Positions 1 to 52,743 of a DNA stretch of 52,743 nucleotides are shown in pieces. The position numbers were made by a program, and so were the translations under genes. Below the pieces are notes generated by a model. It was not told where the DNA came from. It did not search any database and saw only the letters and a list, made by a program, of their open reading frames with translations. Positions within the stretch are counted from its first letter, which is position 1; each line of letters begins with the position of its first letter. The stretch is from a virus, in the IMG/VR virus record IMGVR_UViG_3300044628_000447, positions 1 through 52,743 of that record. One strand, written 5' to 3'.

Positions 1-127
1 TCATACCAGTTCTGGTAGTTGTTTATCTGCCTTTAGATCGTATATGAGACGACGAACTTGCTCTAGGGTCTCATAATCCCCAAAACATTCTTTACCTTCA
101 TAGTTTCTCCAAGAGTGTAAAAACCCG
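1..127. repeat. Terminal direct repeat, left copy
   Basis: Bases 1-127 are identical to 52617-52743. Such an exact end repeat usually comes from assembling a circular or circularly permuted molecule with a fixed k-mer, so it is probably not a physical terminal repeat. Joining the ends puts the stop of the first gene on the ATGA start of the deaminase gene, so gene order is continuous across the junction. Confidence 0.95.
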
Positions 128-258
128 CAATCATGCTTAAGTTTGGAGCGAATCTCTTCAAGGATTTCATCAATCACAATTAGAGCGTCTGTTCCAGCTA
201 AGGCGTAGGAGTGTTCTGGGCCTTCTTCTGGAAGGTCAAATTCTAATATAGCTTTCAT
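1..258 (-). CDS. Hypothetical acidic protein, 85 aa
   Basis: I do not recognise the family. The protein is soluble and acidic, with no membrane segment. Its stop overlaps the deaminase start (ATGA) across the circular junction, and its own start overlaps the end of the repeat copy upstream gene, so it belongs to the leftward small-gene operon. It may be a nucleotide-metabolism or host-takeover accessory, but this is only position-based. Confidence 0.75.
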   Translation of the reverse strand: MKAILEFDLPEEGPEHSYALAGTDALIVIDEILEEIRSKLKHDCGFLHSWRNYEGKECFGDYETLEQVRRLIYDLKADKQLPELV

Positions 259-437
259 AGTATATATTCTTCTAGTCCGTTTTCGCTTAGTGTTTTAGCC
301 TGCATAGCAATGACGTTATGCAGCTTCCATATTTCTTGTCTAGCTTGCTTTACTTCTTCAATAAGAGCGTCTTTCTCAGATTGAATGTCTTGATATAAGA
401 AGATTAGTTCTTCTTTTGATTTATTATTTATGTTCAT
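255..437 (-). CDS. Hypothetical coiled-coil protein, 60 aa
   Basis: A short, strongly helical protein: charged heptad-like residues from about residue 8 to 50 suggest a coiled coil. It shares a 4-base ATGA overlap with the next gene downstream and overlaps the preceding zinc-ribbon gene, which indicates translational coupling. Function unknown. Confidence 0.65.
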   Translation of the reverse strand: MNINNKSKEELIFLYQDIQSEKDALIEEVKQARQEIWKLHNVIAMQAKTLSENGLEEYIL

Positions 438-625
438 TTCTTAACCTTGAACCAGTTCGGGAAATGTCCAAAGTCCCTTGGTTCAGTAACTTGATTATTC
501 TTTCCACAGCAATCACACTTACCGTAATGCCATGTTGATACTTTGTTTATCCTAACACCATGCTTAATCCCGCATTCGGAACAACACCAGTCTGGATACG
601 GCTTTATTGTCGTTGTGCCAGCCAT
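434..625 (-). CDS. Small zinc-ribbon-like protein, 63 aa
   Basis: Two cysteine pairs are visible, WCCSEC near residues 13-18 and CDCC near 37-40, with nearby histidines, the arrangement of a small zinc-binding ribbon. Such proteins are common in phage early operons and may bind nucleic acid. Its start overlaps the end of the lipoprotein gene at 604-954 by 22 bases. Confidence 0.7.
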   Translation of the reverse strand: MAGTTTIKPYPDWCCSECGIKHGVRINKVSTWHYGKCDCCGKNNQVTEPRDFGHFPNWFKVKK

Positions 626-954
626 TTGTTGTATGCCTTTGCAGCAAGAATCTGATTCTCGTAGTTGATTTCTTCCAGACTCTTTTGCGGTAGGTCTGGA
701 TTGATGTAGTCGAAGTCTCCTTGGTAGTTGTTTACCACGGGGATGGCTTGACTCGGTTGGGGGTTGTGAGAACCAATATAGGTGTTCTGCTGTTGATCTG
801 GAGGATCATTCCTCAGATACATTTCCTTAATATGCGGTGTTCCGCCTTTTGGATATGTAAGGGTTCTCTTCTCTGTGTATGTCTCCTTGCTCACACTAGA
901 GCAAGCTTGCATTGCTACTGCTGTCGCAACCATAGCGACTATTTTTGTGTTCAT
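604..954 (-). CDS. Putative lipoprotein, 116 aa
   Basis: A Lys-containing N-terminus is followed by a hydrophobic segment (about residues 5-16) and Cys18 in an AMQAC-SS context, which resembles a bacterial lipobox. The rest is polar and Pro/Gln/Asn-rich, so the mature protein may be a flexible lipid-anchored envelope protein. Its role is unknown; superinfection exclusion or a spanin-like role are options without direct support. Confidence 0.6.
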   Translation of the reverse strand: MNTKIVAMVATAVAMQACSSVSKETYTEKRTLTYPKGGTPHIKEMYLRNDPPDQQQNTYIGSHNPQPSQAIPVVNNYQGDFDYINPDLPQKSLEEINYENQILAAKAYNKWLAQRQ

Positions 955-985
955 GGTTCCTTTCTGTCTTGGTTTAACTGAAAGT

Positions 986-1177
986 CTATTCGTCTTCTTC
1001 CTCTACTTCTTCCTCTTCATCTTCTGATTGATCTATCGTATTCTTGATAATCTCATGTATCTTGACCTCCAGCACCCCGATCATGGACGCTAGGGTTAGG
1101 TCAAACTCGCTGCTGTATCTTTCCACGAGTTTATCCAAATCCTCTTGGAACATTTCGATCTGTTTTGATTCTTTCAT
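986..1177 (-). CDS. Hypothetical protein with acidic tail, 63 aa
   Basis: The start at 1177 is preferred because it overlaps the stop of the tiny upstream membrane-peptide gene in ATGA; the longer ORF to 1258 would translate that gene out of frame. The protein is helical and ends in a run of Glu/Asp. Function unknown. Confidence 0.55.
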   Translation of the reverse strand: MKESKQIEMFQEDLDKLVERYSSEFDLTLASMIGVLEVKIHEIIKNTIDQSEDEEEEVEEEDE

Positions 1178-1260
1178 TTTGATAGTAGCTTGATCAAGTC
1201 TAACGCCACCGCGCCTACTACGGCAATTAGAAAAATCAGAAGAATGTTTCTCTCGCACAT
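1174..1260 (-). CDS. Tiny single-pass membrane peptide, 28 aa
   Basis: The ORF MCERNILLIFLIAVVG... has one hydrophobic segment from about residue 6 to 24 and a basic end. It lies just downstream of a good promoter (-35 at 1291-1296, -10 at 1269-1274) and its TGA overlaps the next ATG. It could be a leader peptide or a small membrane effector. Its size keeps confidence moderate. Confidence 0.45.
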   Translation of the reverse strand: MCERNILLIFLIAVVGAVALDLIKLLSK

Positions 1261-1268
1261 TTGAGAGA

Positions 1269-1296
1269 ATCCTACACAGACAGTAAATCCTGTCAA
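1269..1296 (-). promoter_or_regulatory. Sigma70-like promoter
   Basis: On the minus strand TTGACA (1296-1291) is followed after 16 bp by TAGGAT (1274-1269). It drives the leftward lipoprotein/zinc-ribbon group and leaves almost no leader before the ATG at 1260. Confidence 0.55.
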
Positions 1297-1307
1297 CACA
1301 TTTTTAT

Positions 1308-2423
1308 TTACGGATACACTTTTTCTAGCGCATAAAGTCCATTACCATCGGAATACCACCCCTTGCCAGTGTAGACATCCAGCACATCCTCGAAGTATTT
1401 CTCATACATCGGTGCTACCTTATCGAGAGTAAAGTTGGCCATGGAGAATCTGCGGCAATTCTCTGGATCGATATCATCGATGTTCTTGATCGCATCCACA
1501 AAATCACCCATCGTCCTGCACCGATAGCCAGTGAGTCCGTGGATATTGTTCTCCGCGAAGCTTCCCCAGTCAGTAGTAATCGTTGGAGTCCCAGAAAGCA
1601 GGTTCTCGATCTGGACACCGCCAAATGGTTCGACATACATACTTGGAAGGAAGGATGCTTTTGCGTTAGCCATTAACTTCTTTCTAGTCGGGACATCTGC
1701 GTAGCCGATATACTCAACGTGGTCTGGCAGCTTGTATCCATCCTCCTTTTGACCCGCGATTACCAGCTTCACTCCAGCAATCTTGGTTGCCTGTATCGCT
1801 ACGTTGACTCCCTTACCGTCATAGACCCTTCCAAGGTAGAGAAAGTAATCTTCTTTTCGCGTGTTATACTCAAAGTCTTCTGGGTCGAAGTAGTTTGGGA
1901 TAACAACATCATACCAGTCTTGATTGCAGCTACCCACGTTTTTTAAGCCGCAATATGCGTGATAGATCGCGTAGGATTCAAACACCTTCCATCTAGCCCA
2001 GTGTCCACCAGCGTATCCAATCCCCGGCTCTACTGTGATTAGGTCTGGATGCGCGTCACACACAGGGCGAACACCACTTCCCCAGAATGGAAGAATGAAA
2101 TCATGCTTCTTCTTTCGCTGCGCTACCTGCTTAATCGCGTTTCGGTAGAACGTCTGGTAGGCATGGTCGGTTGTGCTGAATTTAAAGAATTTACTTTTCC
2201 AATCGTGGCTACCGTAGCTCTTCTCAAAATCATCGTTGGTTAGAACGGTGACGTGTTCTGTGCATGGGAGATCAGAGTCTTCATGCCCGTAGTGGATAAC
2301 CGTGTGGCCGCGCTCGGTCATCATCTTTCCGAACTTGACCACCTTTTGAGTATAGGCACATGCGTTAAACTGCTTAGAGCTAACAGTGTGTGGCAAGCCG
2401 AGTATATGGTATGTGTGTTTCAT
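1308..2423 (-). CDS. GT-B glycosyltransferase, family 4-like
   Basis: 371 aa. The C-terminal half has the signature of GT4/family 1 retaining glycosyltransferases: a YLGRVYDGKGV nucleotide-sugar-binding stretch (about 200-210) and EPFGGVQIENLLSGTPTITT with the catalytic-region Glu-x7-Glu (about 265-285). It should transfer a sugar from a nucleotide-sugar donor to an unknown acceptor such as modified phage DNA, a virion protein or host surface glycan. No base hydroxylase is visible, so DNA glycosylation would need another modifying enzyme. It overlaps the upstream gene at 2420-2965 by 4 bases. Confidence 0.85.
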   Translation of the reverse strand: MKHTYHILGLPHTVSSKQFNACAYTQKVVKFGKMMTERGHTVIHYGHEDSDLPCTEHVTVLTNDDFEKSYGSHDWKSKFFKFSTTDHAYQTFYRNAIKQVAQRKKKHDFILPFWGSGVRPVCDAHPDLITVEPGIGYAGGHWARWKVFESYAIYHAYCGLKNVGSCNQDWYDVVIPNYFDPEDFEYNTRKEDYFLYLGRVYDGKGVNVAIQATKIAGVKLVIAGQKEDGYKLPDHVEYIGYADVPTRKKLMANAKASFLPSMYVEPFGGVQIENLLSGTPTITTDWGSFAENNIHGLTGYRCRTMGDFVDAIKNIDDIDPENCRRFSMANFTLDKVAPMYEKYFEDVLDVYTGKGWYSDGNGLYALEKVYP

Positions 2424-2965
2424 TCGCAGGAGTAAACTGTGTCGTGTAATTTGAGTCGCGGTAAATTATCGTTTACGATAAAGCTGGCATCTCGAAATGT
2501 GATTCTGTTCGTGGGTTGTATTGTGAGCCTGCCGTTGTCTAGCTTGATAAAGTAAAAATCTTTATCTTGCTCTGGCGTATCGCTCCATCCGTCATTAACA
2601 TGGGTGACGTTGAACAGATACTCCCCAGACAAGATTACATCATTGATTTTAACCTGCATTCGCAGACCGCGCAGGTGAGGGTTTGCGAGCGTGGTGAAAT
2701 CGTATGAGTAGCAGTCCCACAGTTGTGCTTGCTTGATAGACCACTCATTACCTTTTTTAGAAAACGAAATAGCATGAGGGGGAACGTTACGATACATCGC
2801 ACCACCGTCACGAAGAATGACGTTAATTCCCCAAGCTCTTCCGGGGATACTTGTGATGCCCACCCACATCGCCTCAACGAATCCACACGGTTCTTGATGC
2901 GTGTAACGCGAATCAATATGCACATACTGATGGACAGGGATATTTCCAATCTTTGAGAAGATCAT
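2420..2965 (-). CDS. Conserved hypothetical phage protein, 181 aa
   Basis: Unrecognised beta-rich protein with a central LWDCYSYDFT motif (about residues 82-91) of a kind I have seen in uncharacterised phage proteins. It lies directly upstream of the glycosyltransferase and is translationally coupled to it, so a shared role is plausible. A copy of the dispersed palindrome (2466-2481) lies near its 3' end. Confidence 0.7.
   Translation of the reverse strand: MIFSKIGNIPVHQYVHIDSRYTHQEPCGFVEAMWVGITSIPGRAWGINVILRDGGAMYRNVPPHAISFSKKGNEWSIKQAQLWDCYSYDFTTLANPHLRGLRMQVKINDVILSGEYLFNVTHVNDGWSDTPEQDKDFYFIKLDNGRLTIQPTNRITFRDASFIVNDNLPRLKLHDTVYSCE
2466..2481. promoter_or_regulatory. Dispersed palindrome (operator-like) in CDS
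   Basis: TTATCGTTTACGATAA, a perfect 6+6 inverted repeat inside the 2420-2965 gene. Read in the sense of that gene the spacer is TAAA, the common orientation. Confidence 0.75.
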
Positions 2966-3171
2966 TTCTCTAGGATTACTTTTTCTTTGATTTTTGATCC
3001 ATCACAAAAACAGAACATTTCTTCTGCTTCTTCAAGCGAATCGTAAGAGGCTTGATGATACATGCTGAAATACATATCCGCCCATTGCCACAATGTCCAT
3101 ATATTGCGTTGTTGAATCACATACTGTTTTCTTCCATTTTGGAAGGTTCTTTCAATAATTCGCGCTTTCAT
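2962..3171 (-). CDS. Hypothetical protein, 69 aa
   Basis: Start at 3171 chosen because ATGA overlaps the stop of the upstream gene. It is a small protein with a W-rich centre (LWQWADMYF) and an acidic stretch. Family unknown. It ends overlapping the 2420-2965 gene. Confidence 0.6.
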   Translation of the reverse strand: MKARIIERTFQNGRKQYVIQQRNIWTLWQWADMYFSMYHQASYDSLEEAEEMFCFCDGSKIKEKVILEK

Positions 3172-3410
3172 GCTACTGACTTGCTGCCTTTGCACTTCCA
3201 TTTTTTCCTCGACAGTCGGTTGGGGCTATTCGGGTCATTCTTCCAGTCACCTTTGATCTTTGCCGAACGCGCACAATACGCATCCCCCTTGGCCGTGCCG
3301 GGACGAATACGATCCTTGCCATCCTTCGCCTTTCCAGCCTGCCCATACTTGATTGTCTTTGTTCTACCTGTCTTTGGATTCTTAACTACCTTGGTAAATC
3401 TTTTTTTCAT
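3168..3410 (-). CDS. Small basic phage protein, 80 aa
   Basis: Very Lys/Arg-rich, with KNPKTGRTKTIKYGQAGKAK followed by Gly/Lys-rich repeats. This pattern matches a widespread family of small basic phage proteins of unknown function (DUF6321-like, named from memory). Its charge suggests nucleic-acid binding. It lies with two other basic small proteins at 3477-3790, so the three may work together. Confidence 0.75.
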   Translation of the reverse strand: MKKRFTKVVKNPKTGRTKTIKYGQAGKAKDGKDRIRPGTAKGDAYCARSAKIKGDWKNDPNSPNRLSRKKWKCKGSKSVA

Positions 3411-3476
3411 TTATATCAATTTATATGGGGTTATATATAGTTTACTACTAAAACGTATAAATTTAGTATAACTAAC

Positions 3477-3623
3477 CTACCGTTTCTTTGCAGTCTTCTT
3501 TGATTCTTTAAATGCTTTTGCAGTTGGTGCACCTTTTGAACCCGGCTTCCTCATCTTCTCACCGCTACCCGCTGCGATGCGTTTCTTTTTTGCATTGATG
3601 TTTGCGTATAGTCCTTTTTTCAT
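3477..3623 (-). CDS. Small basic phage protein (MKKGLYANI family), 48 aa
   Basis: The ORF starts MKKGLYANINAKKKRIAAGS and continues through a KPGSKGAPT segment. This is a recognisable short phage protein found in many unrelated phages, function unknown. Highly basic and probably nucleic-acid associated. Its ATG overlaps the stop of the 3620-3790 gene. A 66-bp A/T-rich gap with a weak hairpin separates it from the next gene. Confidence 0.8.
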   Translation of the reverse strand: MKKGLYANINAKKKRIAAGSGEKMRKPGSKGAPTAKAFKESKKTAKKR

Positions 3624-3790
3624 TTCTTCTTTTTCTTTGACATTCCAGCTTCGGAGAGTGCAATCGCAATAGCCTGCTTGCGGCTTTTCACAATTGGAGC
3701 TTTCTTCGGGCCTTTAGGGTTTTTACCGCTATGTAGTTTACCAGCTTTGTATTCCCGCATAACTTTTGCTATTTTCTTTTTACCTTTCAT
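3620..3790 (-). CDS. DUF6496-like small basic protein, 56 aa
   Basis: Reads MKGKKKIAKVMREYKAGKL, then a HSGK segment and SRKQAIAIALSEAGMSKKK. The KVMREYKAGKLHSG and SRKQAIAIALSEAG motifs are typical of a small phage family I recall as DUF6496. Function unknown. ATGA-coupled on both sides (3790 and 3623). Confidence 0.8.
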   Translation of the reverse strand: MKGKKKIAKVMREYKAGKLHSGKNPKGPKKAPIVKSRKQAIAIALSEAGMSKKKKK

Positions 3791-4119
3791 AATTCAAATC
3801 CTTCCATTCCATCTCGTAACAGTTTAAAGAACAGGTCAGCCGACATGGTAACTTTCCAGTCCTTGTTAGATTTTTTGTGTGCGACAATCCAAGGTTTTCC
3901 GCCACCATCCCTCATAGCTTGTTCGCAGGCTTTATCAAGATTAAGATTCTCCACGAATTTAACTTCTTGATGGAGACTGGAAAGCTCTTCGCATATTACG
4001 TCTGGACTGTCTTGGCCTCCAGCGTATTGCTGACCACGGCGAGCGGTGAAGCCTTCTTTCCTAAGCTCATCTCGCCAAAGACGTTCACCGCGCTTTCCTT
4101 TTTGTCGGGAGTTAATCAT
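3787..4119 (-). CDS. PD-(D/E)XK nuclease, resolvase-like, 110 aa
   Basis: Motifs match small Holliday-junction-resolvase-like phage nucleases: QKGKRGER with Glu12 near the N-terminus, ARRGQQYAGGQDSPDV giving the catalytic Asp, then HQEVK (about 51-55) giving Glu and Lys, and a downstream QA motif. It would cut branched DNA during replication or before packaging. Coupled to the small basic proteins downstream by ATGA overlap. Confidence 0.75.
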   Translation of the reverse strand: MINSRQKGKRGERLWRDELRKEGFTARRGQQYAGGQDSPDVICEELSSLHQEVKFVENLNLDKACEQAMRDGGGKPWIVAHKKSNKDWKVTMSADLFFKLLRDGMEGFEL

Positions 4120-4460
4120 TTTTTATCCTTCTTGATTTCTTCTACACCAGAGCGGAGTTCAGACACGACTCCAAACTTATCGTTCTCATAATCAATCTCG
4201 GCTAAATCAATAGCCCGTTCGGCGATGTATATTAGCTCTTTAATTTGCTCCCGCGCCTCGTCGCGCTCTTTGGCTATTCTTGCAACATCACTATTTGCTG
4301 CCATGCAAAGCTCAAGTTTATGTCGCGCCTCGTCGCGCTCGCGCTCTAAACGCTCACACGTTGCTTTTAATAGGAAAGACCATTGCCCATTAGAGGCGAT
4401 TACCGCTGCTTCTGTTTCTGGTGTGTCCATTTGAGTAATGTTAGAACGGGTTGAGTTCAT
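4116..4460 (-). CDS. Coiled-coil protein with RERDEAR repeats, 114 aa
   Basis: An N-terminal TPETEAAV segment is followed by repeated ERDEAR heptads (about residues 37-75), predicting a coiled coil. Two further genes at 50717-51214 and 51390-51653 share TPETD and RERDEA motifs, so the three form a small paralogous group. The start could also be at 4430. Function unknown. Confidence 0.65.
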   Translation of the reverse strand: MNSTRSNITQMDTPETEAAVIASNGQWSFLLKATCERLERERDEARHKLELCMAANSDVARIAKERDEAREQIKELIYIAERAIDLAEIDYENDKFGVVSELRSGVEEIKKDKK

Positions 4461-4626
4461 CTGTCAATACCTTTTTGTTGTCATTGAAGTATTCATCGTA
4501 GATTGAAATAGCCTCCCTGTAACACTTCTCTGCGTATTCATACCTGTCTTTGATTTCCTTCTCCCATATATCTCCCGCTTTATCTAGAAGCCTACAGGCG
4601 TGCTTGAATAGTTGATCCTTGTTCAT
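4441..4626 (-). CDS. Hypothetical helical protein, 61 aa
   Basis: Start at 4626 chosen for its ATGA overlap with the upstream stop; a GGGAAG lies just ahead, and an ATG at 4635 is an alternative. The helical, charged sequence looks TPR-like (AEKCYREAISIYDEYF) but is too short to assign. Confidence 0.55.
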   Translation of the reverse strand: MNKDQLFKHACRLLDKAGDIWEKEIKDRYEYAEKCYREAISIYDEYFNDNKKVLTDELNPF

Positions 4627-4955
4627 TCTTCCCATTTTCCAATCGCTCGCATGAAAGCCTCGGCACGCTGCATCGCGGTCGAGTTAATTACGCGCCAACC
4701 ATCTATTCCGGTTTGAACATCGAGAATCTCGCAGAGATAAAATCTGTAGCTACTTCTTTGATCCTCTGAAAGAATCTTTTCCGCTTCGTGCATGGCGTTC
4801 AAATCTTTGCAGTAATTTGGAACACCATGCGTCCCGTAATATCCACCTTCTTTTGTGACTCCAGAAGATGCTATTATTGTTCCGCTTTCAGAGACACGGA
4901 CATTTAAATGCCCGCATACACACGCAATAGCGATGTTAATTTGTTCGTTGTTCAT
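4623..4955 (-). CDS. Conserved small phage protein, 110 aa
   Basis: Contains VPNYCKDLNAMHEAEK in the middle and AMQRAEAFMRAIGKWEE at the C-terminus. These match a small-protein family seen often in phages and prophages, with no known function. It follows the helicase in the same operon after a 7-bp gap. Confidence 0.7.
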   Translation of the reverse strand: MNNEQINIAIACVCGHLNVRVSESGTIIASSGVTKEGGYYGTHGVPNYCKDLNAMHEAEKILSEDQRSSYRFYLCEILDVQTGIDGWRVINSTAMQRAEAFMRAIGKWEE

Positions 4956-4962
4956 ATTTTTA

Positions 4963-6192
4963 TTATTCTTCTAGTTTACTGATTTCACCGTTCATCTTTA
5001 CCGAAAAGGACACATTCCTTGGCCCTCTACGATTCTTGTCAATGTATATGCAGGACTTGTCATCCTTGTGCTTAATGTGGATTACCGCATTTGAGTGCTG
5101 CTTGATTGCGCGGGACTCGCGTAGCTTCCCTTCATCATTCAACTGACTGCCAGTTATCACAGGAGCCTTGATTCTTGTGGCGAGGTTCTTGAGCTTCCTA
5201 GCAATATCGGAGACTGTCTGTTCGCGGGACTCGCTGGTTTCGTTCTCCACGATCTGGATATAGTCAACGATTACCACATCTGCTTTTCCAAGGAGGGATA
5301 GTCTCTGTGATTCCGCGATTATGGAGTCTAGGTCAAGAATATCGTCAACGATAGTCAGTGGCATGTCTCTGATTTCCAAGATTGCCTTACTGATTTTTGG
5401 AATCTCCCTTGAATAAATTGTCCGGTATTCTTCCGCAGCCCGAACCGGGATACCAGCATAGGATGCAACGAATCGCTCCAAGATGTCTGTCTTATCCATC
5501 TCAAGTGAGAAGTAAGCTACGCTTTTGTTTTCAAGAATATTAGCTAAACCAGCTTGAACCATGTAGATAGACTTACCACCACCCGATTCAGAGGCTACTG
5601 TCAATAGTTCCCCTTCGTGCAGCCCACCTTTCATCTTGCTATCGAGGTTGACTAATCCCGTCTTATACTTCGTTCTCTCTTGAGCCCCCTCCATCTGGTC
5701 GATAAGCTGCCCAGCGATTTCCTTCACGCTTGATAGGTTTGGCGATTTATCATTCTGACTAGTGGCAATCTTATCGGCTATGTCCTTCAAATCCGCCTTG
5801 GCAAGCTGGATGTCCCTCCTGTTATCCTCGATGATCTTGAGCGTGTCTCGGTATCCCTTGTAGCGGATTAGGTCTTTCCGATAATCGTTGGCCATCTCGA
5901 TTACTATGTCAGATGGTTTCATTTTGTGAGCTGAGAGAATGTCATATACTGCATTCTCCCCACCGATGATTTCTAGCTTCCCGTTTTTGGATAGTTCTGC
6001 AATGGCTGAGAACTCGCTTGTGTCCCCTGTCCGCTGGTATGTATCTCGGAGAGCTTCAAAGACGGTTCTATGGGCATCTATGGCGAAATAATCCACATCC
6101 CAGATTTGTGTAGCTAGGATGTTTGGGTTGCTTGCGATCAGAGATAGTGCTCCCACTTCTCCGAGGTGGAATATTGGTGTGTCTGTGTTCAT
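4963..6192 (-). CDS. DnaB-type replicative helicase
   Basis: 409 aa, RecA-fold hexameric helicase. An N-terminal DnaB-like domain covers about 1-150. The P-loop region is ASESGGGKS (200-208), a relaxed Walker A with Ser in place of the first Ala/Gly. Walker B is VVIVDYIQ (about 305-312). A SLEM motif follows the P-loop, and KNRRGP near the C-terminus fits the arginine-finger region. It should unwind the phage fork and recruit host primase/polymerase, since the genome has no polymerase. A dispersed palindrome sits 4 bp upstream of its start, where an SD would normally lie. Confidence 0.9.
   Translation of the reverse strand: MNTDTPIFHLGEVGALSLIASNPNILATQIWDVDYFAIDAHRTVFEALRDTYQRTGDTSEFSAIAELSKNGKLEIIGGENAVYDILSAHKMKPSDIVIEMANDYRKDLIRYKGYRDTLKIIEDNRRDIQLAKADLKDIADKIATSQNDKSPNLSSVKEIAGQLIDQMEGAQERTKYKTGLVNLDSKMKGGLHEGELLTVASESGGGKSIYMVQAGLANILENKSVAYFSLEMDKTDILERFVASYAGIPVRAAEEYRTIYSREIPKISKAILEIRDMPLTIVDDILDLDSIIAESQRLSLLGKADVVIVDYIQIVENETSESREQTVSDIARKLKNLATRIKAPVITGSQLNDEGKLRESRAIKQHSNAVIHIKHKDDKSCIYIDKNRRGPRNVSFSVKMNGEISKLEE
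5339..5354. promoter_or_regulatory. Weak copy of dispersed palindrome in helicase gene
   Basis: ATATCGTCAACGATAG: the inner TATCG-N4-CGATA core is intact but the outer bases do not pair and the spacer (TCAA) differs from the usual type. It may be coincidental. Confidence 0.35.
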
Positions 6193-6195
6193 TGG

Positions 6196-6211
6196 TTATC
6201 GGTTCCGATAA
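6196..6211. promoter_or_regulatory. Dispersed palindrome (operator-like) before helicase
   Basis: TTATCGGTTCCGATAA fills nearly the whole gap between the organizer stop (6212) and the helicase ATG (6192). A TCTAAT box with a poor TTGGTC -35 lies just upstream on the minus strand, so the site could cover the transcription start and the ribosome-binding region. Confidence 0.8.
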
Positions 6212-7099
6212 TTAGAGGTTTGGCTTTACGGTTGACCAATCTATCTCTTCAAAGGATTGGTTTGTTTGTTGGGGTTTCTTTTGGTTGGATACCCACTCTG
6301 CTTTGAATCCTCTCCAACCACGGAGGACACATTCACGAAGCGCATCTTCCAGCGGCCAACCCGCCTTCTGTGCTTCTGACTTGATAATGTTTAGAACCGC
6401 TGGAGTAATCTTGGCTTTCTTTTCCTTGCGGATGTCGCAGAACGCTTCCCAAGTTTGCTCGGTAATCCCGTCTGGCTTTGGGGGGGGAACGATCGATTTT
6501 CGCAACCCTTGTGTCTTCATGGAACGGGGGGGTCTTGAATCAGAAGCTTTAGCTTCGCTTGCTTGTGCGGTAGCACGCTGACTTTCGTTGGTGTTGAAAA
6601 AGTCATTTGTGGAAGACGAAGCCTCTGCTGAGTTTTCCACGCCTATTTGCATTTCTATACCATTACTAGGTATTTCATTTACTATTCCTAGGTATTTGTC
6701 TGAGGTTTTTCCACAGTGTAGGTTTTCCGTAGTGTGGAAAACCCCTAGGGTGGCTGACTGTGCAAACCGAACTTCTACATACCACTTCTCCACTCTGCCA
6801 CCCTCCCCCTTTCTAACAACATCATCAATAAAACCAGCACTCTTGAGTTGTTTTTTGGCATGAGAAAACCTATCTCTTCCCCACCCAAGACCATTCATTG
6901 CGTATTCAGATGTCGCAAATACAGAACTATTCTGCTGCCACTTTCTTGTGTAGCAGTAGAAAGTGTAAAGAGCCAAGCAGTCTCCGGGGTTTTCCATCTT
7001 CAGAATCCTATCCACTGATGGTTTTGTTAATCCAACCAGATAATCTTCTGGCAATCCAGATGCCATCGTTTCGCATCTTTCGTATATCGTTACGTCCAT
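6212..7099 (-). CDS. Replication organizer-like winged-helix protein
   Basis: 295 aa from the ATG at 7099; a longer ORF to 7171 would translate the structured leader. The N-terminal 100 residues resemble winged-helix replication initiators/organizers (AMNGLGWGRDRFSHAKKQLKSAGFID). A low-complexity linker follows, then a C-terminal helical domain ending in ALRECVLRGWRGFKAEWV, as in phage helicase-loader/organizer proteins. Its place just upstream of DnaB supports a role in origin recognition or helicase loading. Confidence 0.65.
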   Translation of the reverse strand: MDVTIYERCETMASGLPEDYLVGLTKPSVDRILKMENPGDCLALYTFYCYTRKWQQNSSVFATSEYAMNGLGWGRDRFSHAKKQLKSAGFIDDVVRKGEGGRVEKWYVEVRFAQSATLGVFHTTENLHCGKTSDKYLGIVNEIPSNGIEMQIGVENSAEASSSTNDFFNTNESQRATAQASEAKASDSRPPRSMKTQGLRKSIVPPPKPDGITEQTWEAFCDIRKEKKAKITPAVLNIIKSEAQKAGWPLEDALRECVLRGWRGFKAEWVSNQKKPQQTNQSFEEIDWSTVKPNL

Positions 7100-7232
7100 A
7101 AAAAAAGGCGACCCCTTGTAGTGGCGGACAAAAGCGGCAACTGACGCATGAGAGTGGTGAAACCACCACAAGGGATCATATATTTTATTTGTTTATTTAA
7201 TTTTGTCCTTCACATCGGCTCTCACCCCGATG
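7100..7232 (-). ncRNA. Structured leader of organizer gene (copy A)
   Basis: On the minus strand a hairpin CATCGG/CCGATG (7213-7218/7227-7232) is followed by an A/T-rich linker and a domain closed by CCCTTGT/ACAAGGG (7113-7119/7168-7174). That domain contains GTGGT-ttc-ACCAC, and the start codon follows at 7099. The same order and key sequences (GGTTTCACC loop, CCCTTG side, ATCGG hairpin, A/T linker, ATG) occur before the HNH gene at 45636-45782. It may be a regulatory leader or a mobile RNA element. Confidence 0.5.
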
Positions 7233-7282
7233 GCAGAGATTGCTCCCTACGCCAACCATCCTAGAAATCGACACCTACCGTG

Positions 7283-7672
7283 TCAATACTTTATTTCAAT
7301 TTTTTCTTTCCCTCCACTAGTCCACAGAGGAAGATCGTCTAAAAGGTTATCCCACACTTCGTTGCATTCCTCTGATGTTGGCATCTCGATAATGGAAATC
7401 TTTTTATCAAGAGTAGCCTCCTTCTCATCCACCCTGCACTCTAGGAAGTAAATCTTGCTGACATTTTCCATGAGAACGAAGATCACAGCTTCCCCGTTTG
7501 GTTTTACGCCAAGGGTAATGAAAGGCCCGTCTTCATCGCAAGTCTCGTAGTGAACAACCAGACCCTCACCCAGAATCTTAGACAGAGCTAGATTGGATAT
7601 GAGGACGGAAGCCTGCATTGATGTGAGGATGTAGGTGGAAATTTGGTCTACGAGTTCTTTTGCGTTGTCCAT
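7283..7672 (-). CDS. Hypothetical early protein, 129 aa
   Basis: Unrecognised acidic protein with mixed helices and strands and no membrane segment. It is the first gene leftward from the divergent control region, with an operator palindrome overlapping its start codon, so it is probably tightly controlled. It might be an antirepressor or immunity-type partner of the XRE regulator; that is position-based only. Confidence 0.65.
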   Translation of the reverse strand: MDNAKELVDQISTYILTSMQASVLISNLALSKILGEGLVVHYETCDEDGPFITLGVKPNGEAVIFVLMENVSKIYFLECRVDEKEATLDKKISIIEMPTSEECNEVWDNLLDDLPLWTSGGKEKIEIKY

Positions 7673-7687
7673 TATCGATACCGATAA
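7672..7687. promoter_or_regulatory. Operator-like palindrome at divergent control region
   Basis: TTATCGATACCGATAA touches the start codon at 7672 and overlaps the -10 box (7684-7689) of the leftward promoter. A regulator bound here would block transcription and initiation. The XRE-type regulator is encoded 52 bp away on the other strand. Confidence 0.8.
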
Positions 7688-7712
7688 TCTGAGTTCATGC
7701 TTGACCTGTCAA
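7684..7712 (-). promoter_or_regulatory. Leftward promoter of the control region
   Basis: Minus strand TTGACA (7712-7707), 17-bp spacer, GATTAT (7689-7684), about 12 bp before the ATG at 7672. The transcript would have a near-zero leader. Confidence 0.55.
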
Positions 7713-7728
7713 CAAAAGTTTGTAGACT
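7701..7728 (+). promoter_or_regulatory. Rightward promoter of the control region
   Basis: TTGACC (7701-7706), 16-bp spacer, TAGACT (7723-7728), 11 bp before the XRE gene ATG. Its -35 overlaps the leftward -35 (7707-7712 adjacent), so the two promoters probably compete. Confidence 0.5.
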
Positions 7729-7739
7729 AATCACAGGAA

Positions 7740-8051
7740 ATGAGACTAGACCACCCACTGATTGGCGCATACGAAGCCTGCATGTCAACCTACGAAGAGT
7801 CAAAAAGGTTGAAGCAGTCTGGTAGGTTTGTGTTTGCCAAACAGCTTAAAGAGACAAGGGCAATGCTCGGTCTAACTTGCAGGCAGCTTGGAGGGTCAAT
7901 CGGGGTTACAGGACAACTTATCAGCCAAATTGAAACAACTGCCAAAAGTATCTTGAACCGAGATCAAGTCCAAAAAATTGTAGAACTATGCTCAAACGCA
8001 AAACACCCCTCCGCGCCAAATCTGGATTCAAAAAGCGAGGCGGGAAATTAA
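7740..8051 (+). CDS. XRE-family helix-turn-helix regulator, 103 aa
   Basis: Residues about 33-85 form a Cro/CI-type HTH: FAKQLKETRAMLGLTCRQL, then a VTGQLISQIE recognition helix region. The N-terminal 30 residues are an extra extension and the C-terminus is short and polar, with no CI-type peptidase domain. It faces a leftward promoter carrying the dispersed palindrome, making it the leading candidate to bind those sites. It overlaps the HNH gene by 64 bases in another frame. Confidence 0.75.
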   Translation: MRLDHPLIGAYEACMSTYEESKRLKQSGRFVFAKQLKETRAMLGLTCRQLGGSIGVTGQLISQIETTAKSILNRDQVQKIVELCSNAKHPSAPNLDSKSEAGN

Positions 8052-8302
8052 ACGCAGTCAGCGATAGGCGTAAGGAGCTAAACAAAGAATATGCATCAGT
8101 CCGTAGAGAGTATCTGCTATCAAGCTCAAGGTGTGAAGTCTGCGGGGGAGAAGCTACGGACATACATCACAAAAGTAAAAGGGGTAAGAACCTATCTAAC
8201 AAAGATACGTTCATGGCTGTTTGCCGCCAGTGTCATACCAACATCCACGACAATCCAGCGTGGGCAAGAGAAAAAGGATATTTGATTTATGAATATAAAT
8301 GA
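7988..8302 (+). CDS. HNH endonuclease-like protein, 104 aa
   Basis: A basic N-terminus (KRKTPLRAKSGFKKRGGK) precedes CEVCGG, DIHHKSKRG and CRQCHTNIH, the zinc-paired HNH core with IHH and the final Asn-x-x-His. Small phage HNH proteins of this shape act near packaging or recombination. The gene starts inside the XRE gene and ends overlapping the next one. Confidence 0.75.
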   Translation: MLKRKTPLRAKSGFKKRGGKLNAVSDRRKELNKEYASVRREYLLSSSRCEVCGGEATDIHHKSKRGKNLSNKDTFMAVCRQCHTNIHDNPAWAREKGYLIYEYK

Positions 8303-8531
8303 ACAACACAACTCATCGTTCCAAGGATACATTACCTGCAAGGGGTTTATCTCCGATGAGAAACCGGACAAGATTCGATTCCGCCAAGATTATGTCGATT
8401 GTTGGATAAAAAAGTCCGACATTAAAAAGATAGAAAGAATTGAAAAGACCCATGAGGGTGATACATTGGTATTGGTAACGGTGACTGAAGAGATTGCCAA
8501 TGTGTATGAACTTGAAGGTATCCTAGAATAG
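8289..8531 (+). CDS. Hypothetical protein, 80 aa
   Basis: Small beta-rich protein with VDCWIKKSDIKKIERIEK in the middle and no known family. It overlaps the HNH gene by 14 bases and ends the short rightward control operon, before 500 bp of non-coding structured sequence. Confidence 0.6.
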   Translation: MNINEQHNSSFQGYITCKGFISDEKPDKIRFRQDYVDCWIKKSDIKKIERIEKTHEGDTLVLVTVTEEIANVYELEGILE

Positions 8532-8873
8532 TGCTAGGTAGTTCAAGCCGGATTTGATCTTTGAAACATTTTTGATCGCGCAGCGTGGAAGCCACTTCCC
8601 AAGGGGTTGTGCTGTAGCCATTGGCTATAGGGACACGCAGGCCATTGACCGCCTTAACCGTCAAATACATTACGCTGCCAAAACACGGCAAGCACCAATG
8701 TCGGGGGTGCAATTAAAACCGATGCGCTAGAGTAGCGTCTAGTCCGATCAGAATATTTTAGCTAGACTAGGGGAAATGGGGCTTCATGCCCCGTCCTGTA
8801 ATCCAATCACCCACTGTTTAAAACACTGGCAGAATCATTGGAGACAAAGGCTAACCCTAGTTTAGTTTACTTT
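8532..8873. other. Gene-free stretch with several hairpins
   Basis: No convincing ORF. Visible inverted repeats include GCACC/GGTGC (8692-8696/8706-8710), CTAGTC/GACTAG around 8739-8770, and a stable GGGGC-ttcat-GCCCC hairpin near 8777-8791. I see no tRNA cloverleaf or T-loop. It probably continues into the structured RNA at 8874-9019. Confidence 0.5.
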
Positions 8874-9019
8874 GTAGCAGGTAGGTGTCTAATTACCGGA
8901 TGAGCGGTTATGGGACGGAAATATCCATCCGACGCCACATCGAACTGGGGGGACTCTGGGTAGTCCATAAGTTTGGCAACCCCACACCTATAAAGAGGAT
9001 GCATACTCGTTCCTGCTAC
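8874..9019 (+). ncRNA. Multi-helix structured RNA before KGD-PR gene
   Basis: Nested perfect pairings define a compact fold: GTAGCAGG 8874-8881 with 9012-9019, TAGGTGT 8882-8888 with 8984-8990, CGGATG 8897-8902 with 8926-8931, GGGG 8947-8950 with CCCC 8980-8983, and GGACT 8951-8955 with AGTCC 8962-8966. The 15-bp outer helix, broken by one side domain, closes on the region just before the ATG at 9032. It could be a riboswitch-like leader or a free RNA. I do not match it to a known class. Confidence 0.55.
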
Positions 9020-9031
9020 AACTTATTTTAT

Positions 9032-9166
9032 ATGAAAAACACAACATCAAAATCAAACACAAGTTCCGTAAAGAAAACCAGCGCAGCAGGTAAGGGGGAT
9101 AGCCCAAGACCAATCACTAAAAAGTATTGGGAAAACTACGATGCTATTGATTGGAAGAAAAAGTAA
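9032..9166 (+). CDS. Small KGD-PR phage protein, 44 aa
   Basis: Start at 9032 chosen since the upstream in-frame sequence is the structured RNA. The C-terminal half, AGKGDSPRPITKKYWENYD, matches a tiny conserved phage protein (KGD-x-PRP then YxENYD) found widely with unknown function. It converges head-on with TerL, the two stop codons being directly adjacent at 9166/9167. Confidence 0.7.
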   Translation: MKNTTSKSNTSSVKKTSAAGKGDSPRPITKKYWENYDAIDWKKK

Positions 9167-11959
9167 TCATTCGCCCCAGTCATCAGTAGCATAATCTTCC
9201 TCATCAGCAACTAACGCAGGCTTTTCATCTCTTGACCAAAACCTATTAGTTGGAACAGCTTTATCGGTTCCGATAAAAACAAGTCCGTTCTTTCTAGCGA
9301 TTTCTAAGGCGTATACAAATGAATCCGCGCAATTATCTACAAGGATTCCATTAGCATAATATACATTATCATTTTCGAGGACCAAGTTTAATACCCTTGC
9401 GTCCCTTGTTTCTTTTGATGATCGCACAACTTTTGGAGCAGCAAACGCGCTTCCTGTAAGGATCGCCGTTAAAATCTTTACCACATTCAGCACATTTATA
9501 GGTAACTGTTTTATACTTTTCACGATTTGCATTTTGGAAACAAGCCCCGCTACAATACTTGGATTTTGTTTTGTTTTGTGTGATGACTGGTTTTCCGCAT
9601 TGCTTGCAAGACCCATCAAACTTTTCACGTTTGAGAATGCTGTTGTATGCATGATTTCTATGCCACTCTCTTCCTTCTTCTGATGAGTGCCACTCTTTTG
9701 CCGCCTCTTGAGCAAGCTTAAGAGACTCCAAATTCCTTGCGTAATAATGTTGGTCTTTGAATCTTTCTTGCATATGCATCCGCATGTGTTCGGCTTTTGA
9801 AAGAAGCTCCATATTTTCAATTCTGTTATCAGTCCAATCGCCATTCTTGTGATGGATTTCAAGGCCATCAGGAATAGGCCCGTTGTGCTCAATCCAAATG
9901 ACTCGATGTAGAAGTCTCTCGCCCGTAGCCTTGTTCCAGTCTTGATAATATCGACCCGTTGTTTGAATGCCGTATTTGCGTCCGTTGTGAATAATGAATT
10001 TAGGATGTTCCATACAATTAGTCTTTCTTCAGACTCTATTGTATATGCGCCCGAAAGGTTGTCAAGCCTGACCCATCCATCTTCCCATGTAAAAACACGA
10101 TGTTTTCCTTTTCCTTCAAGAACTCTTCCATCACTAAATTCTACTTTGCATATTTCGTTGTGAATTTCATCATGGATAAAAGAAATTTTTGTTACACCAA
10201 AAGGAGTAATCACTTCATCTCCGGGCGTTAGATTTTCAATCTTTACTTGACCTTTTGGAGTCAAAATCAATGTTCCCTCAACAAAACAGTCTGGCGAGTA
10301 TCCAATTCGCGCCTTAAAATCATTCTTAGTCTCAATAGAAATCTTGCGAGTCTTTAGAGTATACCTTCTAAGGCAAAGCTCTCTACCAAGCTCGCTGGCA
10401 TAATCAATTCCCCATATCGTTCTACTTTTGAATCCGTGATAGGCAGAATAGTGGAACTCGGATACAAGACGATCATAAACATCCTTACATGGACGCTTAT
10501 CCACATCCGCCGCGATACGGTCAGTCGGCCTACCCATAGAAGAGATTAGAACAATACTATGTCCATTTTGGTCATACTTTAGCCACTCTCTGATAATAGC
10601 CTGCCCAACCCTACCGCCATCACCGGACACGTCCATACCAAATCTCTTTGGCTCAACACCAGCTTCTCGGCAGATACGGACAACTTCAGTAGCAAGTTGG
10701 TTCTCAAATTCAGCAGTCTCTCTAGCGGAAAGCTGGATAACGTGCTGTTTCTCCATAAACATTACTTTGTTTTGAGTCCCGCGAACATATCCAAGTTTGG
10801 CTATTGTAAGCACGCACCTATCGCCTCCAGCGGTAAATGCAGTATCAAATCCCGCTACTTTGGTTAATCCCTCTGAAGACCACAATGGTTCATCTGCGGT
10901 GTTGGCGTTACGTATCAAGTCGCTAGTAAGAATGGTCTGAGCAAAGCCAGCCTTTGGCCACCAGCCAATAGCGTTACGAACATAGTCAACAGCATTCTCA
11001 TCACCGTAGCACTGCCGCAACATCTGAGCCTGCTTTGTCCTATCCATTAGGAACGGGAATGGTGGAGGCTCATTAGATGGTGCTTGAAAGTTTGGCGAAC
11101 GCATGCCGTTATAGAACAAGCAAACGCCTGTCTCGGTTTCCCACTTGTCCATGTCCATTGACACGCTTTCAAAGTTAGCCTGCCCTCTTGGAAGACACCA
11201 ACGTGTATGCGGATTGTCACCAGAAGATGGGTTGCCGATACCGATAAACACCTTATCGTCGTTAGAAGAAAGGTTGACTTTACTTGTCAACGCACCCATC
11301 TCCATTTCTGGCAACTCATCAAGGGCCAATCGAATCCTACTGTTCTTACGACCACGGGTTGTGTCAATAGCCTTCTGTCCTTCGTTACCTTGAGGGAATG
11401 CCAGAGCTTTAATAGCGTTACTGTAGTCCTTTTGGTCTCCACCGTCTCCACCTCCCCATACGATCATGTGGCGGTAGTCCATTAGGTTTCCAATCTTAAT
11501 CCGCGAACACTTCCATAGCTTTGAGATGATACCCCAGATACGATCCTCGGACGCACCGATAGTCGTAGTGGCAACCCAAGAAGATGTGCAGGTAGGAGCG
11601 GAACACCAATCAAGAAGAATCCAAAGACCAACAGGAAACGACTTACCCATAGATGCGGCTCCAGCAAGAACCACGTCATCATTATTGCAAAGCTCTTCAA
11701 TAGTTCTAAGAAGCTGAGTATTCATGTAGCCTCTTGATTTTATAGACACATCGTTAGGCCACTGAAATTGAACTGCTTTAATAAAATGCTCGAATGGAGT
11801 CAGTAACTTAAAGTCGCCTAGATCAATATTATTCTTAATGCAATAAGTTCGGCCATACTGACCACGGGTTATTGAGTAGCAGAACAATTCAATACTCAAA
11901 TCGTCCATTGTGTCTGGAAAAGCCATCCCGTATTTATTGATCGTTTTCTTGCTTGACAT
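9167..11959 (-). CDS. Terminase large subunit with intein
   Basis: 930 aa from the ATG at 11959 (a TTG at 11974 is possible). It packages DNA into the procapsid. The ATPase has Walker A GAASMGKS (100-107) and Walker B LALDE; the RNase H-type nuclease has GFDTAF, FGMDVSGDGG and a final Asp. A 319-aa intein (residues 558-876) splits the final nuclease motif, between SPD and CADSF. After splicing the protein would be 611 aa, normal for TerL. It is transcribed opposite to the structural module. A dispersed palindrome lies in the C-terminal extein. Confidence 0.9.
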   Translation of the reverse strand: MSSKKTINKYGMAFPDTMDDLSIELFCYSITRGQYGRTYCIKNNIDLGDFKLLTPFEHFIKAVQFQWPNDVSIKSRGYMNTQLLRTIEELCNNDDVVLAGAASMGKSFPVGLWILLDWCSAPTCTSSWVATTTIGASEDRIWGIISKLWKCSRIKIGNLMDYRHMIVWGGGDGGDQKDYSNAIKALAFPQGNEGQKAIDTTRGRKNSRIRLALDELPEMEMGALTSKVNLSSNDDKVFIGIGNPSSGDNPHTRWCLPRGQANFESVSMDMDKWETETGVCLFYNGMRSPNFQAPSNEPPPFPFLMDRTKQAQMLRQCYGDENAVDYVRNAIGWWPKAGFAQTILTSDLIRNANTADEPLWSSEGLTKVAGFDTAFTAGGDRCVLTIAKLGYVRGTQNKVMFMEKQHVIQLSARETAEFENQLATEVVRICREAGVEPKRFGMDVSGDGGRVGQAIIREWLKYDQNGHSIVLISSMGRPTDRIAADVDKRPCKDVYDRLVSEFHYSAYHGFKSRTIWGIDYASELGRELCLRRYTLKTRKISIETKNDFKARIGYSPDCFVEGTLILTPKGQVKIENLTPGDEVITPFGVTKISFIHDEIHNEICKVEFSDGRVLEGKGKHRVFTWEDGWVRLDNLSGAYTIESEERLIVWNILNSLFTTDANTAFKQRVDIIKTGTRLRARDFYIESFGLSTTGLFLMALKSITRMAIGLITELKIWSFFQKPNTCGCICKKDSKTNIITQGIWSLLSLLKRRQKSGTHQKKEESGIEIMHTTAFSNVKSLMGLASNAENQSSHKTKQNPSIVAGLVSKMQIVKSIKQLPINVLNVVKILTAILTGSAFAAPKVVRSSKETRDARVLNLVLENDNVYYANGILVDNCADSFVYALEIARKNGLVFIGTDKAVPTNRFWSRDEKPALVADEEDYATDDWGE
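9261..9276. promoter_or_regulatory. Dispersed palindrome in TerL gene
   Basis: TTATCGGTTCCGATAA in the C-terminal extein. In TerL sense the spacer is GAAC, the commonest form, and it encodes FIGTDK. Confidence 0.75.
9332..10288 (-). mobile_element. Intein in terminase large subunit
   Basis: Cys1 (codon 10288-10286) opens CFVEGTLILTPKG (splicing block A). GKGKHRVFT supplies the block B His about 65 residues later. The C-terminal blocks F and G are LNLVLENDNVYYANGILVDN, ending in Asn (9334-9332) before Cys+1 of the extein. The middle has no recognisable LAGLIDADG or HNH domain in this frame. Instead, an HNH gene lies out of frame over the same bases. The usual penultimate His is replaced by Asp (VDN). 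Confidence 0.9.
9369..10013 (-). CDS. HNH homing endonuclease nested out of frame in intein
   Basis: 214 aa with its own ATG and a purine-rich GAAGAAAGA upstream. N-terminal half: HRVIWIEHNGPIPDGLEIHH, then NGDWTDNRIENMELL and HMRMH, the classic HNH core with IHH and N-x-x-N-L-like segments. C-terminal half: cysteine pairs CKQC, CSGAC, CAEC and CSKSC, two zinc-finger-like units for DNA binding. It should cut intein-less TerL genes to spread the element. Its last codons overlap intein block F in another frame, so both proteins are encoded by the same DNA. Confidence 0.88.
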   Translation of the reverse strand: MEHPKFIIHNGRKYGIQTTGRYYQDWNKATGERLLHRVIWIEHNGPIPDGLEIHHKNGDWTDNRIENMELLSKAEHMRMHMQERFKDQHYYARNLESLKLAQEAAKEWHSSEEGREWHRNHAYNSILKREKFDGSCKQCGKPVITQNKTKSKYCSGACFQNANREKYKTVTYKCAECGKDFNGDPYRKRVCCSKSCAIIKRNKGRKGIKLGPRK

Positions 11960-11994
11960 AATTCCATTTAACAATAATTCTATATTTACACAAG

Positions 11995-12369
11995 ATGAAA
12001 TTGAAAGACCCTAAATTGTCTCCTGTCGGCGGATGGTTCTATCGTTACGAACTGACTAAAGGGACACTGAAATTTCCAGCTACCGTTTACGGAAGCACAT
12101 TTAGCAATCTCATTGCGAACGTAAAAAAAGATATGGATGTAAATCAGTATCCAATTCCAGCAACCCTTGCTGATGATATTGAGCATCAGATTTGTCTTAG
12201 GCAACCAGAAGGAAGATGCTGGATGCAAACAGGCGACACTGTTGCAAATGTTATACACGGCATCGCTCGCGTCATAGACAAAGCAACAGGAACAAAACTA
12301 GAGAAAAAGGCAAAGGGTTGTGCTGCTTGTGGAAAGCGCAGGCAGAAACTTAACACAATGTTTTCTTGA
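11995..12369 (+). CDS. Conserved hypothetical phage protein, 124 aa
   Basis: Begins the rightward late module, divergent from TerL with only a 35-bp gap. It has a WFYRYELT start segment, an IC-x6-GRCW stretch and a C-terminal CAACGKRR zinc-knuckle-like pair. Similar proteins sit near terminase/portal genes in short-tailed phages, but I cannot name a function. Confidence 0.7.
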   Translation: MKLKDPKLSPVGGWFYRYELTKGTLKFPATVYGSTFSNLIANVKKDMDVNQYPIPATLADDIEHQICLRQPEGRCWMQTGDTVANVIHGIARVIDKATGTKLEKKAKGCAACGKRRQKLNTMFS

Positions 12370-12394
12370 CTAACTCATTATCGTTTACGATAAC
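12366..12394 (+). promoter_or_regulatory. Promoter with overlapping operator before portal
   Basis: TTGACT (12366-12371), 17 bp, GATAAC (12389-12394). The palindrome TTATCGTTTACGATAA (12378-12393) covers the spacer and -10, and the ATG follows at 12401, so the transcript would be nearly leaderless. This copy has the spacer in the less common orientation (TTTA). Confidence 0.6.
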
Positions 12395-12400
12395 TATACA

Positions 12401-14857
12401 ATGATTTCAACAGGCAACGATAACTTTTCACTTTTAACTCTTGGCCCCGATGGTGAGCCTCCCAAGACACGAATCAGTTCCGCAAATCATGCTTGGAACA
12501 TCGCTGAAAATCTTGCGAGAAACAATACTGGAAGAGAAAATAAAAGAATCCGCATCTATAAGAGTTACAAGCGGTTCCCCCCTACTGGCTACAGTAAGAT
12601 AGCTGAAAAGAAATTGCCTTGGCAAAGTGACGTAAACTGGGGAAGTCTTGAAGCAATCGTAAATAATCAGAAATCAAGTTATTATGACATCATCACCGAA
12701 AGGCAAGCGTGCGCCACGATTAAAACAAAATTCGGCAACGAAAGAGAAAAGCACGTTCACTCGGAAAACATCACGCAAGCGTTCGACCAAGCAATCCGTG
12801 AATGGCCGGGATACCTTTACAACAAGGAACAAGACATCGAATCCATGCTACTTTACGGCAAAGGAATCGGAATGTGGGACTCGCCAGTTGGATGGATGCC
12901 CAAGCACGTCTTCCTTTCTGACCTCCTTTTTCCAGATGACATCAAAGTTGATTTCAGCAATCTTGAAGAGTTCGTTGTTCGTCGCCGCCCAACCCCCTAC
13001 GAACTTTACAAAGTCATCCAAAACCGTGAAGCGGCAGAAGCACTAGGCTGGAATGTAGACGCAGTTATCGATGCTATCCGATTCCACCGCGCATTCAGCG
13101 AGCATAACAAATCCCGCGAAGATTTCTTCCGCACAATCAGTGAGTCTGGCTTCAACTGGTCTTTGAGCGTCAACCAGAAGATTGACCTATACGAAATCTA
13201 TTGGCGTGAATTTGACGGTAAGATCAGTAAGGCTGTTGTTTTGCAGGACTACAATCCAATCATCACTCACATCAACGGTTCCTTAAAAGGTAACAACAAG
13301 ATCAGCGAAGAGATAATCCGCGATCAGCACGGTTTCCTGCAACTACAAGTTGGAGTCTTTAGCGACTGGAGCGAGATCATGTATATGCTCACTGACTCGG
13401 TTGGTTCTGGTTTATTCCATGACATTAAGAGTCAAGCAGAAGCAGCCTATGTTGCATGCCGCCAATACGACTTCACGATGAACGGTTTGGTTGATGCAGT
13501 GCGCCTTAACTCAATGCTGATGGTTGAAGGTCAGTCGCCCGACGCGAGCAAGATGCTAAAGCAAATGGAATGGCTTCCAATCAGCGTAATGCCAGACGGT
13601 GCTAAATTCACACAGAACAGGTTCCAGCTTCCAGTAGGAGAGAGCATGAGCTTCATGCAGTTCTACATGGGCGATCTATACCGCAACCTCGGACAATACC
13701 GTATCGGTGCGCCAACCGCTGGAGGCAAGCAGCGCACAAAAGGCGAAGCAGAGCTTGATGCCGCTGAATCAGCAAAACTTTCTGGAACACAAATCCGTCG
13801 CTTCAATGAATGCGAAACGTTATACTTTAAAGAGCTATACCGACGATTTGTTTCTGCGAATAGAAACGACGACGGATATGAATATGTTAAAAAATTCTAC
13901 GACATCCTTGAACAGCTTGGCACTCCAAAGGAAGCGGCTTCTTGGAAGAACATTACCAGTGTGCGAAGCAACCTCATCAACGGAGCAGGTTCCCCCTCCT
14001 TCAAGCTCATTACTGCGGAGAAACTTGTTCAACTTACTTCAATCACACCAGCCAACGAAGGACAAGAAAATGCCGTTAAGGACGCCATCGCAGCTTTGGC
14101 CGGGAGGGACAACGTAGTTCGTTACCGTGATACTAAGCCAGAGCGCATCGATGATAACGCTCGCATTATCGGTTTCGAGAACGCTGGAATGACAGACGTT
14201 TTCGTGAACCCACAAAACTTCCCTGTGCTGCCAACAGACCCGCATATCGAACACGCTCAAGGTCACTTTGCAGACATGATGATGCAACTGCAAACAAACT
14301 TGCAGATGGTTCAAGCAGGACAGCCAGACATCAACGAACTTGCAAAGGCAGTCCGTTCTGTTCAGTTCAAAGGTGGACACATCATGGCTCACGTGGAGTT
14401 CATTGCAAAAGACGCTACCAAACAAGATTTCCTCAAGCAATTCATGCAGGGTATGGGAGAAGCTGGAAGCATGGCAGACCAACTTGGACAGGTTTACCAA
14501 GATATGCTGGCAGCAGAGCAAGAAAAAGGAAACGGCCAAGGAATGTCTGAAGAAGATATTAAACTCCAATACCTCGCCGCTAAATCTGGTATCGAGATCG
14601 ATACTAAGCAGAAACTCGCAGACATCTCAATCGGTAAGGCTTCCATCAGCCACGCGCAACGCACAGAGCAGCGCAAGCAGCAAGGCATCACTCAACTTGC
14701 CCTACAGAAAGCCAAGGCCCGTGCCGAGGTTGAGAAGGCAATGGGTAAGGTTCCTAAAGCACAGGTTCTTGAAGAAGAGGAAGAGGAAGAGATTGAGGAA
14801 ATGGAATCTCCAGAGATGGAGCAAACTCAGCCAGTAACACAACAACCTAATCAATGA
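12401..14857 (+). CDS. Portal protein (candidate), 818 aa
   Basis: Large protein between the TerL neighbourhood and the scaffold/capsid genes, the usual portal position and size for short-tailed phages. N-terminal half is mixed alpha/beta with aromatic-rich segments. The last about 130 residues are Gln/Lys/Glu-rich helices ending in an acidic run (residues near 785-800), like the barrel/crown extension of long portals. It would form the dodecameric DNA channel and motor dock. Assignment rests on position and size more than on a signature motif. Confidence 0.75.
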   Translation: MISTGNDNFSLLTLGPDGEPPKTRISSANHAWNIAENLARNNTGRENKRIRIYKSYKRFPPTGYSKIAEKKLPWQSDVNWGSLEAIVNNQKSSYYDIITERQACATIKTKFGNEREKHVHSENITQAFDQAIREWPGYLYNKEQDIESMLLYGKGIGMWDSPVGWMPKHVFLSDLLFPDDIKVDFSNLEEFVVRRRPTPYELYKVIQNREAAEALGWNVDAVIDAIRFHRAFSEHNKSREDFFRTISESGFNWSLSVNQKIDLYEIYWREFDGKISKAVVLQDYNPIITHINGSLKGNNKISEEIIRDQHGFLQLQVGVFSDWSEIMYMLTDSVGSGLFHDIKSQAEAAYVACRQYDFTMNGLVDAVRLNSMLMVEGQSPDASKMLKQMEWLPISVMPDGAKFTQNRFQLPVGESMSFMQFYMGDLYRNLGQYRIGAPTAGGKQRTKGEAELDAAESAKLSGTQIRRFNECETLYFKELYRRFVSANRNDDGYEYVKKFYDILEQLGTPKEAASWKNITSVRSNLINGAGSPSFKLITAEKLVQLTSITPANEGQENAVKDAIAALAGRDNVVRYRDTKPERIDDNARIIGFENAGMTDVFVNPQNFPVLPTDPHIEHAQGHFADMMMQLQTNLQMVQAGQPDINELAKAVRSVQFKGGHIMAHVEFIAKDATKQDFLKQFMQGMGEAGSMADQLGQVYQDMLAAEQEKGNGQGMSEEDIKLQYLAAKSGIEIDTKQKLADISIGKASISHAQRTEQRKQQGITQLALQKAKARAEVEKAMGKVPKAQVLEEEEEEEIEEMESPEMEQTQPVTQQPNQ
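14166..14181. promoter_or_regulatory. Weak one-mismatch palindrome in portal gene
   Basis: TTATCGGTTTCGAGAA differs at one position of the right half-site. It may be a degenerate site or chance. Confidence 0.25.
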
Positions 14858-15090
14858 ACACGACAGATAGAATCCAAGGTCTATGCGCGTCAATCGTAAA
14901 TCACGATGATTGGTATGCGCTTAAAACACAAATCCTTATGACTTGCCCTGCTAACGGGATTGAGTCAGTCAGACACGCTATTGCAACTATCGAGGCAAGC
15001 GCGGAATCTGGAACTGAGCAATTCAAGAAAGCTAAGAAGATCAAACAGCAAATCGAGCAAGCATCTGATCCAGACTTGGATGAAGCATAA
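14854..15090 (+). CDS. Hypothetical small protein, 78 aa
   Basis: Helical protein coupled to the portal stop by ATGA and followed 3 bp later by the scaffold gene. The tail is rich in Lys/Gln then acidic. It may be an assembly helper, but no family is recognised. Confidence 0.65.
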   Translation: MNTTDRIQGLCASIVNHDDWYALKTQILMTCPANGIESVRHAIATIEASAESGTEQFKKAKKIKQQIEQASDPDLDEA

Positions 15091-15093
15091 TTT

Positions 15094-16383
15094 ATGAGCG
15101 AACAAACACAAAACAACGAAACAGCGGAGATCATCAAAGACCTCCAATCTAAACCACAAGTTCCAATCAAAGGAAACACTGCTGACTTCCTAAAGAAGTT
15201 TTCACGTAATCCAGATGGATCGCAAATTCAACAAGATACACAAATTGATAGCGATTCTTCTGAAGATGTTGTTGAAGATGTTATCGATTCCGATAACACG
15301 GAAAAGAAGCCGCTGATTCAGATGGAAAAGAAAAAGCCGGGGTTTGTTCAAAAACAAATTGAAGAGAACAAGCGTCTCAAAGAAGAGCTAGAGAAATACA
15401 AGAACCAAGAGATTCCAAAATACACCAGCAAGATTACAGAGCTTGAAGAGCTAGTAAAGAACAGTCAAACAACAGCAGAAGCAAACCACTACCAAGAACA
15501 ACTTAATAAAATCAACGAACAGAAATCAGAACTTGAAGCCAATCTTACAAAAGAGATTCAAGAGCTTCGTAGTAAGGTAGAGTTCCACGATATTACACAA
15601 AGCCCAGATTTCCAAGAGAAGTATGTTGCACCTATTCAGAACGCCTATTTCGAGGCTAAGGAAATCATTGGCGATGATGCTCAACTTCTTGCCATCTTCA
15701 ACCGTGGAACAGCGGCTAACGCTGCCATCTACGCAGCGCAAACTGAAGAAGCGAAAAGGGAGGCACTACGCGAACGAAAAGAAGCATTCCAAGAACTGAC
15801 CAATTCTCTCGATACCTACAACCAAGTTCGCTTTGTTGACGCTATCAAAGATTTCGAGAAGGCAACGCAGAGTCATGCGATGGCTGTATCCGATTGGCAA
15901 ACAACCAAGATGGAGTTGACCCGAAAAGCTAAGGAGAAAGAAGTAGCAACACGCAGTCAGTTTATCAATACATGGCGCGATAGCTACAAGCGTCAGGCTG
16001 AAGAAGTGGACAGCGAGATTGCAATTCCAGAGCAGATCGAATCCTTTATGAAGGATAAAGGTATCACATTCGATACATCCCGCGATGAAGCAATAGCACT
16101 GGCAGCAACTCAACAGTCAAATGATCCTGCATCGGTTGATGAAATGAACAGGCTTATCCACCAAGGGCGAGCATACAAAAAGCTTCAAGCTCTTGTTAAG
16201 GCACAGTCTGAAATGTTAAAAGAAAAGGATGATTTTATTAACAAGCTCAAGGGAGCTTCAAAGATTGAAGGATCACCGAAATCGACAACAGATTCTCAGC
16301 AAAGGCGGATTAGTCCTTCGGAGGGACTGATGGCTAAACTATCTAAGTTTACGCCACAAGGACGGATGCAAACTGCTAGGTAA
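15094..16383 (+). CDS. Scaffold-like capsid assembly protein, 429 aa
   Basis: Highly charged, Glu/Lys/Gln-rich and mostly helical with long coiled-coil stretches (about 80-160 and 300-400). It lies directly before the major capsid gene, the normal position for a scaffold that templates procapsid assembly and leaves or is degraded before packaging. The N-terminus is acidic (QIDSDSSEDVVEDV). A dispersed palindrome lies near codon 65. A terminator follows. Confidence 0.75.
   Translation: MSEQTQNNETAEIIKDLQSKPQVPIKGNTADFLKKFSRNPDGSQIQQDTQIDSDSSEDVVEDVIDSDNTEKKPLIQMEKKKPGFVQKQIEENKRLKEELEKYKNQEIPKYTSKITELEELVKNSQTTAEANHYQEQLNKINEQKSELEANLTKEIQELRSKVEFHDITQSPDFQEKYVAPIQNAYFEAKEIIGDDAQLLAIFNRGTAANAAIYAAQTEEAKREALRERKEAFQELTNSLDTYNQVRFVDAIKDFEKATQSHAMAVSDWQTTKMELTRKAKEKEVATRSQFINTWRDSYKRQAEEVDSEIAIPEQIESFMKDKGITFDTSRDEAIALAATQQSNDPASVDEMNRLIHQGRAYKKLQALVKAQSEMLKEKDDFINKLKGASKIEGSPKSTTDSQQRRISPSEGLMAKLSKFTPQGRMQTAR
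15281..15296. promoter_or_regulatory. Dispersed palindrome in scaffold gene
   Basis: TTATCGATTCCGATAA, encoding VIDSDN. This copy has the spacer in the rarer, antisense orientation. Confidence 0.7.
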
Positions 16384-16408
16384 GCCCTCGTTTCCGTATT
16401 AGCTGAAA

Positions 16409-16440
16409 GGGGAGCAGAGTAAAATCTGTTCCCCTTTTTT
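16409..16440 (+). terminator. Rho-independent terminator after scaffold
   Basis: A 10-bp stem GGGGAGCAGA/TCTGTTCCCC (one G-U pair, 6-base loop) is followed by six T residues. It separates portal/scaffold transcription from the capsid promoter and lets capsid be made at a higher level. Confidence 0.85.
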
Positions 16441-16450
16441 GTTTTTATGC

Positions 16451-16478
16451 TTGACACGGTAATAGTAATATGTAGATT
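16451..16478 (+). promoter_or_regulatory. Major capsid promoter
   Basis: Consensus TTGACA (16451-16456), 16-bp spacer, TAGATT (16473-16478). It lies just after the terminator and gives the capsid gene its own strong promoter with a long structured leader of about 220 nt. Confidence 0.65.
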
Positions 16479-16484
16479 GCCGAA

Positions 16485-16706
16485 TACAGAGTATGCCGAA
16501 AGCGTGAGCAATTAGGGGGATCAGTCCGCTCTGGCTGGCGAGTTTCCAATCTCGCATAAAAACTGGTATTCCGGACTGGTCTATTTTAATAGGCACCGAG
16601 GGTTGACTCCGGCTCGAAAGAAACAGGCACTCGCTTGATGCTTTCGAGTTTTCGTAGCAAGTGCCACAAGCAACAACAAAAACTAACTCAAACAAAATAC
16701 ACTAAT
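16485..16706 (+). ncRNA. Structured capsid mRNA leader with pseudoknot
   Basis: Visible helices: CAGTCCG 16522-16528 with 16572-16578, enclosing GCGAG/CTCGC (16538-16542/16551-16555); then CTCGAAAG 16613-16620 with CTTTCGAG 16641-16648, whose loop GGCACT (16626-16631) pairs with downstream AGTGCC (16660-16665). That last pair makes an H-type pseudoknot. The ATG at 16707 follows an unstructured A/C-rich stretch with no SD. It may stabilise the mRNA or control capsid translation. Confidence 0.6.
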
Positions 16707-18122
16707 ATGTCAGAAATGATTCAATTCAATTCGTGTGAAGAGTTGGACAGCTTTTTCCGCGAGGGTCGTGAGTATTTCAACGATCTTTACGTCAAGAAGC
16801 TTGTCACCAACTCCACATACTTCACCCGTTTCGAGGAGCAGCCTTGGCCCCTCAACCACACCACCGAGCAGAAAGGTTTCCGTTTCGGTCGTGGTTTCTA
16901 CGATCCTTGCACCCCTTTCCGCAAGATTGTTGACGGATACTGCGAAACCGATTCTTGCTCTACCTTGAGCGAGGTTATCCAACGCCCCGGCACGGAGAGC
17001 TACACCTTTGAGCTTCTGCGCAAAGAGATGCACACCGACTGGATTTGCGTTGAGAGCCTTCTCTATCGCCTCTTCCCCGCTGAAGAAATTCTTCAGTTTG
17101 AAGAGAGCAATGCCCGTATCACTAAGAACGTGCATGAAGAGTTCCTTCGCGGCAACTACATTGGTGGTTCCGGCCACAAGTGGGTTGGTCTGACCACTGA
17201 TGACGGCACTTACTGCGGTCTTCTTGATGACGCTGCTTGGTTCGTTCCAACTAGCGACAACCAAGAAAACTCCAACAGCGGTTACAACCTCTGTGAGCTT
17301 CGCGTTAAAGTTGCTGTTGCTGATCTTCCTAAGATCGCTTACCTCTCGCTCGACATGCTCGATGACGCATTGATCGACCTCCAAAACGAGGACGACGCTT
17401 TCCGTCTCGACATCGCAGAAGCCACTGGTATGCAGCTTCTTGACATCGTTATCCCTGACCCTCGTGTTGGCCGTGCGCTTTACTTCCAAGCCAAGCGCAA
17501 CAACGGTTACTGGGATGCAAACACCGACTTCGACGCACGCCTCTCCAGCCTCAAGCTGGGTGTCAATCGCGTTATCGGTGACTACGCATTCGGATACGAC
17601 ATCAACGCCGCTCGCTTCAACGCAGCCCCGTCTGCCGATCAGCCAGCAGGACCATTCAGCCCGACCGATCCAACCACATGGGCGAAGCTCGTTCGCGTGC
17701 CTCGCTACACCAAGATCGTTCAGGAGAACGGTTGCAGCTACATCCCGAACAAGGATTACGCAAATGCCGACTTCGCAATCTCGGTTGCTATGGTCAACAA
17801 GGCAATGATCAAATGGACAATGCCTTCTCAAACTGGCTACAGCCAAGCTCAGATGATGGGCCAAAACTACGCTGGTGATTGGGAGTGGAAGAATCCAGAT
17901 TGGGAGTGCAACCGCTGGCGCAAGATGGGCTTCTATCAAGCTCAGTTCCGCCTCGCAGCACAGATCAAAGACCCAACCTTGATGCACTCATTCCTGCATC
18001 GCTTGCCTAAGACCAAGAACCTCTACGGTTCCTGCTGCCCTCTGAATGACTACACACCTCCGACTGAACCAGTCGATTGCTACAACTGCAATGGTGTTGG
18101 CGACATTCAAGAACCAGCCTAA
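16707..18122 (+). CDS. Major capsid protein (candidate), 471 aa
   Basis: Start at 16707 chosen; longer in-frame ORF to 16635 would translate the structured leader. The gene has the richest codon bias in the window (C-ending codons), its own promoter and a hairpin after it, all as expected for the most abundant virion protein. The protein is rich in aromatic residues and Cys, with no clear HK97 signature readable by eye. A large antisense ORF here is a codon-bias shadow. Assigned by position, expression signals and size. Confidence 0.8.
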   Translation: MSEMIQFNSCEELDSFFREGREYFNDLYVKKLVTNSTYFTRFEEQPWPLNHTTEQKGFRFGRGFYDPCTPFRKIVDGYCETDSCSTLSEVIQRPGTESYTFELLRKEMHTDWICVESLLYRLFPAEEILQFEESNARITKNVHEEFLRGNYIGGSGHKWVGLTTDDGTYCGLLDDAAWFVPTSDNQENSNSGYNLCELRVKVAVADLPKIAYLSLDMLDDALIDLQNEDDAFRLDIAEATGMQLLDIVIPDPRVGRALYFQAKRNNGYWDANTDFDARLSSLKLGVNRVIGDYAFGYDINAARFNAAPSADQPAGPFSPTDPTTWAKLVRVPRYTKIVQENGCSYIPNKDYANADFAISVAMVNKAMIKWTMPSQTGYSQAQMMGQNYAGDWEWKNPDWECNRWRKMGFYQAQFRLAAQIKDPTLMHSFLHRLPKTKNLYGSCCPLNDYTPPTEPVDCYNCNGVGDIQEPA

Positions 18123-18139
18123 AAAGCAACGCTCATAAA

Positions 18140-18167
18140 GAGGGGGTGGGGTAAAACCCACCCTCTC
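18140..18167 (+). terminator. Hairpin after capsid gene
   Basis: GAGGGGGTGGG/CCCACCCTCTC, 11 bp with one G-U pair and a 6-base loop. No U-tract follows, so it may protect the capsid mRNA 3' end or attenuate transcription instead of fully ending it. Confidence 0.6.
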
Positions 18168-18191
18168 ACTTGGGCAAACTAAAATAAAATT

Positions 18192-18464
18192 ATGGCTTGT
18201 TTTTCAGACACACCCTACACCAACTGGGGTTATCAGATTCTTATCACGCTAAATAACGCTTCAGAAAGCACTCCTGTATCTCTTGGATGTTATTCACAAA
18301 TGAATGATTCTGGTAAATTGTATCAGTTCTATAAAGCATTCCAATCAATCGGTGTAGAGCGTGAATCTATTAGCCAAAACTGTTTTGAACAACTAACAGA
18401 TGCACAGCAATGGAATGCGCTAAATGAAGCCATTGCTTCTGCCTTGACTCCCGTTGAGGTTTAA
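18192..18464 (+). CDS. Appendage N-terminal-module protein, 90 aa
   Basis: Ends in a stretch (FQSIGVERESISQNCFEQLT, then DAQQ) that resembles the N-termini of the fibre genes at 20224 and 21479 (SIG...S..CFS.LNEAQQ). It may be a stand-alone copy of a virion-attachment module. No SD is visible. Confidence 0.6.
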   Translation: MACFSDTPYTNWGYQILITLNNASESTPVSLGCYSQMNDSGKLYQFYKAFQSIGVERESISQNCFEQLTDAQQWNALNEAIASALTPVEV

Positions 18465-18480
18465 TTATCGTAACCGATAA
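18444..18480 (+). promoter_or_regulatory. Promoter and operator-like palindrome
   Basis: TTGACT (18444-18449), 16 bp, TATCGT (18466-18471). The palindrome TTATCGTAACCGATAA (18465-18480) covers the -10. It would drive the 18493 gene and the appendages, under control of the palindrome-binding factor. Confidence 0.55.
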
Positions 18481-18492
18481 AGAATTTTAATT

Positions 18493-18786
18493 ATGTCACT
18501 TTCAGAAAATTGTTTTAAGGAATCAACACCAGACGTTCAGAACTGGGAAATCAAAAACCAAATCATTGCATCTGGAGAAGAGATTTCTGATGCAATTGGA
18601 AGTTTGCAAGGTTTTGCTATTCCAGAATATGACGAAATCGACATTAGCTACTATGGAACCACAAACAACGCATCTACCGTTGTTTATTCAAAAGACGGTT
18701 CGCCTGTTGCAACTCTTACGCTGACATATTCCGTTCAGCCCCCGATTGCAAATGACGCAAATCTAGTAAACGTAACACTCTCCTAA
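18493..18786 (+). CDS. Hypothetical virion-associated protein, 97 aa
   Basis: Starts [11 protein letters not shown] and has a beta-rich second half ([20 protein letters not shown]) typical of small tail or appendage proteins. It lies 1 bp before the glycine-rich fibre gene. Function unknown. Confidence 0.6.
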
Positions 18787-18787
18787 T

Positions 18788-20056
18788 ATGGGTTTAAAAT
18801 TCAATCCCTTCACTGGTAAGCTGGATTATGTTTCTTCGGACGGTAGCTTGCTTCCAGCCCCTCACGCTTCTACGCATTTCACTGGTGGAAGCGATCCTAT
18901 CGCGCCAGAAGATATTGACGCTGTTCCAGAAACTAGGACTATTACCGCTGGAACGGGATTGACAGGAGGCGGCAATCTAACCGCCAATAGAACGTTTCAA
19001 GTTCTTTTTGGAACAACCGCTGGAACTGTATGCGAAGGTAACGACCCAAGGCTTTCTGGCGGCGGCAGCGGTGGCGCAACCGGAGCTACTGGAGCCACTG
19101 GCGTTACAGGAGCAACCGGAGCCACAGGAATTCAAGGATCGACAGGAGCAACCGGAGAAGTTGGAGCTACTGGTGTTGCAGGAATCGATGGAGCTACAGG
19201 TGCTACAGGTGCTACAGGTGCTACGGGAGGAATCGGTGCTACAGGATTAACTGGAGCTACTGGTGGTCAAGCTACGGCAGACGTTCAAGTTTTTACATCT
19301 TCTGGAACTTGGAGCAAGCCTGCTGGAGCTAAAGCTGTTAAAGTTCAGCTTGTTGCTGGTGGCGGTGGCGGTGGTTCTGGACGCAAGGGTGCTGCTGGAA
19401 GCGTTAGGTTTGGTGGCGGTGGGGGAGGGAGCTCTCCTGTCACAATATTCAATGTCGATGCGTCAACGCTGCCAGCAGTTGTAACAGTTACTATTGGGGC
19501 AGGTGGAGTTGGGGGAGCCTCGGTTGGAACAAACAGCACAAATGGCTCTAATGGAACCAGCGGAGGAAACACAAGCTTTGGACAGTTTAGAGCTATTGGC
19601 GGCATTTTGGGTAATGGAGGGTCAGCGACAGCGGGAAATGGAGGTGTTTCGCCGGGAGCAGCACCAAATGGCGGTGCAAATGGTGGTAACGGTGGCGGCA
19701 CAGGGAATGCGACAGCGGCAGGTGTTGGAGTATATATCAGTGGTGGTGGCGGCGGAGGTGGTATAACTTCTGCAAATGCCTTAACTGCTGCATCCATAGG
19801 AGGAACCGTTTACACCTATGGACTAGCAGGCGCAGGATTTGGTTTATCTCCAACAGCGCACGGACTTTTTACCACACTAGGACTAGGCGGTGGAGGCGGT
19901 TCCTCTAGCGATACTGGAAACGCTCAAAGTGGTGGTAATGCAGGAATTTATGGTGGCGGTGGAGGCGGTGGCGGTGCGGCAGTCGATGGAGTTGGCGACT
20001 CTGGCGCAGGAGGAGCAGGCGGTGACGGAATCGCAATCATCACTACATATTTCTAG
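18788..20056 (+). CDS. Collagen-like and glycine-rich fibre protein, 422 aa
   Basis: N-terminal about 95 residues resemble a virion-anchored tip ([19 protein letters not shown], common in fibre bases). A collagen-like G-A-T triplet region (about 96-160) should form a trimeric rod. The C-terminal domain starts with [20 protein letters not shown] and is full of poly-Gly runs, like glycine-rich host-recognition domains of phage fibres. Likely a receptor-binding fibre. Confidence 0.8.
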
Positions 20057-20059
20057 TTT

Positions 20060-20218
20060 ATGGATAACCATTACGCTATTATAGATGAAACAGGTGGATG
20101 GCTAGTAAACCTAGTTGTTTGGGATGGAAATCCAAATACATGGACACCTCCTTTTGGAACAATTGCTAAACATATTAATGAAGTAAACTTTTCTGAACTA
20201 CAACAAAAACCCGAATAA
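20060..20218 (+). CDS. Small fibre-associated protein, 52 aa
   Basis: [20 protein letters not shown] followed by WDG, W-x-PP-x-GT. The NxVxWDG..W.PP.GT pattern is common in small proteins next to phage fibre genes. It may be an assembly partner or a truncated fibre-end domain. Confidence 0.65.
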
Positions 20219-20223
20219 ATAAT

Positions 20224-21303
20224 ATGAGTATATCATGCACTAACGACAAAAACTGGGACGCCTTGAACTATGAAAGGTATCTTTCAATCGCTGAATCTAT
20301 TGGACTAGAAAATCCAATTTCATTTGGATGCTTTTCAGCACTTAATGAAGCGCAGCAAAACCTTCTTATTTCTGAAACTATTGCAGAAGGTTTCTCAACA
20401 GGCGGTGGGACTTCTGGCGCAACAGGAGCTACTGGCCCAGTAGGAGAAACAGGAGAAACTGGAGCCACTGGTGAACAGGGCATTGCTGGAACTGATGGCG
20501 CGACAGGTGCTACTGGTATCCAAGGTGAAGTTGGTGCAACTGGTGAAACGGGAGCTACTGGAGTCGGATTAATTTCTCCATACGAGGGGGAATTTATCAG
20601 AGAAGAGTTTAGAAATGCGGCGGCTGGACTTCAACTTATTTCTTTTTCAAATAATGGTGGAACAGCAAGCGTTACCGTTAATCCAACAACTACTGAAGCA
20701 AGAGATGGTATTGTAAAATTGCAAACAGGGAACGTCGCGTCTAACGATCAGCGTGGCGGATATATGAGCAATGCTACTAACTTTTTCCCGGGAAATGGTA
20801 ATCGTTATTATTTCGGTGTAGGCATTAGAACAGTTGCTCCATTTTTCGATGTTACATTGACTGGTTTTTATCAATTTGGTTTTTCAGATACTTCTTTGGG
20901 AGTAGGAACAGGATCGCTTTCATTTATTTCTACAAACGGAAGTAATTGGATTTGCTCTTCTAGGAACAATAACATTACTACAAATTTCGACACTGGAGTA
21001 TCGATAACGGATACTGATTGGAAAGATTTTGCTTTCTTGTATTATGAGAACGGAGACAGAGTTGATTTCTTTATTAACTCAGTAAGAGTTGTTACCTTCT
21101 GGAGCGCAGCAGGAACAAATGATCCAACCAATATTTATAGCGCAAACATCAACAAGCTAATGAATCGTGCTGGAGTAAAAGCCATGGTTCACAGGGTATC
21201 AACAACAGGAACAAACGTTGCTATTGACTTGGATTACCTTGACTTTGGAGTAAAATACAGCACAACGGTAGCTTCAAGATTTAATCCTATCCAACTTCTA
21301 TGA
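20224..21303 (+). CDS. Collagen-like tail appendage protein, 359 aa
   Basis: Three parts: an N-terminal module (1-60, [17 protein letters not shown]) shared with the 21479 gene, a collagen-like GAT/GET triplet stretch (about 66-118), and a C-terminal beta-sandwich-like domain (about 125-359) with aromatic/Asn-rich strands resembling lectin-type folds. Likely a trimeric host-binding appendage. Confidence 0.75.
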
Positions 21304-21482
21304 ATAAAAAATTTAGAGTTTATTACTCAACAGGTGAAAGCTTCAATGAGTTTCTAAAAATTGAAGAGGCAATTGAATACAAGCAAAAAAACAATCTTTT
21401 TTCTGAAATAGAAGTCATAGAATCTAATATTAGCGAAGTTGAATACGATTCAATTCCGCAAAATCCAGAAGAAATAGAATGA
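21300..21482 (+). CDS. Hypothetical small protein, 60 aa
   Basis: Acidic, helical, coupled by ATGA overlaps to the fibre genes on both sides. It may be a chaperone or spacer for those appendages. Family not recognised. Confidence 0.65.
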
Positions 21483-22129
21483 TCCTTTCATGCACCTCAG
21501 ATAAGAACTGGGATATACTAAACTACGAAAGGTATCTTACAATAGCTCTCGCTATCGGAAACGATAACCCGTATAGTTTTGCGTGCTTTTCTGTTCTAAA
21601 TGAAGCGCAGCAGAATCTTCTAATCAGCCAAACAATTGCCCAAGGTCTTACAAGCGTATCACAGCCTAGATATTGGGGTTCATTCTGGTCTAACGAAGAT
21701 CAAGTTGCTCTGAACATAAACGAAGAGAAAGCTGTTACGCTTGAAGAAACCGATCCAGATTCAGATGGCGTATCGATAAACTCTAACAGCCAGATTACGT
21801 TTGCTAACGCAGGAGTATATTCAGTTACATTTTCAGTTCAGTGGACGAATACTCATGTTCAAATCCATGACTCCAATATCTGGCTAAAGAAAAACGGAGA
21901 TGTTGTTCCATCAACGAACTCTCGATTCAGTATTATAGAATCGCATGGTGGAGTTGATGGGCATGTAATTGGAACCGTGAACTACGCATTAAGACTTGAC
22001 GCTAACGATTACTTGGAACTATACTGGTCAACATCAGACCTACGTGTATCAATGCAGCATATTCCAGAGGTTTCGCCACACCCCGAAACTCCAAGCATTA
22101 TTCTGACAGCAACACAAGTGGCGATATGA
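21479..22129 (+). CDS. Appendage protein with C1q-like head, 216 aa
   Basis: N-terminal 58 residues are a clear paralogue of the 20224 N-terminus (SCTSDKNWDILNYERYLTIA). There is no collagen rod. The C-terminal about 140 residues have the C1q/TNF-like pattern (GVYSVTFSVQWTN, then LKKNG), a trimeric jelly-roll that could bind host surface ligands. A dispersed palindrome lies near codon 25. Confidence 0.75.
   Translation: MILSCTSDKNWDILNYERYLTIALAIGNDNPYSFACFSVLNEAQQNLLISQTIAQGLTSVSQPRYWGSFWSNEDQVALNINEEKAVTLEETDPDSDGVSINSNSQITFANAGVYSVTFSVQWTNTHVQIHDSNIWLKKNGDVVPSTNSRFSIIESHGGVDGHVIGTVNYALRLDANDYLELYWSTSDLRVSMQHIPEVSPHPETPSIILTATQVAI
21552..21567. promoter_or_regulatory. Dispersed palindrome in appendage gene
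   Basis: CTATCGGAAACGATAA, encoding AIGNDN. The outermost base pair is lost but the core is intact; spacer GAAA in the sense orientation. Confidence 0.65.
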
Positions 22130-22302
22130 ACGAGCATCCTACAATAGCAGGAATCACTGGGACTCTAACAAGTCTTTTCGGAGTTATGGTATCTTTAATC
22201 CCCCATTTAGAAACGGGCCTTAGAATTTCGGGCGCATTTGTTGGCTTGGTGGCTGGCATATTAACATGCGTCTATATGTGGAAAAAAATAGAAAAGTTAT
22301 GA
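22126..22302 (+). CDS. Two-TM small membrane protein, holin candidate, 58 aa
   Basis: Two hydrophobic segments (about 7-27 and 33-50) end in a basic tail MWKKIEKL, the shape of a class II holin or antiholin. It is ATGA-coupled to the appendage gene before it and to the next small membrane protein, and stands first in the lysis cassette. Confidence 0.65.
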   Translation: MNEHPTIAGITGTLTSLFGVMVSLIPHLETGLRISGAFVGLVAGILTCVYMWKKIEKL

Positions 22303-22475
22303 AAATTGTAGAAGCAATCATTAATCGCGCAAAAGAGAAATCGACTTGGGCTGGCATCGGAACGATCCTTGCACTGGTTGGATTAAAGCTTGAGCCAGAG
22401 CAATTTACAGCTATCTCTACAGCAGTAATCGGCGTCATTGGTCTTTACGAAGTATTCCGCAAGGAAAAGAAATGA
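22299..22475 (+). CDS. Holin-like membrane protein, 58 aa
   Basis: Start at 22299 (ATGA overlap) preferred over 22266. It has an amphipathic basic N-terminus, a TWAGIGTILALVGLKL membrane segment (17-32), a second one (about 38-52) and a charged RKEKK end. This matches small phage holins of the gp-x/phage-holin type often annotated next to amidases. The two membrane proteins may be a holin/antiholin pair. Confidence 0.7.
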   Translation: MKIVEAIINRAKEKSTWAGIGTILALVGLKLEPEQFTAISTAVIGVIGLYEVFRKEKK

Positions 22476-22621
22476 CATCCAGAGCATTAATTGCTATCGT
22501 AGCATTATGTCTGATAGCAATCTTTCTTCTAACTGGATGCGAAACGTTGCGGATTGGTTTCGCAACCGATTACGGAACGTTCTCATACGAGATACCGACC
22601 AAGACACTGAGAGACAAGTGA
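22472..22621 (+). CDS. Small lipoprotein, o-spanin candidate, 49 aa
   Basis: MTSRALIAIVALCLIAIFLL is followed by TGC, a lipobox around Cys23, then a short periplasmic tail. A tiny lipoprotein between holin and endolysin fits an Rz1-like outer-membrane spanin subunit, which would imply a Gram-negative host. No inner-membrane Rz partner is recognised, so it may act otherwise. It overlaps the N-terminal extension of the amidase ORF in another frame. Confidence 0.6.
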   Translation: MTSRALIAIVALCLIAIFLLTGCETLRIGFATDYGTFSYEIPTKTLRDK

Positions 22622-23097
22622 AGAACAAATATAAAGAAGTTAGTCGGCAAACCCCTAACTTCTCCAAGGGGAGAATAATCTATCCCAAGGCGGTAGTATT
22701 ACATCACACGTCTGGAAGCTATGTTGGTTCGGTAGCTTGGTGCATGAATCCAGAAAGCCAAGTAAGCTACCATTGTATCATTAAACGAGACGGAGAGCGC
22801 ACAGTCCTAGCATCTGATAACCAAAGGACGTGGCACGCAGGTAAGAGCTTTTGGCGTGGTAAGCCAGACCTAAATAGCTGGAGCTTGGGCGTAGCATTTG
22901 AGGGGGACACATACAAAGAAAGCTTGACAAAGGAGATGATAGAGTCTGCAATCGAATACCTAGTTCCCCGGATGAAAGAATTATCGTTATCGATAAAAGA
23001 CGTAACAGACCACAGGACAGTAAGCCCAAACCGCAAGAATGACTTGAAACCGTCGGAATACGACAGATTCATGCAAGAATTAAAAAAATACCTATGA
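22618..23097 (+). CDS. N-acetylmuramoyl-L-alanine amidase (endolysin)
   Basis: 159 aa from a GTG that overlaps the lipoprotein stop (GTGA). This start gives the usual size of T7 lysozyme-like Amidase_2 enzymes; the longer ORF to 22438 overlaps two genes. Motifs: AVVLHHTSG (His29/30), WHAG (His73), TDHRTVSPNRKNDLKP (His132 and Asp142), the zinc site. It cleaves the amide bond between MurNAc and L-Ala for lysis. A dispersed palindrome lies near its 3' end. Confidence 0.88.
   Translation: MKNKYKEVSRQTPNFSKGRIIYPKAVVLHHTSGSYVGSVAWCMNPESQVSYHCIIKRDGERTVLASDNQRTWHAGKSFWRGKPDLNSWSLGVAFEGDTYKESLTKEMIESAIEYLVPRMKELSLSIKDVTDHRTVSPNRKNDLKPSEYDRFMQELKKYL
22981..22996. promoter_or_regulatory. Dispersed palindrome in amidase gene
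   Basis: TTATCGTTATCGATAA, perfect 6+6 repeat, encoding LSLSIK, in a different codon frame from most intragenic copies. Confidence 0.7.
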
Positions 23098-23975
23098 GCA
23101 AAGTTTCTTGGAGTTTCCAAGAGGTTAGCAGAAATGTTCACCTCTTTAACGTAAACCTTCAGAATGTTGGAGATGAACAATGGTTCCTACTACAGAGCGA
23201 TGTCCACTGGGACAATCCAAAGTGTGATAGGAAGAAACTCAAGAAACACCTCGATCTTGCACTAGAACGTAACGCTCCCGTGCTAGACTTTGGCGACTTC
23301 TTTTGCGCCATGCAAGGTAAGTATGACAGGCGATCATCGAAGAAAGATATTCGGCCAGAGCATCAGAACAACCAGTATTTGGATAGCCTGGTTAATACTG
23401 CGGCGGAATACCTTAAACCTTACGCTAAAATAATTACGGTAAGAGGCAATGGTAATCACGAATCGGCTATCAATAAAAACCATGAAACCGATCTAAACGA
23501 GCGACTTGCAGAAAGAATTCGTATGGACGGGGGAATCGCACGTAGAGGCGGTTATTCTGGTTACATTAGATTTCAAATCCATAACGGTAAAAGAAATAAC
23601 AGAAGCATCAAGCTTTGGTATTTCCACGGTAGCGGTGGCGGTGGCCCAGTAACTAGGGGTGTTATACAAACAAACCGCCAAGCTGTGTATGTATCAGACG
23701 CAGACATTGTAGCAAGCGGACACGTCCACGAAAGCTGGCAAGTAGCAGTTGAGAGGATGCGACTAAACTTAGCAGACAGAGTTGTTCTTGAGCGGCAGAC
23801 GCACGTTAAGATTGCTGGCTACAAAGAAGAATACGAAGACGGCTACGGTGGTTGGCATATCGAAACTGGTAAGCCTCCTAAACCAACGGGTGCATGGTGG
23901 CTTAGGATTTACCATCCAGAATACCAAGATAAGAACAGACCGGATGCTGAGTATGAATTGTTTGAAGCTAAATAA
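23094..23975 (+). CDS. Calcineurin-like metallophosphoesterase, 293 aa
   Basis: Motifs in order: SDVHWD (Asp36, His38), FGDFF (Asp68), RGNGNHE (Asn121-His122-Glu123), WYFHGSG (His178) and ASGHVHE (His210, His212), the two-metal site of the family. Substrate unknown; DNA/RNA ends, cyclic nucleotides or cell-wall/lipid phosphates are options. It is ATGA-coupled to the amidase, an unusual place that suggests a role in lysis or in modifying appendages. Confidence 0.82.
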   Translation: MSKVSWSFQEVSRNVHLFNVNLQNVGDEQWFLLQSDVHWDNPKCDRKKLKKHLDLALERNAPVLDFGDFFCAMQGKYDRRSSKKDIRPEHQNNQYLDSLVNTAAEYLKPYAKIITVRGNGNHESAINKNHETDLNERLAERIRMDGGIARRGGYSGYIRFQIHNGKRNNRSIKLWYFHGSGGGGPVTRGVIQTNRQAVYVSDADIVASGHVHESWQVAVERMRLNLADRVVLERQTHVKIAGYKEEYEDGYGGWHIETGKPPKPTGAWWLRIYHPEYQDKNRPDAEYELFEAK

Positions 23976-23980
23976 AATGC

Positions 23981-25155
<1,175 letters not shown>

Positions 25156-25160
25156 AATCC

Positions 25161-25188
25161 TTGACACTTTAGTAACTTAAATTATTTT
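25161..25188 (+). promoter_or_regulatory. Candidate promoter before short fibre gene
   Basis: TTGACA (25161-25166), 16-bp spacer, TATTTT (25183-25188), ending 9 bp before the ATG at 25198. No palindrome here. Confidence 0.45.
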
Positions 25189-25197
25189 CATAAAAAT

Positions 25198-25758
25198 ATG
25201 GGATGCTGCAATTCATATCCTCCGTGCCAAGCAAACAATACGAATGTTTGCGACCCGCTTGGCAATACAGATCAAGCATACAAGTTGGTCGTAGAGGATA
25301 TTGCGTTTTGCAAGAAATCGCTTCCAACTCCAGAGAATGTTTCAGCACTTCAATACGGTGCAAATCTTCTCATTGAATGGAAAGACGGCAGCGAAACCAA
25401 ACCATTTAGCCTGCCAGAACTGCAAGGAGCAACGGGTGCTGTTGGTATCGTTGGCGTAAAAAGCAATGGCGATTTTGTTTCTTTATATGCCGCTACAGGA
25501 GCTACTGGTGCTACTGGCTTTGACGTTATCGCAAACAATGGTTCTGGATGGGGAGTTGTATCTGGTGCAGTAATTACTGGAGTCAGTGACCAACCTAAAG
25601 GCGGTGGAGCAAACCGAGTATTCTTTGAGAACGATATTATCGTAACCGATAACTACACAATTTCTACAAACAAAAACGCAATGACAGCAGGGCCAATAAC
25701 GGTAGCATCTGGCGTCACTGTAACAGTGCCAGCAGGATCAACTTGGACAGTAGTTTAA
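25198..25758 (+). CDS. Short fibre protein, 186 aa
   Basis: Cys-rich N-terminus (GCCNSYPPCQ), a central WKDGSETKPFSL segment, only two GAT triplets, and a C-terminal [14 protein letters not shown] ending paralogous to the 24019 protein. It may join the same fibre or cap it. A dispersed palindrome lies near its 3' end. Confidence 0.72.
   Translation: MGCCNSYPPCQANNTNVCDPLGNTDQAYKLVVEDIAFCKKSLPTPENVSALQYGANLLIEWKDGSETKPFSLPELQGATGAVGIVGVKSNGDFVSLYAATGATGATGFDVIANNGSGWGVVSGAVITGVSDQPKGGGANRVFFENDIIVTDNYTISTNKNAMTAGPITVASGVTVTVPAGSTWTVV
25637..25652. promoter_or_regulatory. Dispersed palindrome in short fibre gene
   Basis: TTATCGTAACCGATAA, encoding IIVTDN; spacer TAAC in the sense orientation, identical in sequence to the 18465 copy. 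Confidence 0.7.
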
Positions 25759-25770
25759 CGAAACAAAATT

Positions 25771-26355
25771 ATGCCAGTAACAATTAACGGAACAACAGGA
25801 GTAGTAACGCCGGGAGCAACCATTGGATCAATCAATGGTATTTTGAAATCATCTTCTGGAGTAGTATCGCAAGCGAGTGTTGGAACTGATTATTCGCAAC
25901 TAACTCTCGCTACTGCACAGACTGCATCTGGAACTGCTGTTGACTTTACAGATATTCCAAGTTGGGTGAAGCGGATTACTGTGATGTTTAATGGTGTTAG
26001 CACAAACGGAACAAGCAATATAATTGTCCAACTTGGAGCATCATCAATTGAAACATCAGGATATAGTTCTTCAGTTGTTGCAGTAAATGTTGCTTCCGCT
26101 GGAACTCAGTTTACAAATGGATTTGGAATAACTCAAGCGACTGCCGCTGCAAGATCTTATTTTGGCGGATCAATTATTAATTTAATTTCTTCTAATTCAT
26201 GGTGTCAACTTTGCAATATATCTCAAGGTGATAATACTGTTCATTCTGGAGCTGGTGCTAAAACCCTATCCGGCGCACTTGATCGCATCCGAATTACTAC
26301 AGTAAACGGCACAGACACATTTGACGCTGGAACAATTAACATTTCTTACGAATAA
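25771..26355 (+). CDS. Tail fibre/appendage protein, 194 aa
   Basis: Gly/Ser/Thr-rich N-terminus typical of fibre shafts, then a DFTDIPSWVKRITVMFNGVS segment typical of phage fibre tip domains. The C-terminus is beta-rich. It probably joins the 26359 and 26900 products as interchangeable tips. Confidence 0.7.
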   Translation: MPVTINGTTGVVTPGATIGSINGILKSSSGVVSQASVGTDYSQLTLATAQTASGTAVDFTDIPSWVKRITVMFNGVSTNGTSNIIVQLGASSIETSGYSSSVVAVNVASAGTQFTNGFGITQATAAARSYFGGSIINLISSNSWCQLCNISQGDNTVHSGAGAKTLSGALDRIRITTVNGTDTFDAGTINISYE

Positions 26356-26358
26356 CAT

Positions 26359-26895
26359 ATGGCAACATCACTCTCATTAGAAAACGACTCCAGCCTCGCG
26401 CAAGGGTATCTCAAGGTTAATGGCTCAACCGCCGCTACGCTGACTACGAGTGGCATTACAGGAAACTTGACTGGTAATGTCACTGGAAATGTGACGGGGA
26501 ATGCTGACACTGCTACCAAGTTCTCAACAACTACTGGTTCCGCTCCTGCCTATGCTTGCCGCGCATGGGTTAACTTCGACGGAACTAAAGACACGACTGG
26601 CGCAACAAGCACAGCAAACACAAATCGACTTATTCGCGCAAGCGGTAATGTGACGAGCGTTTTGAGGAATGGAACTGGTGATTATACTGTGAATTTTGCT
26701 ACTGAAATGAATGATGCGAATTATAGTATTTTGCTTACTGGTGATACTCAAGGAACAACCACAATAAATGGTGGAAATTTTGCTTGTCTTTCAAGAAATG
26801 CCAGACCATCAACATCATCTTTTAGGTTTGAAACATTTGATGCAACAACTTTTAAAGATGTATTGCAAGGGAATGTAGCAATCTTCGGAAACTAA
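26359..26895 (+). CDS. Tail fibre tip protein, 178 aa
   Basis: N-terminal NLTGNVTGNVTGNADTATKF shaft motif, then an AWVNFDGT...GDYTVNF...MNDANYSI tip domain, a pattern I recognise from many phage fibre ends. The following gene at 26900 carries a second version of the tip domain, so the two are paralogues. Confidence 0.75.
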   Translation: MATSLSLENDSSLAQGYLKVNGSTAATLTTSGITGNLTGNVTGNVTGNADTATKFSTTTGSAPAYACRAWVNFDGTKDTTGATSTANTNRLIRASGNVTSVLRNGTGDYTVNFATEMNDANYSILLTGDTQGTTTINGGNFACLSRNARPSTSSFRFETFDATTFKDVLQGNVAIFGN

Positions 26896-26899
26896 TCTT

Positions 26900-27331
26900 A
26901 TGCCAACACAAATCACATCCGCAGGAATTACCTTTAATGACGCGACTACGCTGACAAGTGCTATTCCCGTTGACGGCTCGATTTCTACTAACAAGCTCGC
27001 CAATAACGCCGTCACAGCCGCAAAACTTGGCACTAACGAGCAGAAGCAGATTTGCAAAGCATGGGTGAATTTTAATGGGACTACATCGCCCGGCACGATT
27101 AAAGGAAGTTTTAATGTTTCAAGTGTTACAAAAGTAGCAACAGGATCATACGATGTTAATTTAATATCTCCATTAAGTAATAATTTATATAGCTGTGTAG
27201 CTACAGATAACTCAAGGGGGGCTACTGTAGCTTTTCCAAGCACAATATCTAAATTTATTGTTGGAACCTACAATACTTCTTTTTTACCAGCAGATTTTAC
27301 AGAAGTTTCTGCTATAGCATTCGGAAACTAA
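26900..27331 (+). CDS. Tail fibre tip protein, 143 aa
   Basis: Short shaft (ITFNDATTLTSAIPVDGSIS and NKLANNAVTAAKLGT) followed by the AWVNFNGT...GSYDVNL tip domain shared with the 26359 gene. Both end in an FGN-terminus, as if made from the same module. Confidence 0.75.
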   Translation: MPTQITSAGITFNDATTLTSAIPVDGSISTNKLANNAVTAAKLGTNEQKQICKAWVNFNGTTSPGTIKGSFNVSSVTKVATGSYDVNLISPLSNNLYSCVATDNSRGATVAFPSTISKFIVGTYNTSFLPADFTEVSAIAFGN

Positions 27332-27335
27332 TTTT

Positions 27336-27740
27336 ATGTTTATCACCTACCCACAACCCAACGGACAAGTCGCAGTAGTCATCCCTACTGGAGATGTATC
27401 GATTGCCATTAAAGATATTCCGGCAGGAGTAGAATACAAGATCGTTGATTCTATCTACATCGATAACGACTACTTCAACGCATACGAATTTGACGCTGAA
27501 ATTGGCGCAAAGATAAACATTGAAAAGGCGAAAGCTATTCACCTTGATAAGTTCCGTGCCGCTCGCGCTCCTAAACTCGCCAAGCTAGACATTGACTTCA
27601 TGAAGGCGGTAGAGGCTAACGACGAAGAGAAGAAAGCTGAAATCGTTGCAGAGAAGCAAGCCTTGCGCGACGTAACTCTGACTCCGCTTCCAGACGATCT
27701 TGAAGGAATTAAAGCCACTTGGCCAGACATTCTTAACTAA
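27336..27740 (+). CDS. Tail assembly chaperone-like protein, 134 aa
   Basis: C-terminal half has HLDKFRAARAPKLAKLDIDF, then IVAEKQALRDVTLTPLP and a final WPDIL, the pattern of small phage proteins next to fibres that are annotated as tail assembly chaperones. It overlaps the nozzle gene start by one base. Confidence 0.65.
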   Translation: MFITYPQPNGQVAVVIPTGDVSIAIKDIPAGVEYKIVDSIYIDNDYFNAYEFDAEIGAKINIEKAKAIHLDKFRAARAPKLAKLDIDFMKAVEANDEEKKAEIVAEKQALRDVTLTPLPDDLEGIKATWPDILN

Positions 27741-29581
27741 TGCCAAGCGAGGGTTCAGTATTTGATGGATTCACAAGTATCATAGCACAAGACGCTGATA
27801 CTCATCCATCATATTTGCCCGAATCAATAGTATCTGAGTCAGTCAATAGAACATTCCGTGGCGGTGTAAATAGAACCCGCCCAAGCATACGTAATATCAA
27901 GATATTCGCTGGAGAGAACCAGAGTGAGAATATCGTAAACGATATTGAGAGTGGCAACTTCCAAGGCGCATATCCATATCGCGCTACAAAATATAACTCG
28001 GCAGACGGAATACTTATCTCTGTATCTGGAGTAATATATTTCTTAAAGGTAGTAAACAACATTGCATACGCCTACAAGATTATCGATGGGAATGATCCAG
28101 CGATGATGCACACTTGGTTCGTTCAAGCCGAGGATAGAGTTTACATCCAGAACGGATACCAGAACGCCATTGCTTGGGACGGAGATTTAAACGTCCCCGC
28201 ATATCGCCTTAACCCATACAACCAAAAGATGCCAATCGGCACGATCATGGAGTATGCTTTTGGAAGGGTGTTTGTATCTGACAAGTTCAATCAGATTTAC
28301 GCCTCTGACATTATATACGGAAACGGGTTTACGGACACAACGAACACTGAGAACTTCACGGAGATTGGATACTGGGCAGAGGGAGGCGCGTTCTCAACTC
28401 CAGCAACGATGGGGAACATTACTGGCATGAAGGTAATGCCGCAGATTGGCAGCAACCTTCGCGGCCAAGGTGAGCTTGTTGTGCTGACTGGCAATGGAGC
28501 ATTCTCAATGGATGTTTCTATTCCTCGTTCTCAATGGAACACATCACAGATACAAAGGATCAGCCTGCTTGGTCGTGGTTGCGTGTCTCCTTATGTATCA
28601 CTAGCCAACTCTGAGCTTTGGTTTAGATCGCACGATGGTTGGGCATTCTACTCAAACAGCCAATCGGAGTTTGCAAGATACTTCTCGCTACGAAAGCTAT
28701 CTAGGGAAGTAAACAAGTGGGTTCAGAATGATACCCCGTGGCTAAAACAATTTGCGTCAACGATGTTCTTCAACAACTACCTAATCAACACCGTTGCTCC
28801 AGAGACAAAAAGGACAGACGATGTTGGGCTTCACAGGTATCACAGGGGGATGGTCGTGCTTGACCTAGACCAGTCATCCTCACCGTCTCCCGACGCACAG
28901 CTCTCATTTAGGTGGAACGGTATATGGACAGGGTTCCGACCAACTCAATTACTCACAGCACTGATAAGGGGAGAGAAGCGAGGGTTTGGATTCTCGTTCG
29001 ATAAAGACAATAGGAATAGACTTTACGAGATTACCATAACGCAAGGTGACGACTTTGGCCCGAACGGAACAAGGAAGATTGAATCATTCTTTACCACAGG
29101 TAGATACGATTTTAGCAGGACAGAGCAGACAAACAAGTTTCTCCGAAAGAAAATAACTGGTGGAGAAATGTGGATGAGCGAGATTAAGGGAGAAGTGGAA
29201 AGCTCTGTTGAGTATAGGTCTGACAGCAACCCGTGCTGGTCTGAATTGAAGGTTCCAACAACATACGGATGCGACTCATGTTCTCCGGTTGTTACTGACT
29301 GCGTTCCTCAACGTGGCGGAAACAGATACAAGCGATACAAGTTTAATACTCCAGACCCATCTGAATGTAATGACCTTGCAGGAATACCATCGGTGGAGGG
29401 AAGCGAGTTTCAGATTAAAGTGAACCTAGTTGGATCAACTACAGTTGATCGAGTTAGAATCATGGCGAACATAAAGAACAATGAAGACTCTCCTGTTGGC
29501 GACTGCCCAGAAGAAAATCAAGAGTGTGAACCATTTTTATGTTGCCAAGAGAAATACTGGGAATACAATATCGTAAATTAA
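27740..29581 (+). CDS. Tail nozzle/tubular protein candidate, 613 aa
   Basis: Large beta-rich protein with SVNRTFRGGVNRTRPSI at the N-terminus, like the nozzle proteins of short-tailed phages (T7 gp12 or P22 gp10 role), and WD-type blades in the middle (AFGRVFVSDKFNQIYASD). It is Cys-rich at the C-terminus (CDSC, CC, and others). It sits just before the 29588 and adaptor genes. Assigned from fold hints and position. Confidence 0.65.
   Translation: MPSEGSVFDGFTSIIAQDADTHPSYLPESIVSESVNRTFRGGVNRTRPSIRNIKIFAGENQSENIVNDIESGNFQGAYPYRATKYNSADGILISVSGVIYFLKVVNNIAYAYKIIDGNDPAMMHTWFVQAEDRVYIQNGYQNAIAWDGDLNVPAYRLNPYNQKMPIGTIMEYAFGRVFVSDKFNQIYASDIIYGNGFTDTTNTENFTEIGYWAEGGAFSTPATMGNITGMKVMPQIGSNLRGQGELVVLTGNGAFSMDVSIPRSQWNTSQIQRISLLGRGCVSPYVSLANSELWFRSHDGWAFYSNSQSEFARYFSLRKLSREVNKWVQNDTPWLKQFASTMFFNNYLINTVAPETKRTDDVGLHRYHRGMVVLDLDQSSSPSPDAQLSFRWNGIWTGFRPTQLLTALIRGEKRGFGFSFDKDNRNRLYEITITQGDDFGPNGTRKIESFFTTGRYDFSRTEQTNKFLRKKITGGEMWMSEIKGEVESSVEYRSDSNPCWSELKVPTTYGCDSCSPVVTDCVPQRGGNRYKRYKFNTPDPSECNDLAGIPSVEGSEFQIKVNLVGSTTVDRVRIMANIKNNEDSPVGDCPEENQECEPFLCCQEKYWEYNIVN
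27930..27945. promoter_or_regulatory. Dispersed palindrome in nozzle gene
   Basis: ATATCGTAAACGATAT, still a perfect palindromic half-site pair with A/T outer ends; encodes NIVNDI; sense-oriented TAAA spacer. Confidence 0.65.
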
Positions 29582-29587
29582 CTTATT

Positions 29588-30067
29588 ATGGACAATCAAG
29601 ATTCAGCCCCATCTCTAACATTTCCAAATGTTCCAGATGATTTTTGTCCTACTGGAAACTGGGCAAATGTATTGCAAGAGTTTATCGATGAGGTTCTAGC
29701 GAACGGAACAGTAAACGTCCCCGGCCTTGGTGATGTAACTCCTGCTGAGATACAAGAAATCAACGATACTCTTGCAGACCTTCAAAACCAAATAGATTCA
29801 ATTGAAGATAATGTTGTTATCAGAAAAGGAACCGTTACAGGTGTTCCAACGGGCGACTCTATTCAAACGGTTTCATTTGCAAATCTTCCTACCAATTCAT
29901 TTTTCGCTGGTGTAACTCCAATTGCCACGGCAAGTTTAGGAGCATCACCAACGCCTCTTTTTGCTGTGGTTGACGCAAGCAAAACAACATCTGGATTCTC
30001 AATTAGAGTTGAGAACAATGTTGCACAAATTACAAGTATAGATTGGGTTGCAATCTATTCTGTATAA
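29588..30067 (+). CDS. Hypothetical virion-associated protein, 159 aa
   Basis: Helical N-terminal half with a coiled-coil segment (PAEIQEINDTLADLQNQIDS), then a beta-rich C-terminal domain. This is typical of trimeric tail spikes or fibre bases. Family not recognised. Confidence 0.6.
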   Translation: MDNQDSAPSLTFPNVPDDFCPTGNWANVLQEFIDEVLANGTVNVPGLGDVTPAEIQEINDTLADLQNQIDSIEDNVVIRKGTVTGVPTGDSIQTVSFANLPTNSFFAGVTPIATASLGASPTPLFAVVDASKTTSGFSIRVENNVAQITSIDWVAIYSV

Positions 30068-30094
30068 ACAAAAACAATAAACTAGAACAATAAT

Positions 30095-30244
30095 ATGCTT
30101 AAAGGAACAGACCCAAAACTCACGCTTGATGGAACTTCCACTCGCGGTAAGATCAGCACCGCCATGGGCAATCAAAAGCTCAATGGTAAGGGTGGAGTGT
30201 ATAGCTCCAAGCCAATGCCGACAGTTGGGAAACCCGTTAAATAA
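30095..30244 (+). CDS. Small basic protein, 49 aa
   Basis: MLKGTDPKLTLDGTSTRGKI followed by a Gly/Lys/Asn-rich tail. It fills the gap before the adaptor gene; its stop abuts the palindrome at 30245. It could be a small virion component. Function unknown. Confidence 0.5.
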   Translation: MLKGTDPKLTLDGTSTRGKISTAMGNQKLNGKGGVYSSKPMPTVGKPVK

Positions 30245-30260
30245 TTATCGGAATCGATAA
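30245..30260. promoter_or_regulatory. Operator-like palindrome on adaptor start codon
   Basis: TTATCGGAATCGATAA ends at the A of the ATG at 30260, occupying the whole ribosome-binding region. No good promoter is visible upstream, so it may act on readthrough transcription or on translation. Confidence 0.75.
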
Positions 30261-31219
30261 TGGACACTCTCGATGAGATGGTCGAGGTGGTTAAGGGGTT
30301 TGTTGGCGACAGTGGAACGTGTTCCACGGAACGCGCCATCAAATCCATCAACCAAGCTAGACGCTTACTTTGGAACAAGCGTGAATGGAATGCTACGCAT
30401 GAATACTTTTGCGTGTGTTGCGTTGACGGTTGTTTCACGCTGCCTAATAGGTATGAGCAAATCAAGCTGGCTTGGATTGGAAAAGATTCAGTGTCACTCG
30501 CAGATGAGTGGTTCAATGCTACCAATGCGTATGGGCTTCGTGAACATAACTCATGCCACAGGCTAATAACTGAGGCAGGAGGCAGGCACGTTCTATTCAA
30601 CGATTACTCATCCAATATATATCAGATTGGAGTAATGATTGAAGACTACGAAGATGAAGGCGTTGAGATTGCATTTGAAGCACAAGACGAATACGGTTCT
30701 TATAGCCTTGTAAAGCTAACAACCCTTGGCCGTGGCGAACTAGCTAAAACATCTAAACACTACAAAGCAATCCGCTCGGTATCAAAGCCAGTAACTAAAG
30801 GCAGGATTCGCGTCTACGCATACGACACTGAGATAGAATCTCAAACGCTTATATCGGTTTACCATCCAACCGATGTGAATCCAGTGTTCCGCAGGTTTAG
30901 GACACCAAAGAAATGCAACTCAATTACTATCTATGCGTCGAAGAGATACTTCGATTTAGTGGACAATCAAGAGCTTGTTGAGTTTACTCCAGATGCCATG
31001 ATCTATGCCGTTCTTGCGCTTAACTCGCGTGAGAACCGTAAGCCGCAAGAGTATCTTACTAACCTATCTCTTGCTGTGCAAGAAGAAGAGAAGGCAATGG
31101 AGGGAGATCAGATTCCCACAGCCGCCCCACTACGAGTTGCTGACTACCGCAGAGCAGACAGCTTGATTGGAGCAGACTTGCTTTCACCAAGCCCAAACGA
31201 CTATTTCTTTCAACCATAA
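30260..31219 (+). CDS. Tail adaptor (gp11-like) candidate, 319 aa
   Basis: N-terminal helical segment with Arg/Trp-rich ARRLLWNKREWNATHEYFC, then a beta-rich middle and helical C-terminus. The size and the place between nozzle and ejection proteins fit a T7 gp11-type adaptor joining portal and nozzle. The start ATG is inside the palindrome. Confidence 0.55.
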   Translation: MDTLDEMVEVVKGFVGDSGTCSTERAIKSINQARRLLWNKREWNATHEYFCVCCVDGCFTLPNRYEQIKLAWIGKDSVSLADEWFNATNAYGLREHNSCHRLITEAGGRHVLFNDYSSNIYQIGVMIEDYEDEGVEIAFEAQDEYGSYSLVKLTTLGRGELAKTSKHYKAIRSVSKPVTKGRIRVYAYDTEIESQTLISVYHPTDVNPVFRRFRTPKKCNSITIYASKRYFDLVDNQELVEFTPDAMIYAVLALNSRENRKPQEYLTNLSLAVQEEEKAMEGDQIPTAAPLRVADYRRADSLIGADLLSPSPNDYFFQP

Positions 31220-31222
31220 CCA

Positions 31223-31717
31223 ATGACACTAGAAATACAGGAAAAGATAGATGCAAGAACGGTTGCTGGATACGGCGACCCGAACGATGTTTTAAACCAA
31301 TGTGACTTAGAGATACTAAAACTTCCTCCAAGGGAGTGTCCGCTTATCCACAGGTTCACCCCCGGCCTTTATATCCGAGAGATATTCATGCCAAAGGATA
31401 CAATCTTAACCTCTCTTTTACACCTAACCACGCATCCTTTTTTTGTATTGCAGGGCGATGTATCGGTATGGTATCACGACATTCCTACTCAAAGGTATCG
31501 CGCTCCATACACAGGAGTAACTGAAGCTGGAACTCGTAGGCTTCTCTATACACATGAAGATACTATCTGGACAACTTGTCACGTAACTAACTTGACTGAT
31601 CCAGATGAGATTATAGACTCTATCACATCAAGGGACTTCAACCCAAGCATTGATAAGGATCATCCTAGAGTGCAAGGTTGGAGACATAACAAATTAAATC
31701 TGGAGAATAATAAATGA
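31223..31717 (+). CDS. Cupin-fold protein, 164 aa
   Basis: GLYIREIFMPKDTILTSLLH, then TTHPFFVLQGDVSVWYHD and a later TRRLLYTHEDTIWTTCH fit a double-stranded beta-helix (cupin) with possible His/Glu metal ligands. Cupins recur in the virion modules of phages, where their role (binding glycan, decoration or enzyme) is unknown. Confidence 0.7.
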   Translation: MTLEIQEKIDARTVAGYGDPNDVLNQCDLEILKLPPRECPLIHRFTPGLYIREIFMPKDTILTSLLHLTTHPFFVLQGDVSVWYHDIPTQRYRAPYTGVTEAGTRRLLYTHEDTIWTTCHVTNLTDPDEIIDSITSRDFNPSIDKDHPRVQGWRHNKLNLENNK

Positions 31718-32742
31718 GTAGCGCATTTGCAATAGCTGCTGGTGTTGTTGGTGTTGCTGGAGCGGCAACTGCTGCTGGTATTTCTATGTCTGCATCTGAC
31801 AGGGCTGCAAAAGCAAGCTCTAGGCAAGGCAAGAAATATCAACAACAACTACAATCTGCAACCGATGAGTTTAATAGGAATCAAAATAAATTAAAAAACA
31901 AAATTAATGAAATTGATCCAAGTTTAAATATACCACAATATAATTTACAAGACGCTACGGTTGAAGGAATAGAATCTGCAAACAGAATAACACAAAACAC
32001 TCTCCAACAAATAGAAAAAATAGCCCCCGGTAGCGCAAGCGCAAGGCAACAAACCGGAAACATTATAGCAAGCTATCTTCGTGGTGAAGTTCCTCAAGAC
32101 GTTCAAGATCAAACAATGCGAATGATCGCGGAGAGAGGTGGTGCTGGTTTTAATATTGCAACAGCAGGCAGAGGTGCTGCAATTCAAGCACCGCAAGCCG
32201 ATTTCGCAAGAAGCATTGGAAGTCTTTCTTCAGAATATCAACGGATGGGTATGGAAGCGAATTGGAGAAATGTCGCTGAAGCATTTAGATTTTATCAACA
32301 ACCCTCAGAAATGATGCAGTTTGGATTACAGGGAAGAGGACAAGATATTACTGTAGCTCAAGCAGAGCGGCAGAATCAATTCCAAAAATACGGAATGATT
32401 TCAGATATTAACACCGGAAGGTATAATGCTCTTACTGGGCAAGCGCAGCAGGTCTACAATGTAGGACAACAGAACATCCAAAACACTCTAGCCGCACGTC
32501 AAGCTGTAGGCCAAGGAGTTCAAAGTATTTCAAGCGCAACAGCGGGAGCATTGATGGGAGTTGGTGGTGCTTACGGTGGACTCGGAATGGCTCAAGGTGC
32601 TGGAACTCAATATGGATCAATGGCAGCAGCCCAACAAGCAGCACCTTATGCCGCTGGATTTAGTCAGATTCAAGGAATGGGTTACGTCCCAAGAGCGCAA
32701 TCAAACTCGGCTCAAAGGGCGCTAACAGGAGCTTACGGATAA
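31714..32742 (+). CDS. Internal virion/ejection protein, 342 aa
   Basis: A hydrophobic Ala/Gly-rich N-terminus (about 4-27) precedes long Gln-rich helices and a Gly/Ala-rich C-terminus. This composition is typical of ejection proteins such as T7 gp14, which form a channel across the outer membrane. ATGA-coupled to the cupin gene. Confidence 0.65.
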   Translation: MSSAFAIAAGVVGVAGAATAAGISMSASDRAAKASSRQGKKYQQQLQSATDEFNRNQNKLKNKINEIDPSLNIPQYNLQDATVEGIESANRITQNTLQQIEKIAPGSASARQQTGNIIASYLRGEVPQDVQDQTMRMIAERGGAGFNIATAGRGAAIQAPQADFARSIGSLSSEYQRMGMEANWRNVAEAFRFYQQPSEMMQFGLQGRGQDITVAQAERQNQFQKYGMISDINTGRYNALTGQAQQVYNVGQQNIQNTLAARQAVGQGVQSISSATAGALMGVGGAYGGLGMAQGAGTQYGSMAAAQQAAPYAAGFSQIQGMGYVPRAQSNSAQRALTGAYG

Positions 32743-32748
32743 AAGATT

Positions 32749-34404
32749 ATGGCACTACCAGCAATGATTTCTGGATTTGGACAGCAGACAGCTAACTATG
32801 GCATGTCAGTTGGTCAGTCCTTGCAACAACTAGGTCAACAAGTAGGTCAACAGCTTGCGATGCGAGAGTATCAAAAGCAGGCCGCTTCCGCGCTTCCAGC
32901 CATGCAACAGCAGTATGATTCTGCATTTAACAAGATAAAGCAAGGAGATACGGCTGGTGGATACATGGATGTGCTGAAAACCAATATGGCTTTCGGTGCT
33001 ACACAGAACCCATTCCTGCTTCCATACATTAACCAAGCAAGCCAGTTTGCAGAGGATGCCGCTAAGAATGTATTGTCACAAGGCTGGCAGACAATCCAAG
33101 CGGGACGTGGTGCTGGCGGTGGAATGCCAGCAACAGCAGGAATGAGCGGAGCGCAACTTGCGGAACAAGCTGCCCTTGGAATCGATGCCGAGACACCACT
33201 TCCAGAAGGTGATGTAATTAACTTTAATCAGCCAACAGATGCAACAGCTACGATGGATTCAATTGACCAAGCCGCTGCTGCTGGATTGCCAGCCGCCGCA
33301 GGGATGGCTCCAACCACACAAGAAGCTGCTGCCGCTGGTGCTGCTGGACAACCGTTCCCATTCCAAGGAGCATCACAAGGAGGCCCAACAAACGAATCAG
33401 CACAAGCGCAGAAAGCATTTGCAAAACTTCCTGTATACAAGCAAGCCGCAGTTGCAAACGTGGGTGCATATAATTCTCTTCCTCCACAACAGAAGCAACA
33501 AGCATTGCAGGCAGCAATGGATTCCGACCCCGGCGCACAGAACTACGACAAGGAAGCAATCGACCTTGGCGAGTTTGGTATTGATGTAGGGGAGATTGGA
33601 ATACCTAAAGTAAAAGAACAAGTTCGCGTCAAGATGACTGCAAGCGGAACAACTAAAGACGCTACGGTTAGAAAAACATTCTCTCAAGAATTTATTGAGG
33701 TAGGAAAAGAACAATACAAGGACAACAAGGAGTATGTTAAGAAGATCAAAGATGCTTCAAACGCACTGTCAAAAGAACGTCCATCTTCCTCATTGCCTAC
33801 ATTCAAGAAAATCTTTCAAGATAACGGTGGTATATTGAACGCAACATTTGCTCCTAACTCACGAAGGAACAGTGATACATTCCCGTTTGTGATGATACCA
33901 AGCGAGGGTGCTGCCGAGATTCCAATAACTGAGAAGCAATACGAATACATTCAAGCTATCCAGACATTGCCAGCAAACGCAGACTCTACTGGTTTGAATA
34001 TCTTGCCATCCAAGAAAAGCATGGAGGCTATGGCCGGTAAAGCAGCAGCCGCAGAACCACGGGATTCGGTTAAGGAAAGATTTCCTGTAAAACAAACCCA
34101 AGAACAAACATCTTCTGCAATTTCTTCAGATCGATTGCCGTCCGCTCCAGACAATCCATTCACGCAAGCGGCTGAACAAGCGATGGCGCGTCAATCTTCT
34201 GAAAAGAAAGCAACATTTGAAAAATCATTAAGAACTAAAATAGCTGATTACGATAAAAAGATTTCATCGCTATCTGGAGGTTCAACTAGAAAAGAAATGA
34301 TGCGACCAGAGTTTTTGCAAAAACAAAAATCCGAATACGATAGAATATGGAGAGAGCGAGAGGCATTGAAATCAGAGCTTGAAAAGCTAACATCTTCTAA
34401 TTAG
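32749..34404 (+). CDS. Internal virion/ejection protein, 551 aa
   Basis: Ala/Gln/Gly-rich, mostly helical, with long low-complexity stretches (about 120-240) and a charged coiled-coil C-terminus. Its place between the first and giant ejection proteins matches T7 gp15, a periplasmic tube part. Confidence 0.6.
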   Translation: MALPAMISGFGQQTANYGMSVGQSLQQLGQQVGQQLAMREYQKQAASALPAMQQQYDSAFNKIKQGDTAGGYMDVLKTNMAFGATQNPFLLPYINQASQFAEDAAKNVLSQGWQTIQAGRGAGGGMPATAGMSGAQLAEQAALGIDAETPLPEGDVINFNQPTDATATMDSIDQAAAAGLPAAAGMAPTTQEAAAAGAAGQPFPFQGASQGGPTNESAQAQKAFAKLPVYKQAAVANVGAYNSLPPQQKQQALQAAMDSDPGAQNYDKEAIDLGEFGIDVGEIGIPKVKEQVRVKMTASGTTKDATVRKTFSQEFIEVGKEQYKDNKEYVKKIKDASNALSKERPSSSLPTFKKIFQDNGGILNATFAPNSRRNSDTFPFVMIPSEGAAEIPITEKQYEYIQAIQTLPANADSTGLNILPSKKSMEAMAGKAAAAEPRDSVKERFPVKQTQEQTSSAISSDRLPSAPDNPFTQAAEQAMARQSSEKKATFEKSLRTKIADYDKKISSLSGGSTRKEMMRPEFLQKQKSEYDRIWREREALKSELEKLTSSN

Positions 34405-34413
34405 GATGTAAAA

Positions 34414-37400
34414 ATGACCTTCACATTTGATGAATTGAAGACAGCCAGAGATAGGGGTTACTCTGATGATGAAATTTGGAATACATTAATATCTGAGGAT
34501 AAGGAAATTAATCTTGCAAAAGAAAGGGGCTATTCTCTTGAGGAAGTTACATCAATACTTTCTGGAAAGCCAACGCAGGAGCGACTGGTTTCTCAAGAAC
34601 AACCAGAAGAAGAAGGATTCCTTCGCCAAGCAGCAGACATTCCAGTAAACATTTTTAAGGGTGGCGTTACTGGAACGAGGATGGTTACTGACATTTTCGG
34701 TGCGGCCAACCCATTATCAAAAGCACTTGCAGGAGTTGAGGACTACATGGATAGCTTGCTATCCGCAGAGGCAAAGCGTGACCAACAAAAGATTTCACAA
34801 ATCCTCGCTGATGCACAAGACAAGGGTGTTCTTGACCAAGTGATGGCAGGCATTGAAGCGTTTTCTGTAGCCCCCGCAGACACTCTAGCCAATGCGATGG
34901 GAACCATGATTCCTGTGCTGGCTACCGGACTTGCTGGAACTGCCGCTAGACTAGCCCCTGTAGCGATAAGAGGTGTTCAGCTTGGCATGGGTGCAGCGAT
35001 GGGTGCTGGCACAGTCAAGGGAGAGATTTACAATGCTGTATATAGTGAGCTAGATCAACAAGGAGTAGACCCAGAAACGGCAGACAAGAGGGCTTCCGAG
35101 GCACAAGCATACGGAGGAAAGAACCTAGATCAGATTTTAATTGGTGCGGGACTCGGAGCGGCAGCAGCTTCTACGGGAGCGGAGAAGATTCTTACTGCCG
35201 TTCTATCCAAACAAGGCAAGGGGGTTAGCGGAAATATTGTTCAGCGTGTGTTGAAGGGTGGAATTACGGAAGCCGCTCCAGAGGCAGCGCAGGGAGGGCA
35301 AGAGAAAATAGCAACCAATATTGCATTGCAACGCGAAGGATTTGATGTTCCTACCATGCGCGGAGTTGTATCGCAGGCCACAATGGAAGGTGTTGCTGGT
35401 ATTGGTTTGGGTGGATTTGCTGGAGCTATTGATACGAGCACAGCGAAATCGCCAGAGACAATAGAGGAAGAGAGCATTGAATCTGATGTCAATAAGGTGG
35501 TGAGGGAACTTACTGTTCCAACCGGAGACAGTAACGCAAAGACCATTGTTAGTGAAACCAACCGAGTTGAGAGAAAGATAGAAAAAAACAAGGTAAGGCT
35601 GAGTGGTCTTGAGCCAACTTCCCGCGAATATAAAAGGCTTTCACTAGAGATTTCAGAAGATGAGAAAAATCTTTCAGCGTTGAAGCAAGCTGTTGGCACT
35701 GTCACTGGATTATCGGAACCGATAAGACAAGTAGAGACTGAGCAAGTTAGGTTGGCTAGGGAGATTGGCGCGGAGCCAACTCAAGTAGCAGAAGCGGAGG
35801 CAGTAGCAGAACCTTCCCGAGCGGTAACACCAGCACCGGAAACCGCCGCAGAACCCGCAGTTGTTACCGAGCGGGAAGCTGCACCAGCAGAAGCTCCCGC
35901 GCCAGAGGTTGCTGCCATTGATAGATACACAGAGCTATCTCGCAACCCCAAACTTGGAACAGCTAAAGAGAGAAAGGCGTTAGAGCCAACTGTAGCAACG
36001 ACAACATTCAAAACGAGTCGCGGCAGCACATATTATATTTTGCCAGACGGGAAGATACGCCGAGACAAATACTCTGGAACAACAAGTTACTCCGATCAGA
36101 TTGCTTTTGTTTCTTCCGAAAACGCAGAAAAAATAAAAGAGATTCGGAATGAATATGAAGAAGGCAAGAATACTTCGATTGAAATTACTCCAGAGGTAAT
36201 TCGTTTTCAATTTAACGAAAAGACTGAAGAAGTTCCAATTACATCACAATCCCCGCAAGAAGGTCTTTCTCCTTTTGAGTTATCCGGTGGAAGATACCCA
36301 CATTTGGGTGATCCGGTAGTATCGGAAACAATAACGGAGCCAGCCGACGCACCAGCACAACCCGCAGGCATTGCAGTAGGCAACCGAATCCGTCTAGGCA
36401 AGAGTCCACAGACCTACACCATCGAAGAAGTAATCCCGCAGACCGCAGCAGAGCAAGAGCTAGGGGAGCAGTATTACTCTGTAAAGAACGAGAAGACAGG
36501 TGAGACGCAGGTTGTGGAGAAGGGAGACTTGAAACTTGTAAGGGCGAAAGGAGATATTCGACTTAATCCTCTTGGATATGATATTACTGAAGCTGTAGAG
36601 GATATTAAAGCTGGTAAAACCGACACACCACTTCGCGCAGTAAACCAAGTAATCGAAGAAGCTACTGAACTTCGCAATCGTGTATCTGCTGAATCCGCTA
36701 GGCGCAAGCAACCAAGGAAGACTGGCAAGGCCGCAATCTTGGAGCGAATTGCTAGGGAGCGTAGTGCTGGCAACATCAATGAGAAGACAGCTAGGGCATT
36801 AACAGACTTTATTAATAGGGTAAATGAAGATGCGATATGGGATACGGCTATCTCAATCCGCGCAAAAGGAGTAAGTAACTATGACTTCGCTGATAACCTA
36901 GTCACATTCTTTTTGAACCAAGATAAAGGCGACTTGGGTGCTGCTGTAAGCATCCACGAGTTTTGGCATGGGTTGTCCCGCTTTCTACCGGATACTGAAG
37001 TTCAGAAGATTAATAAAGATTATACTAAAGAACTAGAAGCATACCTTAAAGAGAATCCGTGGTTCTTGGCCTTTGTCGGAAGATACTCACTGACACCCGA
37101 ACAGTTTGAGGCATACAAGAAGTTTAATCCTAAAGAGGCTGAAACCAAACTCACACCAGTCAATGACGATCAAGGCAATATTGTTAAATACAATATCAAG
37201 TTTGATAAAGAGAACTACCGCTACATCATGCTGGATGAGTTCATTGCGGAGAAGATGACTGACCTTGTTCTTGGTAAGCAAGCTGCCCCTAATACATTCC
37301 TTGGAAAGCTTGCCAAGGTATTACGCGAGTTCATGGGATTGATTAAAGCTCGCCTTGGGATTGATCCATACGAGAAGTTTTATCAAGAAGTCACATTACC

Positions 37401-40400
37401 TAACGGAAAACTGACTCTTCAAAGGCAATCTGGCGTCGCTCCTGCAATGCAGATTTACGAGCCGCTTGAATACGATTACTCAACTCGGAGGATGATGGCA
37501 GCAGAGATGCCGCAACCTATAAGAAGCGAAGATGTTAATTCTGAAATAGATAAAGCCAAGAAGATCGATTCAGTCATAAAAGAAACGCTCTCAACCTTGG
37601 ACGCTAATGTTGCTAGAGACTACAATGCCTTTGTAAATGAAGGCAAAAGCGAGAAGCAAATCGCAGAGGAAAACGAAACTAGCATCAACTCGGTAAGAGT
37701 TAATATCGTCAAGGGTAAGAAGGCTGTCGGTGATGCTATCAAGAAAGCCAAGATCGACACTAACGCAAAACCAGACAACGGGGTTATTGGATGGACGATT
37801 GGCGCGGTCAAAAAGTATTTCACTAAGGAAGGCGAACTACCCGGTGGAACATTCCAGAACTGGGTAAGAAGGAACGCAAGGCTTTCTAAGGAAGCAGAAG
37901 AAGTAAGGCAAGCTACTCAAAGCTTCTACGATGGACTAAGGAAGATTTACAAGATTAACAGAATCAAGTTTATCCTTGATGGCTTCTCTTCCATCCCTCC
38001 AGAAGACGTGGCAATGTTCAACGATGCGCTGGCTGGTGAGATACCAATCACCTCTCTGCCTAAAGAAATCCAGAAGCCGATTACTAGGATGCGCCAACAC
38101 ATAGATGCGTTGTCTTCTGAGTTGGTTGCTACCGGTCAATTGCCAGAATACCTAGAGGCAAAAGTATTTAGCAGCCTCGGAGTCTACCTAACTAGAAGCT
38201 ACAAAATCTTCTCTGATCCAAAGTGGGTCAACAAGATTCCGCAAGAGAAGCTTACCGCAGCTAGGAATTTCTTGTTCCAACAAGAATTAAAGAACAATCC
38301 AGATTACACTATAGAAGACGCAGACAGGAAGCTTGAGCAGATGTTGAACGATTGGTCTGGAGAAAAGGATACAGCAGGCAAGCGCGGTGGTAGGCTTGGC
38401 GCGAAAGATTTGTCTGTAATGATGACTCGCTCTGATGTTCCCAAACAGCTACGGGATGTAATGGGGGAGAATACCAACATCATCTTCAACTACGCTAATA
38501 CAGTAGGAAAGATTTCTCGGTTTGTAGCAGATCAAAACTTCCTTGATGCTGTAAAAGCAGAAGGTGCAGGAAAGTTTTTGTTCACAAAAGACAGTGCGCC
38601 TAAAGGATTCAATACTCAAATAGCTCCAGAGGAAAGCAGAACGATGTCACCACTGAGCGGACTTCGCACTTCTCCAGAGATTGCCAAGGCGTTTGAGGAA
38701 TTTGGTAAGGCGTATGATTCCACACAGAATCCGTTCTTGCACACGTTGGCATGGCTAAATGCCGTAGGGAAAGCCAACCTTACCGTTGGTTCTGTTCTTA
38801 CACAGATGAGAAACTTGATTGGTCAGCCATTCTTCTTCCTATCAAATGGACACACAAACCTTGGCGTTATCAACGATGAAGTCAATCGTTTGATGAAAGA
38901 CCAAAAACTGAGCAAGAAAGAAGCGCGTGAAGAGCTTGTTAAGATGGCAGCGGGAGAAGGCTTGGTAGGAGAGAATGCCTATGCTGGTGAGCTTAAAGAA
39001 GCCTTCGAGCAGGTAGGACTAAAGACTTTCGAGGACATGGATGCTGATGACTTCAGCAAGCAATTCGTTTTATTCAGACTTTTCCGCTCTGGAACACAGG
39101 GAGCGCAGAGAATCTACCAGAAGACAGATGAGTTTGGTAAGATCATCGGATGGCTGAACGAAACTGACAGGGTAATGCGTATGAACGAAGGCATGAGCAG
39201 GGAAGATGCTATGTCTATCGCCTCCGAGCGCGTTCGCAATACCTACCCGACATACTCACAAGGAAGCCAAGCCTTGAGGTTGTTCCGTAGGCAACCATTC
39301 ATTGGCCCATTCGCCACGTTTTTCTACGAGACATTCCGAACAACATACTGGAATGCCAAGTATGCTTTTGATGACATCAACAAAGGTGGAGCGGCACGCA
39401 AGGAAGGAATTGCTAGGCTTGCTGGAACCATGGCGCAGCTTGCTATCGGAGCATTCCTTGCCAACGCAGTATCCAAAATGGTTTCTGGAATCACGGACGA
39501 AGAAGAAGAGGATGTCCGCAGAATGCTTCCACCATGGGAAAAGGATGCGGCAATGATATGGTTTCCGAAAGACAAGCAAGGAGTCTACAACTACATTAAC
39601 CTTTCCTACGTTTCCCCCTACAACGCTCTAACCGATCCATTCGTTGCAATGTTAAGCGGGTTTGCCCGTGGAGAAAACCCATTGACTGTATTGACAGATG
39701 CGGTGGGTTCTTTCTTGGAGCCTTTTACAAGCTGGCAACCAGTATCTGCTTCTATAATTGATGCAGCAAGAAACAAAACAGAGACAGGCAAGAAGGTCTA
39801 CAATGAAGAGGCTGATCTTTCCACTCAAACAACCGATGTTCTCTTGCATGTGTTTGGGAAAGCATTCACACCGGGAACCATTGACCGTATCCGCAGGCGT
39901 ATTGTTCCTGCAATCTACGGCGAGACGGTTGGAACACGCGCACCAGAACCAGTCAAAGAGATTGCTTCCGAGCTTACTGGTATTCGATTCCAGAACCTTG
40001 ACATGAAGCAAGCCTTCCAGAACAGGGCATGGGAATTTAATAAAGCGCAGAACGAATCAGAACGCATCTTCCGTGACGTTTCTACCCGCAGACGCAGAGT
40101 AACAGCGGAAGAACAGATCGAGGCATACCGAGTGGCAGAGCAAAGCAGGTTTGAAAACTGGCAGGAAATGTATCGTGATTACATGGCAGTCCGCAGGGCT
40201 GGAGCCACTGAGGATGAGGCAATCGAGTTGATGAACGACATCCGCATATCGAAGCGTGAAGCGTCACTGATTGCTGGTGGAGAATACATGCCGTATGAGG
40301 TCAGCAAGGAAGTAATCAGAAGATCAGAACTCAACGGCAACGAAGTTCCGTTGGATGAGATTGACGCCATTGCAGAGTCTATGCCGACAGTCTTGCAAGA

Positions 40401-40419
40401 CCTACCAAAAAATCCTTGA
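34414..40419 (+). CDS. Giant ejection protein with zinc-protease motif, 2001 aa
   Basis: The largest gene. N-terminal helices (1-130) and a Gly/Ala-rich membrane-like segment (about 155-200) precede an acidic/Pro/Ala linker (about 450-520). A metalloprotease-like domain has HEFWH (848-852) and a downstream DEFIAEK (about 941-947) giving a third ligand Glu, a zincin arrangement. The C-terminal half is helical and has a hydrophobic ANAVSKMVSG segment. Its place matches T7 gp16, which has a transglycosylase not seen here. It may enter the host with the DNA and cleave envelope or host proteins. Confidence 0.75.
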   Translation: MTFTFDELKTARDRGYSDDEIWNTLISEDKEINLAKERGYSLEEVTSILSGKPTQERLVSQEQPEEEGFLRQAADIPVNIFKGGVTGTRMVTDIFGAANPLSKALAGVEDYMDSLLSAEAKRDQQKISQILADAQDKGVLDQVMAGIEAFSVAPADTLANAMGTMIPVLATGLAGTAARLAPVAIRGVQLGMGAAMGAGTVKGEIYNAVYSELDQQGVDPETADKRASEAQAYGGKNLDQILIGAGLGAAAASTGAEKILTAVLSKQGKGVSGNIVQRVLKGGITEAAPEAAQGGQEKIATNIALQREGFDVPTMRGVVSQATMEGVAGIGLGGFAGAIDTSTAKSPETIEEESIESDVNKVVRELTVPTGDSNAKTIVSETNRVERKIEKNKVRLSGLEPTSREYKRLSLEISEDEKNLSALKQAVGTVTGLSEPIRQVETEQVRLAREIGAEPTQVAEAEAVAEPSRAVTPAPETAAEPAVVTEREAAPAEAPAPEVAAIDRYTELSRNPKLGTAKERKALEPTVATTTFKTSRGSTYYILPDGKIRRDKYSGTTSYSDQIAFVSSENAEKIKEIRNEYEEGKNTSIEITPEVIRFQFNEKTEEVPITSQSPQEGLSPFELSGGRYPHLGDPVVSETITEPADAPAQPAGIAVGNRIRLGKSPQTYTIEEVIPQTAAEQELGEQYYSVKNEKTGETQVVEKGDLKLVRAKGDIRLNPLGYDITEAVEDIKAGKTDTPLRAVNQVIEEATELRNRVSAESARRKQPRKTGKAAILERIARERSAGNINEKTARALTDFINRVNEDAIWDTAISIRAKGVSNYDFADNLVTFFLNQDKGDLGAAVSIHEFWHGLSRFLPDTEVQKINKDYTKELEAYLKENPWFLAFVGRYSLTPEQFEAYKKFNPKEAETKLTPVNDDQGNIVKYNIKFDKENYRYIMLDEFIAEKMTDLVLGKQAAPNTFLGKLAKVLREFMGLIKARLGIDPYEKFYQEVTLPNGKLTLQRQSGVAPAMQIYEPLEYDYSTRRMMAAEMPQPIRSEDVNSEIDKAKKIDSVIKETLSTLDANVARDYNAFVNEGKSEKQIAEENETSINSVRVNIVKGKKAVGDAIKKAKIDTNAKPDNGVIGWTIGAVKKYFTKEGELPGGTFQNWVRRNARLSKEAEEVRQATQSFYDGLRKIYKINRIKFILDGFSSIPPEDVAMFNDALAGEIPITSLPKEIQKPITRMRQHIDALSSELVATGQLPEYLEAKVFSSLGVYLTRSYKIFSDPKWVNKIPQEKLTAARNFLFQQELKNNPDYTIEDADRKLEQMLNDWSGEKDTAGKRGGRLGAKDLSVMMTRSDVPKQLRDVMGENTNIIFNYANTVGKISRFVADQNFLDAVKAEGAGKFLFTKDSAPKGFNTQIAPEESRTMSPLSGLRTSPEIAKAFEEFGKAYDSTQNPFLHTLAWLNAVGKANLTVGSVLTQMRNLIGQPFFFLSNGHTNLGVINDEVNRLMKDQKLSKKEAREELVKMAAGEGLVGENAYAGELKEAFEQVGLKTFEDMDADDFSKQFVLFRLFRSGTQGAQRIYQKTDEFGKIIGWLNETDRVMRMNEGMSREDAMSIASERVRNTYPTYSQGSQALRLFRRQPFIGPFATFFYETFRTTYWNAKYAFDDINKGGAARKEGIARLAGTMAQLAIGAFLANAVSKMVSGITDEEEEDVRRMLPPWEKDAAMIWFPKDKQGVYNYINLSYVSPYNALTDPFVAMLSGFARGENPLTVLTDAVGSFLEPFTSWQPVSASIIDAARNKTETGKKVYNEEADLSTQTTDVLLHVFGKAFTPGTIDRIRRRIVPAIYGETVGTRAPEPVKEIASELTGIRFQNLDMKQAFQNRAWEFNKAQNESERIFRDVSTRRRRVTAEEQIEAYRVAEQSRFENWQEMYRDYMAVRRAGATEDEAIELMNDIRISKREASLIAGGEYMPYEVSKEVIRRSELNGNEVPLDEIDAIAESMPTVLQDLPKNP
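35710..35725. promoter_or_regulatory. Dispersed palindrome in giant ejection gene
   Basis: TTATCGGAACCGATAA; sense-oriented GAAC spacer; encodes LSEPI. Confidence 0.7.
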
Positions 40420-40488
40420 CTTCCCCGTAGAGACTGATAAACACTAGCTGTGCGGGTTTCGGCTTGCACGTGTGTTCATTGGTATTGG

Positions 40489-40520
40489 GGGGCACTCTCG
40501 CCTTGCGGGGGTGTCCCTTT
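40489..40520 (+). terminator. Terminator at end of late module
   Basis: A 13-bp stem 40489-40501/40505-40517 with a 3-base CTT loop (G-U pairs included) is followed by TTT. It separates late genes from the early rightward operon. The U-tract is short, so termination may be partial. Confidence 0.6.
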
Positions 40521-40524
40521 CCAG

Positions 40525-40540
40525 TTATCGAAATCGATAA
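40525..40540. promoter_or_regulatory. Operator-like palindrome before early operon
   Basis: TTATCGAAATCGATAA lies between the terminator and the promoter, its end 22 bp upstream of the -35. It could repress or activate the early rightward promoter, or stop readthrough from late genes. Confidence 0.75.
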
Positions 40541-40562
40541 TAAAAAAATCTGAAAAAAAGTA

Positions 40563-40591
40563 TTGACCCAAATAAACAGACTCAATATATC
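40563..40591 (+). promoter_or_regulatory. Early rightward promoter
   Basis: TTGACC (40563-40568), exact 17-bp spacer, TATATC (40586-40591). It serves 40629 onward, followed by SD-like CGAGGG at 40615. Confidence 0.65.
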
Positions 40592-40628
40592 TGTTGCCAC
40601 TCTCGCAATACCAACGAGGGTAAAACCA

Positions 40629-40784
40629 ATGAAACACTACAACGTAAAAGAATACTACGGCGAGCGTCCGTGTATCGAACCGCAATACATGCAGCAGCTT
40701 CAAATCCGTTGCCGCACGAAGCAACCTGCAACATCGAAACTGGCAACACTGATTGATAAAATCAAAAACCTAGTAACCAAATGA
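40629..40784 (+). CDS. Hypothetical early protein, 51 aa
   Basis: Start at 40629 with CGAGGG 8-10 bases ahead; upstream ORF extension is promoter DNA. Small basic protein starting MKHYNVKEYYGER. First gene of the early operon; function unknown. Confidence 0.6.
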   Translation: MKHYNVKEYYGERPCIEPQYMQQLQIRCRTKQPATSKLATLIDKIKNLVTK

Positions 40785-40972
40785 ACAACCTAAAACAAAA
40801 GAAACTCCAAGAGGAATCATACCTTCGACTGATCGAGGCGGCTGCCAACCAAGGCAAGTTTAACCCCGAAGAATTGAAGAGCGCGAAAGACGTGCTCGCT
40901 CTCGCCAAGCATTATAAAGGCATCGCTGAAATTGTAACAGCTACTTACCTTGAGGGGGATGAAGACAAATGA
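40781..40972 (+). CDS. Hypothetical helical protein, 63 aa
   Basis: Mostly helical with EESYLRLIEAAANQG and a C-terminal acidic end. ATGA-coupled on both sides in the early operon. Function unknown. Confidence 0.6.
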   Translation: MNNLKQKKLQEESYLRLIEAAANQGKFNPEELKSAKDVLALAKHYKGIAEIVTATYLEGDEDK

Positions 40973-41163
40973 AAGATAAAATTAAAGCTTTCATAAACAT
41001 TTCTCTCGTTTGCTATCTATTCTTTTGCACTCTTTTTTTATTTATTACATCAGGTCAACGTAATAAATTGCGAGAGCAAGCAGTAGATAGAGGCTATGCG
41101 GAATGGGTCTTCGATAAAAATGACGGCACAACATGGCGTTGGAAGGAGGACGCAAATGATTGA
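40969..41163 (+). CDS. Small membrane protein, 64 aa
   Basis: One hydrophobic segment (about 9-27) then RNKLREQAVDRGYAEWVFDK and GTTWRWKED. The C-terminal half is nearly the same as in the 51211 protein, so the two are paralogues in different operons. The AVxRGxAEW...W+WKE pattern is a known small phage membrane protein type. Confidence 0.7.
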   Translation: MKDKIKAFINISLVCYLFFCTLFLFITSGQRNKLREQAVDRGYAEWVFDKNDGTTWRWKEDAND

Positions 41164-41302
41164 CGAATCCCACCTAGAGGATGACCAATACGGAATGCGT
41201 AGAGTATGCGACACCGTTGAGGACATCGAAGATGATATGGATTGTGAGCCAATCACAAGAACCTGCAACCTTGACGGGGAGGAATGCGAATCATGCCAAT
41301 AG
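41156..41302 (+). CDS. Hypothetical acidic protein, 48 aa
   Basis: Start at 41156 with strong SD GGAAGGAGG; the ORF could extend to 41096. Acidic and Cys-ending (CNLDGEECESC), possibly binding zinc. Overlaps the membrane protein and exonuclease genes. Confidence 0.55.
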   Translation: MIDESHLEDDQYGMRRVCDTVEDIEDDMDCEPITRTCNLDGEECESCQ

Positions 41303-42057
41303 AATCATCAGGACATTGGTATGACATCAACGGGGAGGCTAGGCACACTATCCTCTCAGCTAAAGGAGAACCACGTTCCACTACTCTACGTGACGCGAAG
41401 AAGCACGGATGGTTTCCAAGTGTGACTACAGTAATGAAGGTATTGGCATCACCGGAGCTTGACCGCTGGAAACAGAATCAAGTTTTCATGGCCAGCCTAA
41501 CCCTATCAAGATTCCCAAATGAATCTGATGAGCAATACTGTGCAAGGATCATCGAAGACGCATTTAAGCAGGTATCGGATGCGGCAGACTTAGGAACAGA
41601 GATTCACAAAGCTCTTGAGAATCATTTCCAAGGTCTACCCTACGCACCGCACATGGAGCCATACGTTGCACCTGTTAAAGAATGGGTGTCGCAGAATAAT
41701 GTCCGCTTCCTAAAGCACGAACTACGGTTAGTGAACAGTGAAGTAGGCTATGCGGGAACAACCGATGCTCTCATTGAGAAGGACGGAATCCTTCATATCT
41801 TGGACTATAAATCAAGAAAGACGAAACCAGAATACAAAATTGCGCCATACGGCAAAGAACCAATGCAGATTGCAGCTTATGCCAAGATCGCTGGAGCCAG
41901 CCGAGGCGTGAACCTCTACATCTCTACCACAGAACCGGGAAGAATCGGTGACGCATGGTATGATGAAGAGACACTAGAATCTGAGTTTGAGGCGTTTAAA
42001 AGCGTATGCAAACTCTGGCAGCACATAAACAAATACAAACCAAAACAAAACCAATGA
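41293..42057 (+). CDS. PD-(D/E)XK exonuclease (RecB/Cas4-like)
   Basis: 254 aa from the ATG at 41293, chosen because GGGGAGG (41276-41282) is too near the 41284 ATG. Motifs: GTEIHKALE, then VGYAGTTDALIEKDG and ILDYKSRK (catalytic D...D-x-K) and PMQIAAYA (QxxxY), all of RecB-family nucleases. It likely resects DNA ends for recombination with the SSB-like gene downstream, as phage exonuclease plus annealing/SSB partners do. Confidence 0.85.
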   Translation: MPIESSGHWYDINGEARHTILSAKGEPRSTTLRDAKKHGWFPSVTTVMKVLASPELDRWKQNQVFMASLTLSRFPNESDEQYCARIIEDAFKQVSDAADLGTEIHKALENHFQGLPYAPHMEPYVAPVKEWVSQNNVRFLKHELRLVNSEVGYAGTTDALIEKDGILHILDYKSRKTKPEYKIAPYGKEPMQIAAYAKIAGASRGVNLYISTTEPGRIGDAWYDEETLESEFEAFKSVCKLWQHINKYKPKQNQ

Positions 42058-42860
42058 GCCAACTAGCAAACATAGAACAGAAAGAAGTAATTAAATCCGT
42101 AACTGGAAAGATCACGAAACTTTGGGAGCCTAAAGAATTTACTGGGCCTAAAGGAAAGTTTGAAATCCAAGGCGGTGAGATTGAAATTGACGGGCAACGC
42201 TACGGACTGAAGTTCTTTGAGAACAACCAGAACGCGAGCATCCTTGAAGGGAAAGTAGTCACCATCTCTTGCTCCCGTGGCAAGCATGGTTTCACCGGAG
42301 TTACCCTAGACCATGAATCCTTCTCCAAGAAGGACGGCACAAAGGTAGACCGTGACGTGATTAAAGTAACCAAGACGGGTAAGGTTGAGCTTGGGGAGGC
42401 AGATGCCATTCCAATGACTCACAGCACCGATACACCCAAGCAGACTATCGGAACCGATAACTCTGATAAAACCTTGGATGACCTAGTAATGCAACATCTC
42501 TACGTCAACGACCTAGTAAGGGCAGCATACGCCAAGAAGGGCTACGACGAAGAAACGCTTCGCTCCTACGTGGCATCGGTATTTATCGAGGCTAACCGCA
42601 AGGGGATTCACATCGGGGAGACAAAGAAAGAGGTTGAGCCAACCTACGACCCCGCTGACTGGGCATCGGCAATCGTCCCAAGTGGAACAAACAAAGGCAA
42701 AACACTGGCATCAATCGGTAAGCCAGCGTTGAAAAAACTGTATGCCTTTTACCTCGAAAAAGGGTTTAACACGCCATTCGCAAAGTGTGTTGAGCAAGCA
42801 GGTATCGACCTAAACATTTATGAGGCTGGAGATGATGATCTTCCAGATGTGGAATGGTAA
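42054..42860 (+). CDS. Single-stranded DNA-binding-like protein, 268 aa
   Basis: Start at 42054 (ATGA overlap); a longer ORF is unlikely. N-terminal about 110 residues are beta-rich, as in an OB fold (WEPKEFTGPKGKFEIQGG, then GKVVTISCSRGKHG). The middle is a helical domain and the C-terminus is acidic (GDDDLPDVEW), like SSB tails that recruit partners. Next to the exonuclease, it fits a recombination/replication ssDNA-binding role. A palindrome lies near codon 130. Confidence 0.65.
   Translation: MSQLANIEQKEVIKSVTGKITKLWEPKEFTGPKGKFEIQGGEIEIDGQRYGLKFFENNQNASILEGKVVTISCSRGKHGFTGVTLDHESFSKKDGTKVDRDVIKVTKTGKVELGEADAIPMTHSTDTPKQTIGTDNSDKTLDDLVMQHLYVNDLVRAAYAKKGYDEETLRSYVASVFIEANRKGIHIGETKKEVEPTYDPADWASAIVPSGTNKGKTLASIGKPALKKLYAFYLEKGFNTPFAKCVEQAGIDLNIYEAGDDDLPDVEW
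42445..42460. promoter_or_regulatory. Dispersed palindrome in SSB-like gene
   Basis: CTATCGGAACCGATAA, encoding TIGTDN; sense-oriented GAAC spacer; outermost pair lost. Confidence 0.65.
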
Positions 42861-43114
42861 CATACGATCAACTCACAAAAGCCACGAAGATCAAGATGAA
42901 GAAAGAGAAAGTTACGACTGACATTCTAGTAAAGTTGCTCAACACTTTCTTGCCAGACTCAGAGAAGATTCCACAAACTCGATCTGGACAGGTTCAAGTA
43001 TCACGATGGCTTAACCCTAACTCAGAATATCATTGCATTCCAAGGGCTGGTATCGCTCTAGCTATGGTTCAATGGACATACGGATTAGTATTACTACCAC
43101 CAGATGAGGTATAA
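42854..43114 (+). CDS. Possible HTH DNA-binding protein, 86 aa
   Basis: A helical stretch (DILVKLLNTFLPDSEKIP) leads to SGQVQVSRWLNP, which resembles a turn and recognition helix (V-x-x-W). It could be a Cro-like regulator of the early operon. The HTH call is tentative. Confidence 0.5.
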   Translation: MVTYDQLTKATKIKMKKEKVTTDILVKLLNTFLPDSEKIPQTRSGQVQVSRWLNPNSEYHCIPRAGIALAMVQWTYGLVLLPPDEV

Positions 43115-43349
43115 CATAAGCACTAAGCAGGAAGACTTGCCAATTAGAGACTTGTGGTGCGCTGTTATTCAACAAGCGTATGAAGACACAAAATTAATTG
43201 ATAAGCGTTTTCAGTGTGAATCAAGAAACAAACAAAACCAAATGGATCACGACTCAGCAATCCAGTTTTTCAAAAGTGACTTCTTTGAAAGACTTTGTGA
43301 ATGCCTATCACTCGATTCAAACTCAATAAAATCAAAAGCCTTAACATGA
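43104..43349 (+). CDS. Hypothetical protein, 81 aa
   Basis: Helical, unrecognised; overlaps the preceding gene by 11 bases and the following by 4 (ATGA). Function unknown. Confidence 0.55.
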   Translation: MRYNISTKQEDLPIRDLWCAVIQQAYEDTKLIDKRFQCESRNKQNQMDHDSAIQFFKSDFFERLCECLSLDSNSIKSKALT

Positions 43350-44326
43350 AAAAGAAAAAGCAACTAATGTTTATGTCTCCTGTAGATGAGGGAGAATTGG
43401 TAAATCAAGATAGATACTTGGTAGAAGTATTAGCTTGGGCACAAGCTGAATACCAAGGAATTAAGCTCACCATAGACCACATCAGAAAGTTGTTTAATAT
43501 GGTGCAGAGAGATGAATACCCCGGCGACAGTGTGCCAGACGAAATCGTTCTCATTTACGAGAAACTAGCTGGTGACTTGGAGTATGCAGAAGAACTAGCA
43601 GAAGATCAAATCGAGGTTGTAGAACCTGTAACAGAAAACAAAATGGAAGTATCAAAAGAAAGCAAAGAATCGTTGGCCCTAGTAAATAGTATCTCAGACG
43701 GGATTGAACTATCATCCTTCTCTAAGAAGTTTGACTTGGGAGAAGGAATGACACAGTGCGTTCCCCGTGGCGATGTAACCATGCAAGACTGGGTTGCAGC
43801 GTTTGGGTTCGGTCTAGCATTGGAGTCTGGTAGCCAGTGGATTATCGGTGATGCCGTGGTTGCGCTGGAGAATGCTGGACACGATGACGTAGTTAATCAA
43901 CTGTGCGGTAAGTTTAAGAAAAGCTACAGCACAGTGTCCGGTTATGCCCGTGCCTGCCGTGCATTTGAACATGGTAAGCGTGACCCTATGCTTCCCTTCT
44001 CAGTTTACAGGGAGATTGGAAACGCTAGTTTCGGAACAGCGCAAGAAACGCTCAAAAAGCAAAGTTTGCTTTTGGAACAAGCGAAGAGCGAGCAATTGTC
44101 TAGCACGGAGGTTCGCAACCGAGTCAAAGAGGAACAAGGTAAAAATGTTGACAGGCCACAGCCGCACCGTTACCTTCTTCTCAATGTCGGCAACACCAGT
44201 AACTCGGAAGTGCTTACTGAAATGCCAGAACAAATTGAACCACACCAATTACTTATCGACCTCGCAGGAAAGCGTTGGTTCGATCCAGCAAATGGGGAGT
44301 TTCTAAATTTCATTAAAGGAAAATAA
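43346..44326 (+). CDS. Possible ParB/KorB-like DNA-binding protein, 326 aa
   Basis: Start at 43346 (ATGA). An acidic N-terminal part, then KFKKSYSTVSGYARACRAFE (about 190-210) resembling a ParB HTH region, followed by helices ending in LSSTEVRNRVKEEQ. ParB/KorB proteins bind dispersed operators, so this is a second candidate for binding the TTATCG palindromes. I see no ParA gene, so classic partition is unlikely. Confidence 0.45.
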   Translation: MKKKKQLMFMSPVDEGELVNQDRYLVEVLAWAQAEYQGIKLTIDHIRKLFNMVQRDEYPGDSVPDEIVLIYEKLAGDLEYAEELAEDQIEVVEPVTENKMEVSKESKESLALVNSISDGIELSSFSKKFDLGEGMTQCVPRGDVTMQDWVAAFGFGLALESGSQWIIGDAVVALENAGHDDVVNQLCGKFKKSYSTVSGYARACRAFEHGKRDPMLPFSVYREIGNASFGTAQETLKKQSLLLEQAKSEQLSSTEVRNRVKEEQGKNVDRPQPHRYLLLNVGNTSNSEVLTEMPEQIEPHQLLIDLAGKRWFDPANGEFLNFIKGK

Positions 44327-44327
44327 T

Positions 44328-44600
44328 ATGAGCGAAAAGCAAGATCACACAGACGAAGAGCTTAAACAGCAGGCTCAACTCAAACAATGGTTGGAAGAGA
44401 AGTTTAGCTTCCCTAAGATCAGCAACGATAAGACAAATGAGCTTGTCAAAGGCATGTCTTCGCTACTTCATGCTACAGCTACAATGATTGTCCGCACAGA
44501 AACCCGTCAATTTGAGGGGATGCGAGCCATCGACAAGCTGCAAGAAGTTTTGCTCTACTACATCAGCGGACAAACCGCAAAGGTAGTTAAGCCAGAATAA
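44328..44600 (+). CDS. Hypothetical helical protein, 90 aa
   Basis: Charged N-terminus and long helix; unrecognised. Last gene of the early operon, followed by the structured region and terminator. Confidence 0.6.
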   Translation: MSEKQDHTDEELKQQAQLKQWLEEKFSFPKISNDKTNELVKGMSSLLHATATMIVRTETRQFEGMRAIDKLQEVLLYYISGQTAKVVKPE

Positions 44601-44770
44601 CAACTTTCCCCGTGGGCATTAGCCTGCCCTCAAGTGAGGGATCACGCCAAGAGTAGGTTGGTTAGTGGCGGGGAAAATATTTCGGTGAATGTGGCGGCGT
44701 GGTAGCTGGTTATTCATAGCACCGTGGGGCGGGAACCACATAGTTAAACGCCCAACATTTTCTAAAAAGG
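44601..44770 (+). ncRNA. Structured 3' region of early operon
   Basis: TTTCCCCG (44605-44612) pairs with CGGGGAAA (44669-44676) around inner hairpins (GGGCA/TGCCC, GCCA/TGGC). A second domain pairs AATGT-GGCG (44688-44696) with CGCC-ca-ACATT (44749-44759) around two more hairpins. It ends at the terminator. It may be a stable small RNA processed from the mRNA, or just UTR structure. No tRNA features. Confidence 0.45.
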
Positions 44771-44775
44771 AGAGA

Positions 44776-44816
44776 GCCGCATGGGAGAATCAGTCCCGTG
44801 CGGCCCTCGGTTTTTT
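44776..44816 (+). terminator. Strong rho-independent terminator
   Basis: An 11-bp stem GCCGCATGGGA/TCCCGTGCGGC (7-base loop) is followed by CCTCGG and six T. It ends the rightward early operon and separates it from the convergent HNH gene. Confidence 0.85.
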
Positions 44817-44876
44817 GAGCTATAGCTGATCGTCTTTTAGCTCACCATGTTACGATGTCAAGATATTTTTGTTTGC

Positions 44877-45635
44877 TTAAAATAAAACTAGGGTGTCCAG
44901 CTTCTTGTCTGATTTTGAAAGATTATCCTTTGCCCAAAGAGGACGAAGGTTGCGATAATGATTAAGCCTAATTATCTCATCTTCTGTTTTTTCCATGGAA
45001 ACAGGCATGATATGGTCAATGTGCCATAGGTTGCGATTATCCCAAGACATTCCATCAACGAACTGAGATTCGATGTGAGATTTAAATTCTTCAAACGAAC
45101 AACCAAGAATATCGGCTGTTTTAGTATTCTTTCTGAATCCCATTTTTTGCAACGAGTTTTTTATGTTATTATGAATAAGCATTCTACATGCAAATAATGG
45201 ATCTTTTTTCATTCTATCATTTCTAGAATCATAAATTTTCTTTTTATTTGACTGAAAATATTTTTTACCACTGTTAGGATTTTTTAGCCTCCATTTTCTA
45301 GTTTGATCTCTGCCTCTTTCTGGATTCTTCCAATAATATCTTTTAGATGCGGCTCTTTGTTTTATTTTTATATTTTCAAATATTTCTTTCGTAACCCACC
45401 TTTCACCATTTGCATAACTTTGACAATAACACAAAAAAATCATTCCATCTTCCCTAGTATCTCCGCTCCTTCTAACTCCATTTATTTTTTTCGCATTAAA
45501 TACTTTATTGATTCTATCTGATTTATTTTTTTTGAAATCATGTTCTGTCATCCATTTTTCACCATTCTTGCAATCAGGATGGTATCCCCAAAACACCATT
45601 CCATCTTCTCTAATTGTTCCACGTTTTATTTTCAT
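44877..45635 (-). CDS. HNH homing endonuclease, 252 aa
   Basis: Start at 45635 just after the structured leader; the ORF to 45698 would translate that leader. N-terminal half has two tandem modules with TREDGM(V/I)F..Y...NGE(K/R)W(M/V)T, probably DNA-binding. C-terminal HNH core: NLWHIDHIMPVS, then LNHYRNLRPLWAKDNLSKS. It looks like a free-standing mobile endonuclease between the early terminator and the helicase. Confidence 0.82.
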   Translation of the reverse strand: MKIKRGTIREDGMVFWGYHPDCKNGEKWMTEHDFKKNKSDRINKVFNAKKINGVRRSGDTREDGMIFLCYCQSYANGERWVTKEIFENIKIKQRAASKRYYWKNPERGRDQTRKWRLKNPNSGKKYFQSNKKKIYDSRNDRMKKDPLFACRMLIHNNIKNSLQKMGFRKNTKTADILGCSFEEFKSHIESQFVDGMSWDNRNLWHIDHIMPVSMEKTEDEIIRLNHYRNLRPLWAKDNLSKSDKKLDTLVLF

Positions 45636-45782
45636 ATATAAAAGGACGCCCCCGCATGGCCACAAGACTGTCTGAATGACAGGTGAAACCTTTACCATGC
45701 AAGGGCGGTATATTTATAGTTCAAATTTAATCTTACGTTAATCGGGGTTTCACGCCGATTTGTGTAAGTTAAATTAAACTAT
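45636..45782 (-). ncRNA. Structured leader of HNH gene (copy B)
   Basis: Minus strand: a 24-bp imperfect hairpin (45716-45782; pairs ATAGTT, AATTTAA, CTTAC and AATCGG) then a domain closed by CGCCC..GCATGG (45647-45659) with CCATGC..GGGCG (45695-45707), containing CTGTC/GACAG and an AGGT-ttc-ACCT hairpin, then the ATG. It matches the organizer leader at 7100-7232 in order and key sequences. The long hairpin begins 3 bp after the helicase stop, so it may also end helicase transcription. Confidence 0.55.
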
Positions 45783-45785
45783 AAT

Positions 45786-47423
45786 TTACTGCAAGATATT
45801 TTTTGTGGAGATAGCTAAAGAAATTGATGGGTCACATTCCCCATCCATGAGTAAATCCATGCGTTTTATCTTCTTATCCAATGAATTACAAGTATCCTCC
45901 TCAATCGGAACTCCAGCCGCATACACGATGTATTGCAGACTTTTTGTGACGCCTCCCGCCCTGTGAACCCTTCCTAGAACTTGACGAAGATCGTATGCGC
46001 TTGGTTGAGGAAATATCAAAGAAACTCTTGGATGCTTCCCGTTCAAGTCATGGAGTGAAATTCCCTCCCTACATGCGGCAGAAATTCCAATTATCACACG
46101 GGCCTTGTCTCTCTGGAAAGAATCAATTGCTCCCTGCCTTTCCATTTTAGATTGACCTCCGCAAATTACTGCATCGGTATTTAGCTCTTTCATCAAGAAC
46201 TCCATTGTTTCACGGAAAGATACCGCTATGAATATACTATTTCCTTCTTCAAGATAATCCTTTGCCAATGAAGCAACTGAAGGCGATTTCAACAATTCTA
46301 TTTTTTGCCTTGCTCGTGTTTGTTCTGCTAAAACATTCGCACTAAAGTTTTCAGCGTGTCGCAGTTCTTCAACTCGCAGGCATAGATCATCATATTCTGA
46401 AGCAATGGCGCGAGTGTTTTCCATGTCAAAGGCTCTTGCGGCTATTAAAGTATCTGGAAATTGATCACCTAAATCAGAATGCCTTAGTCGATTCCCTCTC
46501 TCTGGATAAATTTTATGGTGAAGCCGTTTTAAGTAGTGATTGCCTCCTTGGAACTGAAAACCAAATCTTGTTTTTTTGCAACCATTAGAAGATAAAAACC
46601 TATAGTAATCTTTGCCTCCTTGGTGTAATCCAAGAAATTGGCCCAAGGCCCAAAGTTTTGTTGGATCATCTGCTATAGTTGCGCTCAAGGCTATTGCTTG
46701 AACGTCTTGAACAACGCTATCCCTTATTAGAAATGAGTTTTGGGAAGTCCCATTTGCTTTTCCGCGATGGCATTCGTCAAATATAAGTATAACATCATTA
46801 GGTATTTCATAAATAAACTTTTTCTTTTCAGAGCAAGACCATTTCCCTATTTTTGACTTTCCTGTTTTACAAAATTCCCAACCAACCGCTTCATATATTT
46901 CAACATTCATCGTTTTTGCGGCCCTATACCATGAAGTAACTACTGCAAGCGGACAAATTACAGCAACCCGCTTTCCTAACTCCCGCGCAATGCCGAGGGC
47001 GCAGAATGTTTTGCCGACACCCGTAGAATGACCCAAAAGCACCCGATTGTATTTCTGGATACTACGCACGCCGAGAGCCACTGATGTTTTCTGATACTCA
47101 AAGAGGACGGAATCATTGATAAGCGGAGGCAGCACAATTTCCTCGGCTGGCTCGTTATCGGAGTCGATAACATTGTCTAAAGGAACGTGCTTGAACTTGA
47201 GATCAGAATCACTCCACCAAGTCAGCGTCCACTCGCCACTGTATTTAGAAATAGAGATACCCGCATCTCGCATGGTTTGACGGTGAAATTCTTGATTCTC
47301 TTTGTAAAGCGGCCACCAATCAGAATCGATGGGAGCCTTTTTAAGCAGGCGGACACCGTTCTTGGTATTAAGCTGGATAGGATGAGACCACTCCAGCCGA
47401 GAGATAAGCTCGTGCGTTGTCAT
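45786..47423 (-). CDS. SF2 DNA/RNA helicase, 545 aa
   Basis: Motifs: LLGHSTGVGKT (131-139, Walker A), IFDECH (216-219, motif II), ALSATIADD (motif III), and QVLGRVHRAGG (motif VI) of superfamily 2 helicases close to SNF2/UvrB-type. The N-terminal about 100 residues are specific. It could serve replication, recombination or counter-defence. A dispersed palindrome lies in its 5' third. Confidence 0.85.
   Translation of the reverse strand: MTTHELISRLEWSHPIQLNTKNGVRLLKKAPIDSDWWPLYKENQEFHRQTMRDAGISISKYSGEWTLTWWSDSDLKFKHVPLDNVIDSDNEPAEEIVLPPLINDSVLFEYQKTSVALGVRSIQKYNRVLLGHSTGVGKTFCALGIARELGKRVAVICPLAVVTSWYRAAKTMNVEIYEAVGWEFCKTGKSKIGKWSCSEKKKFIYEIPNDVILIFDECHRGKANGTSQNSFLIRDSVVQDVQAIALSATIADDPTKLWALGQFLGLHQGGKDYYRFLSSNGCKKTRFGFQFQGGNHYLKRLHHKIYPERGNRLRHSDLGDQFPDTLIAARAFDMENTRAIASEYDDLCLRVEELRHAENFSANVLAEQTRARQKIELLKSPSVASLAKDYLEEGNSIFIAVSFRETMEFLMKELNTDAVICGGQSKMERQGAIDSFQRDKARVIIGISAACREGISLHDLNGKHPRVSLIFPQPSAYDLRQVLGRVHRAGGVTKSLQYIVYAAGVPIEEDTCNSLDKKIKRMDLLMDGECDPSISLAISTKNILQ
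47155..47170. promoter_or_regulatory. Dispersed palindrome in helicase gene
   Basis: TTATCGGAGTCGATAA, encoding VIDSDN in gene sense; its spacer does not fit the usual NAAN type. Confidence 0.65.
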
Positions 47424-47605
47424 AGCTCCCTCGCTTTCTTGAGTGCTAACTGTAGTTGGAGAAGTATAAGCGAATCAGTGCCTTCGTGAGCGTCACAGGC
47501 TGCCTCTAATGATTGCACAATCTCACGCTTTGCAGAGTGTCGGCTTTCCTCGATATGCTTGAATCGAAACAACGGTTTTTGGTTTTGTATGTTGTAGGTT
47601 CTCAT
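47420..47605 (-). CDS. Hypothetical helical protein, 61 aa
   Basis: Basic then acidic helical protein, ATGA-coupled to the SF2 helicase. Function unknown; it starts the leftward unit divergent from the small-terminase candidate. Confidence 0.55.
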   Translation of the reverse strand: MRTYNIQNQKPLFRFKHIEESRHSAKREIVQSLEAACDAHEGTDSLILLQLQLALKKAREL

Positions 47606-47618
47606 ATGGTTTTTTGGT

Positions 47619-47646
47619 TTGTAAATACAGATTTATTTGCTATGAT
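47619..47646 (+). promoter_or_regulatory. Promoter of leaderless gene
   Basis: TTGTAA (47619-47624), 16-bp spacer, TATGAT (47641-47646, 5 of 6 consensus). The ATG at 47653 lies where transcription should start, so the mRNA is probably leaderless. Confidence 0.5.
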
Positions 47647-47652
47647 TGCCGC

Positions 47653-48231
47653 ATGGTAAATCCGAAAAGTGCGGTGAAAAAATGGGACTGGGGAAAGCTT
47701 GAAGCTCTGATAATATCTGGAAAAAGCCCAAAGGAGATATGCGCCTTACCGGAGTTTGAAGGGCTAAACGTGCGGTATCTGCAAAACATATCGGCAAGGA
47801 ATGGCTGGGTTAAGAAACGGAGGGAAGTTGAAGCGGCAGCACTGGCGGGAATGGAAAAGGGTATCATTGATAAACGAAGTGCAGGCGTGGAGGAGCACCA
47901 TAAGTTTGTATTCGGACAATTGGAGCGGTTGCGGAGTGCCATAGCTGAGAAGCAGGTTAAGGGAAGCGTGAAAGAATTGCGGGAGTATCTGGATATGTTG
48001 CAGAAGTATCTTGATGCGGCGGAAACAAGCTACGGTTTAAAGGCTGACCAAGTAAGAGATGAATCGGCAGTGAGTCTAAATGCAATGGTAGCATTGCATA
48101 TCATCCCGCCAAGTAGGGCGAGCGAAATGCAAGTTGTTGAGGCTGAAATTATTGCAGCCAATGCAGAATGCCAGAAAGTCATAAGTGACAAGGGAAGTGA
48201 AAGCACTTGCGAGGAAGGTGAAAGAGAGTAA
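47653..48231 (+). CDS. Terminase small subunit candidate, 192 aa
   Basis: Start at 47653 after the promoter. N-terminal KKWDWGKLEALIISGKSPKE, then a RYLQNISARNGWVKKR recognition-helix-like segment form a HTH as in TerS. The middle (about 80-140) is helical/coiled coil for oligomerisation, and the tail is acidic. It stands alone and is the only rightward gene in this arm, far from TerL. It could be another HTH regulator. Confidence 0.5.
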   Translation: MVNPKSAVKKWDWGKLEALIISGKSPKEICALPEFEGLNVRYLQNISARNGWVKKRREVEAAALAGMEKGIIDKRSAGVEEHHKFVFGQLERLRSAIAEKQVKGSVKELREYLDMLQKYLDAAETSYGLKADQVRDESAVSLNAMVALHIIPPSRASEMQVVEAEIIAANAECQKVISDKGSESTCEEGERE

Positions 48232-48345
48232 AAAAAATCACTATCGGAGGGGCGAAAAAGTTAACGTAAAGGCTGATGGTTGTCGGTATCGAGAATGTTG
48301 AGCTAGTAGGATTGGACTACAGGCACAACATTGCCGGCAACGTAT
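48232..48345. other. Convergent intergenic gap
   Basis: The 114 bp between the convergent genes hold no ORF and no clear stem plus T-run terminator. I see nothing convincing. Confidence 0.5.
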
Positions 48346-48624
48346 TTATTGAATGACCGTTGCTTTTTGGACGGTTGCCATTGCAGCATCAAAGGCCAAT
48401 TGATAATCGGGGTCTAAATCATCTTCCAATTGCTCTAGCGCCCATTCCAACGCTGTCAGCAATTCCGGTGCGGCAGCAATCAGGCGAGCGTTTGCTTGCA
48501 TTTCATCGATACCTCCGCTTGAAGAACCGGGACAAGCAAGAATTGTGTCGCCGTTTGCAGAATTTACAACTAAATCGTTCCAGCCTTGAGCTTTCCAAGG
48601 CCCGGGTGTGTGTTGTGTTGTCAT
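48346..48624 (-). CDS. HTPGPW-family small phage protein, 92 aa
   Basis: N-terminal HTPGPWKAQGW and NARLIAAAPELLTALEWAL are the hallmarks of a small protein seen widely in phages and prophages, function unknown. Its ATG overlaps the stop of a tiny upstream membrane peptide. Confidence 0.78.
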   Translation of the reverse strand: MTTQHTPGPWKAQGWNDLVVNSANGDTILACPGSSSGGIDEMQANARLIAAAPELLTALEWALEQLEDDLDPDYQLAFDAAMATVQKATVIQ

Positions 48625-48731
48625 AGGTTAATGAATATAAGGGCTGTTATTACGATTGAAAGAATGAGCAAAAGGCTGAAAAAGCGGTCCTTTGCGCGGT
48701 CATACTGTAGTTTGCTGTGTAGTTTATTCAT
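48621..48731 (-). CDS. Tiny membrane peptide, 36 aa
   Basis: MNKLHSKLQYDRAKDRFFSL then a single hydrophobic segment (about 17-35). ATGA-coupled to the HTPGPW gene. It overlies one end of the weak palindrome at 48733. Function unknown. Confidence 0.5.
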   Translation of the reverse strand: MNKLHSKLQYDRAKDRFFSLLLILSIVITALIFINL

Positions 48732-48732
48732 G

Positions 48733-48748
48733 TTATTGTTTCCGATAA
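48733..48748. promoter_or_regulatory. One-mismatch palindrome
   Basis: TTATTGTTTCCGATAA, one mismatch in the left half; fills the gap between the 48749 stop and the membrane-peptide ATG at 48731. Sense spacer GAAA. Weaker than the core set. Confidence 0.5.
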
Positions 48749-49099
48749 TCAAAACGATGAAACGATGATGCCGCCCTCAAACTCGATAAGTTGGCCTCGG
48801 TCTTGAATATAATCGCGGATGGCAGAATCAAACGCATCATCATCAATCTCCTCCTCCTCATTAAAGCCAAGCTCTTGCCAAGCGTTAGAGAAGTAATCAT
48901 GCGCCCAGTCCTGCAGGCTCTCATATTCTGAGTAATCGCAACGTATGGCTACGGCGTCAAACTCGATGGCTTCCCCGCAATCGTCTTCCATTTGCTCTAA
49001 ATACTCAACGAGGGCAAAAGCTCCAGCGATAGAGAAAGAGCTGTTTTCGTCATCGGCGAGCATTTGAGCGGCTTGTGTAGTGGATAGTGTGGTTTTCAT
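48749..49099 (-). CDS. Acidic conserved phage protein, 116 aa
   Basis: Very acidic, with STTQAAQML near the start, FDAVAIRCDYSEYESLQDW in the middle and YIQDRGQLIEFEGGIIVSSF at the end. It matches a widespread phage family of unknown function. Strong acidity would suit a DNA mimic, such as an antirestriction protein, but that is inference. Confidence 0.75.
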   Translation of the reverse strand: MKTTLSTTQAAQMLADDENSSFSIAGAFALVEYLEQMEDDCGEAIEFDAVAIRCDYSEYESLQDWAHDYFSNAWQELGFNEEEEIDDDAFDSAIRDYIQDRGQLIEFEGGIIVSSF

Positions 49100-49136
49100 T
49101 TTATGGTTTTCTAGTGTGTGTTTATGGGTTGATTTA

Positions 49137-49325
49137 TTAATGTTTTATTTTACCGCCGCCTGGCCCACATTTTCCTGAAACGTAGTCCATCCAGAGTTCA
49201 CGATCAAATGCGGGATTCTGTGAGGCGCAAAACCTCGCAATCTCTCTAATGGCCTCCTGCGAGAATGTGCCTTTATTGGATAGGCGGATATGGTCTGCAA
49301 GTTGGATCAATTGTTTTTTTGTCAT
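49137..49325 (-). CDS. Conserved small phage protein, 62 aa
   Basis: Start at 49325 preferred (MTKKQLIQLADHIRLSNKGT). The C-terminal QNPAFDRELWMDYVSGKCGP matches a small protein common in phages. Function unknown. Confidence 0.7.
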   Translation of the reverse strand: MTKKQLIQLADHIRLSNKGTFSQEAIREIARFCASQNPAFDRELWMDYVSGKCGPGGGKIKH

Positions 49326-49565
49326 GGTGTGTGGTTTCGGTTTTTGGTTTGTGTCTCTCAGAGCCAGCATTGATCAGGCTTTCCGATTGACTTGAGATGA
49401 CAATACACAAGGATGCATCACACGTCAACGAAAAAGATGAGAAAAGAGTAAATTATTTTTCATGGGTGCAAGCATAAAGCATGCCAAGCAACAACAAACA
49501 CGTTGCAAGCAACTAGTGTGCCAATATAACAGATGGATTGATAAAAGAGGCAAAAGAGGTGGCAT

Positions 49566-49590
49566 TCTCAATAAGAGGGAGTTATTGAGA
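49566..49590. repeat. Outward pair of half-sites
   Basis: TCTCAATAA (49566-49574) and TTATTGAGA (49582-49590), the same half-sites as the 23-bp repeats but facing outward with a 7-base gap. Confidence 0.5.
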
Positions 49591-49619
49591 CTGAGAAGGG
49601 GAAAGCGAGAGAATCAGCC

Positions 49620-49642
49620 TTCTTGAGATTCAGTCTCATTAA
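49620..49642. repeat. 23-bp inverted repeat, degenerate copy
   Basis: TTCTTGAGA-ttcag-TCTCATTAA, two mismatches from the best copy. Confidence 0.6.
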
Positions 49643-49678
49643 AACACTAGCGTTGTTTTAATATCCCTCCCCATCTCC

Positions 49679-49701
49679 TTATTGAGAATCAGTCTCAATA
49701 A
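49679..49701. repeat. 23-bp inverted repeat, best copy
   Basis: TTATTGAGA-atcag-TCTCAATAA, perfect 9+9 repeat with a 5-base centre. Confidence 0.75.
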
Positions 49702-49745
49702 GAACCAGTGTCATCTCAACATCTCATTACACTAAATGCAATCTG

Positions 49746-49768
49746 TTGTTGAGAATCAGTCTCAATAA
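49746..49768. repeat. 23-bp inverted repeat, near-perfect copy
   Basis: TTGTTGAGA-atcag-TCTCAATAA, one mismatch, with the same centre as 49679. Single half-sites follow at 49811-49819 and 49879-49887. Confidence 0.7.
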
Positions 49769-50179
49769 GCGAACCTCATTCGCTATTCTCGATCAACGAA
49801 TGTCACACGCTTATTGAGAATTGATAACATCAAATAACACACCATTGCGATAATGGACATCATTCCAGCATTAGCCAGTCTCAACAAGACCATGCCTCAT
49901 ATCATGCCTTGCATCTCTATGGCCAGACCATAGCACAACATCATAGTGTCACAGCATAGGCTAGGCATAGGGCACGATCAAAGGAATCTCTTTTCTTATA
50001 GAGCGTGACCCGTCCCCCCACCCTCCCCCATGCACCCAGATTCTGGCTTACTAACATCCATAAAAGACCTATAGCTTTACAGAAACTCCATTTTTCCCCA
50101 TTCCCCATCCCCCATGTCCCTAGCTTCTCTATGTCCCTAGTGTCCCTAGCTCCCCTAGTGTTCTCTTACCCACCCCATA

Positions 50180-50356
50180 TTATTTAGCCTTCTTCTGGAT
50201 GAGTTTCCTTATGTCATCCATTATGCCTATTGGGTTGGTAGTCTCTATCTCTATACCTAGGGCGGATAGTTCTTTCTTTACTTGGGATACTGTGTAGGCT
50301 CTCTCTACTGCGCGGGCGTATAGCCTCTGTAGTTCGCGGGCTAGGTGGTCTTCCAT
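50180..50356 (-). CDS. Hypothetical helical protein, 58 aa
   Basis: MEDHLARELQRLYARAVERA..., a basic helical protein ending KLIQKKAK. It overlaps the upstream gene by 16 bases. Function unknown. Confidence 0.6.
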   Translation of the reverse strand: MEDHLARELQRLYARAVERAYTVSQVKKELSALGIEIETTNPIGIMDDIRKLIQKKAK

Positions 50357-50499
50357 GATAAGTAATCTTTTAATTCTTGGAGGGTTTTGGTGTCATTCTT
50401 CTCTAGGGCGGTGAAGTAGGCTTCTTGGGACTTCATTTCGACTATATACTCCATGGCCCTGTGTAGTTCTTCTAGCCTGTCTTTTTGTTCTTGAGTCAT
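50341..50499 (-). CDS. Hypothetical helical protein, 52 aa
   Basis: MTQEQKDRLEELHRAMEYIV..., helical and charged, ATGA-coupled to the upstream gene. Function unknown. Confidence 0.6.
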   Translation of the reverse strand: MTQEQKDRLEELHRAMEYIVEMKSQEAYFTALEKNDTKTLQELKDYLSWKTT

Positions 50500-50705
50500 T
50501 TCATTCCGAATATTTTCATTAGATCGTCCACGGAGTTGGAGTTGTGGATTGTCCTTGGTTCATCATCTTCCCCGTCGTAGAATGCTATATCCCATGTTTG
50601 GTTGAATAGTTTCCTTATACCAGCGGCGGATAGGGTTACTTTACCGTCCCCCGCGAAGGATGGGTTTTTCTCTACGTATTTAGCCCATAGTTCACTCTTC
50701 TTCAT
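50496..50705 (-). CDS. Hypothetical protein, 69 aa
   Basis: ATG at 50705 preferred; a TTG at 50720 overlaps the upstream stop and is the alternative start. The protein includes SAAGIRKLFNQTWDIAFYDG. Family not recognised. Confidence 0.55.
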   Translation of the reverse strand: MKKSELWAKYVEKNPSFAGDGKVTLSAAGIRKLFNQTWDIAFYDGEDDEPRTIHNSNSVDDLMKIFGMK

Positions 50706-50716
50706 TTCCTTGAGTC

Positions 50717-51214
50717 TCAATTAAAGTTCTCGTCTCTGAACTTGCGGGTTAGCTCTCTAATAGCATCACCTGTGTGGAGAACATTGATGTCATTGTATAG
50801 CTTAATTAGTAATGCCCTATACTCATCTCTCTCATTCTCCGCTCTTGCTGCCATCTCTACCGCGCATTCCCACTTGTTTTTCCACCCTTCTATTTCATGC
50901 TTCGCCTCGTCACGCTCTTGCCTTGTTTTATTCAGAATCTCCCATGCCTCAACTTCGCACCTGTAGGTATGAATTGCGTTTAGTGCTTCGTCCCGCTCAT
51001 TGCATAACTTATTAACTTCAAGCATATTTTCTGTTGCGAGAATGTCATATTTCTTCTGTGTCTCGTCGCGCTCGCGTTCCAACCTTCTGCAAAGGTCTTC
51101 AAGCGATTCCCCTCTAGCCGCAGATAAGCAGGCATCCGTCTCTGGCGTGCTGGATGGCGCGGAAAAAAATTGCGCCACCGGATTTTCGGAGCCTTTAATT
51201 ATTTCAATTTTCAT
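50717..51214 (-). CDS. Coiled-coil protein with RERDEA repeats, 165 aa
   Basis: Start at 51214 has GGAGG upstream. TPETDACLS and several ERDEA heptads (about 45-140) predict a coiled coil. It is paralogous to the 4116 and 51390 genes. Function unknown. Confidence 0.65.
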   Translation of the reverse strand: MKIEIIKGSENPVAQFFSAPSSTPETDACLSAARGESLEDLCRRLERERDETQKKYDILATENMLEVNKLCNERDEALNAIHTYRCEVEAWEILNKTRQERDEAKHEIEGWKNKWECAVEMAARAENERDEYRALLIKLYNDINVLHTGDAIRELTRKFRDENFN

Positions 51215-51393
51215 TCCCCGTCCTCCTTCCACCGCCATGTTGTGCCACCTTCGGCATCAACAACCCACTCTGCGAAACCTCGTTTTACCGCCTCAACCTT
51301 CAATTCATCCCGTTGCCAAGCAGCCCCAAAAGCTGCGATTATCAAAAAGATAACGCCTAGTGTAGTAATCCATTCGATTGCAAGTTTGCTCAT
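51211..51393 (-). CDS. Small membrane protein, 60 aa
   Basis: One hydrophobic segment (about 5-25), then QRDELKVEAVKRGFAEWVVD and GTTWRWKED, the same C-terminal motif as the 40969 protein. ATGA-coupled on both sides. Confidence 0.7.
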   Translation of the reverse strand: MSKLAIEWITTLGVIFLIIAAFGAAWQRDELKVEAVKRGFAEWVVDAEGGTTWRWKEDGE

Positions 51394-51653
51394 TTCCCGC
51401 CCTCCTTGAGTTGGTCAAGTTCGGCGCGGAGGATACCTTGTGCATACGAAAACTCTCCGTATCCTTCTGTATGAGGGATTGCTTCAATCGCCCTCTTTGC
51501 AATGTTACGAAGCTTTGCGTTTTGCTTCCGCGCCTCGTCGCGCTCGCGTTTTGACTTCTCGGCTTGATCCATGTAGTAGTGTGATTGTTCCTTGTAAAAA
51601 TCCGCCATTCGCACCATATTTTCAATTATATCAGGTGTATCATTATTTTTCAT
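51390..51653 (-). CDS. Coiled-coil protein with RERDEAR repeat, 87 aa
   Basis: Start at 51653 chosen for ATGA overlap. It contains DTPDIIENM, SKRERDEARKQNAKLRN and a helical tail. Third member of the RERDEA group. Function unknown. Confidence 0.65.
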   Translation of the reverse strand: MKNNDTPDIIENMVRMADFYKEQSHYYMDQAEKSKRERDEARKQNAKLRNIAKRAIEAIPHTEGYGEFSYAQGILRAELDQLKEGGK

Positions 51654-51907
51654 TGGTTTATTTTCTCCTCTATCCTTTGTAACCATATTGGTTTTCCGTT
51701 TTCATCAACTTGGTTTCTGATCACTTTTTTCTTTTTGTAATGTTTTTTCCTATTTACACGTATGTCTCGGTAGGGCCACGAATCTGTAAAGCTCTCCACG
51801 GTTATAGACCTGTGCTTGTTTAGGCAAACTCTTTTCCTATAAGTTACCCCGTCTACCTTCCTGCTTTCAATGACATTTGTTTTTGATTTGCACTTTGGAC
51901 ATATCAT
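51650..51907 (-). CDS. Zinc-ribbon protein, NrdR-like N-terminus, 85 aa
   Basis: MICPKCKSKTNVIESRKVDG and a YRKRVCLNKH stretch resemble the NrdR/Ogr-type zinc ribbon (C-x2-C...C-x-x-x-H) followed by a basic tail. It may bind DNA and regulate transcription. The palindrome at 51909 ends 2 bp before its ATG. Confidence 0.65.
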   Translation of the reverse strand: MICPKCKSKTNVIESRKVDGVTYRKRVCLNKHRSITVESFTDSWPYRDIRVNRKKHYKKKKVIRNQVDENGKPIWLQRIEEKINQ

Positions 51908-51908
51908 T

Positions 51909-51924
51909 TTATCGGTTCCGATAA
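51909..51924. promoter_or_regulatory. Operator-like palindrome before zinc-ribbon gene
   Basis: TTATCGGTTCCGATAA fills the gap between the MazG-like stop (51926) and the ATG at 51907, where the SD should be. Sense spacer GAAC. Confidence 0.8.
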
Positions 51925-51925
51925 T

Positions 51926-52228
51926 TTACTCTTTGATAAAGATTCCCTCTGGAGTGAGGGTTCCTTTTCGGTCTTTAATCTCATTATATGCGGACTCCAT
52001 GCAGTCTGTTATCTTGATTCCGCGAAGTTCGCAGTAGTTAATCAGACATACCATTACATCTCCAACAGCATCGATAATATCATCGATTTTGCATTTCGCG
52101 TGTCCGTCTGCCAACTCTCCTGCCTCTGAGAAGAATTTAAATAGCTGCATTGAAGGGGTAGCGTTAGGGATGATTTGCCTGTCTTTTGCCCAATTAATGA
52201 TCTTTTCTTCTAGTTCTTCGTATTTCAT
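51926..52228 (-). CDS. MazG-like nucleotide pyrophosphohydrolase, 100 aa
   Basis: FFSEAGELADGHAK and DDIIDAVGDVMVCLINYC give the metal-binding E-x-x-E and D...D pattern of MazG/all-alpha NTP-PPases. Phage MazG proteins hydrolyse (d)NTPs or alarmone-type nucleotides. It is ATGA-coupled to the deaminase, so together they may tune the dNTP pool. Confidence 0.78.
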   Translation of the reverse strand: MKYEELEEKIINWAKDRQIIPNATPSMQLFKFFSEAGELADGHAKCKIDDIIDAVGDVMVCLINYCELRGIKITDCMESAYNEIKDRKGTLTPEGIFIKE

Positions 52229-52620
52229 AAAGTAATCTTTTTCAGTTCTATTCCAAATTCCTCTGCTAGTGTTAATGTGCTGTTATCATATTCATAGGAT
52301 TCCTTGTATACTATCTTGGTAATACCGTATGATTTCAGTGCTTTTAGGCAGTCATTGCAGGGTAGGGTTGTTACCGCTGCCATAGTAGCCTCACCGGGGC
52401 GTAAATATCGTAGCGCGTTTTGCTCTGCGTGGACAACGTATAGCCTTCTTTTATCCCTGTCAGTCCAGTCTTCGGGCATCCCTGTAGGAAACCCATTGTA
52501 ACCCACAGCAGCAACAGAATTGTCGCCGCGAAGAATGCAGGCCCCGACCTTGCGCCACCTGTCTTTTGATTTCTTACTAACTGTCTCAGCAATATGTAAT
52601 GCATATTCCTCCCATGTCAT
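52225..52620 (-). CDS. dCMP deaminase, 131 aa
   Basis: VGYNGFPTGMPE is the substrate-site motif of phage dCMP deaminases. VHAEQNAL (His64, Glu66) and TLPCNDC (Cys88, Cys91) form the zinc site. It makes dUMP for thymidylate synthesis; no thymidylate synthase is seen here, so the host enzyme would be used. The start overlaps the gene at 1-258 across the circular junction. Confidence 0.9.
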   Translation of the reverse strand: MTWEEYALHIAETVSKKSKDRWRKVGACILRGDNSVAAVGYNGFPTGMPEDWTDRDKRRLYVVHAEQNALRYLRPGEATMAAVTTLPCNDCLKALKSYGITKIVYKESYEYDNSTLTLAEEFGIELKKITL

Positions 52621-52743
52621 ACCAGTTCTGGTAGTTGTTTATCTGCCTTTAGATCGTATATGAGACGACGAACTTGCTCTAGGGTCTCATAATCCCCAAA
52701 ACATTCTTTACCTTCATAGTTTCTCCAAGAGTGTAAAAACCCG
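52617..52743. repeat. Terminal direct repeat, right copy
   Basis: Second copy of the 127-bp end repeat, running from the deaminase start codon into the 3' part of the gene at 1-258. It should be collapsed when the genome is circularised. Confidence 0.95.

Follow-up and report, generated by a model that had tools for sequence, protein, structure and literature searches.

Two reading frames in one terminase gene

How can the same bases carry an uninterrupted intein and, in another reading frame, a complete endonuclease gene, and what would the two products have to do with each other? The question is raised by the gene for the large terminase subunit (TerL) in the virus record IMGVR_UViG_3300044628_000447, all 52,743 nucleotides of which are referred to here as the window. 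The TerL precursor ORF, intein included, occupies positions 9167..11974 on the minus strand (935 aa); its real start is probably the ATG at 11959 (MSSKKT...), as opposed to the listed TTG at 11974. The first-pass annotation had read the intein frame as uninterrupted over 9332-10288 and had placed a complete 214-aa HNH protein with its own ATG in a different frame at 9369-10013. Both readings hold: the TerL ORF crosses the 957-bp intein without a stop, and the HNH ORF (minus strand, with its own ATG and TGA and, about 5 codons before the ATG, a stop in its frame) has exactly these coordinates.

The best reading of this arrangement is a separately initiated HNH gene lying out of frame within a TerL intein that looks competent for splicing, a layout that is conserved across many phages. 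Specifically, we consider it highly probable that the locus is a mobile TerL mini-intein with a separately expressed HNH homing endonuclease nested in it, where we infer splicing, expression, cleavage and homing from the sequence. According to this proposal, TerL would be translated through the intein, after which the Hint domain, composed of the first ~92 and the last ~34 intein residues, would excise itself and rejoin TerL at the nuclease-motif site. A second reading of this DNA, in another frame, would yield the 214-aa HNH protein as a product in its own right, initiated at its own ATG and probably transcribed from its own internal promoter; this protein would cut intein-free terL at the insertion site, with repair from the intein-bearing copy spreading the element as a whole. 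Selection in the shared stretch would act on the HNH protein, and the intein frame would need only to stay open.

Splicing signature and insertion site

The N-extein of TerL (10289..11974, minus strand) ends with ...GYSPD at a nuclease-domain motif and is followed by the 319-aa intein (9332..10288, minus), which runs from Cys1 (10288) to Asn319 (9332), and by the C-extein (CADSFVYALEIAR...; 9167..9331, minus). The exact joined site is displayed by two close relatives that lack the intein, L010 and L011 (TerL 88% identical), so that the 957 bp are a precise in-frame insertion after ...GYSPD with a known empty allele; the next codon (9329..9331, minus) is TGC, the +1 Cys, in the intein-bearing allele and TTG (Leu) in the empty one. 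Among the relatives with the nested layout, the exteins match the TerL families Terminase_3, Terminase_6N, Terminase_3C and Terminase_6C.

The window's intein possesses Cys1, the block-B His, the C-terminal Asn and the +1 Cys, and its penultimate residue is Asp as opposed to the usual His. All 80 nested inteins with resolved ends combine Cys1 and a terminal Asn with a +1 residue that is either Cys (71) or Ser (9), and in an intein alignment of 74 rows, C1, the block-B His (H63) and the terminal Asn (N319) are the only invariant residues. The N-terminal splicing region with blocks A and B (10014..10288, minus), which matches Hint_2, lies outside the HNH gene, and the C-terminal region with blocks F and G (9332..9433, minus) shares its first part with the 3' end of that gene. 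In the AlphaFold2 model, residues 1-90 and about 290-319 have pLDDT values of about 94-98, compared with about 35-84 for the overlap, much of which is at 35-75, and the best Foldseek matches of the model are inteins (E 3e-6). The intein ends thus carry all the splicing residues, and the fold predicted for them is that of a Hint domain.

A search for group I or group II intron catalytic RNA returned no Rfam match within the window, and on this result we reject a group I intron. Nor is the gene split: the intein is contained in a single ORF.

The first-pass annotation had also stated that the intein frame shows no endonuclease domain. This is borne out by the Pfam matches in that frame, namely only Hint_2 and a weak match to Intein_splicing; the other frame over 9369-10013 matches HNH_3 with E=1.2e-19. 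The layout accordingly departs, as the annotation had proposed, from the usual in-frame fusion, in which the endonuclease domain of a full-length intein is read in the intein frame. The further claim, that splicing and homing are encoded on the same bases, stands in part. The splicing domain is formed by residues 1-92 and about 286-319 of the intein, and within it the HNH C-terminus shares bases with the start of block F alone; what remains of the overlap (9434..10013, minus) is, in the intein frame, an open linker with low predicted structure and low amino-acid constraint.

The nested HNH protein, its distribution and mobility

The HNH protein contains an HNH_3 catalytic domain (HNH residues 34-78; 9780..9914, minus) and two Cys-rich, zinc-ribbon-like motifs (about residues 136-196; 9426..9608, minus) in which C136, C139, C154 and C158 are invariant; the HNH_3 match together with the invariant His, Asn and Cys residues provides the catalytic motif and the DNA-binding modules expected of an HNH homing endonuclease. 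Its AlphaFold2 model has a pLDDT of 92, and the best Foldseek match is the homing endonuclease I-HmuI, a weak one, with no fold match in the PDB below E=0.001. The window encodes a second small HNH protein (7988-8302, plus strand; 104 aa; PHROG HNH endonuclease, E=1.9e-11), on the strand opposite to terL and about 0.9 kb away from its 3' end. Elsewhere in the window, a 425-aa ORF (16710-17987, minus) is antisense to a 495-aa ORF (16635-18122, plus) and is probably spurious; neither of the two has a PHROG match.

The first-pass annotation had suggested looking for the same layout in other TerL inteins, and it was found in 94 loci, many of them with unrelated TerLs. The fetched loci of the HNH family comprise these 94 contiguous nested cases (phase f+1), 4 contiguous nested cases in phase f+2, 11 HNH genes between the halves of split TerL inteins and 18 HNH genes with no intein detected, most of the latter located directly downstream of an intact terL; because the loci were sampled by similarity to nested HNHs, these proportions do not represent natural frequencies. 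The nested layout is therefore not unique to the window, and its recurrence in more than 90 phage packaging genes, both related and unrelated, marks it as a genuine, widespread alternative to the fused design. In nearly all loci the HNH gene starts about 200-290 nt after Cys1, and it mostly ends 37-73 nt before the intein end. The isolated phages with this layout are Tetrasphaera phage TJE1, Acinetobacter phage Highwayman and Rhodobacteraceae phage LS06, in all of which only TerL is annotated; if our reading is correct, many TerL annotations conceal a second gene.

The split-intein loci include L083 and the Vibrio phages 1.238.A (L030) and 1.245.O (L031). In these two Vibrio phages, TerL and a separate 'hedgehog/hint domain protein' resemble the halves of a split TerL intein, and an unannotated HNH gene overlaps both apparent halves. 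Several other loci are worth recording. The TerL at L110:1275-4701 seems to have a second intein start, at the Walker A motif, besides the intein with the nested HNH (f+2 phase). Related HNH proteins are free-standing just upstream of terS in Acinetobacter phage BP10 (L156) and nested in the TerL intein of Highwayman (L029). Finally, a possible intein of the canonical type, with the HNH domain in frame, is weakly matched at L148:3181-5044, from a Dependentiae genome.

The layout states are intermixed on the HNH tree. Members of this family also stand free next to terL, and a role in cos cleavage is known for HNH proteins encoded beside the terminase (PMC10448857), which could be taken to mean that the nested protein is a packaging partner of the terminase, like the HNH protein of HK97, with its location inside an intein being incidental. 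We regard this possibility as unlikely, given that the protein belongs to HNH_3 and that the close relatives L010 and L011, whose TerLs group with that of the window inside an intein-bearing clade, are devoid of both the HNH gene and the intein. Moreover, the HNH gene is degraded in some inteins (L024 and L025) and moves between TerLs that share no detectable similarity: among the HNH pairs that are at least 42% identical, 121 of 280 reside in TerLs without significant blastp similarity.

Selection on the shared bases

Which of the two frames is maintained by selection can be read from comparisons among nine close relatives. Codon periodicity switches at the borders of the HNH gene, and within the overlap, amino-acid identity is 79% in the HNH frame versus 64% in the intein frame (59% in the interior). 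The difference at fourfold-degenerate sites of HNH in the overlap interior (0.36) is close to that in the neighboring N region of the intein (0.35), and every change at these HNH sites alters an amino acid in the intein frame. Taken together, the fourfold-site rates and the identities suggest that it is the HNH protein that is conserved, under purifying selection, and that the intein frame is a linker that needs only to be open. By these measures, conservation of the shared middle is confined to the HNH frame, the intein frame being kept free of stops and no more, in agreement with the AlphaFold2 prediction.

In two loci the HNH gene is damaged while the intein remains open: in L024 it is broken by a stop, and in L025 it is shortened by an in-frame deletion. 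These cases would fit the view that homing has decayed, leaving the HNH ORF as a relic and the intein alone functional; they are also what would be expected if homing decays before splicing. For the window, a relic seems quite improbable, considering that the HNH gene is intact there and in the close relatives, with invariant catalytic and Cys residues, and is under purifying selection.

The openness of the intein frame is less telling for one gene than had been assumed. The first-pass annotation gave a chance of about 3e-5 that such a frame stays open; this value derives from the wrong null model and overstates the evidence from a single gene, given that in synonymous-codon shuffles of the window's HNH gene, with the protein held fixed, the intein frame is open in about 15% of the cases. 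With a single-gene chance that is not small (0.15), we rely on the comparisons at the level of the family and with controls. Across 81 non-redundant loci, 206 stops in the intein frame are expected from the shuffles and 0 are observed, compared with 1457 observed and 1561 expected in the third frame; the 81 loci had been selected for an open intein frame, so that the fair comparison is with HNH genes outside contiguous inteins. Among these controls, another frame is open across the HNH gene in 0 of 18 homologous genes without a detected intein and in 0 of 11 genes located between split-intein halves. Stops are thus avoided where the HNH gene is nested in a contiguous intein.

Possible signals for separate expression

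Several features of the 81 loci point to independent initiation of the HNH gene. A stop in its frame precedes the start by a median of 5 codons and by no more than 10 in 55 of the 81, 64 of the genes begin with ATG, and Shine-Dalgarno-like matches of -5 kcal/mol or better precede 39.5% of the HNH starts versus 14.4% of other internal starts (p = 5e-4); in the window itself this match is weak, at -1.0 kcal/mol. The DNA upstream of HNH starts also has elevated promoter-like scores, and in the window a promoter-like element (TTGACA-16-TACAAT, 11/12; 10038..10065, minus) ends 24 nt before the HNH ATG, although a promoter scan of the region detected no excess of such sites. The element coincides with codons for conserved intein residues (LD, TIE). 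No synonymous change is seen in the six conserved degenerate codons that its hexamers cover, as against 39 of 49 in the intein codons that precede them; this conservation is suggestive only, because the hexamer codons also encode conserved intein residues. On these sequence signals, the HNH protein is probably made from its own promoter inside the intein.

The intein and HNH frames overlap in one direction, an arrangement from which programmed ribosomal frameshifting could produce an intein-HNH fusion. The stops in the HNH frame shortly upstream of its start, the prevalence of ATG at that start and the enrichment of Shine-Dalgarno-like and promoter-like signals there make such a fusion very unlikely. 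A sequencing or assembly error that displaced an ordinary in-frame HNH domain, for which two compensating indels in a single contig would in principle suffice, is practically negligible, being refuted by an independent contig from another metagenome (L002; a match of 10,382 bp to the window, whole element included, with 0 mismatches and 0 gaps) and by the retention of the frame relation in relatives (eight other close loci at 70-84% identity, several at about 30% and 94 loci overall), as well as by the HNH gene's own start, the upstream stops and the change in codon periodicity at its borders.

Comparison with known systems

In its general logic, the element recalls group I introns with internal homing endonuclease ORFs, in which the endonuclease is likewise encoded within a splicing element inside a host gene; in the window, which lacks Rfam matches, splicing is predicted at the protein level. 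Canonical full-length inteins are similar to the window's intein in that the endonuclease is located between blocks B and F, the position of the nested HNH gene, and in that they are mobile and inserted at a conserved active-site motif. The difference is that the canonical endonuclease is in frame, whereas that of the window has a start and a stop of its own in a different frame. Inteins have also been described in the TerLs of mycobacteriophages, where they are located in the ATPase domain (PMC5050341), whereas the window's intein occupies a C-terminal nuclease-domain motif and contains the nested HNH gene.

Split inteins with an HNH gene resemble the window's element in that the homing endonuclease gene is separate from the intein and lies between blocks B and F; they consist of two genes, whereas the intein described here is one uninterrupted ORF that overlaps the HNH gene. 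Such 'fractured genes', split inteins with a homing endonuclease gene between the halves, were reportedly described by Dassa in 2009. An example with an HNH gene is PolB of phage MIJ3 (PMC6892783).

A literature search found no intein with an out-of-frame endonuclease, though a preprint outside its coverage (Gosselin 2025; 10.1101/2025.01.02.630785) may report this layout. Somewhat tentatively, we suggest that TerL inteins with a nested out-of-frame homing endonuclease could be a large undescribed class. Because one HNH family is found free-standing, nested in two phases and between split halves, nesting may be a bridge from a free-standing homing gene to an intein, and stops may turn contiguous inteins into split ones. 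If so, a homing endonuclease would not have to be part of the same polypeptide as its intein: it could be a separate gene, overprinted on the intein linker, that can be expressed and lost independently, and there would be a testable path by which a free-standing homing gene could join an intein and a contiguous intein could become a split one, a type widely used in protein engineering.

Among published cases, the ShiLan domain comes closest: an HNH protein encoded out of frame within a methylase (PMC11855218). As in the window, the HNH protein has zinc fingers, the insertion is open in the host frame and the distribution indicates mobility. The authors of that study found no splicing domain and thought that the insert stays in the protein (PMC11855218), whereas in the window a Hint domain is present and a complete intein surrounds the HNH gene. 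Thus, judging from the sequences, the nested layout is a widespread variant of the association between inteins and homing endonucleases, in which splicing, separate expression and homing are all predicted.
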